In this document: positions 1 to 40,033 of the stretch, piece by piece | Layout of the letters: each line of letters begins with the position of its first letter | How positions within the stretch are numbered: the first letter of the stretch is position 1 | IMG/VR virus record: IMGVR_UViG_3300031746_000065 | Coordinates: 1 to 40,033 of that record | Direction: 5' to 3' (one strand) | Length of the DNA stretch: 40,033 nt | Source of the DNA: a virus | Made by a program: the position numbers and the translations under genes | The notes under the pieces: model-generated | Told to the model about the DNA's origin: nothing | Databases searched by the model: none | What the model saw: the letters and a program-made list of their open reading frames with translations, nothing else

Positions 1-239
1 CCCGCACTCTCATCCTTGTGGCCTAGTGTGATCACCCGATCAAGGTATGCGTGCGGTGGCCCGCCGCCTTGGCAGGATGTCCCCGTCTCGATACCCGCTT
101 CGTGCAGCCCCCACACGAGTTCATATATCCCAGGGTCTAGGTGACAGTCCTTATCATCACATTCACCTGGCCCAATGCCGGGGGCGTGGTGATCAGGACA
201 CTTACCCCACAGTCCGTCTGATACGGCAGAATCATACAT
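1..239 (-). CDS. Junction-spanning phage protein, N-terminal part
   Basis: This is the first 79 codons of a gene that leaves the window at base 1 and continues in frame from base 40033, where it ends at 39859. Joined, the protein has 137 residues. It has an N-terminal CPDHH segment, a Cys- and Asp-rich stretch, and the motif LHEAGIETGTSCQGGG. That motif resembles a widespread small phage family with a 'GI-T--SC-GG-GHA' core followed by a 'VALALG-P' segment; the biochemical role of the family is not known to me. The ATG at 239 shares its A with the stop of the upstream 35-residue ORF (TAATG), which suggests translational coupling and explains the missing Shine-Dalgarno site. The continuity across the window ends is the main evidence that the molecule is circular. 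Confidence 0.8.
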   Translation of the reverse strand, partial: MYDSAVSDGLWGKCPDHHAPGIGPGECDDKDCHLDPGIYELVWGLHEAGIETGTSCQGGGPPHAYLDRVITLGHKDESA

Positions 240-346
240 TAGACGAGTGAACGGCGGGGGGCCTCAAAGGTTAGCAGCCCTAGTCCCCCCGCCGCCAGGA
301 AGGAGCAGCCGTCTTGCCTACCTATCTTATCAGGTGTGGCGGTCAT
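239..346 (-). CDS. Small 35-residue ORF upstream of junction gene
   Basis: This short ORF begins MTATPDKIGRQDG and has a small hydrophobic centre. Its TAA stop overlaps the ATG of the junction gene. No good ribosome site precedes its own ATG. The overlap and its place in the short operon behind the promoter at 500-529 are the only support, so it could be a real leader protein or just a translated link. No function is recognised. Confidence 0.4.
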   Translation of the reverse strand: MTATPDKIGRQDGCSFLAAGGLGLLTFEAPRRSLV

Positions 347-359
347 TTGGAATACAGGA

Positions 360-401
360 GGGCGGCAGGTCCACACTACTGACGGGCACCGCCTGCCGCC
401 C
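360..401. repeat. Inverted repeat (10-bp stem) in operon leader
   Basis: GGGCGGCAGG at 360-369 is the exact reverse complement of 392-401, enclosing a 22-nt loop. No T-run follows on either strand, so it is not a classical terminator. It lies about 100 nt inside the transcript expected from the 500-529 promoter and overlaps the end of the 24-codon ORF. An attenuator or RNA-stability element is possible. Confidence 0.5.
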
Positions 402-450
402 CGAGGATGTTGACCAAGATGGCAGTGGCAACTACCATCAAGGTTCGCAC
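376..450 (-). CDS. 24-residue hydrophobic leader peptide
   Basis: This is a GTG-start ORF (alternative ATG at 438) encoding a hydrophobic peptide with the core LMVVATAILVNIL, long enough for one membrane-spanning helix. AGGTGA lies about 8 nt upstream of the GTG as a ribosome site. It is the first ORF after the minus-strand promoter at 500-529. Its 3' end overlaps the start of the 360-401 hairpin, so translation could affect that structure. It may be a leader peptide or a tiny membrane protein. Confidence 0.4.
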   Translation of the reverse strand: MRTLMVVATAILVNILGAAGGARQ

Positions 451-499
451 CGGACTATCACCTGAAACAAAGAGGTAATACCTGATTGACACCCAAATC

Positions 500-529
500 A
501 TTATAGACCGAGGGCGTCAGCCCGTCAAG
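500..529 (-). promoter_or_regulatory. Minus-strand promoter P1, first copy of a 30-bp repeat
   Basis: Reading leftwards this is TTGACG, a 17-nt spacer, then TATAAT, an excellent sigma-70 type promoter. The whole 30 bp recurs at 39834-39863 with only two differences (28 of 30 identical), including the spacer, which suggests a shared operator. An 11-bp palindrome, AGGTAATACCT, lies at 473-483, close to the expected transcript start. It should drive the short operon ending in the junction gene. The -35 end overlaps the stop of the holin-like gene. Confidence 0.8.
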
Positions 530-722
530 GGTAGGAAATCCACCCCTTCTCTCGCAAGAACTTGTCGAGAGCCAGTAGGAGCGCACCTATCACGCCCGCC
601 ACGGCCAGGTCAGGCACGAGCTCCTGAACATGAGCTAGGGCGAACGCGATGGCCGCGCCGCCGACAAAGGCGAGGAGCGCCCGCCCGAATCGCCAGATAG
701 CACCAGTGGTTGGATAAGACAT
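525..722 (-). CDS. Holin-like small membrane protein
   Basis: This 65-residue protein has two predicted membrane helices: about residues 15-32 (ALLAFVGGAAIAFALAHV) and about 38-55 (LAVAGVIGALLLALDKF), followed by a charged tail LREKGW. Size and layout match small two-helix phage holins, which open the inner membrane at lysis. A ribosome site (AGGGGG) precedes the ATG. It is the last gene of the late block, next to another single-helix protein. The only recognisable endolysin, the amidase at 29516-30295, is far away in the early block, so holin and endolysin are not clustered. The assignment rests on topology and location, not on a strong sequence match. Confidence 0.6.
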   Translation of the reverse strand: MSYPTTGAIWRFGRALLAFVGGAAIAFALAHVQELVPDLAVAGVIGALLLALDKFLREKGWISYP

Positions 723-732
723 TGTGGACCCC

Positions 733-1005
733 CTACTCTTCGCAACTTCTTGCTGTTCGCTCCACCAGGACGGTGAGACACTTGATCATCTGCTGGTGAT
801 CTCCCCTGTCCTCTGTGTGAGTCTCGCGCAACATTGTCGTCAGGTCGGACATGGCCTTCGTCTGGCCCTGTAGCGCAGATTCAAGGCCGTTGGTGCATCC
901 GCCACTGTTATTCGCCTTGGAACAAGCGAAGATGCCCGTGATGACAGCGGTGAACGTGAGACCAATCATCGAGACGATGGCGGCGATGACTAGCGGTTCA
1001 TTCAT
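733..1005 (-). CDS. Small protein with N-terminal membrane anchor
   Basis: This 90-residue protein starts with a hydrophobic segment (about residues 5-27, IAAIVSMIGLTFTAVITGIFA) ending near a cysteine. A polar helical region follows, probably coiled coil, and the C-terminus has two more cysteines (KCLTV...SCEE). One anchor plus a helical tail beside a holin fits an accessory lysis protein such as an antiholin or i-spanin analogue. The family is not recognised. AAGGAG precedes the ATG. It ends 10 nt before the holin-like gene and is probably co-transcribed with it. Confidence 0.55.
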   Translation of the reverse strand: MNEPLVIAAIVSMIGLTFTAVITGIFACSKANNSGGCTNGLESALQGQTKAMSDLTTMLRETHTEDRGDHQQMIKCLTVLVERTARSCEE

Positions 1006-1047
1006 TTCTTTCGCTCCTTGCGCTTCTACGGGCGCGGTCAGGACAGC

Positions 1048-1245
1048 CTATGTCTTATCGTGTGGCCCGAAACACCATTTGCAAAGGGATGGGAATAATA
1101 GGCTGTGTTCCTTCGGTATCGGCTTCCACAGTTCCTCAAGGTCGTCGGAATCGTGTTTGTGGAGTATCTGGTCTGTGTTACAGGACTCGTTCAGGTGCTC
1201 CCGGTCGTGTACCTCGCCTGACTCTTCGTTCCGCATGTAGCGCAT
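1048..1245 (-). CDS. Hypothetical 65-residue polar protein
   Basis: This is a small charged protein rich in His, Glu and Asp, with a C-terminal CKWCFGPH that could bind a metal together with an upstream Cys or His. A strong ribosome site (AAGGAGG) precedes the ATG, and the gene fits between its neighbours without large gaps. No family is recognised. Confidence 0.55.
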   Translation of the reverse strand: MRYMRNEESGEVHDREHLNESCNTDQILHKHDSDDLEELWKPIPKEHSLLFPSLCKWCFGPHDKT

Positions 1246-1255
1246 CTTACCCTCC

Positions 1256-1873
1256 TTAAAAGATTAGCACCTGTGTCCTTGCTACCCCCGCCACCGTGTA
1301 GTTGATCGTGATGAAGGGCTTGATGCCGCCAGTCTCACGAGGGTCGAACTCCGCCCAGTCCTCCTCCGCAACCGTACCAGTGCAGCGCATGACGGCGTTC
1401 CACACCTTGCTCCTGAGCGTTATAGCGTCCTTGATCATGTTGGTGATCGTCCAGACGCGGGTGTAGACTCCATACTGGTAGGCCCAGATGGTGTCTGAGA
1501 GAATCGTGTCGTCGAAGTCGGTGCCAGTACCCGATGCGCCTGGAGTAGTCCACGAAGAACCTGTCTTGTAGATGTTCCAGGTAGCCTCAGCCTCTACCCA
1601 ATCATAGCGCATACACCGATACCAGGTGCAGGCTAGGTGGTTGGGGTTCAGACCTGCGTTCAGTTCAAGGGTTGCGTAGGCTGACGTCACCTGATCCTCG
1701 TCGGTCAGGTCAGTTAAGTCGGAGAAGTCCACCAGCGCTAGGATGTAGCAGTAGCCCTTGCCTTTAGGAGACGTGTCCTGCTTCTCGATGATGTCATAGA
1801 CATCCGCGCCATGAGCAGTATCGGGGGCGTTCTCCTCTAGGTAGGTATCCTTGTTGAAGATTTCCGTTGCCAT
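1256..1873 (-). CDS. DNRLRE-like virion or adhesin domain protein
   Basis: This 205-residue protein resembles the DNRLRE/disaggregatase-repeat beta-sandwich. It has a run of aligned strands, a 'LELNAGLNPNHLACTWYR' segment, then WVEAEATWNIYKTGSSW and a C-terminal KPFITINYT strand. In phages and secreted proteins such domains sit on the surface and may bind carbohydrate. The position just after the fibre genes, with a TAATG overlap with the GNAT gene upstream, suggests a tail-tip or fibre-associated product. The domain match is by eye. Confidence 0.65.
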   Translation of the reverse strand: MATEIFNKDTYLEENAPDTAHGADVYDIIEKQDTSPKGKGYCYILALVDFSDLTDLTDEDQVTSAYATLELNAGLNPNHLACTWYRCMRYDWVEAEATWNIYKTGSSWTTPGASGTGTDFDDTILSDTIWAYQYGVYTRVWTITNMIKDAITLRSKVWNAVMRCTGTVAEEDWAEFDPRETGGIKPFITINYTVAGVARTQVLIF

Positions 1874-2385
1874 TACACCGTCGCCTGTGCCCTGTCCCAG
1901 ATGTCCCTGAACGGTAGGCGGAACTCGCTATAGCCTTGATGTACGGTCTCTGCCATGCCAAGTTCACGGCACCAACTAGCGCCCCGCGATTGTGTTGGCC
2001 CCATGATCCAGAGCATTTCCTTCATCAGCCCAGAGTCGCGCAGGTCGTTGGCGGCTGCTACAGTTAACTCACGGGCCACACGACGGGCCTCTGCCTTCGA
2101 TGCTTGGTAGAGCGCAGGGCTGACAGCAAGCAGGCTGAAGTAGTTGCACTCATAGGTGACACCCCCCTCGGTGAAGAAGGCATTTCCATGCTCGCCCGCG
2201 AGCACACCCACAGGTTTGCCGCCCTCGATAGCAACCCACCAAACCACGCCCCTATCCGCTGCGGCCCTCATCATGTCGGCTGTCCACCAGTTAGGGTTGC
2301 CGCCGGAGAGAACATCGTCGCGGAAGGTGTTTCGCAGGAAGGTTGCCACCTGCGTTGCGTCGGCCTTCGTTATGCGTCGGATCAT
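1873..2385 (-). CDS. GNAT-family acetyltransferase-like protein
   Basis: This 170-residue protein has the order expected of a GNAT N-acetyltransferase: an N-terminal MIRRITKADATQVATFLRNT helix-strand pair, a central VVWWVAIEGGKPVGVLAG strand pair, a YFSLLAVSPALYQASKA region where acetyl-CoA binding begins, and a late strand with GMAETVHQGYSEF. It would transfer an acetyl group from acetyl-CoA to an unknown amine. It lies between structural genes and is coupled to both neighbours by stop-start overlaps (TAATG). Similar genes in tail modules have been suspected of modifying virion or host proteins, but the substrate cannot be inferred. Confidence 0.7.
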   Translation of the reverse strand: MIRRITKADATQVATFLRNTFRDDVLSGGNPNWWTADMMRAAADRGVVWWVAIEGGKPVGVLAGEHGNAFFTEGGVTYECNYFSLLAVSPALYQASKAEARRVARELTVAAANDLRDSGLMKEMLWIMGPTQSRGASWCRELGMAETVHQGYSEFRLPFRDIWDRAQATV

Positions 2386-2723
2386 TAGACTGCGTATGCC
2401 TCACCTGAGATCGTGATAACCAGCTTGTTGGTGGTGCCGGTGGTGATGGCGTTAAGCAGCTTGGTGGGGGCAATCCTCCACGATCCGTACAGGTCGATGT
2501 AAGAAGCAGCGGGCACGCTGACGTTCTTGAGTAGCTCCGTTCCCGCCGTCTGGTCGCCTGTTGTGGACAGGCACACCGAAACGGGCTGCGCCACGGTGTC
2601 GATGTTGGCGACGTGAATGTGCCTCACGATGTAGAAGATAGTTGCGCCGGGGGCGGCGAAGCAGTCAGCAATCGACGTGGTGACTAGCTTCGGTGGGCAC
2701 AACAGGATAAATGTTCCGGGCAT
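2385..2723 (-). CDS. Small beta-rich virion protein
   Basis: This 112-residue protein is dominated by short beta strands separated by Gly, Ser and Thr turns, for example FYIVRHIHVANIDTVAQPVSV and NKLVITISGEAYAV. The pattern resembles small phage head or tail proteins with a jelly-roll or sandwich fold. AAGGAGGAACGAA gives a strong ribosome site for the ATG. It follows the tail fibre gene at 15 nt. A structural or fibre-associated role is inferred from context; the family is not recognised. Confidence 0.6.
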   Translation of the reverse strand: MPGTFILLCPPKLVTTSIADCFAAPGATIFYIVRHIHVANIDTVAQPVSVCLSTTGDQTAGTELLKNVSVPAASYIDLYGSWRIAPTKLLNAITTGTTNKLVITISGEAYAV

Positions 2724-2737
2724 TTCGTTCCTCCTTC

Positions 2738-5374
2738 TTAGGCTTCTCTCACAGTCATCCGCACGGTCAGGCCCTTGGCCGCTGTAGTCTGGATGGCGTC
2801 GATATCGATGGTGATGATGTCACCTGCCGCGAGCGTGGTTGTGGTCAGTACCGGCGCGGTCGCCGCCGTGCGCGAGGTCTTCTCCGCCGTGTCGATGGTG
2901 ATCTTGTTCGTGGTCATAATCGTGGTGCCGTTCTTGTGGACGTCGATGGTGGCTAGGTTAGTGACTCCTGCCGTGTCCACATAGGCCCCTATCTCAAGGA
3001 TTGCGCCTGCTATGGGCATCTCGAAGTCCCCGCCTACGCTTGCGAGGACGGTGTGGCTGGTAGCGGCGTCGAGGGCGCGGAGAACGATGTGCCGTGGGGG
3101 TTTAAGACTTGGTGCCAGGACTACGGTTTCGCCGTCCTCTCCCGCCTCACCTGGGGGGCCGATACCACCAGTAAAGCCCTGTTTCCCTACTGGCCCAGGA
3201 ATGGGAAAGCCATCTTCACCATCTTCGCCGTCCCAGCCAGGAATCCCCTGCGGGCCAATAGTCCCACCAGCGGGTAGTTGTTCGTAGCGAACGGCGTCTC
3301 CTGCTGCTGTTGCCGCCGCCAAACCAGTGATCTTCTGGGAGTTCATGGCGAAGGCAGCAGCGGCACCGCCGGACAGCAGGGCCATGATCTGGGCGGGTGT
3401 AAGGGCGGCGATGGCGCCGCCGGTGATCCGCCCGATAAGTCTTTGCTCGGCCACGCTAAGTTCTATGGGAGTATGATCGGCGTCAGCCTTGAGGATAGAA
3501 TTGGCGTGAAGGGTGTTCTTGTTGACCGCAAAGGGAGTGTCAAGAATCTGTAAGGGGCGGAAGGTGGGAGCATCGTCGGCACCGCTAATAGGCCCAACAA
3601 AGGTGTAGTTCGCCATCTGTGTAGGAAGTTGCAACTCTTGACCCACAAGGGACAGAAGGTTGTCCCCTAAGTCTGTGGTGATGGTGACGGCTGCGTGGTG
3701 GACACCGGGGAGGGCCTCGTGGGTGGACATGCGTTCGTCTGTGCTGTGCGTCCCTGCCAGCAATACGTCCCCGCTGGTATTAGCCCCCATCTGGAGGGCA
3801 CCCGCAACCTTGGTGTAATCGGCGTAAGTCCCGTACTCCTTGATTCCATACTGAGTGCAGTTGCGGATAGAGCCCCCGTCGATAGCTGTACGGAGGATGG
3901 TCCCCGCGCCACTCGAACGATACAGGGCGATCCCGTCCCAGGCGCAGGTGTCGATGGTCGGATTGTCGATGGTAACGTCGGCGATATTCCCCGCACCGTT
4001 CACCAGAAGGTAGATGCCTCCCTGCGGACTAGCGGTTGACCGAACACCCGCAAGATTCACTCTGCTGATATCAAAGGCCGTGGCTTCGATGGTGAAGTTG
4101 TAGTAGCCCACGCTCGCATCACAGTGGACATTGAAGACATCTATATCTGTAACCGCAGCATAGCCACTGTTGATCGAGAGGGGCTTGCCGCCAACTATCA
4201 GGCCGTTGTTCAGTTGAACGTGGGAACAACTGTCGAGGGAGAGACCGGCACCACAACCGTCGATGCTGAAGTTGGAGAGGACTATCCCGTGGATAGTCCC
4301 CAGGTCTATGCCGTTCTCTACCGCATCCTGAGAGATGATGTTGTTGCCGACGATGTGCCGTTTAGTCGTGCCCGCGGTCTCGTGGATCATAAAGTTGCGC
4401 CAGCAATCGGTGAGCAGAACGTTGGAGAACGCGATATGGTGGCAGGTCTCGATGTTGAGACCCCGACTGTACCCACCGATGACCTCAACGTTCTTGATAA
4501 CGGAAGCGTAGCAGGTCTCTAGTCGGATGCAGTTGTTGGCGATATCGCCGCCGTTCGTTCCGGCCCTTATGCCGTCAGCCGTGATCCCACTTATCTTGAC
4601 GTGATGCTTGCCGATGGCCATGATCAGGTCAGCGTTCGTCTTGTCGGACTTCTTGAATGTTGTGCCCCCTAGGCCATCGCCTTTCAGGTGGATATTGCTG
4701 TCCAGGCTGAAGCCAGTGGCGCTACAGGTGATTGTTTTGCCTACTACTTGGAGAATCCCCCCGCCCAAAGCGGTGAGAGCCGCGACAGCGAGATTCAACT
4801 GTGTTTCGTCGTCGGTGCCGTCGCAGGTGTAATCTGTGAAGCCTTTGCAGTCTGCCGAAGCGTCAACCGCTGCGACAACCTTGGTGGCAACCTTGAGGCC
4901 CTTCACCAATTCAGTATCACGGGTGATGGTCCCGGGAAGGTCGCTATCCTGAATCGCTGCAAAGGCTGCCTCTGTTGCAGCAGAGGCTCGTAGAACCTGG
5001 CCCGCTGTGAGACCGGAGACGGTCTGGGATGGCCCTAGACCCGCTGTAGTAGCCAGGACGTGCGCTCCAGGGGTTCCGGGGGTTGCTGGCTCCCACTCGC
5101 CCGTTGAGGCATTGTAGGTCAGGACATAGGCGGTCGTAGGCGGTGTTGAGGAGATGGGGACGCCCTGAAGACTCCTAGCCCCCGTCAAGTCGCTCTCGGT
5201 GCCGTCGGAGCCGCGCTGGTGCAGGTGGTATTCGCCAATGACCAACTTCTCGAACAGGCGCGTGCTCCCGACGACAAACCCTTCAGCCGTCGGGTGGAAA
5301 CCATTGAGACGGGTCGTGAGATCGCGTAGGGCCGCCTCTAGCCTCGTGAGGCGTTGAGTCTCGACGCCGTTCAC
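2738..5374 (-). CDS. Tail fibre/receptor-binding protein with beta-helix and collagen-like segment
   Basis: This 878-residue protein has several visible parts. First is an N-terminal coiled coil (ETQRLTRLEAALRDLTTRL), which would attach or trimerise. A linker of fibre-like repeats follows. Residues of roughly 170-545 form a right-handed parallel beta-helix of the pectate-lyase type, seen as repeated short strands with Asn, Asp and Gly turns (ADVTIDNPTIDTCAWDGIALY). A further fibre-like region leads to a collagen-like Gly-X-Y segment (GPQGIPGWDGEDGEDG), and a beta-sandwich C-terminus completes the protein. This is the layout of receptor-binding fibres or tailspikes, which recognise and may cut surface polysaccharide. 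The GTG start overlaps the previous stop (GTGA). Whether the helix is enzymatic cannot be told from the sequence. Confidence 0.85.
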   Translation of the reverse strand: MNGVETQRLTRLEAALRDLTTRLNGFHPTAEGFVVGSTRLFEKLVIGEYHLHQRGSDGTESDLTGARSLQGVPISSTPPTTAYVLTYNASTGEWEPATPGTPGAHVLATTAGLGPSQTVSGLTAGQVLRASAATEAAFAAIQDSDLPGTITRDTELVKGLKVATKVVAAVDASADCKGFTDYTCDGTDDETQLNLAVAALTALGGGILQVVGKTITCSATGFSLDSNIHLKGDGLGGTTFKKSDKTNADLIMAIGKHHVKISGITADGIRAGTNGGDIANNCIRLETCYASVIKNVEVIGGYSRGLNIETCHHIAFSNVLLTDCWRNFMIHETAGTTKRHIVGNNIISQDAVENGIDLGTIHGIVLSNFSIDGCGAGLSLDSCSHVQLNNGLIVGGKPLSINSGYAAVTDIDVFNVHCDASVGYYNFTIEATAFDISRVNLAGVRSTASPQGGIYLLVNGAGNIADVTIDNPTIDTCAWDGIALYRSSGAGTILRTAIDGGSIRNCTQYGIKEYGTYADYTKVAGALQMGANTSGDVLLAGTHSTDERMSTHEALPGVHHAAVTITTDLGDNLLSLVGQELQLPTQMANYTFVGPISGADDAPTFRPLQILDTPFAVNKNTLHANSILKADADHTPIELSVAEQRLIGRITGGAIAALTPAQIMALLSGGAAAAFAMNSQKITGLAAATAAGDAVRYEQLPAGGTIGPQGIPGWDGEDGEDGFPIPGPVGKQGFTGGIGPPGEAGEDGETVVLAPSLKPPRHIVLRALDAATSHTVLASVGGDFEMPIAGAILEIGAYVDTAGVTNLATIDVHKNGTTIMTTNKITIDTAEKTSRTAATAPVLTTTTLAAGDIITIDIDAIQTTAAKGLTVRMTVREA

Positions 5375-8049
5375 GCTACATCCCCGCGTCGCATGGAGAC
5401 TATTGCGACACCAACGGGCTCCTCGTATCCCTTCTGTCGGACAGTCGCTAGGGCGACACCGTAGATGATCATGTTCAGCATCGTCCCCTTGATCGGGTGC
5501 CGGACCTGGACGACCCCAGCGTTCTCCCGCGCCTTCAGTTCGTCGTACAGCGTTACGCCCGCCCTGCTACCCTTGGTGTCGTCCAGGTTAATGGTTGCCT
5601 TAACAGCCTCAGCGTCGTCGGGTTTTGCCTCGCCGTAGACGCCTGCGAAGGTGATCTCCGGCGGCGTGGCGTCCGGAGTGAACCCCGCCGTCGCCGTCCC
5701 GACATACTTGAGGCGAATCCGGCGGGCCGTGAGGTTGGAGGCAGCTGTGAAGTAGCACTTGCTCACGCCATCGGCGGTAATGTCCAAGCCGACCTGGACG
5801 AAGGTTCCCCCATCCCGACTAGCGAACACCTGCCACTTGAACGTTGCCCCTGGCATCTGCCGGGTGATAACCTTCACCATCCGCAACCGCACCTCAGCGT
5901 CCTCGGCTAGGATGATCTCGCGTTCGTAGATGGTCGTTACCAACGAGGCGTTCCCAAAAGTCCCGCCAGTAGGTTCCCCACCCTGCTTCAGGACGATGTA
6001 GGCCAGGTCGGTGCCCCAGCCGAACCAGAGGTAACGGTTGGAGTCGAGGTAGACGGTCTTGATGGCGTTCGTTGTGGAGATCAGGCAGTCCCAGACCAGC
6101 TCGCCCTCCTCGGTCAACTTGCCGTGCATGAGGAGGTAGTTCGTGCCGTCGTAGGCTGCGTGGTAAACGTGGTCGCCGCAGAAGGCCGAGCCGTAGTGCT
6201 TCAGGTTCAGGGGTTCGTTGGTGGTCTCGATGGCCTTCACGTAGAACCGGTCGGCGTCGGGGTCAACGCGCTTGTGCGCCCCGTACTGCCAGCGCCAGAA
6301 GCCGTCGGCGCTAGGATAGAAGATGAATGAGGCCATCCGTAGAGTATTCTTGCCGTTGTCAGCGTCCTTGAGGCCGCCCAGGAGGGGGAGTTGCTGCTTG
6401 CTGGTCGCCACGCCGTCGAACATGTACATGCCGTCGGTGGCGCAGACGGCAAGCTCATCGCTCCACTCCACAAGGTCGGTGATCACCACGTCTGGCGACC
6501 CGACGGCGTAATCCGCAACGCCGCCATACTCAGCGCCCCAGTTGTCGAGGTTGGTGATGTCATCGGCGGAGCAAAGAGAGACGTAGCGATTGAAGTAGGC
6601 ACGGGCGAGTTTGTTGCCCTTGACACAGAAATGCCGCGCCGCGAGGCCGTAGTTTGGCGTCCAGGTGTCAGTTGCTGCGGGGACGGCGACGGTGGTTAGC
6701 GTTTGAGCGTCAGCAAATTCGCCCAGTGGTACACGCCACTTGGAGACCCACTGAGCAGGCTTGCCAACCTGCGGCGTACCACTACCTGCGGCAAAGGCTA
6801 CATAATGGTAGGTCTGCCCCACCAGGTTTACGTCTTGGTAGGTTCCGATGGTAAATCCGTCCGAGTCCAATGATTGGATACGATCCGTTGCGTTGGCGAG
6901 GTTGGCCATGAACTGGGTAGCATCGCCGGTGAGACTGGCATTTCTGTGAACGAAATAGCCGTAGAGATAGCCGCCGATCATCACGTGCGTAGGTTGAAAT
7001 CCGACGCCAGTTATGGGTCGACTATCAGCACCAGTGCCAATATAGGTTCCTGTCGCCAGAACACCGGTCGCCTTTCCGAGAGCAACCCAGTAATAAGTAA
7101 CTCCTGCTCCGTTGACCCTGGCATCAGTACCGACCTGGAAACCATCGCCTGTAAAAGCCTGAATGTAGTCAGCCTGAGATGCACCGATGCTGCCCAGAAG
7201 GAACGAGGCATCGCCAACGAACGTGGCCCAGTGGGTGACAGGGAAATTGGAGGCGCACATGACATGGACGACGGCAGGCGTGAAACCAGCACCCGTAATG
7301 ACTCTATTGTCTGCCCCATCGCCTGTGTATGTTCCTGTCGCTACGGCTCCTGCGGTTGCCTTCCACGCCTGCCAGTAGTAGACGACGGCATTGGTGTTTA
7401 CTGTCGCGTGTGCTCCGACACTGAAACCGTCAGCGTCCAGACTCGTGATCGCGGTCGCCACGAGCGCACTATTGTCAAGAAGTTTGCTGTTGGTGCCAGC
7501 TATGTTGGTGGTCTTGATAACTGCGTACTGGGCAGTATCGCCCTTGATTAAGACGGCCGCAGGTTGGAAGCCGAGGCCCGTGATGGCCTTGGTGGTGCCG
7601 TTGCCTGTGTAAGTGCCCTGAGCGAAGACCGTGACGTTGGAAAACGTCTTTGTCTCCGCCAGCGTCCGGTCGGAGAGTTTGACCTTGAATGACTTAGCCC
7701 CGGCCAGCGCGTAGACGTACTTGCTCGACGCCGCATCCAGCGCCTCGAAGAACCTCTCGACGGGCGTGGTGTTCCCTGTGAGCGTGACGGTGCCGATTGT
7801 GGGACGGGGCTTTAGCGCAAATGGGTCTTGGTGCGAGCAATTCTCCGAATAGTAGTACCCAAACCTCCCCATCTCTGTAGTTTCCCCCATCCCTCCACCC
7901 CAGAATTTTCTTACATGACGAACTGGGGTGCCGGCGGGTGAGGCATCATCGCTCTCGCCTTGCTCGTCCCAAGAGAGGAGTGGATAAGGGCGCTCGTTCG
8001 CACCGTCGGCGTCGGCTATCGTCAGTTGGTCGGCCAGCGTTCTAGGCAT
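5371..8049 (-). CDS. Tail nozzle-like (T7 gp12-type) protein with three repeated inserted domains
   Basis: This 892-residue virion protein follows the adaptor gene, the place of the T7 tail tubular B (nozzle) gene. N- and C-terminal parts are rich in beta strands with WSDELAVCATDGMYMFDG-like blades, suggesting a propeller. Residues of about 145-420 hold three tandem copies of a 90-residue domain, each beginning 'GTYTGxG' and containing 'ITGxGFxPxxV' and 'DGFxVGxxxxVN', with a final 'VxYYWxAxxxxxG'. These look like the DUF7483-type repeats of phage tail proteins. The start ATG lies directly after the TAG of the adaptor gene. The nozzle role is inferred from order and size. Confidence 0.7.
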   Translation of the reverse strand: MPRTLADQLTIADADGANERPYPLLSWDEQGESDDASPAGTPVRHVRKFWGGGMGETTEMGRFGYYYSENCSHQDPFALKPRPTIGTVTLTGNTTPVERFFEALDAASSKYVYALAGAKSFKVKLSDRTLAETKTFSNVTVFAQGTYTGNGTTKAITGLGFQPAAVLIKGDTAQYAVIKTTNIAGTNSKLLDNSALVATAITSLDADGFSVGAHATVNTNAVVYYWQAWKATAGAVATGTYTGDGADNRVITGAGFTPAVVHVMCASNFPVTHWATFVGDASFLLGSIGASQADYIQAFTGDGFQVGTDARVNGAGVTYYWVALGKATGVLATGTYIGTGADSRPITGVGFQPTHVMIGGYLYGYFVHRNASLTGDATQFMANLANATDRIQSLDSDGFTIGTYQDVNLVGQTYHYVAFAAGSGTPQVGKPAQWVSKWRVPLGEFADAQTLTTVAVPAATDTWTPNYGLAARHFCVKGNKLARAYFNRYVSLCSADDITNLDNWGAEYGGVADYAVGSPDVVITDLVEWSDELAVCATDGMYMFDGVATSKQQLPLLGGLKDADNGKNTLRMASFIFYPSADGFWRWQYGAHKRVDPDADRFYVKAIETTNEPLNLKHYGSAFCGDHVYHAAYDGTNYLLMHGKLTEEGELVWDCLISTTNAIKTVYLDSNRYLWFGWGTDLAYIVLKQGGEPTGGTFGNASLVTTIYEREIILAEDAEVRLRMVKVITRQMPGATFKWQVFASRDGGTFVQVGLDITADGVSKCYFTAASNLTARRIRLKYVGTATAGFTPDATPPEITFAGVYGEAKPDDAEAVKATINLDDTKGSRAGVTLYDELKARENAGVVQVRHPIKGTMLNMIIYGVALATVRQKGYEEPVGVAIVSMRRGDVA

Positions 8050-9300
8050 CTAGCGCACCCACGTACTTTTCATCCGCACACTGAACGGTGGTTCGTCTCC
8101 ACGGCGACAATCGTTAAATATCTTGGCCCAGTAAGCCGCCCTGCCCGCGTAGTCGTCCCCGAGGCGTCGATAGACAAGCGCCAGCGCGCCGGCCTTCACG
8201 GTCGTGGCATCGGCGTCGCTCTCGTCGGTGTCAGCGGACAGGCTTGGGTATCGGCGCCTGCCGACAACGAACAGTGGTTGGGAAGGGAAGTCCTGAAGTT
8301 CCAGCCGCAGGGGGACTACGCCGCGCTGGGTGGGGATGGTGTTAACGACCTTGCGGTTCTCGGGGCCGTAGCGCCAGAAGTTATACGCATTGTCCGCGTT
8401 GTCGGAAGTGAGGGCGTTTCCGTAGGGGAATGAGACGAGTTGAATGAAGTCCTGGTCCTTGGTCAGCCAGGATGGGGAATCGTAGACCTTCTCATTCAGC
8501 TTCAGGATGCCGACATGATCCCAGTAGGTCGTGCCAGCGTTGGTCTTCGTTCGCAGGTGGGGTCGAACCTCGTAGCAATCGGCGGGGACGGTTGCCGTGA
8601 ACAGTAGTAGCGCCCAGCCCTTCTCGTCATGGCGGGCGGTCTCTATCTCGGCGCTGTTGGTCACGTCGTACAGCACAAGTTCGGCCTGTTTCGCGCTGCC
8701 GTAGACGGGAGCCCAAACAAGCAGGGTTTCGCCGGGCGTGACCGCCACGTTGGTCGCGGGGTAGGCGTACCCGTTGGCAGCAGTGGCAAGAACAGCTAGG
8801 GATTGGATACCGAAGAGAACCTTGGTGGTGTCATAGGTGGGTGTGGCGTTGCTGTTGCTCCAGTAGGTCGCCACCACCGTTCCTATCATGTCGCCATCGG
8901 ACACAAGAGTCAGGGGTTCGATGTCCTGATACCGCAACTCGGCCAGGGCGTCGTTGATGGCCTGCTTCAGCCGTGTCGGGTGTAGCTTCTCGTGAATCTC
9001 GTAGACCCATCCCACGGCCGTCGCCTTGGAAAAGGCGGCTTCGGGTACAAGGATGCCCGTACTCGGCGTATCAGTCGCAATCTTGCGGATGTTCTCGACC
9101 GGAGTAGCGGCATCGTCATAGAAGCGCACCCACTTGCCGACGTGCCGAGAGGTGTCCGCCTTGGTGCTGGTGTCCTTCAGGTTCGTGGTATCGGTTACCT
9201 GAAGGTTGGTGCCGATGGCCGTCATGATCCCGGTGATCGGGTGCGGGTTCTCGCTCAACTCTTCGAGGCAATTACGGATCAGGGTGACCAGGGTTGCCAT
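8050..9300 (-). CDS. Head-tail adaptor with inserted carbohydrate-binding-like domain
   Basis: This 416-residue protein has an N-terminus (MATLVTLIRNCLEEL) and a later helix (LHPTRLKQAINDALAEL) like podovirus gp11-type adaptors, which form the ring under the portal. The C-terminal helices (ALALVYRRLGDDYAGRAAYW) also fit. Between them, about residues 140-270, is a beta-sandwich segment (YWSNSNATPTYDT, AATNVAVTPGETLLVWAPVY, TYWDHVGIL) resembling CBM4/9-type carbohydrate-binding modules often grafted onto virion proteins. GGAGG precedes the ATG. Typical adaptors have about 200 residues, so the insert accounts for the extra length. Confidence 0.7.
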   Translation of the reverse strand: MATLVTLIRNCLEELSENPHPITGIMTAIGTNLQVTDTTNLKDTSTKADTSRHVGKWVRFYDDAATPVENIRKIATDTPSTGILVPEAAFSKATAVGWVYEIHEKLHPTRLKQAINDALAELRYQDIEPLTLVSDGDMIGTVVATYWSNSNATPTYDTTKVLFGIQSLAVLATAANGYAYPATNVAVTPGETLLVWAPVYGSAKQAELVLYDVTNSAEIETARHDEKGWALLLFTATVPADCYEVRPHLRTKTNAGTTYWDHVGILKLNEKVYDSPSWLTKDQDFIQLVSFPYGNALTSDNADNAYNFWRYGPENRKVVNTIPTQRGVVPLRLELQDFPSQPLFVVGRRRYPSLSADTDESDADATTVKAGALALVYRRLGDDYAGRAAYWAKIFNDCRRGDEPPFSVRMKSTWVR

Positions 9301-9309
9301 GTGCGCCTC

Positions 9310-9468
9310 CTACTTTTTGGACTTCGGGGTCCAGCCGTGTTCAACGCCCCGCAACAGGTTTATCTGCTTCTGGGCCGAAGCCCTGGAGGCGTGGGTGCCC
9401 TTCGTCTTGCCGGTCTCGGTGTTGACGACGGCCCACTTCTTACCTCTCTTCTTGATAGCGTAGGGCAT
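9310..9468 (-). CDS. Small basic protein, 52 residues
   Basis: This short gene encodes a Lys-rich protein beginning MPYAIKKRGKKWAVVNTETG, with RASAQKQINLLRGVEHGW near the end. It resembles a family of tiny phage proteins that share a 'KKRGxKWxVVNxxTGxxxGTH' start and a 'GVEHGW' end and are often found near virion genes; no function is established to my knowledge. The ATG overlaps the TGA of the upstream gene (TGATG). It ends 9 nt before the adaptor start, whose ribosome site overlaps its stop. Confidence 0.8.
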   Translation of the reverse strand: MPYAIKKRGKKWAVVNTETGKTKGTHASRASAQKQINLLRGVEHGWTPKSKK

Positions 9469-9734
9469 CAGTAGAATCTCTTTCGGTTCTCCCTCTTAGC
9501 CTTCAGGAAGCCCAGGTAGTCACGCAACCCCGCAACCACCTGCTCCCGTGGCATCGTGCTTACGGGCTTGGGTGGCTTCGGCTTTGCAGCCTTCTCCTCC
9601 TGAACGTCGAGGATGGCCTGTAGGTAGCTGACCTCTAGTTGCTGCCAGCCGGGGACGAAGACATTCAGTTGCCGTAGGCGCTTGATTATCGCGTAGCGTT
9701 CGCCCTCTTCTTTAGGGAGCCACAGTCTCGCCAT
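9468..9734 (-). CDS. Hypothetical 88-residue protein in virion block
   Basis: This basic, helical protein begins MARLWLPKEEGERYAII. It has a short Pro/Lys-rich linker (AAKPKPPKPVS) and ends with KAKRENRKRFY. Its start overlaps the end of the previous gene by 23 nt, and its stop overlaps the next start. It may be a small head-completion or assembly protein, but no family is recognised. Confidence 0.6.
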   Translation of the reverse strand: MARLWLPKEEGERYAIIKRLRQLNVFVPGWQQLEVSYLQAILDVQEEKAAKPKPPKPVSTMPREQVVAGLRDYLGFLKAKRENRKRFY

Positions 9735-9939
9735 CTCTGCCCTTCATTACAACTGCCCGCAGGACACTAAGCGGGTTGCTGGAGTCCACTCCGAACTCCT
9801 TGGCTAACACATCAGGAATCGTGAAGCGGAACCCCTGGTGGTTGTCGTCAGCACTAAAGACAAAGTGCCAGCCGCAGCCTGGGTTGCTCTCATCCATTGG
9901 AAGGGTGTCGTTTGGTATTCGCTCAACCTTTACCAGCAT
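9712..9939 (-). CDS. Hypothetical 75-residue protein
   Basis: This acidic to neutral protein begins MLVKVERIPNDTLPMDES and has a central WHFVFSADDN strand pair followed by a short helix (IPDVLAKEFGV). AAGGA precedes the ATG, and part of that site lies next to the stem at 9947-9974, so the hairpin could limit its translation. It lies between the decoration-like gene and the small-protein cluster. Function is unknown. Confidence 0.6.
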   Translation of the reverse strand: MLVKVERIPNDTLPMDESNPGCGWHFVFSADDNHQGFRFTIPDVLAKEFGVDSSNPLSVLRAVVMKGRDGETVAP

Positions 9940-9946
9940 GGCATCC

Positions 9947-9974
9947 TTGGGGGTGTTTCAGCGCACACCCCCAA
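9947..9974. repeat. Perfect 10-bp hairpin between virion genes
   Basis: TTGGGGGTGT at 9947-9956 pairs exactly with 9965-9974 around an 8-nt loop. No T-run follows on the minus strand. It sits in the 46-nt gap after the decoration-like gene and adjoins the ribosome site of the gene starting at 9939. A partial terminator, processing site or translation control element is likely. Confidence 0.65.
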
Positions 9975-9985
9975 AGCGCACTAAT

Positions 9986-10714
9986 CTATTCCAGTTCCAG
10001 CATCAGGAAGGCGTCGCCGTAGTTGCCACCTGAGAGCATGTGTCCCGCGTGCTGCTTGGCAGAGGCAGCGGCGGAAGGCTGAATGGAACCGTCAGTCACG
10101 AACTCAAGGTTGATTTCGTAAGCTGCGTCCATCGGCCAGGATGTCGGGGTAATCCAGCACGGCCCCTTGATCTGCCCCCAGAAGTACGAACCGCTGGCGA
10201 CCGCGCAGGGCGGTACGCACACGATGGGGTGCCAGTTGGCACTCTGAGTCGTGTAGGCCGAACGGACGTTACCCCAGGGCGACGGGTAGATGTTGCAGGT
10301 GCCAGTGATCACGGATGTCAGCGGCGTCTCCAGTGTGAGGGTGACGCTCGTACCTGCACCAGCGGTACTAGCCGTGATTCCGATGATCTGCCCAGGAACG
10401 TCGAAACTGACCAGATACCCATCCTTGTAGTAGTCAGCAGCACGGGTGGCCGTGTCGAGGATCGTAACTGTTTCATCCCCGATAGCGGCGTCGGGCTGAC
10501 AGTTTGCCTCTGAGCTTCCGCCCGTACAGCCCGTCAGATGCTCGTTGAACTGCATAGCACCCCACTCAGGTCGGAGGATGGCTGCACCTGCCTTGCAGTA
10601 ACGGTATGTCCTACCGTCCTCCGTCATGCCGATGGTTCCCAGACGGTGCTTACGGTCGGTACTGGTACTCAATACGGCCGCAGGCGTCAGACTTGCGACA
10701 AATGGGAAACTCAT
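9986..10714 (-). CDS. Capsid decoration-like virion protein
   Basis: This 242-residue, beta-rich protein is low in charged residues. It opens MSFPFVASLTPAAVLSTSTD, a start reminiscent of phage structural proteins that share a 'hRLGTIGMTEDGRTYRYCKAG' region. The C-terminus holds QHAGHMLSGGNYGDAFLMLEL. The repeated Cys residues (CTGG, CQPD, CVPPC) are unusual for the class. Its place two small genes beyond the major capsid gene suggests a head decoration or cement protein. This family is common in phage and metagenome contigs but usually unnamed, so the role is inferred from context. Confidence 0.65.
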   Translation of the reverse strand: MSFPFVASLTPAAVLSTSTDRKHRLGTIGMTEDGRTYRYCKAGAAILRPEWGAMQFNEHLTGCTGGSSEANCQPDAAIGDETVTILDTATRAADYYKDGYLVSFDVPGQIIGITASTAGAGTSVTLTLETPLTSVITGTCNIYPSPWGNVRSAYTTQSANWHPIVCVPPCAVASGSYFWGQIKGPCWITPTSWPMDAAYEINLEFVTDGSIQPSAAASAKQHAGHMLSGGNYGDAFLMLELE

Positions 10715-10906
10715 TTATTCACTCCTCTTCTTGTTCACCTTCCCCTTTGCGGGAGGGCCTTGGGGCGATGGTGCCCCTTCGTTTAACTCTTGCGTGGTTA
10801 CTTCTCTAGGCGGAAGACCTTTCCAGGGTACGAACTCCGCTGGCTCCAGTGGTGATGGTTCTGACCTGGGAGGGATTCCCGCCCGTTCAAAGGTGGAAGA
10901 CACCAT
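10715..10906 (-). CDS. Proline-rich small protein
   Basis: This is a 63-residue, probably disordered protein rich in Pro and Glu (SEPSPLEPAEFVPWKG) with a basic tail (KGKVNKKRSE). AAGGAG lies 7 nt before its ATG and the gene abuts the decoration-like gene directly. It may be a short assembly factor or linker peptide; no family is recognised. Confidence 0.5.
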   Translation of the reverse strand: MVSSTFERAGIPPRSEPSPLEPAEFVPWKGLPPREVTTQELNEGAPSPQGPPAKGKVNKKRSE

Positions 10907-10910
10907 GCCT

Positions 10911-11195
10911 TTACTCCTTCTTGTGCGTTCGCTTGTGGCCCGCCAGTCCTACTCGGTGTGTGAATCCTGACTTGCCACAAACGTCGCATACCAGCCCTTG
11001 TCCCACAGGGGGCGCAAGGGTAAAACCTCTAGCAAGGTAGCGTTTCATGGAACGCGGGTCGGCTGGCAGGTTCGGCATAGCCGTACCGTCCGCCTTGTAG
11101 TAGGTAGCCTTCGGTTGTTCCTGTAGGTTCTTCACCTCGGAGAAGGCAAACCCCTGGTTCGCCAAGTCTCGCCGCAGTTCCATGTCTATTGTCAT
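10911..11195 (-). CDS. C2H2 zinc-finger protein next to the capsid gene
   Basis: This 94-residue protein ends in a textbook C2H2 finger. Cys70 and Cys73 are followed 13 residues later by His87 and then His91 (C-x2-C-x13-H-x3-H), with a Lys/Arg-rich tail. The N-terminal part has a short helical segment and a PNLPADPRSMKRYLARG stretch. Single C2H2 fingers are uncommon in bacterial viruses but do occur in structural blocks. It might bind nucleic acid, or the zinc may simply stabilise a small virion-associated protein. GGAGTGAGTC precedes the ATG. It lies 10 nt downstream of the capsid gene stop. Confidence 0.75.
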   Translation of the reverse strand: MTIDMELRRDLANQGFAFSEVKNLQEQPKATYYKADGTAMPNLPADPRSMKRYLARGFTLAPPVGQGLVCDVCGKSGFTHRVGLAGHKRTHKKE

Positions 11196-11205
11196 GACTC
11201 ACTCC

Positions 11206-12014
11206 TTACGCCGTGGTTGACGGTGCGGTCGCGTCGTAGAGCATCGGGGCACCATAGCCGTCGTCGAGTTCCCAGCAGCCATAGTCCGCCGTGACCACCA
11301 CCTCAGTTGCCCGCAGGGATGCGTCGCGCTCCCGCTCAGTTCCAAAGCCCTTCTGGTCCAAGACGCACATGGCGTTCTTGGAGAAGATGGCCCCCATAGA
11401 GTCACCTGCTACAGCGCCGTACCCGAGGGCGCAGTTCCCATCCTCAAAGACGGTGACTTGGTTGATGGTGATCTTGTAGAAATCCTTGAGTAGGTCTTCT
11501 GCGAAGCCGTGGGGGAGCGGGTACGTCGAGCCAGGTGTGACTCCCAGAGCGGCAGTGATGTCGTAGACGGTGTTCGGGTGAAGGACGATGCTGACCGGCG
11601 ACGGGAACTTGTTGGCCTTGGCAAAGGCGATACAGCCAGCAACATTCGCTGCCGTCAGGGTCTTCGTGGTAGCGCCCAGGGTCGTCCCACCGTTGAGGGC
11701 TGGGAACAGGGCGATTATGTCACCGTCCTTCTTGCGGGCCATCGCATCGCCCATCTGCCGCCCGATGATGTTGAACACGTCCTCGTTCTCCTGACGGGCC
11801 AACTTGTCGGTGATGATGAACTTCAGGCCGACCTCGCCAGTGGTCAGGTCAACAGTCGTCAGCCCGATGTCCTGGGTATCTACCATGTCCACGCCGTCCA
11901 CCAGGTCACTCGCCGTCGCCTGCCCAGCCTTGGGCACGGTCATCTGCTTCTCGCCCTTGCCGAGACTCAGGTGCTCCACGAGTTCGACACAGGGTTCGTT
12001 GTGTTCCATTGTGA
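11206..12014 (-). CDS. Major capsid protein, exon 2 (HK97 fold)
   Basis: This is the larger part of the capsid gene, read after splicing from the exon at 12652-12721. The predicted mature reading is ...AKARFTMEHNEPC..., then EHLSLGKGEKQMTVPKAGQ, DLVDGVDMVDTQDIGLTT and MGDAMARKKDGDIIALFPAL. The protein ends near WELDDGYGAPMLYDA. This matches an HK97-type capsid family seen in short-tailed and unclassified phages. Total spliced length is 292 residues, normal for the family. A GTG at 12030 lies inside the intron and would wrongly truncate the protein. The gene lies directly downstream of the scaffold. Confidence 0.85.
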
Positions 12015-12651
12015 CGATTTTGTTACTCACCTATAAGGCGGGGCTGGTCATTTCTGCCAGCCTCTTTGCATCGCTGCAAAGTCCCGACCATATCTTCAGC
12101 CTGTTGGCCGTTCGGCGTATGGTCTGTGAGGATCCGGTTGCAAGATTTCTGCGCTTTCAACGCTCGAATAAGTTTTAACTCGCCGTCTGAGCAAGGCGAT
12201 GGCCCAACCCGTAGACGACTCTGAATGAACTCTTGCAGCAAAAGTCCCTCATCCTGTTTCGCCACAAGATAGGGAAGAATCGCAGCAAGTGCCTTTTCGA
12301 GTCGTCTGTAGCCAATCACCATCACGTCCTTGACTGGACTGTGGCGTGGGTTGTGACGTTTCCTAGTTTGAATCCGGCAACCTACCCCCAGGCGATGCCA
12401 GATTCCCGCCACCTTCTCGGCAAGAACAAAGTTAGAATTGGTGATTGTCAGATAGGGATGAGCGCCGTTGCGGGGTTCAAGATCGATGTGCATACAGCCT
12501 TCACCGTCTATGACTCCTGCAAGCCAGCCCATTTCGGCCTCGCTAACCGTTTCCTGCGGATTGACCGCACCGTCGGATTGTTGCATCATCAGCACCTCTG
12601 GATACTCGGTGTTCCCCGCATACAGCCGAATTTATGCTCAGCAACACATTT
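12015..12651 (-). ncRNA. Group I intron in the major capsid gene
   Basis: The 637-nt intron is supported in several ways. The coding sequence stops at TAA right after codon 23 and resumes in frame at 12014. The 5' splice site lies after U12652, and a P1 helix (12658-12636) pairs GCUCGGU with GCUGAGC, giving the hallmark U-G pair (U12652 with G12642). The intron ends with G (12015). P7 strands are GACCAUA (12124-12118) and UAUGGUC (12092-12086). P8 can form between them. P9 is UUUGCA-GCGA-UGCAAA (12080-12065) with a GNRA loop. It houses the LAGLIDADG gene. An intein is excluded because stop codons interrupt the frame. Confidence 0.85.
12023..12589 (-). CDS. Intron-encoded LAGLIDADG homing endonuclease
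   Basis: This 188-residue protein has the LAGLIDADG-class motif WLAGVIDGEGCMHI near residue 22. After it comes a beta strand with HPYLTITNSN, then a helix EKVAGIWHRLG, the usual order of the family. One motif copy suggests a homodimer. Such enzymes cut intron-lacking capsid alleles to spread the intron by homing. AGAGG lies about 5 nt before this ATG; a GTG six nt upstream is also open. The C-terminal tail is encoded by the intron's P7-P9 core, so protein and RNA structure share bases. The stop lies 8 nt before the 3' splice site. Confidence 0.85.
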   Translation of the reverse strand: MMQQSDGAVNPQETVSEAEMGWLAGVIDGEGCMHIDLEPRNGAHPYLTITNSNFVLAEKVAGIWHRLGVGCRIQTRKRHNPRHSPVKDVMVIGYRRLEKALAAILPYLVAKQDEGLLLQEFIQSRLRVGPSPCSDGELKLIRALKAQKSCNRILTDHTPNGQQAEDMVGTLQRCKEAGRNDQPRLIGE

Positions 12652-12721
12652 ACCGAGCCTTGGCGATTACGATGTTCTGCGCGTTCTCCAACTGCCCGGT
12701 AGTCGCAGTCTGGATTGCCAT
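12652..12721 (-). CDS. Major capsid protein, exon 1
   Basis: This exon encodes the first 23 residues (MAIQTATTGQLENAQNIVIA, then KAR) plus one base of the next codon. The same opening pattern is found in the N-terminus of this HK97 capsid family, which continues directly into an 'RFTMEHN' segment; here that follows only after removal of 637 nt. An AAGGAGGTAATAA ribosome site makes the start certain. Without splicing translation would end at the TAA after Arg23. Confidence 0.85.
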
Positions 12722-12732
12722 TTATTACCTCC

Positions 12733-13596
12733 TTATGGACTGGCGCCGATGGCGATCATCTTTTTGTTGTAGGTCGCGGTGTCGATGTCGCCGTCGGCAT
12801 ATTGCTTTCGTAAGTCCTGGGCAGAGCCAGGCTTTGGAGCCTTCCGGCCCTCGACCGGCTCTCCTGGGTATTCAAGGCCCGCCTCGTCGTAGGCTTCGCG
12901 CCGGCCTTCCTCCCGGGCGTCCTGAAGGCTCTTGGCGCCATCCTTAGTGCGGCCGGCGGCGATGCCCCGTTCGATGATGAGCTCGCAGTATCTCTTGGTG
13001 AACTGGGTAAAGGGGTCAGGCTGACCTTTGAACTCCTCATAAATGGCATTATGTTCTTGGTCAGTCATCTCCTTCAGGGTAGGATGGTTTTTGAGTGGCT
13101 CGAAGATACTATCCATCGCTGCGCGGAGATTCTGCTGAATCACCTCACCGACAGGTGGCCCTTGTTTGAGTTTCTTGCCCAGGTCGTAAGCTGCCCGCAC
13201 TTCAGGGTGGTCTATGGCCTTGGCAAACTCCTGGGTCTCGTATGGGTCGTCCGACAGACGTTTGCGCTCCCAGTGGTCGAAGGTGGCGAGCGCTTGCCCC
13301 TCGATCGTCCGCTTCTTGTTGTCGGCTTCCAGTTGTTTGGTCGCCTCTCCTTGGCCGTGCCGGCGCCCCTCTTCCCAGTTGGTCCGGGTGAACGCCTCGA
13401 AGTCATCTTTTCGGGCCTCTGCGAGACCCTTCAGGATGTCCTCCGTGGTACGTCCCTCGAAGGGATCGGCTGTCGTCTCGTCCGGTAACTCCCCTGCCTC
13501 TACCTCGGGCGAAGGGACCTCAGCCTCTATGACTGGGGCCTGTGGCTCCGCAACCTTGGCTTCGGGGTCGGAAGACGGACTCTTTTTCGTCGCCAT
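12733..13596 (-). CDS. Scaffolding protein
   Basis: This 287-residue protein is strongly charged and mostly helical. It has an acidic, Pro-rich N-terminus (EAKVAEPQAPVIEAEVPSPE), a long helical middle and a short C-terminal region (DLRKQYADGDIDTATYNKKM) resembling the coat-binding tail of phage scaffolds. Position immediately upstream of the capsid gene and size support a scaffold, which shapes the procapsid and leaves before maturation. AAGGAGGTTTTAACC precedes the ATG. The Vsr-like endonuclease gene is inserted upstream on the other strand. Confidence 0.75.
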   Translation of the reverse strand: MATKKSPSSDPEAKVAEPQAPVIEAEVPSPEVEAGELPDETTADPFEGRTTEDILKGLAEARKDDFEAFTRTNWEEGRRHGQGEATKQLEADNKKRTIEGQALATFDHWERKRLSDDPYETQEFAKAIDHPEVRAAYDLGKKLKQGPPVGEVIQQNLRAAMDSIFEPLKNHPTLKEMTDQEHNAIYEEFKGQPDPFTQFTKRYCELIIERGIAAGRTKDGAKSLQDAREEGRREAYDEAGLEYPGEPVEGRKAPKPGSAQDLRKQYADGDIDTATYNKKMIAIGASP

Positions 13597-13615
13597 AATG
13601 GTTAAAACCTCCTTA

Positions 13616-13644
13616 TTGATATTTAGCTACACTTCTGTTATAAT
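13616..13644 (+). promoter_or_regulatory. Promoter of the Vsr-like endonuclease gene
   Basis: TTGATA at 13616-13621, a 17-nt spacer, then TATAAT at 13639-13644 with an upstream TG (extended -10). The ATG at 13655 lies only about 10 nt beyond the -10, so transcripts may be leaderless or nearly so. No ribosome site is visible. The stretch 'TATAmTTGAACCTrArATG' recurs upstream of the HNH gene at 20851. Confidence 0.8.
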
Positions 13645-13654
13645 TGAACCTGAA

Positions 13655-14200
13655 ATGACGAAGGGCCTTTACGAGCGAACACCCGAAATCCGTGAGAAGA
13701 TGCGGCAAGCCGCCCTTGGCAAGGGCATTGGCAGAAAGCCCTTCCTCGGTCATAAGCATTCCCCTGAGACACGAGAGAAGATACGCCAGGCCATGCTTGG
13801 CCAGAAACATCTTCTCGGCCACAAGCACTCGCCTGAAACACGTGAACGTCAGCGCCAGGGCCGTCTTCGCCATCGGTATCCGACAAAGATGACCTCCATC
13901 GAGTGCCTTCTGCGTGACGAGTTTAAGAAACGCCGCCTCCATTTCGAGATGCACAAGACGATGTTCGGTAGGTGGCAACCCGACTTCGTATTCGAGCAAG
14001 CCCACCTCATAGTTCAGGCCGACGGGGATTATTGGCACTCGCGGCCTAACAGGAAGGCAGACGATATCGCCTTCAACAAAGCCGCCCATGACGCAGGATG
14101 GAACGTCTGGCGCTTTGGGGAACGAGAAATTCAGATGCACTCCGCTGCCTGCGCCAGGGCCGTTGCTCGGTTTGTTAGAGATCATCTTCGTCCCCAATGA
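13655..14200 (+). CDS. Free-standing Vsr-like homing endonuclease with NUMOD3 repeats
   Basis: This 181-residue protein has two parts. Residues 1-75 hold NUMOD3-type DNA-binding repeats, seen as 'HSPETREKIRQAMLG' and 'HSPETRERQRQG'. Residues 80-175 form a DUF559/Vsr-like nuclease domain with FEMHKTMFGRWQPDFVFEQ (Asp of the active site) and HLIVQADGDYWHSRP, and WNVWRFGEREI near the end. This is the design of the I-Bth0305I group of phage homing endonucleases. It lies opposite in strand to the scaffold and internal-protein genes and stops next to a hairpin terminator. The upstream open frame is ignored because the promoter and domain begin here. Confidence 0.8.
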   Translation: MTKGLYERTPEIREKMRQAALGKGIGRKPFLGHKHSPETREKIRQAMLGQKHLLGHKHSPETRERQRQGRLRHRYPTKMTSIECLLRDEFKKRRLHFEMHKTMFGRWQPDFVFEQAHLIVQADGDYWHSRPNRKADDIAFNKAAHDAGWNVWRFGEREIQMHSAACARAVARFVRDHLRPQ

Positions 14201-14222
14201 AAAAGCCGCCCGAAAGCGGCTT
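14200..14222 (-). terminator. Intrinsic terminator (minus strand)
   Basis: AAGCCGC (minus, 14222-14216) pairs with GCGGCTT (14209-14203) across a 6-nt loop and is followed by five T residues. It lies just downstream of the internal virion gene at 14230. It also sits right after the stop of the Vsr-like gene and could weakly serve the plus strand. Transcription of scaffold and capsid would then need read-through or another promoter. Confidence 0.75.
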
Positions 14223-14229
14223 ACCTCCT

Positions 14230-17200
14230 CTACTGAACTCCCACCAACTCCTCGGCGGGTACTTCTAGCGGTAGGTCACTGTAGAACTGCTTGTACAGGT
14301 GCTCCTTGTCTTTATTCTGCCGCCAGAAGCGGGCGCGGGCGGGGTTGGCGGCGCGGTTCATGTATCTGAGGACGCGGTTGGCGAGATCGGCGTCAAGGCC
14401 CAATTGATCCAGCGCCCGCCTGGGCGAATAGTGGAAGGTGGACTTCATATCCGCTGCCTGAGTTGCCCACGGCGCGAGTTCGGCTTCCTCTTCAGCCGTA
14501 AAGCCCAACTTGGCGGGGATGCTGTAGTATTCACTCCTAACGTCACGGGCGGCGTCGATCTCAGCCATAAGCGCCTTCATCTGAGGATCGGTGAAGATGG
14601 CTTGGTGGTTCTGTCGGATGAGTTCCTTCACCCGTGGGTTGGCCGCAATGAAGGCGTCCTGCTTGTCAAAGAACTCATTGCGTTCCCATGCCGACGACGG
14701 CTCCGGCATCGTGATCTCATAGTAGGCGTCGAGAAGTTTCTGGTCCTCGCCCTGGTTCTTGAACTCGACTCCTGCATAGCGGAGTTCGCTTTGGTTCGCC
14801 CGCTTCACAAGGAAGTCTGTAACCGAGTCCATGATGTCCGCGCCGGTGATCCCTGGCTTGTTGTACGCCGCCAAGACACTTGCCCCGAACTCGTCGGCGG
14901 CCTGCTGGGTTTCTTGCTTCGTCTTGGCCCACTGTTCGCCGCGCTCTAGGCCGCGCTCCAACTGTTGATTCCACACAGCGGCGACCTGCGGGTTAACATC
15001 GGCAACCTCTTGTTTCTGGCCCTTGGTCATGCCTCCCCAGCCCGGAACGAGTCTCTTGAGCAGTTGGAAGTTGCTTTCAGCTGAGACATTCCAGCCAGCG
15101 GCTTGAATAGCCGCGCCGGAAGTCCCGATGCGACCACGTTCCTCACCAAATCCGACGGCGGGGATCGGTATGAGTCCCTGCTCGACGGCAAACCCTACCT
15201 TTTCCCCGGTCGTTTCGAGGGGTTGCTGCCCAAAGAATGTGCGACTCTGAAGTTCCTGAACACTGACGGATAGGGGCGTGGAAAGTCGACTCATCACGAA
15301 AAACTGCGGGGCGAAGAGGCGGAACGGTGTGTCCGCCTGCCCCATGAGGTCGAGATAGATGTGCCTCCCCTGTGGCCCGGTAATGCCGACCAGTTTCCCA
15401 ACTGGCCCCTGTCCGTCCAACTGGGGTCGGGCAAAACGTGTGTTATAGGTTGGTCTGCCGTCCTGTAGAACGATAGGGGCTAGCTGATCCTGGCCCAACA
15501 GTTTCCCCGTCATCCCGTAGTTGATAAGTTCAGCGACCGCTAAGGTGCCGAATACGTACCCCGACCATTGGCGGAGGTAGAGACTGCGGTTCGCGCTAGT
15601 GATAGGGCGGCTAATCTGCCGTAGCCATGCCTCGTTCTCGTTGATACTGAACACCGTCGCCCGCCCCAGTTGGCGAAGGCGCGGGCCTAGCACGCTCTCC
15701 CAGTCAGGAATTGAAGACATGAGGACGTTGGTATGGTCAGCAGCCAAAGCCGAGAGTTGGCGTGACGTGTAGGTAGGGTACTTGTTGCCCAATTCTGCCC
15801 GTATGCTCTTGTAGACCGTCGAAACGAACTGGGGATGGGCTGAATCGTAGAGTCCGCCAGCCAGATAGCCCTCGATGCTGTTCAGGCCACGTTGGACTGC
15901 GCGGACTTTGTTGGCAACGCCAACAGGCAGTTTCCCAGTCGGGATTTCACCCAAGACGGGGAATCTGAGTACGAGGTCGGGTTCGATAGCGGCCCGCATG
16001 GTACGTTTCCATGTGTCCAGGCCGCCGACGAGTTGTAGCCCCTCCTCGGTGCCTTCTTTCACCACAGGATCGGCCATGAGTGCCTTCCACAGTTTCGGGC
16101 GTAGCGGCGGAACGAAAGTTCCTGCCCACGCTCGGACTGCGGCGGGAAGGGCGCTTAGTTCGCCCCGTGTTGCCGACCGCCACAACGCACGGTTCTGAAG
16201 GTCGAAGTATTGAAAGAAGCCGCCAGCCACCTTGATGCGCTTGAAAACGCTGGCAATGTAGGCCGCCGCGTCTTCCATACCTGGCGGTCTCCTACCCAGC
16301 ATATTCTCTAGCAGGCTGAAGTCTTCGGGTGAGACGACCAGGGGTTCACTCCAGCCTACGGTGCCTTCCTTGGTGACATACGGACGGCTCTGGAAGGCTG
16401 GATAATCGGGTGTCTGCCAACTGTTCGGGGCAACAGACTTGGGGGTAGCCCGCGTTTCCATCTTCCACAACTCGGCCACGACCTGCGAATAGCGGTAGTC
16501 CGCCAACTCTGCAGCGTGTAGGCCGATCTGCTGGGCGGGGTCCCAGGAAATTGGCTCGCCTCCCATTTCAAGAGCCTCTGTGAATGTCTTGGGAAGAGTC
16601 CTGCCGCGCAAGGTGCCAGGAATCTGACCGGGGCCTAGTTTGCCCGTGCGGACGATTGGTGTCGTCAAAGGTTCGCCGCCAGAGAAGACTTCGGGGTTCC
16701 GCCATCCCCGCGGCCAGTATTGAGGCAGCATCTTCTTCTCAAATGCGGGGACATCAGCCAAGACTCGTTGTTCGTGCTCAGCGAGGAAACTCTGAAGACG
16801 ATCCACCAGGGACTGATATTTCGGGTCAACCGTCCCCTCACCATGAAGGGCCTTGATAATTGTTTCTTTCTCCGGCGTGCGTTCGGGGCCAGGTTTGATC
16901 CCTAACTTGCGCTCTAGGTTCTGCGTCTCCCGCGTCCAGAGTTCGATTCCCTTACCTTCGGCACCCAGGCCACCCTCGAACTTGGCCCAGTCCGACTTGC
17001 CAACATCACGGCCAGGCATCCGGTCAAGGAATCGTGCCAGAAGTCCGCCAGGGGTAGAAGGTTCGCCACTCATGGCATCGCCAATGCTTGTAGGCGGAGT
17101 CCCACTTGGCGGAGGTGCGCCAGGAGGGATAGGTTGGGTTTCCGTCATTGCCTCAACCGTAGGTCGCTCAGGAGTCGCTAGGCGTTCTGGCTTATAGGGC

Positions 17201-18225
17201 ACCCGCCATCGCGCCAGGGCTTCCTCCTTGCCCACAGGCTGCGGGCCACGTATGGGCGCTTCTGGGGCCGCTTCGGGCTTGTACCCTGCCTTCCAGCGGG
17301 CCATGCGCTCGGCCTGCGTCTCCGTCGCAGCGCGGAAGGAGGCGATGTCGGGGGAGACAGGTTCCTCACCTGGCAACTTCAGGCCGCCTCTTTCCTCTGC
17401 CAGCGTCGCGCCGATGGCCCTGCGGAAGGCCGCGATCTCTGGCTTGGCGGCGACCTCACGGACTCCTCGTACTGCGGCGGGAATAGCCTTGCCTGCGGCA
17501 CCCAGAACCAACGGCGTTCCGATAGCCAGTCCTACCTCCGTTGCTGTCGGCATCCGTTTCTCTTCGATGGCCTGACCTGCCGTGACGCCGAGACCGATAC
17601 CGCCAACCTTCGCCAAGGACGGCGTTAGGCCCCCCGCAAGGTTCCAGGGTTCGCCCAACCCAGCGACAAGGGGTTCGGCGTACTTGCCAACCTTCGGTAT
17701 GCGTCCAGCGGCCTCATAGACAGGTGGCGGCACGAAGGTAATGGGGGCTTCGCTGACGGTGCCTTCCAGAAGGTCGTTCAGCGTCTCTTCGTCCATCTCG
17801 CCCCGTCTGTATTGTTCAATCCAGCCCAACTCTTCGGGCGTGTAGCGCTTCGTAGCGAGTCTTTCAAGGCCCAACGGCTGCACCTTCTCGCGCAGTCTGG
17901 TTGCTGCTTCTCTGGGTGCGGTAGCATCCCGAAACTTCTGAATGTCCGCTGTCATTGGCACCCTGGGCGCAGGGATAGCCCGCGCCTCGATCCCCAGTGG
18001 TCGCACAGCAGGCACCTTGGCTTCCTCGCGCTGCCGGGCTTCTAGGGCCTGTGACATGCGCTTCTCTTCTGCCGCCTTGGTAGCCTCGCGGAAACGTTCA
18101 ATGGATTTCTGTACCCATGATTCTTTCTCTTCAGGGCTTGGCTCGGTCTGTTCGCGGAACTTTCGCACGTCAAACACGCGACGGTACTCTTCGAGGGGCA
18201 AAAAGTCAAACCATGATTTCGCCAT
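14230..18225 (-). CDS. Large internal virion protein (ejection protein-like)
   Basis: This is the largest protein here, 1331 residues. It is helical, with a Pro- and Glu-rich N-terminal half (repeated 'FRxAT' motifs such as IEAFRRAIG, DIQKFRDAT, DIASFRAAT) and a C-terminal half with PQFFVMSRLSTPLSVSV and WSGYVFGTLAVAELINYG. The second half resembles the LPD38-like regions of large phage internal proteins, ejected with the DNA in podoviruses; that identification is tentative. The start at 18225 (ribosome site AGGA) was chosen because the upstream frame overlaps the previous stop. It belongs to a set with the next two genes, like T7 gp14-16. Confidence 0.65.
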   Translation of the reverse strand: MAKSWFDFLPLEEYRRVFDVRKFREQTEPSPEEKESWVQKSIERFREATKAAEEKRMSQALEARQREEAKVPAVRPLGIEARAIPAPRVPMTADIQKFRDATAPREAATRLREKVQPLGLERLATKRYTPEELGWIEQYRRGEMDEETLNDLLEGTVSEAPITFVPPPVYEAAGRIPKVGKYAEPLVAGLGEPWNLAGGLTPSLAKVGGIGLGVTAGQAIEEKRMPTATEVGLAIGTPLVLGAAGKAIPAAVRGVREVAAKPEIAAFRRAIGATLAEERGGLKLPGEEPVSPDIASFRAATETQAERMARWKAGYKPEAAPEAPIRGPQPVGKEEALARWRVPYKPERLATPERPTVEAMTETQPIPPGAPPPSGTPPTSIGDAMSGEPSTPGGLLARFLDRMPGRDVGKSDWAKFEGGLGAEGKGIELWTRETQNLERKLGIKPGPERTPEKETIIKALHGEGTVDPKYQSLVDRLQSFLAEHEQRVLADVPAFEKKMLPQYWPRGWRNPEVFSGGEPLTTPIVRTGKLGPGQIPGTLRGRTLPKTFTEALEMGGEPISWDPAQQIGLHAAELADYRYSQVVAELWKMETRATPKSVAPNSWQTPDYPAFQSRPYVTKEGTVGWSEPLVVSPEDFSLLENMLGRRPPGMEDAAAYIASVFKRIKVAGGFFQYFDLQNRALWRSATRGELSALPAAVRAWAGTFVPPLRPKLWKALMADPVVKEGTEEGLQLVGGLDTWKRTMRAAIEPDLVLRFPVLGEIPTGKLPVGVANKVRAVQRGLNSIEGYLAGGLYDSAHPQFVSTVYKSIRAELGNKYPTYTSRQLSALAADHTNVLMSSIPDWESVLGPRLRQLGRATVFSINENEAWLRQISRPITSANRSLYLRQWSGYVFGTLAVAELINYGMTGKLLGQDQLAPIVLQDGRPTYNTRFARPQLDGQGPVGKLVGITGPQGRHIYLDLMGQADTPFRLFAPQFFVMSRLSTPLSVSVQELQSRTFFGQQPLETTGEKVGFAVEQGLIPIPAVGFGEERGRIGTSGAAIQAAGWNVSAESNFQLLKRLVPGWGGMTKGQKQEVADVNPQVAAVWNQQLERGLERGEQWAKTKQETQQAADEFGASVLAAYNKPGITGADIMDSVTDFLVKRANQSELRYAGVEFKNQGEDQKLLDAYYEITMPEPSSAWERNEFFDKQDAFIAANPRVKELIRQNHQAIFTDPQMKALMAEIDAARDVRSEYYSIPAKLGFTAEEEAELAPWATQAADMKSTFHYSPRRALDQLGLDADLANRVLRYMNRAANPARARFWRQNKDKEHLYKQFYSDLPLEVPAEELVGVQ

Positions 18226-18233
18226 CAGCCATC

Positions 18234-19259
18234 CTATCCGTAGGCAACAGTAGATTTGGCGGTTCCGGTGGGGGCTGCGGCGAACATCATCTGTTGCGCC
18301 GTCCCTGGTGTTATCCCACGCTGACGCCATCTGGCATAGGCCATCTGCTGCGCCTGAAGGGGCTGGTTAGCGAACTGCGTGAGGTTCGCCTGGTGGGGCG
18401 CTACCCACGCCGTCCCCCCTACAGGCGATGTCGGCCCACCCCAGGCTCCGAACTCCTGAATACGACCGCCGGCGGCTAGTTGCTGGCCGTACACGTCGGC
18501 ACCACCCGTCGCCACGCCTCCGGCACCCACCGTTGCGGCCTCTGGTTGCCCAGGCGTCGCCCCTGGTAGACCCGTGTTCCAGCCAGGAGCGCCCACAGGC
18601 AAACCGCTCTCAGTCGTCATCGCTTGCTGACCGGACATCCACTTGTTGTACGCCAAGTAGTCGATGGGGTTGGCCCATGTCTCAGCGGCCGTGATGCGTT
18701 CGCGCGACTGCATCTCGCGGACGCGCTGCATGATATCTGCTTCGGCAAGTTTCTCGCGCGATGCTCGGTCGAGGTTGGCGATGCTCTCGTTGCTGGCGAT
18801 CTGCATCTGTATTCGCTGGAGTTCCGCCGCCAACCGCTCGCGCTGCATACCCTCAGCGCTGGCGATCTCCATCTGGGTCTGTCGGAGTTCTTGTTCGAGT
18901 CGGGCGCGGTCCAGCGCTAGGCGTTCATCGAACTGTCGATGAACCTCCGCAGCGGCAGCGTCGCGGTCGGCGTCGGTCAGATTGAACTGGCGCACCCACT
19001 CTTCGTAGTCCATAACGGCGGGGTCGTGGAAAGTAGGGCCGCCAGCACCGCCTTGGCCGTACACCCACCCTGGCACTCCTGCTGCTCCGGCGGGCGTTCC
19101 TCCACTAGCCCCGTAGACGCCTGGCCCACCCCCATAGGTGAAAGGGTCGAAGTTGCTCAACTCGGGATTGTTAGCGTACCACTTGCCGACGTAGTTGCCC
19201 TTGTCATCGACAAGGAAGGCCGAGGCTTGGTCGGCTGCCCACATGATTCGCGTTGCCAT
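18234..19259 (-). CDS. Internal virion protein with central coiled coil
   Basis: This 341-residue protein has Gly- and Ala-rich ends flanking a long charged coiled coil (about residues 90-200, with RLEQELRQTQMEIASAEG and LQRIQMQIASNE repeats). The design recalls internal core proteins of podoviruses. A strong TAGGAGGG site precedes the ATG and the gene lies between the transglycosylase and the largest internal protein. No named family is recognised; the role is from context. Confidence 0.65.
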   Translation of the reverse strand: MATRIMWAADQASAFLVDDKGNYVGKWYANNPELSNFDPFTYGGGPGVYGASGGTPAGAAGVPGWVYGQGGAGGPTFHDPAVMDYEEWVRQFNLTDADRDAAAAEVHRQFDERLALDRARLEQELRQTQMEIASAEGMQRERLAAELQRIQMQIASNESIANLDRASREKLAEADIMQRVREMQSRERITAAETWANPIDYLAYNKWMSGQQAMTTESGLPVGAPGWNTGLPGATPGQPEAATVGAGGVATGGADVYGQQLAAGGRIQEFGAWGGPTSPVGGTAWVAPHQANLTQFANQPLQAQQMAYARWRQRGITPGTAQQMMFAAAPTGTAKSTVAYG

Positions 19260-19268
19260 GTAACCCTC

Positions 19269-20489
19269 CTATGGGGCCGCCCAGCCCGTGTATGCTGTCT
19301 GAGACTGGCGGGCCTTGCCCTTCTCTATCAAACTCTGAATGAACGACTGCGACTCCGTAGGCCCCGTACTCACGCCAGCCATCGCCGGTGCGTTCTGAGA
19401 GACGCCCATGTTCCCCTGCCATTTGTTGTAGGTGGCCTCAAGGCTCGGCATCTGGGAGATCGGGACGCCTTCTGGTGACGGGTAGGTGGGAAGCCCATGA
19501 GCTTCGTACATCTGAGCATTGAGGCCCCCTGGCTCCTGCCCAGGCCAGTATTTCCCTGGAGTCGTCCATGCTGCCCGCCTCTCAGCTACGTCAAACTCCT
19601 TCTCGGCGCGAGCTCTCGCTTCTTGTGTGACGGCTACCCAGGCATTGAACTGAGAGATAGCCACATCTACGTCGAGTCCTTGTTGGGTGATTTTGTTCTC
19701 AAATTCCTGTTGCTTCGCCTTGCGCTCTTGTTCGGGGATGTAGTTGTCAGTCTCCTGCTGAATCTGTGCAGTTTCCGCCAGCGTCCGCCCAGTCTGTGCT
19801 TTCGTGTAGGCAATGTCTTCGGGAGCCTGGCCGGAGGTGGTGCCCATCGTGGCCGCGCTGTAGAGTTGCCCGAGCCAAGAGGGAAGTGAGCCACCGGTGC
19901 CAGGATCGTAGGGAAACTCTGTGCCGTCTTGAAGTTTCCCGACGTATGAGCCAAACCCGTGGGCCTTGAGCCACGCGATGATGTCCTGGTTGCCTCCCGC
20001 CTGTTGTGTGGTTGCGGGCTGAAGAGCCGTACCAGCGGTAACGTCGGCGCTTCCCATCATTGTCTCCTTCACTCGTTTGATAGCCGAGGCAGGGTCGGCG
20101 GGTATCTGGCCCTCTCGTACAAGTCTCTCCACCGCCGTAGCCGTTCCCTGGCCCTTCTTCTCTGCGTCGCCCCAGATAGCCCCCAGGTACTCGGCGGCCT
20201 TGGCTGCGTTCTTGGCGGGGTCTTGGCGGTCCGCAACGGACATGCCGAAGCCGCGCCCCTGCCGCCCATCGTCTGTCTGGTCAAGGAGTTGGAAAAGTCC
20301 TTGGCTCGCATACCGCCCGGACGGCTGGAGGTCGCCTTGGGCGTCTGTAGTCCAAGACGACTCACCGTAGGCGATGGCGACGAGAGCCTGAATGAACGAG
20401 CCTACGTCTTGGATGCCGTACTTCTGGATGGCTGGCTGGGCCGCCTGCCGGATGATCTGCTCGACTTGTTGCTGTGTTAGTTGCGGCAT
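19269..20489 (-). CDS. Virion-associated lytic transglycosylase
   Basis: This 406-residue protein has an N-terminal SLT-type domain. The catalytic Glu is probably Glu43 in YGESSW, followed by the GLFQL motif (residues 64-68) and AAEYLGAIW. Such domains cut the glycan strands of peptidoglycan to help DNA ejection. The rest of the protein is helical with long charged segments and probably packs in the virion core. GAGGAG lies upstream of the ATG. It heads the internal protein cluster and is divergent to the small plus-strand gene at 20543. Confidence 0.8.
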   Translation of the reverse strand: MPQLTQQQVEQIIRQAAQPAIQKYGIQDVGSFIQALVAIAYGESSWTTDAQGDLQPSGRYASQGLFQLLDQTDDGRQGRGFGMSVADRQDPAKNAAKAAEYLGAIWGDAEKKGQGTATAVERLVREGQIPADPASAIKRVKETMMGSADVTAGTALQPATTQQAGGNQDIIAWLKAHGFGSYVGKLQDGTEFPYDPGTGGSLPSWLGQLYSAATMGTTSGQAPEDIAYTKAQTGRTLAETAQIQQETDNYIPEQERKAKQQEFENKITQQGLDVDVAISQFNAWVAVTQEARARAEKEFDVAERRAAWTTPGKYWPGQEPGGLNAQMYEAHGLPTYPSPEGVPISQMPSLEATYNKWQGNMGVSQNAPAMAGVSTGPTESQSFIQSLIEKGKARQSQTAYTGWAAP

Positions 20490-20542
20490 TGTCCCATTCT
20501 CCTCAGAACAGTGGTATCATTTCTCTGAAAGAGAGGTGCGAC

Positions 20543-20797
20543 ATGAGAATCGCTATCATTGCATTAGTCCTGAGCCTTGCGGCCCTTGGCCTAGGCAGTT
20601 TCGCCACCGTTAGAACCTTCAACGAGAGTCACCCTGCGCCCCCGGCAGTCGAGGCGTCATGGAGCGAAGCGGGGTGCGATAATGCGCGAATAGATGTCGA
20701 ACAGGACGGTATCCTATGGAGAGCGTGTCGCTTGTACCCGCATGACTGCACCGCATACGCCGACATGCTCCAAGCCATTGCTGCCAACTGCCCGTAG
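20543..20797 (+). CDS. Small exported or membrane protein
   Basis: This 84-residue protein begins with a clear membrane or signal segment (MRIAIIALVLSLAALGLGSF) and has a polar part with three cysteines (GCDNARI, WRACRLYPHDC) that may form disulphides outside the membrane. GAGAGG lies 7 nt upstream of the ATG. It is on the plus strand within a minus-strand virion block and adjoins the HNH gene. A lysogenic-conversion or superinfection role is possible but unproven. Confidence 0.65.
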   Translation: MRIAIIALVLSLAALGLGSFATVRTFNESHPAPPAVEASWSEAGCDNARIDVEQDGILWRACRLYPHDCTAYADMLQAIAANCP

Positions 20798-20831
20798 TTT
20801 TCGTTGTCCTCTAGCATCTATCCCCACCTTG

Positions 20832-20840
20832 TGCTATACT
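20832..20840 (+). promoter_or_regulatory. Extended -10 element of the HNH gene
   Basis: TGCTATACT is an extended -10 (TGn plus TATACT) 10 nt upstream of the ATG at 20851. The -35 region is weak. The -10 and start are nearly identical to those of the Vsr-like gene at 13655 (TGAACCTAAGATG against TGAACCTGAAATG), which suggests a common origin of these control regions. No ribosome site is visible, so translation may start close to the 5' end of the mRNA. Confidence 0.65.
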
Positions 20841-20850
20841 TGAACCTAAG

Positions 20851-21426
20851 ATGCCAAGGGGAGTTTACGAACGAACGCCTGAATTCGCAGAGAAATGCCG
20901 CCAGCGCATGCTTGGCCGTCCCTCCTGTCGTCTCGGCCATAAAGAGTCCCCAGAAACCCGCGAGAAGATGCGCCAAGCCCACCTTGGCCGACCGATGTCC
21001 CCGGAGACACGGGAGAGAATGCACCAGGCCATGATCAAACGATGGGCTGACCCTGAAGCAGGAGAAAAACTTCGCCAGGCACTTCGGCAGGCCAATCTTG
21101 GACGGCACCATTCTCCTGAGGTGCGAGAGAGGATACGGCAGGCCCAACTTGGTAAGATAAACTCCCCTGAAGCGCGAGAGAAAATGAGTCAAGCGCATCA
21201 AAAGGGCGGCTGGATCGACAGAAATGGGTATCATGTCGCAATGAGACGCGGGCAGGTTTACCTCGCCCATCGGGTTGTCTGGGAGGAGGCGAACGGCTCT
21301 ATCCCTAAGGGCCACGTCGTTCACCACATCAACGGTGTCTCCGGCGACAATCGCCTTGAGAACCTGCAAATGATGCCCAGGCCAGAACACATGGCGCTCC
21401 ACAGACGGTTGACCTTGGCGCAGTAA
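20851..21426 (+). CDS. Free-standing HNH homing endonuclease with NUMOD3 repeats
   Basis: This 191-residue protein starts with a row of NUMOD3 DNA-binding repeats (SPETREKMRQAHLG, SPETRERMHQAM, SPEVRERIRQAQLG, SPEAREKMSQ). It ends with an HNH nuclease domain: GYHVAMRRGQVYLAHRVVWE, then the HHINGVSGDNRLENLQMM core with its His pair and Asn. These enzymes nick or cut DNA at a site near their own gene and spread by homing. It is on the plus strand between minus-strand genes and ends 3 nt before the next stop, a typical inserted selfish gene. Confidence 0.85.
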   Translation: MPRGVYERTPEFAEKCRQRMLGRPSCRLGHKESPETREKMRQAHLGRPMSPETRERMHQAMIKRWADPEAGEKLRQALRQANLGRHHSPEVRERIRQAQLGKINSPEAREKMSQAHQKGGWIDRNGYHVAMRRGQVYLAHRVVWEEANGSIPKGHVVHHINGVSGDNRLENLQMMPRPEHMALHRRLTLAQ

Positions 21427-21429
21427 CAT

Positions 21430-21732
21430 TTACCGCTGTTCCTCTACGGGATAGCCCTGCATTCGTTCTGTCATTGTCGTTACCCACGTCCACCAGTCCT
21501 TCGGCACGTCCGTCGGGCCTAACTTGTTAGCGGCACGTCTGCGGGCAAGTGTGTCAATCATCCCCGCGCCGGTGGGGTCTAGGGCCATCTGCTTGAACAA
21601 CTCCATCTTTTCAATTCGTGAGAGGCGGACTCCGCCTTCGCCGAACATCTCAGCCATCATGTATCGGCGTTCCAGTTCCCTCTTGGCCCCCTCCTCAACC
21701 GAAGCCTCGTAGCGTTCGCTAAGTCGGCTCAT
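21430..21732 (-). CDS. Hypothetical helical virion-block protein
   Basis: This 100-residue, helical, charged protein begins MSRLSERYEASVEEGAKREL and has a helical core with EKMELFKQMALDPTGAG and a C-terminal WWTWVTTMTERMQGY. The ribosome site is weak. It lies between the portal-side gene and the HNH insertion, so it may be a small head-assembly or portal-associated protein. The family is not recognised. Confidence 0.55.
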   Translation of the reverse strand: MSRLSERYEASVEEGAKRELERRYMMAEMFGEGGVRLSRIEKMELFKQMALDPTGAGMIDTLARRRAANKLGPTDVPKDWWTWVTTMTERMQGYPVEEQR

Positions 21733-21736
21733 GGTG

Positions 21737-22102
21737 TCACCGGCCCTTTGGTGTAGGCCCCAGACCCAGATCGCGCCAACGGGAGGGCAAACATTCAGGC
21801 GTTCGCCAATGGATGATCCCCCGATGGTACAGCCAATCTAGTGACGCCCAATAGACTTCGCGCATCTTCTGCCTCAACCGCAGGACTGCCCACAGAAGCC
21901 ACGGGCGGGCATAGAGACTATTGTCAAAGTCAATACGGTAGGAGACGCGCCGATAACCTAAAGCCTCTGGTGTGAATTGGGGAGCACAACTGTGTATCAA
22001 ACGGTGGCACCAGAGCGTAACCAGGGGCTTCCTGGTTATGACCACCTCTTCCTTGCCCTCATCCCAGAGTGTCGTCATCTCTACCTGTCGCGGCTCGAAC
22101 AT
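21737..22102 (-). CDS. Hypothetical protein next to portal
   Basis: This 121-residue basic protein begins MFEPRQVEMTTLWDE and has a Trp-rich helical segment with ARPWLLWAVLRLRQKMRE. The start at 22102 was chosen for its AGGAGG site 4 nt upstream; a longer version overlapping the portal end is possible. It may be a small assembly protein. No family is recognised. Confidence 0.55.
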   Translation of the reverse strand: MFEPRQVEMTTLWDEGKEEVVITRKPLVTLWCHRLIHSCAPQFTPEALGYRRVSYRIDFDNSLYARPWLLWAVLRLRQKMREVYWASLDWLYHRGIIHWRTPECLPSRWRDLGLGPTPKGR

Positions 22103-22113
22103 AGTTCCTCCTA

Positions 22114-24021
22114 TCATTGCGTCGGTATGGCCTCTGCCCCGCCAGGTTCTGGCGCGTAGGGCGTTGGGCCACCGAGTGCTACCTGCTGCCCAGTTCTCAT
22201 AAGGGTATTCGGGGCAGCTCCCATCGGAATTCCACTGGTACCCAACCCGCCCATTGGGGGCAACCCTATGGCTGCCTGAATCCCTGGCGGTAGGTTCGGA
22301 AGCAGCCTCTGAATCTCCTCCGGCGACATGATATTGTCCTGCGCTTGCAGTAAGTCGGCTCGCTTCATAATGTCTATGATGCGCTGTTGTCGCATGGGTT
22401 CCGAATACTCCACCGCTTCCAACTCAGCTTCGTCCAGGATTTCTTGCGGGTTCTCGTACTCGCCCAGTTCCTGAAGAGCCCACCGCTTGCCCAGGCCCAT
22501 GTCTATCGCCAACTTCATAGCGCCCAGGTTGGAGTTGCGGTCTATGAGCTTCGAGGTCTTCACCGCGGCTTCGATCCGGTTCACCTGGCCGGATATGTCG
22601 TCCGGGCTGAGCTTGACGACCTTTGCCCCCTTCTCTGTCTTGCGACCGAAGTAGACAGGCTCGTTGATCCAGTGACTGAGGATGGCCCGAAGAATCGCCT
22701 GCCCCACTCGCTTAGCACTCAGCGCGAGGTTGTCAGCAACCGTCTTCATGTCCCTGTCGAGCATCTGGCCCCGCAACCGCCAGGTCCAGGCAGGTGTCCC
22801 GCTAGACCCTTCGGCTATCTCCGCCCCCACGTTCGGGAGGCTCCGATCCATGAAGTAGAAGAGCTTTTGCCACAGCTCCTCGGCACCCGGCTCCGACTGC
22901 GACCAGGGATGAATGGTAAAGTCGCTGTCCTCGTAAGTGATAAGGGTGTTAGGGGACGACAGTTGCATGGTCTCGTACCCCTTCTCAACGCCATCCGGCG
23001 CTGCCCCCTTGATTCTGAGGTGCGGCTGGGGCATCGGCCATATCTCGCTGATCATCGCCTTCCGCGTGAGCTGGGAGTCCATCGCTACCCCTACGTCCTT
23101 TGCCTCCCTGAGCCACGGCTCCCAGCGCTTGTTCGGGTCTACTGAAGCCGTGGTCAGCGCTTCCACTAGAATCCACGGGCACATCTTCATCCCGTGGCGC
23201 CAGGGTGGCGTCACGAAGTCCTCAGTGGTCACGCTGTCTTCGCCCTGACCCTTGTACGCCGCACTCTGCGCCACCCACTCCTCGTCCACATACTCGTAGC
23301 AGGCCACGGTGTCGGTGGGGTCGTTCTCCTTGTCGCCGTAGGCGTCGCCAAACGTGTCTGGCCACTTCGTCCCTGCTTCTGCCAGGGTGATCTCCGTGAA
23401 ACGAACACCCTTGAGAACCCGGTACTGCTCCGTCACCAGGGCAAAAATCTGGTCGGACGGTAGGAAACGGATGGAGACGGGTGGGAGCATATCCTTCTTC
23501 CACTCCTCCCGCCGCGCCTTGTAGGCATCGACCCCCTCGTCAGTCGCTACAGGCTTCCCCGTCTTAGGGTCTTCCCCCTGGCCCCTCTTGGGATAGTCGG
23601 GTTCACCCGCCCAACGCTTCCGCTTGGGTAGTACCTCCACCCAGCCACGCCCGAAGACGCCGCTGTTCTCGACGGCAGGCAGCCAGAAGCTCCCGTACTT
23701 CGCCTCTATCGCCCAGGGCACGTTGTTCAGGAACGCTTCGATGTCCTCCGAGAGTCGCTGAGACGTGGCCCCCATCCCCGCCATGTGGCGGAAGATGGGT
23801 TTTGTAGCGAACGTCGCAACGAATGACTTGATCGCCCGCCGCGTCCACCCCGACCGGATGACGTGGGGCGTGTAGTTCGCTATGTCGGGCTCGCAGTGGG
23901 GTACGTTGTAGGTCATGGCGTCCAGGGCGGCCATCTCGGTGTCCTGGGCCGAGAGTTCGCTGTATTCGCCCTTCAGGAGGTCGTGCAGGTCGGTGATGTC
24001 CTTGAGTTCGGGCTTCTTCAT
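22114..24021 (-). CDS. Portal protein
   Basis: This 635-residue protein is the probable dodecameric portal, through which DNA enters and leaves the head. Portal-like features are a mixed N-terminal region, the 'WTRRAIKSFVATFATKP' helix, a central alpha/beta core and C-terminal helices (QEILDEAELEAVEYSEPMRQ) with a Gly/Pro-rich tail. The neighbouring terminase and scaffold-capsid block also agree. The start at 24021 (MKKPELKD) has GAGG at good spacing and overlaps the preceding stop as ATGA. A longer start at 24078 is less likely because it would overlap the small gene by 61 nt. Confidence 0.75.
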   Translation of the reverse strand: MKKPELKDITDLHDLLKGEYSELSAQDTEMAALDAMTYNVPHCEPDIANYTPHVIRSGWTRRAIKSFVATFATKPIFRHMAGMGATSQRLSEDIEAFLNNVPWAIEAKYGSFWLPAVENSGVFGRGWVEVLPKRKRWAGEPDYPKRGQGEDPKTGKPVATDEGVDAYKARREEWKKDMLPPVSIRFLPSDQIFALVTEQYRVLKGVRFTEITLAEAGTKWPDTFGDAYGDKENDPTDTVACYEYVDEEWVAQSAAYKGQGEDSVTTEDFVTPPWRHGMKMCPWILVEALTTASVDPNKRWEPWLREAKDVGVAMDSQLTRKAMISEIWPMPQPHLRIKGAAPDGVEKGYETMQLSSPNTLITYEDSDFTIHPWSQSEPGAEELWQKLFYFMDRSLPNVGAEIAEGSSGTPAWTWRLRGQMLDRDMKTVADNLALSAKRVGQAILRAILSHWINEPVYFGRKTEKGAKVVKLSPDDISGQVNRIEAAVKTSKLIDRNSNLGAMKLAIDMGLGKRWALQELGEYENPQEILDEAELEAVEYSEPMRQQRIIDIMKRADLLQAQDNIMSPEEIQRLLPNLPPGIQAAIGLPPMGGLGTSGIPMGAAPNTLMRTGQQVALGGPTPYAPEPGGAEAIPTQ

Positions 24022-24209
24022 GCTGTCCTCAGCTTCTTGCTCTTGCACCACGGCGCCCGGCTCGGGTCTCTGTGCCACCCACGATGCAAATGAGTCCTGT
24101 GATGCTCTCGTGCTGCCCTCTCAGGCCCCAGCCACTCACCGCCCTTGTGCTTGGTCGGCTCAGGTCCAACACCAAAGAGCCAGTGTAGAAAGCGCATGAT
24201 CCAGCTCAT
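24018..24209 (-). CDS. Small basic protein with N-terminal hydrophobic helix
   Basis: This 63-residue ORF begins MSWIMRFLHWLFGVG, a short hydrophobic or amphipathic helix. A His- and Arg-rich remainder follows. AGGAGG lies 4 nt upstream of the ATG, and start and stop both overlap neighbours (ATGA), which suggests real translation. The second half may be an incidental reading of a coupling region. Function is unknown. Confidence 0.45.
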   Translation of the reverse strand: MSWIMRFLHWLFGVGPEPTKHKGGEWLGPERAAREHHRTHLHRGWHRDPSRAPWCKSKKLRTA

Positions 24210-24550
24210 GCTTCCTCCTTATCCGGCCAGGGAAACTCGTTCCAGAGCCCAAACCCGCGTAGGAAGGCGTACAGAACTTCGCCTAGCCTTTGGACAGTCT
24301 TTTCCTCAAGCCCACTCTCAGAATAGCGGTTGGCCAGATGTACCAATTCGTGAAGAAGACTCGCATCTCGCCCGTCGAATGGCATTATGGCGTTGACCGC
24401 AATTTTCTGTTGGGCGTAACGAATCTGAGCCAAATCGCAAGTGAAATTGCCGTCCTCCATAGCCGTGTTATTAGGGTATAGCGCTACCTTATATTCTCTC
24501 CCCATTGCCTCCCGCGTCGTTGTCCACAAGGGTTGAGTCTCAGTGTCCAT
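24206..24550 (-). CDS. HExxH metallopeptidase-like small protein
   Basis: This 114-residue protein carries LLHELVHLANRYSESGLEEK, which contains the HExxH zinc signature, and then a helical segment (VQRLGEVLYAFLR). The pattern matches a family of tiny phage proteins with 'HExxH...GL' followed by a 'LYxxLK' helix. Several related phage families are fold relatives of the IrrE/ImmA and minigluzincin-type proteases. A direct proteolytic function is not proven. It lies between terminase and portal, with AGGGGG near its ATG. Confidence 0.65.
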   Translation of the reverse strand: MDTETQPLWTTTREAMGREYKVALYPNNTAMEDGNFTCDLAQIRYAQQKIAVNAIMPFDGRDASLLHELVHLANRYSESGLEEKTVQRLGEVLYAFLRGFGLWNEFPWPDKEEA

Positions 24551-24558
24551 AAGTCCCC

Positions 24559-25839
24559 CTAGACCCGTATCCCCGCCGTCCCTATCCTCGGCCTCGACGC
24601 AGGCGGCTCCACGAGGGCAGTTATGGCATAGCGAGAACTGTCGCAGGCGTGGTCATTCGCCTTCACCGGCTCATCAAGGAACTGGCCCGTCGTCCTCTGT
24701 TCGCGCCACTGGTACTGATACATCTCGGAGATCTGCTGGACTTGGCCCGGACTGAAGGTCAACCCAGGCTCGCCACCAGCCCCACGGCTCAGGAGCGAAC
24801 TCACGAGCTTGATCCCCAGGTTCACGTCCTTGACGGGGGCGGGACAGGCTGGTATCCCAGCCTTCACCATCGCCTCGATCTCTTCACGTCCCGATGGGTC
24901 GCAGTAGAACCGGCTGATCTTGTGCTCCTGCATGAGACTGCCCGCAGCCTCCACCAGATGCTCGATGGGGCAGCCTCGCTCGTAGAACTCGGCCATCCCT
25001 GCCACGTGACGCGATGCCTTGCGACCGTACACCTCGATGACCGAAGGGCTCGTGCCGCCGGAGAAGTCCACCCCAGCCACGACGCGGATGAACTCGCTCC
25101 GCGCTGGCGGCTCCTGAACGTGAACCGACGTGCTGAACATGGCATAGATGAGTCCTTGGAAGGTGACGAACTCGCCCTCGAGCTCCTGGCGCGCAAAGGG
25201 CGTGTCGCCGAATGAGTCCAGCAGGTCTTCGTAGTAGCCTCCAGGTAGGTAGGAGTTCTCCTTCGTCTTGACGTGGAACGCCTCGAACGTGGGCTTGTGC
25301 TCTGGCCCCCAGAGGTCGTAGCACCAGTTCTTGCCTCTGGGGGTAGATGTTACCCAACCCTGATGCGGGAAGTCCCCTGGTTGACGTAAGCGCTCCTGTA
25401 GGTTTCTGAACGAGCGCTCCTGGTCGCCCAGCGCCGCTTCGTCCATCCAGAACGCAGCTAGGAACTGTCCAGCCAGCATGTCGGGAGACATGAGGAGCGC
25501 GCTCCTGAGCCTGAACACCGACTTGTTATACCAGACGATATCCCTAGCTCCGGGGCTGCCCTGTAGAGTCCAGGCCGTCCCCTCTACAGAGCCTAGCTCC
25601 TGGCGCAACGTAGGGATCAGCACGTCCTCGATCATGCGGGCCGTGGGCTCGGTTATCAGGACGTACGCACCCGGATACCCCTCAGCGACGGCGATGGCCT
25701 TGAACAAGCCTGTGAACGTCTTAGAGGCACCCACACCGCCGAACATGCCGGGGTACTTGGCCCCAGACATGAAGAAGCCCGACTGACCGCCGGGCATCAT
25801 CGTGATGGTGCGCTTCTCTTCAAGGGTCGCGGTGGTCAT
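24559..25839 (-). CDS. terL: Terminase large subunit
   Basis: This 426-residue protein is the motor that packages DNA. The ATPase part has a Walker A-like GGVGASKT at residues 34-41, with Ser in the place of the usual Gly, and a Walker B LAAFWMDEA at 127-135, where Asp133 and Glu134 act in catalysis. The nuclease part (about residue 235 on) shows GVDFSGG, CDPSG and a last DHACDSSRYA with acidic residues for metal binding. GAGGGAGAC gives the ribosome site. It lies between the small zinc protein and the metallopeptidase gene in normal packaging order. Confidence 0.9.
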   Translation of the reverse strand: MTTATLEEKRTITMMPGGQSGFFMSGAKYPGMFGGVGASKTFTGLFKAIAVAEGYPGAYVLITEPTARMIEDVLIPTLRQELGSVEGTAWTLQGSPGARDIVWYNKSVFRLRSALLMSPDMLAGQFLAAFWMDEAALGDQERSFRNLQERLRQPGDFPHQGWVTSTPRGKNWCYDLWGPEHKPTFEAFHVKTKENSYLPGGYYEDLLDSFGDTPFARQELEGEFVTFQGLIYAMFSTSVHVQEPPARSEFIRVVAGVDFSGGTSPSVIEVYGRKASRHVAGMAEFYERGCPIEHLVEAAGSLMQEHKISRFYCDPSGREEIEAMVKAGIPACPAPVKDVNLGIKLVSSLLSRGAGGEPGLTFSPGQVQQISEMYQYQWREQRTTGQFLDEPVKANDHACDSSRYAITALVEPPASRPRIGTAGIRV

Positions 25840-26080
25840 GTCTCCCTCGATAGGCTGCTTGTCTCTCAGCGTTGTTACGATATTGCCTTGGCCTGCCCCT
25901 GTGCGTTACGTTATTCGCTTCCTTCCCACCCATTATTGTAACAAGGGGGGTGATGCCAGCGACTTGCGCTTCAGAGCCTTCAACGAGTCGCGAACCATAA
26001 CCAAGACAGTCGCCGCAAAGCTCTGTGAACCCAGCGTGAGAGCGGCCACAGTCAGGACAGCGATGGAATTTCCCCATCAT
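25820..26080 (-). CDS. Zinc-ribbon small protein
   Basis: This 86-residue protein starts with CPDCGRSHAGFTELCGDC, a four-cysteine zinc site. The C-terminal RGRPRQYRNNAERQAAYRG looks like a basic DNA-binding tail found on several phage proteins. AGGAGGC precedes the ATG, and the end overlaps the terminase start by 20 nt. It may help bring the terminase to DNA, but the role is inferred from position only. Confidence 0.65.
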   Translation of the reverse strand: MMGKFHRCPDCGRSHAGFTELCGDCLGYGSRLVEGSEAQVAGITPLVTIMGGKEANNVTHRGRPRQYRNNAERQAAYRGRHDHRDP

Positions 26081-26094
26081 GCCTCCTTCGGCAC

Positions 26095-26568
26095 TCAGAC
26101 ATCATGCCTCCCCGGATACGGCTTCGGCACCACAATCTCCAGGCGCAGCGGCCGGCGTTCGTCCCCGGAGAGCTCGAGCCGTTCCTTCTTGGCCCAGCGG
26201 TCGTACAGTTTCCGCTCCAGCAGCCAGGCCCGTGCTGTCCACTCTGGGCGGCTGAGGGTTTCAGTGACGGTGACTGTGCCGTCCTTCCGGGTGGTGGTGG
26301 TACGGCTGATGACCTGGCCGCCGACAGCTACGTCACGGATGCCCTCGACCTGCTCCTGCTCCCACTCAGCTTCGGCTTTTTTCACCGCGGCGTAGAAGTC
26401 GTGCTGCAGTCCAGCAGTGGCCTCCCGGCCGTCTTTGAGCCAGCGGAGAAGGGTAGCCCTGTCAACGCCGCCAAGTCTAGCAGCGATCTCCCGATAGGCG
26501 CCATTGCGAGTAGCGGCGACGATGCGCTCTTGTGATTCTGGCGTCAGTTTCAAGGGTCTACCTGTCAT
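26095..26568 (-). CDS. terS: Terminase small subunit
   Basis: This 157-residue protein has an N-terminal helix-turn-helix (ESQERIVAATRNGAYREIAA, then ARLGGVDRATLLRWLKDG) and a central helical region that would form the oligomer. The C-terminal half is basic and ends in VPKPYPGRHDV. It lies one gene upstream of the large subunit, as is usual for the DNA-recognition subunit. Its ATG overlaps the stop of a 31-codon ORF (ATGA), suggesting coupling. Confidence 0.8.
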   Translation of the reverse strand: MTGRPLKLTPESQERIVAATRNGAYREIAARLGGVDRATLLRWLKDGREATAGLQHDFYAAVKKAEAEWEQEQVEGIRDVAVGGQVISRTTTTRKDGTVTVTETLSRPEWTARAWLLERKLYDRWAKKERLELSGDERRPLRLEIVVPKPYPGRHDV

Positions 26569-26660
26569 AGCCCCCTCGGGTCCTTGTGCTCATAGAGCCA
26601 GCGCAGATAGAGCCAGATGCAAAGCTGTGTCTTGGCTTCTTTCGTTGGTATCTTGAGCAT
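26565..26660 (-). CDS. 31-residue ORF coupled to small terminase
   Basis: This short ORF reads MLKIPTKEAKTQLC, then IWLYLRWLYEHKD, a compact amphipathic helix. Its TGA overlaps the small-terminase ATG. It begins just past the T-run of a hairpin (26665-26704). No good ribosome site precedes it. It may be a tiny gene or a leader for the terminase message. Confidence 0.4.
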   Translation of the reverse strand: MLKIPTKEAKTQLCIWLYLRWLYEHKDPRGL

Positions 26661-26664
26661 ATAG

Positions 26665-26704
26665 AAAAAGCCGCCCCCATCGCATGAGACGACGAGACAG
26701 CGGC
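26665..26704 (-). terminator. Possible terminator or attenuator in late leader
   Basis: On the minus strand GCCGC (26704-26700) can pair with GCGGC (26074 in offset terms is not used; the strand is at 26674-26670), followed by five T residues at 26669-26665. The 25-nt interior pairs only partly. It lies about 20 nt downstream of the expected late transcript start and could attenuate late transcription before the terminase genes. Confidence 0.35.
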
Positions 26705-26729
26705 GTCGCTCCGGTATTCGATTACAGAT

Positions 26730-26758
26730 AGCGTACACCCACGAAACGAGGTTGTCAA
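26730..26758 (-). promoter_or_regulatory. Late-block promoter upstream of terminase genes
   Basis: A perfect TTGACA (26758-26753) is followed, 17 nt later, by TACGCT (26735-26730) as a weak -10. It lies in the gap between the last early gene (26787) and the terminase genes, so it is well placed to start the late operon. The weak -10 suggests that a phage activator or other control is needed. Confidence 0.6.
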
Positions 26759-26786
26759 TAGTAGCACAAAGTTCCTACGAAAGCGG

Positions 26787-27131
26787 TTATTCAGCACATC
26801 CTAGACGAGCGCAAGTAACCTCAGCCCCCACCTCTGCCAGCCTCTCGGCCCACCAGTCGAGGGGCTGGTGCGTTAGTATGAACATCCGCTGCCCCCAATT
26901 ATAGAGCGCCAGGTTCACGTCCAGGTAGGCCACGAAGGTCGCATCAAGAGCCGAGTGGTCTTCGTGGTCATGCAATCGCCACGGCAGAACACCATGCCAC
27001 GCACGAGGTCTTCGAGTGCCGATCTCGCGCAGGGTGTCGGAGCGGAAGGCTTTGACTGCATCGAAGTCTCGGAGATGGAGATGATACCACTGACTCTCTG
27101 CTTGGGTGCGCCATGTCTCAGAGCCGATCAT
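26787..27131 (-). CDS. Hypothetical 114-residue early protein
   Basis: This protein has a Trp- and His-rich N-terminal half (WRTQAESQWYHLHLRDFDAV), a central strand-helix (VAYLDVNLALYNWGQRMF) and a C-terminal WWAERLAEVGAEVTCARLGC. AGGAG precedes the ATG. It is the last early gene before the late promoter, and a repeated stem-loop (27153-27184) lies just upstream. No family is recognised. Confidence 0.55.
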   Translation of the reverse strand: MIGSETWRTQAESQWYHLHLRDFDAVKAFRSDTLREIGTRRPRAWHGVLPWRLHDHEDHSALDATFVAYLDVNLALYNWGQRMFILTHQPLDWWAERLAEVGAEVTCARLGCAE

Positions 27132-27152
27132 GCCTCACTCCTGATAAGTCCA

Positions 27153-27184
27153 GGGGGCGCAGCCATGATGGACAGAGCGCCCCC
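27153..27184. repeat. Conserved intergenic stem-loop, copy A
   Basis: GGGGGCGC at 27153-27160 pairs exactly with 27177-27184 around a 16-nt loop whose minus-strand sequence is TCTGTCCATCATGGCT. A second copy (29446-29487) keeps the stem and the loop core TCTGTCCATCAyGGC. Both lie in gaps between early genes, downstream of a stop and upstream of the next start. A protein-binding or RNA-processing site is possible. Confidence 0.65.
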
Positions 27185-27209
27185 ACCACAAACCGAGAAT
27201 ACCTCCTCT

Positions 27210-27437
27210 CTACATTTGGGCATTGGGAATGGCGCCGATGACGGTGTCGGTGAGGCGGATCACGTTGTCCCAGTCGAAGCCGACCTTCAGGAACTCAGTG
27301 GGGCCGCCCGGGAATGGGCGCTTGCCCCGGTGGTCAACGACGGCGATAGGGGTTGTCAGTTGGCTGTGCGTTCCTCGTGGGTAGCCATAATTTGGCGACT
27401 TTACCCAATTCGCAAACAGGCAAAGACCATCATCCAT
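27210..27437 (-). CDS. Hypothetical 75-residue early protein
   Basis: This protein begins MDDGLCLFANWVKSPNYG and has a VIRLTDTVIGAI strand near its end. It is slightly acidic. AGGAGG lies upstream of the ATG. It is followed by the conserved stem-loop copy A. No family is recognised. Confidence 0.5.
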   Translation of the reverse strand: MDDGLCLFANWVKSPNYGYPRGTHSQLTTPIAVVDHRGKRPFPGGPTEFLKVGFDWDNVIRLTDTVIGAIPNAQM

Positions 27438-27450
27438 ACTTGACCTCCTA

Positions 27451-27747
27451 TCATGCCACCTCCCGGATCACATCGCTAACGTCGTGCGCCACGATTGCTA
27501 GTCCTCCGGCCCGCCGGATGGCGTCGAGTTCGGCCTGTTGATGGGGCGTCGGCTGCTTGCCGAGGACTTTACACTCCACCGCGCCACCCTTCCCATTCAG
27601 TATGAAGAGGATGTCGGGTATACCTTTTCTTTGGCCAAACACCCGATCACCCTCCCGAGCCAGATGGCCTGTTACCCTGAAAACCCATGCCCCACGATAG
27701 AGTAGGTAGTCAACACAGGCGGCCACGATGTCACGCTCAAGAACCAC
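27451..27747 (-). CDS. VRR-NUC domain nuclease
   Basis: This 98-residue protein matches the compact VRR-NUC nuclease fold. It has GDRVFGQRKGIPDILFIL with the PD of the active site, then GGAVECKVLGKQPT, which contains the conserved E-x-K metal-binding signature, and PHQQAELDAIRRAGG. Such phage-encoded nucleases are related to structure-specific enzymes that cut branched DNA and may act as junction resolvases. It starts with GTG and overlaps the end of the upstream gene by 11 nt. Confidence 0.85.
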   Translation of the reverse strand: MVLERDIVAACVDYLLYRGAWVFRVTGHLAREGDRVFGQRKGIPDILFILNGKGGAVECKVLGKQPTPHQQAELDAIRRAGGLAIVAHDVSDVIREVA

Positions 27748-28177
27748 GGAACCAACCCTGTATTGTGGATGCAGATCTGCCGAGAAGGCCCCCTATGCGC
27801 TCGTAGCTCAGCCCCAGCATCCCCAGTTCAGTTGCTACCTCGCGCCTCAAGGCAGAGTAAGCCTTGGCGCTGCTTCTCAGATCATCCACCCCGGCCCCCA
27901 CCCTGCGGGCAGCGGCTTGGAATAACACCTCGTCCTCAAGGACTTTCTTCTCACGCTTCCGAGCGAATGTGGCGATGATGGCCTGCGAACCCTGGTTCAC
28001 CCGTTCTTCATAGCGTTCCGTCCGCGTGGGATCGGGAAGCCGGGGTGCGGCCCTGCCAGCAGGCACCTCGGCCATGAGCGCAAGTCTCTCCGTGAAACTA
28101 GGCCCTGAACCCTCATGCCCGCATTGAAGGCATGAGTCGCCTACTATCTGGCCTCGGATGCAGCGTGGGCAATTCAT
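27737..28177 (-). CDS. Zinc-ribbon and helix-turn-helix protein
   Basis: This 146-residue protein starts with a zinc ribbon (CPRCIRGQIVGDSCLQCG) and ends with a helix-turn-helix segment (YERIGGLLGRSASTIQGW). In between are basic helices. The combination suggests a DNA-binding regulator or replication accessory. The ATG overlaps the previous stop (ATGA) and its end overlaps the VRR-NUC gene. The precise role is unknown. Confidence 0.6.
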   Translation of the reverse strand: MNCPRCIRGQIVGDSCLQCGHEGSGPSFTERLALMAEVPAGRAAPRLPDPTRTERYEERVNQGSQAIIATFARKREKKVLEDEVLFQAAARRVGAGVDDLRSSAKAYSALRREVATELGMLGLSYERIGGLLGRSASTIQGWFRGS

Positions 28178-28473
28178 TCACCGACTCCGTAGATGGCGAC
28201 GCGCTTCCCCTCTTTGGGTTGGTAGTTTAGCCAGACAGGAATGTAGTCATCGTAAACGGGTTCACACATCGGACCAACAACCCGCCGGCGGAAACGCTGC
28301 GGCCCAGCCCATCCCTCCGCCAGCGGCTCTCCACCAGGGTCGGCTTCGAGGGCGGCGATTACAAACTGCATCTTCAACCTTGCGGCTTGTATGGCAGGGT
28401 AGGGCAGCATGAGAGAGCGCAAGTCCTCCCTAGCCGACTTCAGGTTCTCGGCCATCTCCTTGTGGTTGTCCAT
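28174..28473 (-). CDS. Hypothetical 99-residue early protein
   Basis: The N-terminal half is helical (KEMAENLKSAREDLRSL) and the second half is basic with strands (RFRRRVVGPMCEPVYDDYIP). GGAGG lies upstream of the ATG. Stop and start overlap the next gene. No family is recognised, although the position beside the initiator-like gene suggests a replication accessory. Confidence 0.5.
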   Translation of the reverse strand: MDNHKEMAENLKSAREDLRSLMLPYPAIQAARLKMQFVIAALEADPGGEPLAEGWAGPQRFRRRVVGPMCEPVYDDYIPVWLNYQPKEGKRVAIYGVGE

Positions 28474-28477
28474 TCAT

Positions 28478-28708
28478 TCACCTCCCGCAGGGCGGCATGT
28501 ATTCTCGCTTGTATCTCCCGCTGCCCTTTTCTAGTTTGCCAGTGAGCAGTCTCGAACATCGGTAGCAATACACGCTTGTTGTGAAGGGAAAAAACAGCGC
28601 CTTCTTGCCCGCCTCGATCTCGACGCTACAGTTGGTGCAATAGCGCGGCCTCTCTAGGAATACCCAGCGGTCAGGCGGTAGGTCCTTCAGGTCGGACAGA
28701 TCAGACAT
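28478..28708 (-). CDS. Four-cysteine zinc-binding small protein
   Basis: This 76-residue protein has CTNCSVEIEAGKKALFF, then YCYRCSRLL, a C-x2-C...C-x2-C zinc site, followed by a basic tail. Similar compact zinc proteins are common in phage early regions with unknown function. It overlaps the upstream initiator-like gene by 8 nt. Confidence 0.6.
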   Translation of the reverse strand: MSDLSDLKDLPPDRWVFLERPRYCTNCSVEIEAGKKALFFPFTTSVYCYRCSRLLTGKLEKGSGRYKREYMPPCGR

Positions 28709-29315
28709 GAGCCCTCACCTTCCAGCCTTCAGGAAACAGGGTATTGAGGTCTTGTTCTAACGTCTCAGGATCGTATTCCTTGTCTTCCATGCGGATCTCG
28801 CCTTCATGGTCCATGGTTAAAGCAGCAGGATCGTCGGAGGGGGGTAGGGGGGAAGATACCGCTTCTGCTTTACTTACCGCTTTTCTTACCGAAGAAGACC
28901 CTATACCGCTTTTCTTACCGGCTACCTTGGTGTCACCTTGGTCTACCATTGGTAAACCTTGGTCTGGTTTGAGGGTGTTGGGGCTATCTAGCGGGCAGGT
29001 TGGGAGTGTGCTCTTGGCCTCATTGGGGTGACATTTCTGGTGCTGGGAGAACGTTGGGAGCCAGACGCAACTCTTCCCGTTGATCGCATACCGGACGATA
29101 AGGCCGGTCTCAGCCAGCCTCACAAGCATGGCGTCCACGTCGAAACGCCGGTCATAGGGGAAGATCTCGACCCTGATCCGCGCTGGGCGATCCTCCAACC
29201 GCCCTTCGCGGTCGGCCAGACACCACAGGCCCTCAAAGAGAAGGCGGCACACCGGGGGCAAGTGCCCGAGTGCCTCGTTGCTAAAGAACCCTGGTTTCAG
29301 AAGACGCGCTCGCAT
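28701..29315 (-). CDS. Replication initiator/organizer-like protein
   Basis: This 204-residue protein begins MRARLLKPGFFSNEALGHLP and has RLLFEGLWCLADREGRLEDR followed by PYDRRFDVDAMLVRLAETG. This is the N-terminal winged-helix pattern of phage replication-organizer proteins related to DnaD-like initiators. The C-terminal half is a low-complexity linker, Ser- and Pro-rich, with an acidic end. It would mark the phage origin or load the host replisome; no helicase or primase gene is visible. The ribosome site is GGAG. Confidence 0.75.
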   Translation of the reverse strand: MRARLLKPGFFSNEALGHLPPVCRLLFEGLWCLADREGRLEDRPARIRVEIFPYDRRFDVDAMLVRLAETGLIVRYAINGKSCVWLPTFSQHQKCHPNEAKSTLPTCPLDSPNTLKPDQGLPMVDQGDTKVAGKKSGIGSSSVRKAVSKAEAVSSPLPPSDDPAALTMDHEGEIRMEDKEYDPETLEQDLNTLFPEGWKVRAHV

Positions 29316-29445
29316 AGTTCACTCCATCACTCGCACCACTGCGTAGCATCGGCCTTCGATTTCCTGGTCACATGGAGCGGGACACGGGAGTCCACACCAC
29401 CACTCGGTCGTACAGTCGGTTGGCCCCCACTGATGGCGAGCCCCC

Positions 29446-29487
29446 GGGGGCGCAGCCGGCCGTGATGGACAGAGCTAGCGCTCCCCC
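29446..29487. repeat. Conserved intergenic stem-loop, copy B
   Basis: GGGGGCGC at 29446-29453 pairs with GCGCTCCCCC at 29478-29487 with one bulged base. The loop core on the minus strand is TCTGTCCATCACGGC, as in copy A (27153-27184). The minus-strand sequence before each stem also shares a TAGArAGGAGG start. The 200-nt gap around it (29316-29515) has no convincing gene. Confidence 0.6.
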
Positions 29488-29515
29488 AGGGCTTACTCCA
29501 AGCCTTCCCTCCTTT

Positions 29516-30295
29516 CTACCTCATTGGTCCTGGGATTTCCTTATAGGTTACAGGGCAGTGGTCTAGAAGTGGGTCGTCGGTTGCAAGTACCTTCGACTTG
29601 CTGAAATCATACCCCATGCGCTCTAGACGTGCCTGCTCTGCATTGTCGTGGACGTGCAGGAAGCCAGTCTCCGTGAGAACGTAGGTATGACCAGCGACTA
29701 TGAATGGGGTTGACTGCATATCCTCCTCCTTCAAATCCCTAAGCAATCGCTCAGGGTCTACCTGCCCGTGCGTGAATACCTGGCAGTCTGTACCAGGTGC
29801 AAGGGGCGTGTTGTTGTGCTCGAACAGCCAGCCATTGACACCATGAGTGAGTTTCGTCTGCCTGTTCCCAACACCTCTCCACTTCCACTCTAGGTTCTGC
29901 CCGATCCACTTGCTCACCTTGACCAGTAGGGCATACTCAGGCTCGGTGAACTTGTGCTTGTCCTTGCTCTCGGTCTCAATGCCTATGAGCCAGAGGTTGC
30001 CCAGGTAGCCCTGCGCCCAGGTCACGGCGTTCAGTGGGTAGTGCTGGTACAACCATGCAGCGCCGAACATGGTGCAGATCGAGAACGGCCAGCTTGCTAC
30101 TCGGCCTGAGAAGAGGGCATTGTAAAGTGTCTTGGCATCGTCGTACCAGTCAGGACTCTCGTACTCCATCGCGTGATAGTCGAGGCCAACCTTCTCATGG
30201 GTCACAAGGATGTGGTTGCCTGCGTCGTCCTGGTAGCCTGTCTTAGAGGCAGGGCCTGGAAGCGGGATAGCAAATGAGCACCACAGTTCAGGCAT
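29516..30295 (-). CDS. N-acetylmuramoyl-L-alanine amidase-like endolysin
   Basis: This 259-residue protein fits the zinc amidase_2 (PGRP/T7 lysozyme) fold. WLIGIETES is the beta strand that follows the glycan-binding helices, and FTEPEYALLVKVSKWIG is the helix after it. HGVNGWLFEHN and APGTDC provide the later zinc ligands, likely His160 and Cys171. The first His ligand is not certain. Such enzymes cut the amide bond between muramic acid and the peptide to burst the cell. The C-terminal part after 185 carries a variable region. GGAGG precedes the ATG. It lies in the early block, away from the holin-like gene. Confidence 0.7.
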   Translation of the reverse strand: MPELWCSFAIPLPGPASKTGYQDDAGNHILVTHEKVGLDYHAMEYESPDWYDDAKTLYNALFSGRVASWPFSICTMFGAAWLYQHYPLNAVTWAQGYLGNLWLIGIETESKDKHKFTEPEYALLVKVSKWIGQNLEWKWRGVGNRQTKLTHGVNGWLFEHNNTPLAPGTDCQVFTHGQVDPERLLRDLKEEDMQSTPFIVAGHTYVLTETGFLHVHDNAEQARLERMGYDFSKSKVLATDDPLLDHCPVTYKEIPGPMR

Positions 30296-30299
30296 TCGC

Positions 30300-30575
30300 T
30301 CACCTCCTTCGTATCAGGCGTAGTCGCGATGTCGGGATTGGCTCAAAAAGGTGAGCCTGCCACATGACTCCACAATCGTCGAACCATCCGCCCTTGATGC
30401 CCTTGAAGTTCACCTTAAAAATTGCTGGGCCGCTGCCAGCCGCATCTTCTGGCGTTCGCGCCACCCATATGGTTCCGCAGATTGGGTGATTACTTAACCG
30501 TAGACCGAGGAGTAGGATGCTCGGCACGTTGGCCCACGCCGTCCCGTGATAGCCGATAGTGGGAAATTTGATCAT
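30300..30575 (-). CDS. Small ADP-ribosyltransferase-like protein
   Basis: This 91-residue protein opens MIKFPTIGYHGTAWANV and continues with PSILLLGLRLSNHP, then IWVARTPEDAAGSG. The 'YHGT...I---GL' layout is that of ART/KptA-related folds, where the His binds NAD. A catalytic Glu is not clearly placed, so activity is uncertain. It abuts the amidase gene. The ribosome site is weak. It could modify a host protein or be a diverged fold relative. Confidence 0.5.
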   Translation of the reverse strand: MIKFPTIGYHGTAWANVPSILLLGLRLSNHPICGTIWVARTPEDAAGSGPAIFKVNFKGIKGGWFDDCGVMWQAHLFEPIPTSRLRLIRRR

Positions 30576-30612
30576 CTATTCGGCCAGAGATTTAGGATAG
30601 CCGCGGATTCCA

Positions 30613-30807
30613 TTACCCTCTCTGCTGGAGCCATTCGCGCACCTCCTCAGCAGTCAGGATGACGTAGCCCTTAGCGTCACAAGTTGGGCAGGGGTAAACT
30701 GGGGTGCCGCCTCCTAGCCACACAGGTTGATCCCCCGCAACCCAGAGGGGCCTTTGCACAGTCTTCTGGCCGCGGCAATTCGGGCAAAGGTAAATCTCGA
30801 GTGTCAT
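30613..30807 (-). CDS. DnaJ-like zinc-ribbon small protein
   Basis: This 64-residue protein has CPNCRGQKTVQRP and, later, CPTCDAKGYVIL, two CxxC knuckles like the DnaJ cysteine-rich repeat. It ends with the helix TAEEVREWLQQRG. The ATG at 30807 overlaps the stop of the 3D-domain frame (ATGA) and was preferred to longer upstream starts. The role is unknown; small zinc proteins are frequent in this block. Confidence 0.65.
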   Translation of the reverse strand: MTLEIYLCPNCRGQKTVQRPLWVAGDQPVWLGGGTPVYPCPTCDAKGYVILTAEEVREWLQQRG

Positions 30808-31153
30808 GGCAACCACCTCACACATACCGTCTCGCCCTGCGGCAGAAAGCGCAGAGCCTCGTCCAAATCTCGCGCCCAAAAGTCCATGTAACCGTCCACC
30901 TCGATAGCAGGCCCGCCGGTATCCTCGCACTCCCACTCTCCCGGGAAGCCGTCAACTGTGAAACGTCTATGTAGCGCAGTCTCACTTGCTCGGCAGGCGA
31001 CGGTGCCGATGTGGACGCTGGTGCCTGAACTCGTTGCGTTGCCACCTTCTGAGACGGGGCAGTATCGTCCTGTGCTGTCGCCGACGCACCAGTAGGACGA
31101 ACGTGGACGTATCTCACAGCCGTCTCCCGAATCCCCTCGATTGATACCTCCAT
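30804..31153 (-). CDS. 3D-domain (RlpA/MltA-like) protein, apparent frameshift
   Basis: The C-terminal about 90 residues, SSYWCVGDSTGRYCPVSEGG through EDTGGPAIEV and DFWARDLDEALRF, clearly form a 3D domain, the double-psi beta-barrel of MltA/RlpA-like peptidoglycan enzymes, with the EDTGG and MDFW aspartates. This domain has no start of its own nearby. The best start, MEVSIEG at 31153 directly after a TAG, lies in another frame, and a -1 shift at the GGGG tract (31133-31136) joins them. Alternatively the domain is the end of a 270-codon open frame from GTG 31616 with a lipobox (LVVLGC). The two readings conflict. Confidence 0.55.
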
Positions 31154-31294
31154 CTACCGCTCCCTCAAGGCCCGCACTCGCTTGTCCACCGCCCTTTGCT
31201 CGCTCCAGCGCTCCTGCCACTCGTACAGAATCTTGCTGAGCAAAACGAGCGCGGCTGAGATACAGCCCACAGTCAGGACATAGCAAATGCTCAT
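31154..31294 (-). CDS. 46-residue single-helix membrane protein
   Basis: This small ORF begins MSICYVLTVGCISAALVLL, a membrane helix, followed by a charged helix (YEWQERWSEQRAVDKRVR). Its start directly follows the TAG of the upstream ORF, and its own TAG is directly followed by the ATG at 31153 in the same frame. The layout suits a small lysis or membrane-associated protein. A conflicting 270-codon frame overlaps it. Confidence 0.55.
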   Translation of the reverse strand: MSICYVLTVGCISAALVLLSKILYEWQERWSEQRAVDKRVRALRER

Positions 31295-31453
31295 CTAGGA
31301 CCACCTGTGTAGCGCAATATGAAAGTTGTCCTGTGGAAGAACACAGTGACTCCAGCCACAGTATTGGCACTCCCAGCAGCCTTCGGGCCACTGAATCATT
31401 ACACGCCTCGGACACCGCAAAGCATGTAACAGTCTCCAGATCATCGCGGTCAT
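31295..31453 (-). CDS. 52-residue cysteine-rich ORF
   Basis: The ORF contains CPRRVMIQWPEGCWECQYCG followed by WSHC, a likely zinc-binding cluster. GGGAGG lies 6 nt upstream of the ATG, which directly follows a TAG. Its TAG abuts the next ATG. No family is recognised. Confidence 0.5.
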   Translation of the reverse strand: MTAMIWRLLHALRCPRRVMIQWPEGCWECQYCGWSHCVLPQDNFHIALHRWS

Positions 31454-31552
31454 CTAGGGCCTCCCGCATTGCCAGCACCATATCCTCCCAGTGGCGTTCT
31501 GAGCACCACAGAGGAGACATAACCACAGCCACGTTATCGCTATTATTTCCAT
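31454..31552 (-). CDS. 32-residue hydrophobic ORF
   Basis: This ORF begins MEIIAITWLWLCLLCGA, a hydrophobic segment, and has two cysteines near its end. GGAGG lies 6 nt upstream of the ATG. Its TAG is directly followed by the next ATG. It is the first of a chain of four same-frame ORFs. Confidence 0.4.
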   Translation of the reverse strand: MEIIAITWLWLCLLCGAQNATGRIWCWQCGRP

Positions 31553-31642
31553 CGCTTACCTCCACTATTCCCTTGCCGCTTAGGGCACATCCCAGTACCA
31601 CCAGACCCAACGCCACCGTTGCTAGGATGCGCCCCCTGACAT

Positions 31643-32098
31643 CTATCTGGTTCCTCCTGAGTTCATAGTGACCTCCTTGCGCTTTCTATAGGCTCTGTCG
31701 TTAAGGACATTGCAGCGCCTACAATTCCGTCTTCCGCTAGGTTCTATGTAGGTGTTGAACAAATCATAGGGATGGCCCCTTGGACAGTGGGTTTTTCGGG
31801 CATTGCTTGCGGATGCCCCATTGCCTCGTAGGATATTTTCGCGCATCGTGACCGGCTCTAGGTGGCGGGGATTGACGCAAGCGCGGTTGCGGCAGAGGTG
31901 ATCCAGTGTCAGGCCCCCAGGAATGGGGCCAACCAAAAGCTCATAACTGAAACGGTACGCCTGAACTTTCAGAGTAGGATTGGGCCAGAAAGACCCATAG
32001 CCATATTTGCCAAGAGAGCCTTTCCAAACCCAACAACCATTGGGGAGGGCGACTACTTTAGACCAGAAGCGTTCGATTGGGGTATACTGAGGATGCAT
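31643..32098 (-). CDS. Free-standing HNH endonuclease
   Basis: This 151-residue protein (start MHPQYTPIERFWSKV) has GCWVWKGSLGKYGYGSF, then RFSYELLVGPIPGGLTLDHL, then CRNRACVNPRHLEPVT. These are the hallmarks of the HNH_3-type phage endonucleases, with a Cys-supported HNH motif. The start at 32098 has GGAGG 6 nt upstream; a longer reading from 32176 is possible. It lies between early genes with a promoter of its own. It probably cuts DNA near its own insertion site. Confidence 0.85.
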   Translation of the reverse strand: MHPQYTPIERFWSKVVALPNGCWVWKGSLGKYGYGSFWPNPTLKVQAYRFSYELLVGPIPGGLTLDHLCRNRACVNPRHLEPVTMRENILRGNGASASNARKTHCPRGHPYDLFNTYIEPSGRRNCRRCNVLNDRAYRKRKEVTMNSGGTR

Positions 32099-32174
32099 CG
32101 GGAACCTCCATTTCTCGGTGCCATGCGGTCGGAGGCTAACCCCCTCGCGGCCGCGTTCTCTTACCAGCACACCC

Positions 32175-32203
32175 ATTCTAGCACACTCTCTCGTATCTGT
32201 CTA
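32175..32203 (-). promoter_or_regulatory. Promoter of the HNH gene
   Basis: TAGACA (32203-32198) and TAGAAT (32180-32175) are separated by 17 nt, and TGC precedes the -10 (extended type). It lies 77 nt upstream of the chosen start. The longest in-frame reading would start at the end of the -10, so the shorter start is favoured, though a GTG five bases downstream could be used from a leaderless transcript. Confidence 0.65.
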
Positions 32204-32250
32204 GACCCCAATGACAAGGGCGAGTACTACGAGTCCCAAGGCTGGGCACC

Positions 32251-32526
32251 TTATCCGAAACCTCCTTGGATCATGCTGTTCTCCTTCTTAATCACAATCA
32301 GGGCAGGTTCAGCGCGCCTCGGAACCCCTGACTCCAACGTAGTGAAAAGCCAGTGGGTATTCAAGCCTTGCCAAGCCCACCCTTTCGCCACTACCTTGCC
32401 CTTGACGAGCGATTCCCAGCGCTCCATTACGAAGGGAAAACCGTTCTCGGCAAGGACTTTTTCCTCTATCTTTGTGCATGGCCCACCACAGTTAGGGCAG
32501 GGTACGTGTTCGGGCTTAGCGTTCAT
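32251..32526 (-). CDS. Zinc-binding small protein
   Basis: This 91-residue protein begins MNAKPEHVPCPNCGGPCTK, a compact cysteine cluster. A central EKVLAENGFPFVMERWESLVKG strand-helix region and an IVIKKENSMIQGG tail follow. The start was chosen over a longer upstream reading because it overlaps a stop in another frame (ATGA). The ribosome site is weak. Function is unknown. Confidence 0.6.
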   Translation of the reverse strand: MNAKPEHVPCPNCGGPCTKIEEKVLAENGFPFVMERWESLVKGKVVAKGWAWQGLNTHWLFTTLESGVPRRAEPALIVIKKENSMIQGGFG

Positions 32527-32723
32527 CTCTTGCCCATCCCTTCTGCCATTCCACCTGCACCGAAGACGATTAGGTGTTCTGTGTCTTCCACCACTTTCTC
32601 CTCTGGCGGCGCAGGGGGCTGGCCTACTCCCCGCGTTGCTGTGCGGATATGCGCTCTGTTCCGCTCGCTCAGCCAGCCCCCATAGCGCCATATTGGGCGG
32701 GCATGATTGCCGTAGTCTACGCG
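32523..32723 (-). other. Open frame that looks coding but lacks a start
   Basis: This frame reads PIWRYGGWLSERNRAH, then GVGQPPAPPEEKVVEDTEHL and IVFGAGGMAEGMGKR, with a Pro-rich linker typical of real proteins. Its TGA overlaps the next ATG. No ATG, GTG or TTG exists before the GTG GTG at about 32589. A shift from the frame starting with GTG at 32742 (MLLALLA) would supply one. The alternative same-region frame looks less protein-like. Confidence 0.35.
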
Positions 32724-32748
32724 CTAACAAAGCAAGCAACACTAAAAG

Positions 32749-32940
32749 CTATCCGTTCCCGCACAGGCAGGGGTTCGACGGCCCCCACCAATACGGGGCT
32801 GGCCCGCCCTGTGTGCTGCACCAAGGTTTCCCCTGCCCCGTCGAGCAGAACCCTCCTGTACGGTAATTGCACCCGCAATCACCATCCCATAAGCCCTCAC
32901 CCTGATGCAGCACACGCGACGGGCTAACGTCATGCCCCAC
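32749..32940 (-). CDS. Candidate cysteine-rich protein
   Basis: This GTG-start, 63-residue ORF has DGDCGCNYRTGGFCSTGQGK, then PWCSTQGGP and PCLCGNG, a cysteine- and glycine-rich pattern. A rival frame starts with an ATGA overlap at 32933 but is very basic and repetitive. I prefer this one for its composition, with low confidence. Confidence 0.35.
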   Translation of the reverse strand: MGHDVSPSRVLHQGEGLWDGDCGCNYRTGGFCSTGQGKPWCSTQGGPAPYWWGPSNPCLCGNG

Positions 32941-33166
32941 GACCCATCGGAACTAGACCGTCCTCATCTATCCATTCGCCGCAATCTAGACATTCAGTTA
33001 CCCAGTGATGTCTACCATTCTCAGAATCAGAACAGGCTAGTTCGGCCTTTATCTTCTCCTTCAGCGCATCGATGTCTTCCTTCAAGCCCAGACGCGCCTC
33101 CTCGCTCCCGTCCAGAAGCCAATGCTCTAGGCCGTTCAGCGCCAGCAAGAGTTGATGTTTGTTCAT
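32930..33166 (-). CDS. Hypothetical protein with possible zinc site
   Basis: This 78-residue protein has a helical N-terminus (ALNGLEHWLLDGSEEARLGL, then KEDIDALKEKIKAEL) and a C-terminal CSDSENGRHHWVTECLDCG that could bind zinc. GGAGGTGAGCG precedes the ATG. It overlaps the small ORF upstream. No family is recognised. Confidence 0.6.
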   Translation of the reverse strand: MNKHQLLLALNGLEHWLLDGSEEARLGLKEDIDALKEKIKAELACSDSENGRHHWVTECLDCGEWIDEDGLVPMGRGA

Positions 33167-33273
33167 CGCTCACCTCCCCTCAAGGACACACCACATGCCG
33201 CAGGCATCGCACCCTTGGCCGGAGGAAGGGAGATAACCCCGCGTGATGCGCCCTTGGGGACGGACGAGCTCAT
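33163..33273 (-). CDS. Short coupled ORF after methyltransferase
   Basis: This 36-residue ORF begins MSSSVPKGASRGVISLPP. Its start overlaps the methyltransferase stop and its stop overlaps the next start. In another frame the same DNA reads RPQGRITRGYLP, then CDACGMWCVLEG, which looks more protein-like but lacks a start codon. The assignment is therefore weak. Confidence 0.3.
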   Translation of the reverse strand: MSSSVPKGASRGVISLPPAKGAMPAACGVSLRGGER

Positions 33274-33932
33274 AGCAAAGCCTTCATTAGTTGCCGCCCT
33301 ATGTATTCGGTGTAGGCAGGCGGGATGGCCTGGGTGATCTCCTCTCGCGTCATCCACGGGATTTCCATCGCTTCACGGGCTTGTCCGACTCCGGCAGCAT
33401 GGCCGACATTCGCCCCGACCGCACGAGCGCCGTTGTGAACTATGTCCCGCGCCCGTGCACCAAGCAGTCGGCCATTTCTGACTGTGAATTGATGTTTTGG
33501 GTGTCCAGGTTGCATCCAGAACCAGTTAGTCTCAAAGGCACGATGGCGGTAGAAGGGTAGCCCAAACATCCCCCCACACAGCCAACCAGCCGCCAGATGA
33601 GCTCCCATGACGTTCTCGATGATATAGGGGACTCCCGGCTGGCTCAGACGTTCACGGGTAACATCAATGAGGGCCGGATAGTCCTTGTGCCGAAGCCAGG
33701 GCAGGTTCCGCATGATGCTGTAGGCTTGGCACGGTGGGCTGGCATGTATCACGTCGAAACCGTCCAAGGGGAACTGCAGCGCGTCGGCTTGATGGAACTC
33801 GAAGGGGTAGTGCGGCTGCGGCTTGATGTCCACGCCGACAACTTCGAAGCCAGCGCGGTAGTAGCCCATCGCTGCACCGCCAGCGCCGCAGAAGAGGTCA
33901 AGCAGGCGGGGCTTCACTTCGTTGCCCCGCAT
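33270..33932 (-). CDS. DNA cytosine-5 methyltransferase
   Basis: This 220-residue protein shows the C5 methyltransferase motifs. Motif I is DLFCGAGG (12-19), for binding S-adenosylmethionine, and motif IV is SPPCQAYS, with Cys68 the catalytic cysteine. Motif VI is ENV (106-108), and motifs IX-X lie at the C-terminus (AIPPAYTEYIGRQL). The protein is shorter than most members because the target recognition region is compact. GGAGG lies 8 nt upstream of the chosen ATG. It may protect phage DNA from host restriction. No partner endonuclease gene adjoins it, so it looks like a solitary enzyme. Confidence 0.85.
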   Translation of the reverse strand: MRGNEVKPRLLDLFCGAGGAAMGYYRAGFEVVGVDIKPQPHYPFEFHQADALQFPLDGFDVIHASPPCQAYSIMRNLPWLRHKDYPALIDVTRERLSQPGVPYIIENVMGAHLAAGWLCGGMFGLPFYRHRAFETNWFWMQPGHPKHQFTVRNGRLLGARARDIVHNGARAVGANVGHAAGVGQAREAMEIPWMTREEITQAIPPAYTEYIGRQLMKALL

Positions 33933-34792
33933 AGTTCGCACCTCCAGGAATGATGACAGCCCTCTTCTGGCTTGGCCCCCTGAACGATCTCCCTGAGTTC
34001 CCGCGTACTTAGGTCCTCAGCCACCGCTCGCTCTAGGAGAGCTTGAGGTTCGGGCAACGCCGCGGCTATGCGGTGATGCGTCCAAGAGAGTGATACCCGC
34101 GTAACGGGCGGGAATTGCTGGGCCACCCATGCGTACTGCCTCAGCCGCTCCGCCTTGTAGCCTTTAGCCGTCCAGGGCTGATAGGCGCGTTCCCCGAACT
34201 CCTGCTCGCCCCTTATGATCGCGTCACCTATCCAGAAGCCGACCGCCTCCTCCATCGTCTCCAACGTCGCGCATAGTTCCTCGTAGCGTTCCCACGAAAG
34301 CGGCCCCTCAATGACCAGGGCGCGGCGCTCGTAGCGGATGGCAGGCTGGGAAGGAATAGCGAGGTTGGTGGGCGCTAGGGCAAGGTCGGCGGGGGCGGTC
34401 TCTCGTGCATCCTGGGCCGTCTCCTGCCCTTCGACAAGCTCAGGACGAGGTTCGACAGGCTCACCTTGACACTTCCCTATCACCCGCTCGATCAACGTCT
34501 TCCCCGGCGGCTCTATCGTCACTTCCCATAGCCGATAGACCCCTCGCCCTTCACCATCCAGGGTCACGGCGTTCCCGTACTTGAATCCGTTGTCTACCGC
34601 ATCGTGCATCCCCGCACAGAGACAGGCCACGATCTTGCTTTGCGGGTTGTGGCCGCCCATGCCGCGTTTTGGAAAGTGTTGATGTGTAGGCTCACCGAAG
34701 CACTTGTGGCCTTTGATGGCCCGACACCAGGGGATGTGCCATGCGGCGTCATTCGGCGCTGGGCAACCAGGCGTAGAACAGAGCTTAGTCAC
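33914..34792 (-). CDS. HNH-like zinc region fused to replication/partition-type domain
   Basis: This 292-residue protein starts with CSTPGCPAPNDAAWH and THQHFPKRGMGGH, then CLCAGMHDAVDNG, a Cys/His pattern like HNH or NinG-type recombination nucleases. The C-terminal 150 residues contain SWERYEELCATLETMEEAVG, then VSLSWTHHRIAAALPEPQAL and LSTRELREIV, a pattern known from DUF3102-like and ParB-associated phage proteins. A palindromic repeat lies between the two parts (34428-34464) and is read in frame as EPVEPRPELVEGQ. The GTG start overlaps the upstream stop. Confidence 0.55.
   Translation of the reverse strand: MTKLCSTPGCPAPNDAAWHIPWCRAIKGHKCFGEPTHQHFPKRGMGGHNPQSKIVACLCAGMHDAVDNGFKYGNAVTLDGEGRGVYRLWEVTIEPPGKTLIERVIGKCQGEPVEPRPELVEGQETAQDARETAPADLALAPTNLAIPSQPAIRYERRALVIEGPLSWERYEELCATLETMEEAVGFWIGDAIIRGEQEFGERAYQPWTAKGYKAERLRQYAWVAQQFPPVTRVSLSWTHHRIAAALPEPQALLERAVAEDLSTRELREIVQGAKPEEGCHHSWRCELCGATK
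34428..34464. repeat. Palindromic dispersed repeat inserted in a gene
   Basis: The stretch begins CCTTCGACAAGCTCAGGACG and ends GGTTCGACAGGCTCACC. It resembles an abundant palindromic chromosomal repeat (CTTCGACAAGCTCAGG type) seen in several environmental bacteria. It lies within a linker and keeps the frame. It may have been acquired from the host chromosome. Confidence 0.6.
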
Positions 34793-35004
34793 TTCACCAA
34801 CCTCAAGGTTCTGGGCAATCCTGGCTCGTAAAAGATCAGCCCCGCCGCCTTGAGCCGCTGCAAGTCCCGCCAGACGCTAGAAGCGGACTTGATCCCTGCC
34901 CCCTGCTGGATCTCCCGCTGCGTCGGCGGGTAGCCGTGCTCCGCCTGGTAGTTGATGATGCACAGAAGGACACGCGCTACCCGCAGATCAACGTCCTTGC
35001 TCAC
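34789..35004 (-). CDS. LexA-like winged-helix DNA-binding protein
   Basis: This 71-residue protein has INYQAEHGYPPTQREIQQG, then IKSASSVWRDLQRLKAAGLI, the winged helix of the LexA DNA-binding domain. There is no protease domain. It could be a phage regulator of the twin promoters or of host SOS genes. The GTG start at 35004 overlaps the upstream stop (GTGA), with GGAG upstream. Confidence 0.75.
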   Translation of the reverse strand: MSKDVDLRVARVLLCIINYQAEHGYPPTQREIQQGAGIKSASSVWRDLQRLKAAGLIFYEPGLPRTLRLVK

Positions 35005-35360
35005 TCTGGCTCCCCCAACACGTTCTCGATGAACCATTCGGCAAGGGCCTCCCTGTACTGCTTGTCGATGGGGGCAAGGGCCTCCCTGTACTGCTTGTCG
35101 ATGGGGGCAAGGGCCTCGTCGTACTGCTTGTCGATGGCGGCACGGGCCTCCTGGTACTGCTTGTAGATGGGGGCACGGAGCACCAGCGCGAATAGCCAGT
35201 CAACGTCCAGTTTTAGCTCTATTGCCCGCCGGATGTTGCCTGCTGTGATATCCGCCCCGTTGGGCCACTCAGCCTCGAACGTCAGGACTTGATCCTCGCA
35301 GGCGTTCTCTTCCCGCAGCCAAGCGGCTGTGATGTGCGTGATCAATAGTTTGTCGTTCAT
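35001..35360 (-). CDS. Tandem-repeat protein, paralog A
   Basis: This 119-residue protein has an N-terminal domain with AAWLREENACEDQVLTFEAE and LKLDVDWLFALV. Four tandem 11-residue repeats follow (IDKQYREALAP type), encoded by 33-bp repeats at 35041-35172. Eleven-residue repeats suggest a long hendecad coiled coil. The N-terminal domain is shared with the protein at 37560-37988, which carries six repeats of another sequence. Function is unknown; both lie in the early block. Confidence 0.7.
   Translation of the reverse strand: MNDKLLITHITAAWLREENACEDQVLTFEAEWPNGADITAGNIRRAIELKLDVDWLFALVLRAPIYKQYQEARAAIDKQYDEALAPIDKQYREALAPIDKQYREALAEWFIENVLGEPE
35041..35172. repeat. Four tandem 33-bp repeats
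   Basis: The units start at 35041, 35074, 35107 and 35140, the first two being identical. They are in frame and encode 11 residues each. Confidence 0.9.
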
Positions 35361-36169
35361 GCTTCCGGCTCCCCTATCGGATCTTCTTCTGTCAGGGTGT
35401 TGGGCTCATATTCGATGGCCTGGTCTAGCCCCGCCTCCTGGCGTATGGTGAGGATAGCAGGCGTCAGGAGGTCGCCCTGGGCCAGCCTATCGGCTAGTTG
35501 CTGGCAGAGGTCTAGGGCGAAGCGTGGGGAGTGCCCAGACTCCTCCCACGTCTTTAGGGTGGATGCACCGAGCAGGCGCGGGATGCTGCCAGAGGGGAGG
35601 TTGAGGGCGGTTATCGTGTGGACTATCTCCTCAGGGTTGCCGCTCGCTGGCTTCGACGCCATTGGCTTGCCCTTGGGCATGGTGGGACGGGAGCGGGCAG
35701 GGGCCTCGTCGGGCTCCATCTCCTCAGCGGGTGTCGCCTCGTATCCAGCCATCGCCATCACGAAGCCCAGGGCTAGGCGCAGGGCTTTGGCGCAGGCCCG
35801 CGTCTGGGCCATCGAGCGCACTTGGAAGTCGTCCTTGCCCTTCCAGTTAGCCTCGTCGGACCAGCACTCGGCGTCGGCGGCGGATATCTCCTCGCCCATC
35901 CGATGCGCTACGGCATAGGCTTCGTAGCCCCAGCGATCTCCGTCGCGTATCCGTTCGCTGGACTCGACGCGGGCGAAGATGCCCAGTGGGGCTCCTAGCG
36001 CCTGCCAGCCCTCGATGCGGACGTGCTTGCGGCCCTTGATGCTGACGTACAGCTTCCGGTTCTCTATGAGGCTTCCTATGGCCGTGGCAACCTCGCTGAA
36101 CCGTTGGACGGCCACGGCAGGATGTCGCTCTCGAAAGATGTCGGGCAGGGTCTCAGTGTCGTTCGTCAT
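35357..36169 (-). CDS. Likely recombination or single-strand annealing-type protein
   Basis: This 270-residue protein has LYVSIKGRKHVRIEGWQALG, then FQVRSMAQTRACAKALRLAL and GYEATPAEEM. These are hallmarks of a common phage early-protein family found near exonucleases and Gp157-like proteins, and thought to take part in homologous recombination or strand annealing. The C-terminal part is a helical domain after a Pro/Ser/Lys linker. GGAGTGAG precedes the ATG. Its start overlaps the previous stop. The function is inferred from family occurrence, not from a direct motif. Confidence 0.6.
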   Translation of the reverse strand: MTNDTETLPDIFRERHPAVAVQRFSEVATAIGSLIENRKLYVSIKGRKHVRIEGWQALGAPLGIFARVESSERIRDGDRWGYEAYAVAHRMGEEISAADAECWSDEANWKGKDDFQVRSMAQTRACAKALRLALGFVMAMAGYEATPAEEMEPDEAPARSRPTMPKGKPMASKPASGNPEEIVHTITALNLPSGSIPRLLGASTLKTWEESGHSPRFALDLCQQLADRLAQGDLLTPAILTIRQEAGLDQAIEYEPNTLTEEDPIGEPEA

Positions 36170-36375
36170 CTCACTCCTTCACAGAATGGGCAACCTACCT
36201 CTGGCCCATCGCCTTCTAGGTAGATCGTCCTGTCATCCGCATCCTGAATGGCCGCTACCCGAACCTTGCCGGTGCCGTCGCAGACGCGGCACGGCTCCGG
36301 CGGCTCCATGTGGTCGTAGTAGCTTTGGGCGCGGTCCATTCCGCTGGTAGCGCGTTCAGCAAAGGTGTCGTTCAT
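36166..36375 (-). CDS. DnaJ-type zinc-finger small protein
   Basis: This 69-residue protein has CRVCDGTGKVRVA and a later CPFCEGVR, together one zinc knuckle pair. The start at 36375 (MNDTFAERATSG) overlaps the upstream stop as ATGA. It is part of the tightly packed recombination block. The role is unknown. Confidence 0.65.
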   Translation of the reverse strand: MNDTFAERATSGMDRAQSYYDHMEPPEPCRVCDGTGKVRVAAIQDADDRTIYLEGDGPEVGCPFCEGVR

Positions 36376-36581
36376 CGGTCCACTTCCTTCTGGCGACACG
36401 GGCAGTCGGACGCACACCCGCCCGCCTCATGGACGAAGATGTCAAAGGCTTCGCACAGGGCCGTGACTAGCGCCTCGCCCTCGTCGTGGTCTATCACCTG
36501 AAAGAAGACAGGCCCAGCTTGCAGCCCCTCGACGTGAACCTGGTATCGCTTCGTCGCCGTGGCAGTCGCTTTCACCGTCAT
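36372..36581 (-). CDS. Hypothetical 69-residue early protein
   Basis: This protein has a beta-rich start (KRYQVHVEGLQAGPVFFQVI), a helix (EGEALVTALCEAFDIFVHEA) and a C-terminal GGCASDCPC. Start and stop both overlap neighbours. No family is recognised. Confidence 0.55.
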   Translation of the reverse strand: MTVKATATATKRYQVHVEGLQAGPVFFQVIDHDEGEALVTALCEAFDIFVHEAGGCASDCPCRQKEVDR

Positions 36582-37027
36582 GCCACCACCTCCGGCTTGC
36601 GTTCGAGCTCGAGTGTGGAGTCGCCCCGAATGGACGTGCGCTCCTCGTCGAGAATCCTGCTTATATCGCCGCCTCTCTTGGCGAGCTGGTTCAGCGCGGC
36701 GTGGTCCACCTTCAGTTGCGGCTCCGGATAGACGAACGCGACCGCCAACTCCCTGACTTGCAGGAACTCGCTGAGGCGTTGGAACAGGCGTTCGGGGTCT
36801 TCGACACGGTGGGTGATGTGGCCGGGGTGAACCTTGCCCGTCCAGTCCTTCCCGTCGAAGACAGTGGCGCCGCGGTCCAGCAGACGGGCCAGCAGTTCCC
36901 CCCGGGTGCCATGCGCCAGCCAGCGGTAGTGCTCGGCCTGGCGGGTGAAGCCGTCTATCATCTCGGCTATGGCATCGTCGCCATACTCAGTCAAGTCCTT
37001 GATGTTTCCTTCCGTTTGATCTATCAT
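36578..37027 (-). CDS. Gp157-like helical early protein
   Basis: This 149-residue protein begins MIDQTEGNIKDLTEYGDD and has the helix QAEHYRWLAHGTRGELLARL, then KVDHAALNQLAKRGGDISRI. It is similar in layout to siphovirus Gp157-type proteins found next to recombination genes. The start at 37027 was chosen because it lies directly after the upstream stop; an upstream reading overlaps that gene. Confidence 0.55.
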   Translation of the reverse strand: MIDQTEGNIKDLTEYGDDAIAEMIDGFTRQAEHYRWLAHGTRGELLARLLDRGATVFDGKDWTGKVHPGHITHRVEDPERLFQRLSEFLQVRELAVAFVYPEPQLKVDHAALNQLAKRGGDISRILDEERTSIRGDSTLELERKPEVVA

Positions 37028-37031
37028 GGTC

Positions 37032-37289
37032 TCAGCAACACTCCTTTCTCTCCGAGCCCGTCGGCGCGCCCACGTCGGCGGGCTCAATGCTTTGTTCTAC
37101 CTGTGACAGGGGCAGATACCACAAGTTCGTCCACCGCCTGCGGCCCTTGAACGTCGTGATGTGAAGCCCCACTAGCGGCTCGCCGTAGTCCTCTAGGGTT
37201 TGTGGGTCGCTCCTGATGGCGTGAATGTCCCCGGCCGCTGGGAGGCCGTAGTAGGGATCGCACATCCGTATTCGTTGGCCTACGCGCAT
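37032..37289 (-). CDS. Hypothetical 85-residue early protein
   Basis: This protein begins MRVGQRIRMCDPYYGLPAAG and has a strand pair with PLVGLHITTFKGRRRWTNLW. Its ATG overlaps the previous stop as TGATG, with GGAGG upstream. It resembles small OB- or SH3-like phage proteins but no family is assigned. Confidence 0.55.
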   Translation of the reverse strand: MRVGQRIRMCDPYYGLPAAGDIHAIRSDPQTLEDYGEPLVGLHITTFKGRRRWTNLWYLPLSQVEQSIEPADVGAPTGSERKECC

Positions 37290-37582
37290 CAGTTCCTCCC
37301 GTCCTGCCAACTCCACCAGTCCTCTTCCCACGCCACCATCCCGAAACCGGTTGGCGTCTCGAATTGCGTGCGGATGAACCGGGTAGGCAGGCAAACCCAC
37401 CAGGGCCACGATTCGGTAGAGAGCGAAGACGCGGCCAGGTCATCTAGCAACCGCAGGTGCTCTAGCCGCGCATGGGTGACTAGGAGGCGCTGGATGGGCG
37501 GCAGGACACCACTGAGGTTCGCAAGGGCGGGCTCGTATTCAGCAAGCCAGCGCGGGGTTTCATTCAGTGCAACGGCGGCCAT
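37289..37582 (-). CDS. Hypothetical 97-residue early protein
   Basis: This protein begins MAAVALNETPRWLAEYEPAL, has a helix-rich core and ends with a Trp-rich MVAWEEDWWSWQDG. GAGGAAGACA precedes the ATG. It overlaps the repeat-protein gene by 23 nt. The family is not recognised. Confidence 0.5.
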   Translation of the reverse strand: MAAVALNETPRWLAEYEPALANLSGVLPPIQRLLVTHARLEHLRLLDDLAASSLSTESWPWWVCLPTRFIRTQFETPTGFGMVAWEEDWWSWQDGRN

Positions 37583-37988
37583 TGTCTTCCTCAATGATGT
37601 TTGCCAGCAGGGGTGCCTTGGCCTTCTGGTAGGCTCCCCACAGGGGTGCCTCGGTCTTCTGGTAGGCGTCCCACAGGGCAGCCTTGGCCTTCTGGTAGGC
37701 TTCCCGCAGGGCAGCCTCGGCCTTCTGGTAGTCTTCCCACAGGGGTGCCTTGGCCTTCTGGTAGGCTTCCCACAGGGGTGCCTTGGCCTTCTGGTAGGCG
37801 TCCCGCAGGGGAGGGGTGAGAATCTCCTCAGCTAACCAGTCAAGATCAAGTTTCAGTTCAGCGGCCCGTAGTAGGTTCTCACGAGAGAGGCTTGCCCCCT
37901 GCGGCCACTCAACCCCGAAGATTGAGACCTGATCCTCGCAAGCCTTCCGCCTTCGCAGCCACGCTACGGTGATGCGCTTTGGTATCAT
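37560..37988 (-). CDS. Tandem-repeat protein, paralog B
   Basis: This 142-residue protein shares its N-terminal domain with the gene at 35001: AWLRRRKACEDQVSIFGVEW, then LKLDLDWLAEEIL. Six 11-residue repeats follow (PLWEAYQKAKA type), encoded by the 33-bp repeats at 37610-37807. The repeat sequence differs from paralog A while length and position are the same, so the repeats seem to have spread after duplication. A long coiled-coil tail is predicted. Function is unknown. Confidence 0.7.
   Translation of the reverse strand: MIPKRITVAWLRRRKACEDQVSIFGVEWPQGASLSRENLLRAAELKLDLDWLAEEILTPPLRDAYQKAKAPLWEAYQKAKAPLWEDYQKAEAALREAYQKAKAALWDAYQKTEAPLWGAYQKAKAPLLANIIEEDNGRRCTE
37610..37807. repeat. Six tandem 33-bp repeats
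   Basis: The six consecutive 33-bp units run from 37610 to 37807 and encode 11 residues each. They begin with GGGGTGCCT or GGGCAGCCT. Sequence differs between units, mainly in the first few bases and at position 25-30. Confidence 0.9.
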
Positions 37989-38290
37989 CTATCCCCTCGA
38001 TCTCGCCCGCCGCCGTGCGCTGGGCCTCTCGCGCCAACCTCATGCACCGTAGCGCCCGTTCTGTGTCCCGCGCCTTGAGTGCTAGGATCGCTTGCTCGAT
38101 GTAGATTTGCCCGTCGAAAAGGCACAACACTATCTGACTCTTCGCCCCGCAGGGCCTCGCGCACATCTCCCACCTCTAAGTCCAGGCCGGTCCACCGCCG
38201 CCACGCCCGTTCAATGTCCTCGTCGTCGGGTATCGCCATCGCCTTACGCATGGCGGCAACCCTGTGTAGTAATGCTACTGTCGGCTCCAT
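37909..38290 (-). CDS. Helical early protein with apparent frameshift
   Basis: The first part (start 38290, GGGAGG upstream) reads MEPTVALLHRVAAMRKAMAI, then WTGLDLEVGDVREAL. The second part, in another frame, reads IYIEQAILALKARDTERALR, then LAREAQRTAAGEIEGI, and is clearly more protein-like than the first frame there. Removing one T from the TTTT run at 38120-38117 joins them (VVPFDGQIY). It could be a programmed +1 shift, a real mutation, an assembly error or two genes. The tail overlaps the repeat gene. Confidence 0.45.
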
Positions 38291-38354
38291 AGCCACCTCC
38301 CTTCACCCTTGCCGGAGCCGCCGCGCTCGGCCCCAGCAGGGGGTGCGGCCTTAG

Positions 38355-38525
38355 TTATTCGTCGTCCTCGTCGGGAACGTCCTCGATACACTCCAACTTT
38401 GTCCAGCGTTCGACGACGGCAGTATCCGGACGAAGCACTGACTCGACCTTCTCCACCACCTCATCACCTACCGCCTCGTCGAGTGCTTTGACGATGTATG
38501 TAGTCACGTAGGTGTATCGCTTCAT
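38355..38525 (-). CDS. Small acidic early protein
   Basis: This 56-residue protein begins MKRYTYVTTYIVKALDEAVG and ends with VPDEDDE. GGAGG lies upstream of the ATG, and the ATG overlaps the previous stop (ATGA). Helix-rich and acidic; no family is recognised. The 64 nt after it hold no gene. Confidence 0.7.
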   Translation of the reverse strand: MKRYTYVTTYIVKALDEAVGDEVVEKVESVLRPDTAVVERWTKLECIEDVPDEDDE

Positions 38526-38704
38526 GCTTCCTCCTTATGCCCGTCCTTGCCGTCCCTGCGCTCCCGACACCAACACCGCGTCCCGCATCCGGGATTAGGG
38601 CAGCGAGTCGGCATCTTGGGCTTTCGTGGGTGCCACCGGTATCCACATTCTTTGCATTGCAGGGTGGGCAACCCCAATTCGATGACTTGGCTGTAAATGT
38701 CCAT
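38522..38704 (-). CDS. Zinc-ribbon protein, first early gene
   Basis: This 60-residue protein has CKECGYRWHPRKPKMPTRC, then CGTRCWCRERRDG, a zinc ribbon with a basic tail. It is the first gene of the early operon, directly downstream of the intergenic control region. Such proteins may bind nucleic acid or host RNA polymerase, but the role is not established. Confidence 0.7.
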   Translation of the reverse strand: MDIYSQVIELGLPTLQCKECGYRWHPRKPKMPTRCPNPGCGTRCWCRERRDGKDGHKEEA

Positions 38705-38710
38705 GTCCCC

Positions 38711-38739
38711 AGTTTCGTATATAAGGGTTGCATTGTCAA
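38711..38739 (-). promoter_or_regulatory. Possible early promoter
   Basis: A perfect TTGACA (38739-38734) stands 17 nt before GAAACT, a poor -10; TATATA lies only 10 nt downstream. It is well placed for the early operon, in the gap divergent to the integrase. An inverted repeat (AGGCG/CGCCT, 38754-38772 region) lies nearby. The -10 makes it tentative. Confidence 0.4.
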
Positions 38740-38811
38740 TACCCCCCGTAGATAGGCGGCTAAAAATCGCCTCATTTTTCTTTAGGAATTCCCCCGCCGT
38801 AGACCTTTCCC

Positions 38812-38820
38812 TGTTAGAAT
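38812..38820 (+). promoter_or_regulatory. Extended -10 of the integrase gene
   Basis: TGTTAGAAT is an extended -10 ending 9 nt before the TTG start at 38830. No convincing -35 lies 17 nt upstream. The transcript would have almost no leader, as with the free-standing endonuclease genes. Confidence 0.5.
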
Positions 38821-38829
38821 CGTTATGTT

Positions 38830-39654
38830 TTGGAACACTTAGTCGCGTCTTATCTCTTCGGGTTGGAGGCCGCTGGGCGTTCGCCGCTGACGATTGCCAG
38901 TTACCAGCAGGTGCTCACTAGCCTACGGCGATTCCTGGGGCGAGTCAACGTCCGGCGCGTCAAGGCCGAACACCTTAGAGCCTACCTTGCCAGCCTGCGC
39001 CACCTCAAGCCCGGCACGATTAGGACTCATTGCGCCATCGTCTCTGCGTTCTTCAACCGGCTCGTGGAAGAAGGGGCAATCAAAGAGAATCCCATGAAGC
39101 ATCTACGCCGTCCCCGGCAACCCCACCAGTGGCGGCCCGTCTTTAGCACCGACGAACTCCTAGCTATTCTACACGCTGCTGAGGAAACTGGCAACCCGAC
39201 GAGGAACAAGGCCATCGTCTACCTACTCCTGGACTGCGGGCTTCGTCTGTCGGAACTCTCCGGCCTCAAACCAAGCGACTATGACGCCAGAAGTTCAACG
39301 CTGAGGGTCAACGGCAAGGGCGCGAAAGTGCGCGTCGTCGGGCTTGGTCAGCATTCTAGGGAAGCGTTTGAGGAACACCTAGCACAAACCAACGGGTCCC
39401 TGTGGGGGATTCAGCGAGCGGGTGTTAAGGCCCTCATCTACCGCCTGGGCTACAAGGCGGGCGTGAACGCCCATCCGCACAAGTTCCGACACAGCTTCGC
39501 CAACCGCTTTCTGGACGCAGGCGGCTCCATTGATGAGTTGCAATGCCTACTGGGCCATAGCAGCATCCAGACGACGATGATCTATGCAGCGGCGCAACAG
39601 CAGGAACGCGCCATCAGAAGCCATGTAGAGCACTCACCGGGGGATAGATTATGA
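38830..39654 (+). CDS. int: Tyrosine recombinase (integrase)
   Basis: This 274-residue protein has an N-terminal SAM-like core-binding domain (residues 1-95) and the catalytic domain with Arg139 (CGLRLSEL), Lys163 (NGKGAK), His217 and Arg220 (HKFR), His243 (LLGHSSI) and nucleophile Tyr252 (MIYAAA). It would join phage and host DNA at the attachment sites. There is no extra N-terminal arm-binding domain, so it is of the short XerC-like type. TTG is the only in-frame start close to the promoter. It is divergent to the early operon and convergent with the minus-strand promoter at 39834. Confidence 0.9.
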   Translation: MEHLVASYLFGLEAAGRSPLTIASYQQVLTSLRRFLGRVNVRRVKAEHLRAYLASLRHLKPGTIRTHCAIVSAFFNRLVEEGAIKENPMKHLRRPRQPHQWRPVFSTDELLAILHAAEETGNPTRNKAIVYLLLDCGLRLSELSGLKPSDYDARSSTLRVNGKGAKVRVVGLGQHSREAFEEHLAQTNGSLWGIQRAGVKALIYRLGYKAGVNAHPHKFRHSFANRFLDAGGSIDELQCLLGHSSIQTTMIYAAAQQQERAIRSHVEHSPGDRL

Positions 39655-39683
39655 AGAGGCCAGCCCCGAAAGACTGGCCTCTT
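39654..39683. terminator. Hairpin after the integrase
   Basis: AAGAGGCCAG (39654-39663) pairs perfectly with 39674-39683 around a 10-nt loop, directly at the integrase stop. The T-run is only two bases on either strand, so termination is plausible but not certain. It would also end any transcript from the minus-strand promoter at 39834. Confidence 0.6.
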
Positions 39684-39833
39684 ACTCCCCCGCTCACCCA
39701 AGCGAACGGAGTGATTTGTCCCGCGCACTGCGGCGATCAACCCGCAGCGGCCTGCGTCACGGGGGCATCCTAAAGACACAAGTCGGGCAGGATGCTAGCT
39801 CCTGGCAGGCCCCGAAACTTGGCCCATGCACAT
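39684..39833. other. Non-coding gap between integrase and promoter P2
   Basis: There is no convincing gene here: the longest minus-strand frame overlaps the integrase antisense and looks random. The stretch could hold the attachment site (attP), as is common next to an integrase, and would be transcribed from promoter P2 as an RNA antisense to the integrase end. Neither is proven. Confidence 0.4.
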
Positions 39834-39863
39834 ATTATAGACCGAGGACGCCAGCCCGTCAAG
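39834..39863 (-). promoter_or_regulatory. Minus-strand promoter P2, second copy of the 30-bp repeat
   Basis: TTGACG (39862-39857), a 17-nt spacer and TATAAT (39839-39834) match P1 (500-529) at 28 of 30 positions. The -35 overlaps the TGA of the junction gene. It points towards the integrase 3' end. In a circular molecule it lies about 700 bp downstream of P1. Confidence 0.8.
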
Positions 39864-40033
39864 TGGACGTGTTCAAGGCCACCAATGATTTTTGCCTTGC
39901 CCACCTGATCCACCGACTGAAGTGCAACTCCCACCAGAAGTACCCCGCCTCGACATCAGCGTGCCATTCCGCACACCACTCTACCCTGTGAAGCCAGAGT
40001 AGGGGCATTCCGAGCGCCAGGGCCACATCTCTT
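39859..40033 (-). CDS. Junction-spanning phage protein, C-terminal part
   Basis: This is the C-terminal part of the gene that starts at 239. The join gives a GGA codon from bases 2, 1 and 40033, then RDVALALGMPLLWLHRVEW, then FWWELHFSRWIRWAR and a TGA at 39861-39859. 239 plus 175 nt make exactly 138 codons. The 'VALALGMPL' and 'WWELHF' segments match the expected C-terminus of the family recognised from the N-terminal part ('ALAVAL-GLPV' and 'WEMTF'), so the join is not accidental. Confidence 0.8.
   Translation of the reverse strand, partial: RDVALALGMPLLWLHRVEWCAEWHADVEAGYFWWELHFSRWIRWARQKSLVALNTST

Follow-up and report, generated by a model that had tools for sequence, protein, structure and literature searches.

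The window, that is the whole 40,033-nt stretch of a metagenomic tailed phage (IMG/VR record IMGVR_UViG_3300031746_000065), carries a major capsid protein (MCP) gene on the minus strand that is split into two exons by a group I intron containing an endonuclease gene (Table 1). Gene order in the window placed terminase and portal-like genes, together with an ORF in the scaffold position, upstream of the MCP. The joined exons formed a single open frame of 292 aa ending in a stop codon, and this in-frame join agreed exactly with the intron borders of 12651 and 12015 proposed in the initial annotation. The spliced exon junction is predicted to read CGGU^UCACAAUGG. The unspliced frame met a stop codon right at the junction (U|AA) and further stops after it, so that unspliced RNA would yield the 23-aa exon 1 peptide only.

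The spliced product matched Phage_capsid_4 (PF25209) in Pfam above the cutoff (E 6e-12) and weakly matched PHROG 267 'major head protein' (E 2.4e-5). The gene had initially been described as encoding an HK97 capsid, of which the MCP identity was supported by the Phage_capsid_4 match while the assignment to HK97 as a sequence family was weak, the TIGR01554 score of the spliced MCP being 16.6 bits and under the cutoff of 27.5.

Table 1. Positions of the MCP exons, the intron with its core helices and the intron-encoded endonuclease in the window
Feature	Position	Strand	Remarks
MCP exon 1	12721-12652	minus	70 nt: MAIQTATTGQLENAQNIVIAKAR (23 codons) plus U, the first nt of codon 24; homologous N-termini
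P1 exon strand GCUCGGU	12652-12658	minus	pairs with GCUGAGC (12642-12636); U-G at the splice site
Group I intron	12651-12015	minus	637 nt; G at 12015 is the terminal G
P1 internal guide sequence GCUGAGC	12636-12642	minus	pairs with the end of exon 1
P3 5' strand UUCGGC	12625-12630	minus	pairs with GCCGAA (12116-12111)
P4	12620-12615 with 12560-12555	minus	
P5	12610-12607 (ACCG) with 12567-12564 (CGGU)	minus	supported by homologs
LAGLIDADG endonuclease ORF, single-motif	12023-12595	minus	190 aa from GTG 12595
P6	12549-12545 (CGGUU) with 12139-12135 (AACCG)	minus	endonuclease domain within its loop
P7	12124-12119 with 12091-12086	minus	covariation
P3 3' strand	12116-12111	minus	
P8	12110-12106 with 12101-12097	minus	
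P9 hairpin	12081-12064	minus	GCGA (GNRA) loop; covariation
P9.1	12062-12057 with 12047-12042	minus	covariation
MCP exon 2	12014-11206	minus	809 nt, including the stop codon

The presence of a LAGLIDADG gene inside the intron, as first annotated, was borne out by an intact ORF with the motif WLAGVIDGEG and a PF14528 match exceeding the cutoff (E 4e-6). An alternative start codon, ATG 12589, is better spaced than the GTG, with AGAGG at 12600-12596 and a spacing of 6 nt. Nine residues were invariant in 34 endonuclease homologs (L25, A26, G27, D30, G31, E32, G33, L110 and K113), of which E32 is the acidic residue at the catalytic position. The folded domain comprised residues 19-152 (12541-12140), with AF2 pLDDT values of 93-98 over residues 21-150, and the enzyme probably works as a homodimer. 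Values dropped to 55-63 from about residue 152, where the ORF enters P6' (12139), and because this drop falls where the ORF enters the 3' ribozyme core the last 38 residues (153-190) are probably read-through of the catalytic RNA core. A contribution of these core-encoded C-terminal residues to the fold was disfavored, the low pLDDT lying exactly there. ORFs overlapping the ribozyme core are a known layout (PMC3984707).

Foldseek matched the AF2 model to I-CvuI, I-MsoI and I-CreI (E about 1e-7 to 1e-6, probability 1.00), and I-MsoI and I-CvuI were also the nearest PDB sequences. The window endonuclease shares with these three enzymes the fold, one LAGLIDADG motif and a domain of about 150 aa, but identity in structural alignments was only 16-26%, and the catalytic motif ends in Glu rather than the Asp of the I-CreI group. 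The home genes also differ, being phage MCP genes for the window lineage and organellar group I introns for I-CreI, I-CvuI and I-MsoI, with I-CreI at home in an organellar rRNA gene. Used alone as a query, the window endonuclease had no match in the viral contigs, weak Caulobacter matches only among phage isolates and none among plasmids.

Relatives of the MCP were obtained from a first scan of viral contigs (24 relatives with 52-58% identity), a profile scan from which the best 80 of 494 were retained, and Chloroflexota/Dehalococcoidia metagenome-assembled genomes, which added five more relatives, all intronless. At least 100 intronless homologs (45-59% identity) were contiguous across the junction and aligned exactly at 12652/12014, as the initial annotation had anticipated. 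The alignment of MCP relatives contained no indel at the junction within the A-R-[YF]-T-x-E-H-N motif, and the residues flanking the junction (A22 R23 [YF]24 T25 x E27 H28 N29) were invariant or almost so. The conservation of MCP residues 20-29 ranked 12th among 283 windows of the protein, which is expected of a homing site. A local re-check of the capsid loci from these MCP searches found split MCPs only in the window and at one other locus, L109. No near-identical second record of the window, which is one uncultured contig, was found. Among the relatives L104-L109, five were on contigs binned as Chloroflexota/Dehalococcoidia and the intron-bearing one on a contig binned as Bathyarchaeota. 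These assignments are a hint at hosts and are subject to binning error, and the host of L109 is uncertain because its contig was binned into a Bathyarchaeota assembly.

Three diverged MCP genes (L109, L113 and L115) carried homologous introns at the identical nucleotide position. The L109 intron of 647 nt followed the same 70 nt. L113 and L115, found via the endonuclease, had MCPs with 34-37% identity in which the intron follows nucleotide 1 of the A-R-Y-T tyrosine codon. Signs of mobility included the sporadic presence of the intron and an endonuclease identity of 58-61% between the window and L109, against an MCP identity of 48%. The recurrence of introns at the same site indirectly supports the predicted site-specific cleavage of intronless alleles. 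Locus L112, with an endonuclease identity of 57-60% and exon 1 only on its contig, was rejected as a fifth same-site allele because the site indicated by its P1 is shifted 6 nt downstream and its contig does not include exon 2. A further relative, L110, was located inside an N4-gp56-type MCP (TIGR04387 E 1.9e-7, below the curated cutoff; PHROG 1357). Exon 1 of L110 includes one in-frame TAA at about 3832 (FR*QLAELGTYRKMQF), well ahead of the intron, a stop that recoding, a disrupted gene or an error in sequencing could explain. The intron-bearing L113 and the intronless L026, which belong to the same capsid family, both came from metagenome 3300022538.

A search with Rfam RF00028, as had been suggested with the first annotation, matched the full model (1-253) at 12661-12064 on the minus strand with 29.8 bits and an E of 5.5e-5. 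The P1 with its U-G pair, the P7 strands, the GNRA-capped P9 and the terminal G initially noted were all present, and P1 was 7 bp long. A longer P5 (CACCG/CGGUG) was dropped in favor of the version in Table 1, and no claim is made for a putative P10 (UGUG/CACA), which was not conserved in L109. Compensatory changes were found in 8 of the 19 pairs of P7, P9 and P9.1, where 94.4% of the cells were paired and the covariation score was reached by none of 500 shuffles. Covariation was also seen in P3 and P5, and since the helices of that comparison were picked by hand, the P7/P9/P9.1 shuffles and the P1 permutations are the fairer tests. In the latter, P1 spanned 5-9 bp across six introns, and each exon with its own guide averaged 6.8 bp compared with 3.4 bp for swapped pairs. 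The exon 1 ends varied among the introns with the guides varying along with them, and the true pairing total was unmatched by any of the 719 other exon/intron permutations.

The RF00028 score was below the gathering threshold of 50 bits, as would be the case for a decayed remnant that no longer splices and has left the capsid gene broken and the phage defective. The threshold is a detection cutoff rather than a defining trait of group I introns, and the confirmed relatives L109, L112, L113 and L115 scored 27-34, while L119 and L120, two loci of the wider lineage described below, carried matches of 59.8 and 77.2. Decay is very improbable, as pairing is preserved in every core helix, the exon-dependent P1 among them, and the endonuclease ORF is unbroken and retains its catalytic motif. 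Both exon frames are likewise intact and conserved, and the structure is kept in divergent homologs through compensatory change. Chance is excluded as the origin of the pattern by the contiguous relatives, the same-position introns and the covariation.

Splicing would be unnecessary if exon 2 were translated alone from an intronic GTG at 12030 (MSNKIV-TMEHN...) by ribosomes reinitiating past the endonuclease stop. From this GTG onward the frame is indeed open, and it overlaps the stop codon of the endonuclease. The GTG is without a good ribosome site upstream, the covarying intron would be left unexplained, and the N-terminal residues that derive from exon 1, the absence of which from homologs would have argued against the initial annotation, were kept in all the capsid homologs aligned. 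Translation of exon 2 alone was the least credible of the explanations considered.

It is instead highly probable (roughly 0.92), on the basis of the sequence comparisons, that the MCP gene carries a mobile self-splicing group I intron whose target for homing is a conserved N-terminal site. The intron would fold in the transcript with its guide pairing with the end of exon 1 to form P1, and from the anatomy, homology and covariation a guanosine-driven self-excision would be expected to join the exons into the message for the normal 292-aa MCP. The endonuclease would be translated from unspliced RNA and is expected to cleave MCP alleles without the intron at their conserved A-R-[YF]-T, after which repair would copy the intron in.

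The initial annotation had also proposed a switch, in which retention or loss of the intron would govern head formation. The intron does lie in an essential late gene from which the full MCP is impossible without splicing, and the endonuclease ORF spans the ribozyme core, so that its translation could compete with folding. The overlap of ORF and core is nonetheless the known layout mentioned above, an Rfam scan of the window gave no ligand-binding or other regulatory element, and the intron was absent from most relatives. With no sign of regulated splicing in the sequence or the comparison, the switch is unsupported and about as improbable as a decayed remnant. The sporadic distribution, intact endonuclease and conserved site fit a mobile element that would be removed constitutively.

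At least four homing-type nucleases were present in the phage. Besides the intron-encoded enzyme, these included a NUMOD3 protein with a Vsr/DUF559-like domain (13655-14197, plus strand), a NUMOD3 and HNH_3 protein (20851-21423, plus strand) and an HNH_3 protein (31646-32176, minus strand), the first two being antisense to the flanking structural genes. A tyrosine recombinase (integrase) was encoded close to the contig end (38830-39651, plus strand), and the phage may therefore be temperate.

A profile of two endonucleases retrieved L110 only, while a profile of three endonucleases opened a larger lineage in the viral contigs with 243 relatives, of which 80 were kept; dereplication at 80% identity reduced these to 61. 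PHROGs served to assign the host genes, and where exons were short or split the capsids identified in this way were used as tblastn queries (L141, L151, L166, L169, L176, L186, L172 and L188). The host gene was the MCP in L139, L131 and L153 as well, although the longest 3' ORF pointed elsewhere. In total, 56 of the 61 endonuclease relatives were located within an MCP gene or immediately next to one (L112 judged by exon 1 alone) and five were not (L117, L164, L170, L185 and L190). The MCPs represented at least nine families, namely PHROGs 1357, 267, 1328, 10/617, 371, 14242/9953, 334 and 24667 and the PF25209 type. This near restriction to the capsid genes of many unrelated phages suggests a capsid-specialized mobile element.

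RF00028 missed L110, and a covariance model of the intron 3' half (R1) was therefore built from six introns. R1 detected an intron beside the endonuclease in 38 loci (E<=0.01), all 38 of which were MCP genes. Two of these were on the minus strand (L172 and L188), 29 were assigned by PHROG or capsid homology, and the remaining seven were settled by tblastn except for L112, which was again judged on exon 1. When R1 was run on 28 relatives that lack the intron, no match was convincing (best E 0.11). Several introns can interrupt the same gene, as the L135 MCP (2704-5911) was divided into four collinear exons and the L119 MCP (3760-6740) into three. The L166 MCP was likewise cut into several collinear exons by introns of this type. 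In L172 and L188 the MCP and intron were on the minus strand with the endonuclease antisense on the plus strand.

The endonuclease appeared to be free-standing beside an apparently intact MCP in L165, L174, L126, L161 and L167. A seemingly free-standing endonuclease was located directly upstream of an apparently intact MCP in L174, L126, L161, L167 and L192, the last from Stenotrophomonas phage StenR_269, where it sits between the scaffold and the MCP. Those isolate relatives that were only marginally detected, from Caulobacter, Streptomyces, Gordonia and Mycobacterium phages, were not beside MCP genes.

The association with capsid genes could be a sampling effect, either of capsid-rich contig collections or of endonucleases generally lying near structural genes. 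A control search with a profile built from non-MCP LAGLIDADG proteins yielded 76 loci after dereplication, 28 of which did have an MCP within 1.8 kb, and T5orf172 homing genes are near capsid genes in 31% of neighborhoods (PMC10448857). By the same test, however, an MCP was within 1.8 kb in 51 of the 61 lineage loci (Fisher 3.6e-8), and the outcome was unaffected when two control loci that lay on a lineage contig, or very close to one, were excluded. On contigs of at least 30 kb, for which a position near the MCP would arise by chance in a few per cent of cases, 19 of 22 members were at the MCP, and the introns were inside MCP genes rather than just nearby. A sampling effect is thus unlikely, although less so than the alternatives to splicing discussed above.

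The endonuclease tree grouped by MCP family and needed at least 15 family changes, which makes transfer between unrelated capsid families look likely. Backbone support was weak, and the non-MCP relatives were interspersed with MCP-linked members. A single clean clade of MCP-linked endonucleases was rejected, as the label needed nine changes on this weakly supported tree. We consider it likely that the lineage, with a few free-standing members, specializes in MCP genes and has spread repeatedly across unrelated families, maybe through a competitive advantage. The specialism itself has good support from the comparison. A carrier might gain by cutting the capsid gene of a co-infecting phage, and this competitive reason is a guess that we regard as doubtful.

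A LAGLIDADG intron in a capsid gene is already known from mycobacteriophage LittleE (Pope et al. 2013, PMC3706429), where splicing was proven by RT-PCR and the N-terminal sequence of the virion MCP (PMC3706429). Another capsid gene intron, that of lactococcal phage Tuc2009, is cited in the same paper (PMC3706429). The LittleE element resembles that of the window in being a group I-like MCP intron with an exon 1 ending in U, an intron ending in G and an I-CreI-like LAGLIDADG enzyme. The LittleE endonuclease is antisense, an arrangement shared by L172 and L188, whereas the window ORF, located in the P6 loop, has the same sense as the intron and continues through the core. The capsid family and insertion site of LittleE also appear to differ from those of the window, and LittleE was not among the matches listed by tblastn for three lineage endonucleases in the phage collection (E<=0.001-0.01). 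Text searches for capsid introns in a literature collection with few subscription papers found LittleE alone to be relevant. In the same collection no earlier report of such a capsid lineage was found, and its novelty is provisional. Capsid introns of the kind in the window are thus already known, and what is unexpected is the specialization of the whole lineage on capsid genes.

Other phage systems share features with the window. The T4 td, nrdB and nrdD introns and further group I introns of phages similarly interrupt an essential gene and combine self-splicing with a homing endonuclease, but the genes concerned belong to nucleotide and DNA metabolism and the enzymes are mostly of the GIY-YIG, HNH or other types (PMC12350094, PMC3984707). 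PhiPA3 gp210 is likewise an intron-encoded homing endonuclease associated with a gene needed for virion production, but it targets the virion RNA polymerase gene, and the interference during co-infection shown there is hypothetical for the window (PMC11620839). Homing genes near essential genes, including capsid genes, have been described (PMC10448857).

Phage group I introns favor nucleotide and DNA metabolism genes, a preference that has been called mysterious (PMC12350094). The initial statement that introns are rarer in capsid genes fits the published phage introns, while the opposite holds for the lineage of the window itself, with its nearly exclusive occurrence at MCP genes. A lineage nearly restricted to unrelated MCP families breaks the published pattern of gene preference, and whether capsid genes are tracked through the evolution of the DNA site, late high expression or competition during co-infection is a testable question. 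Metagenomic capsid surveys and structure predictions would overlook or truncate capsid genes split in this way, into up to four exons in L135.
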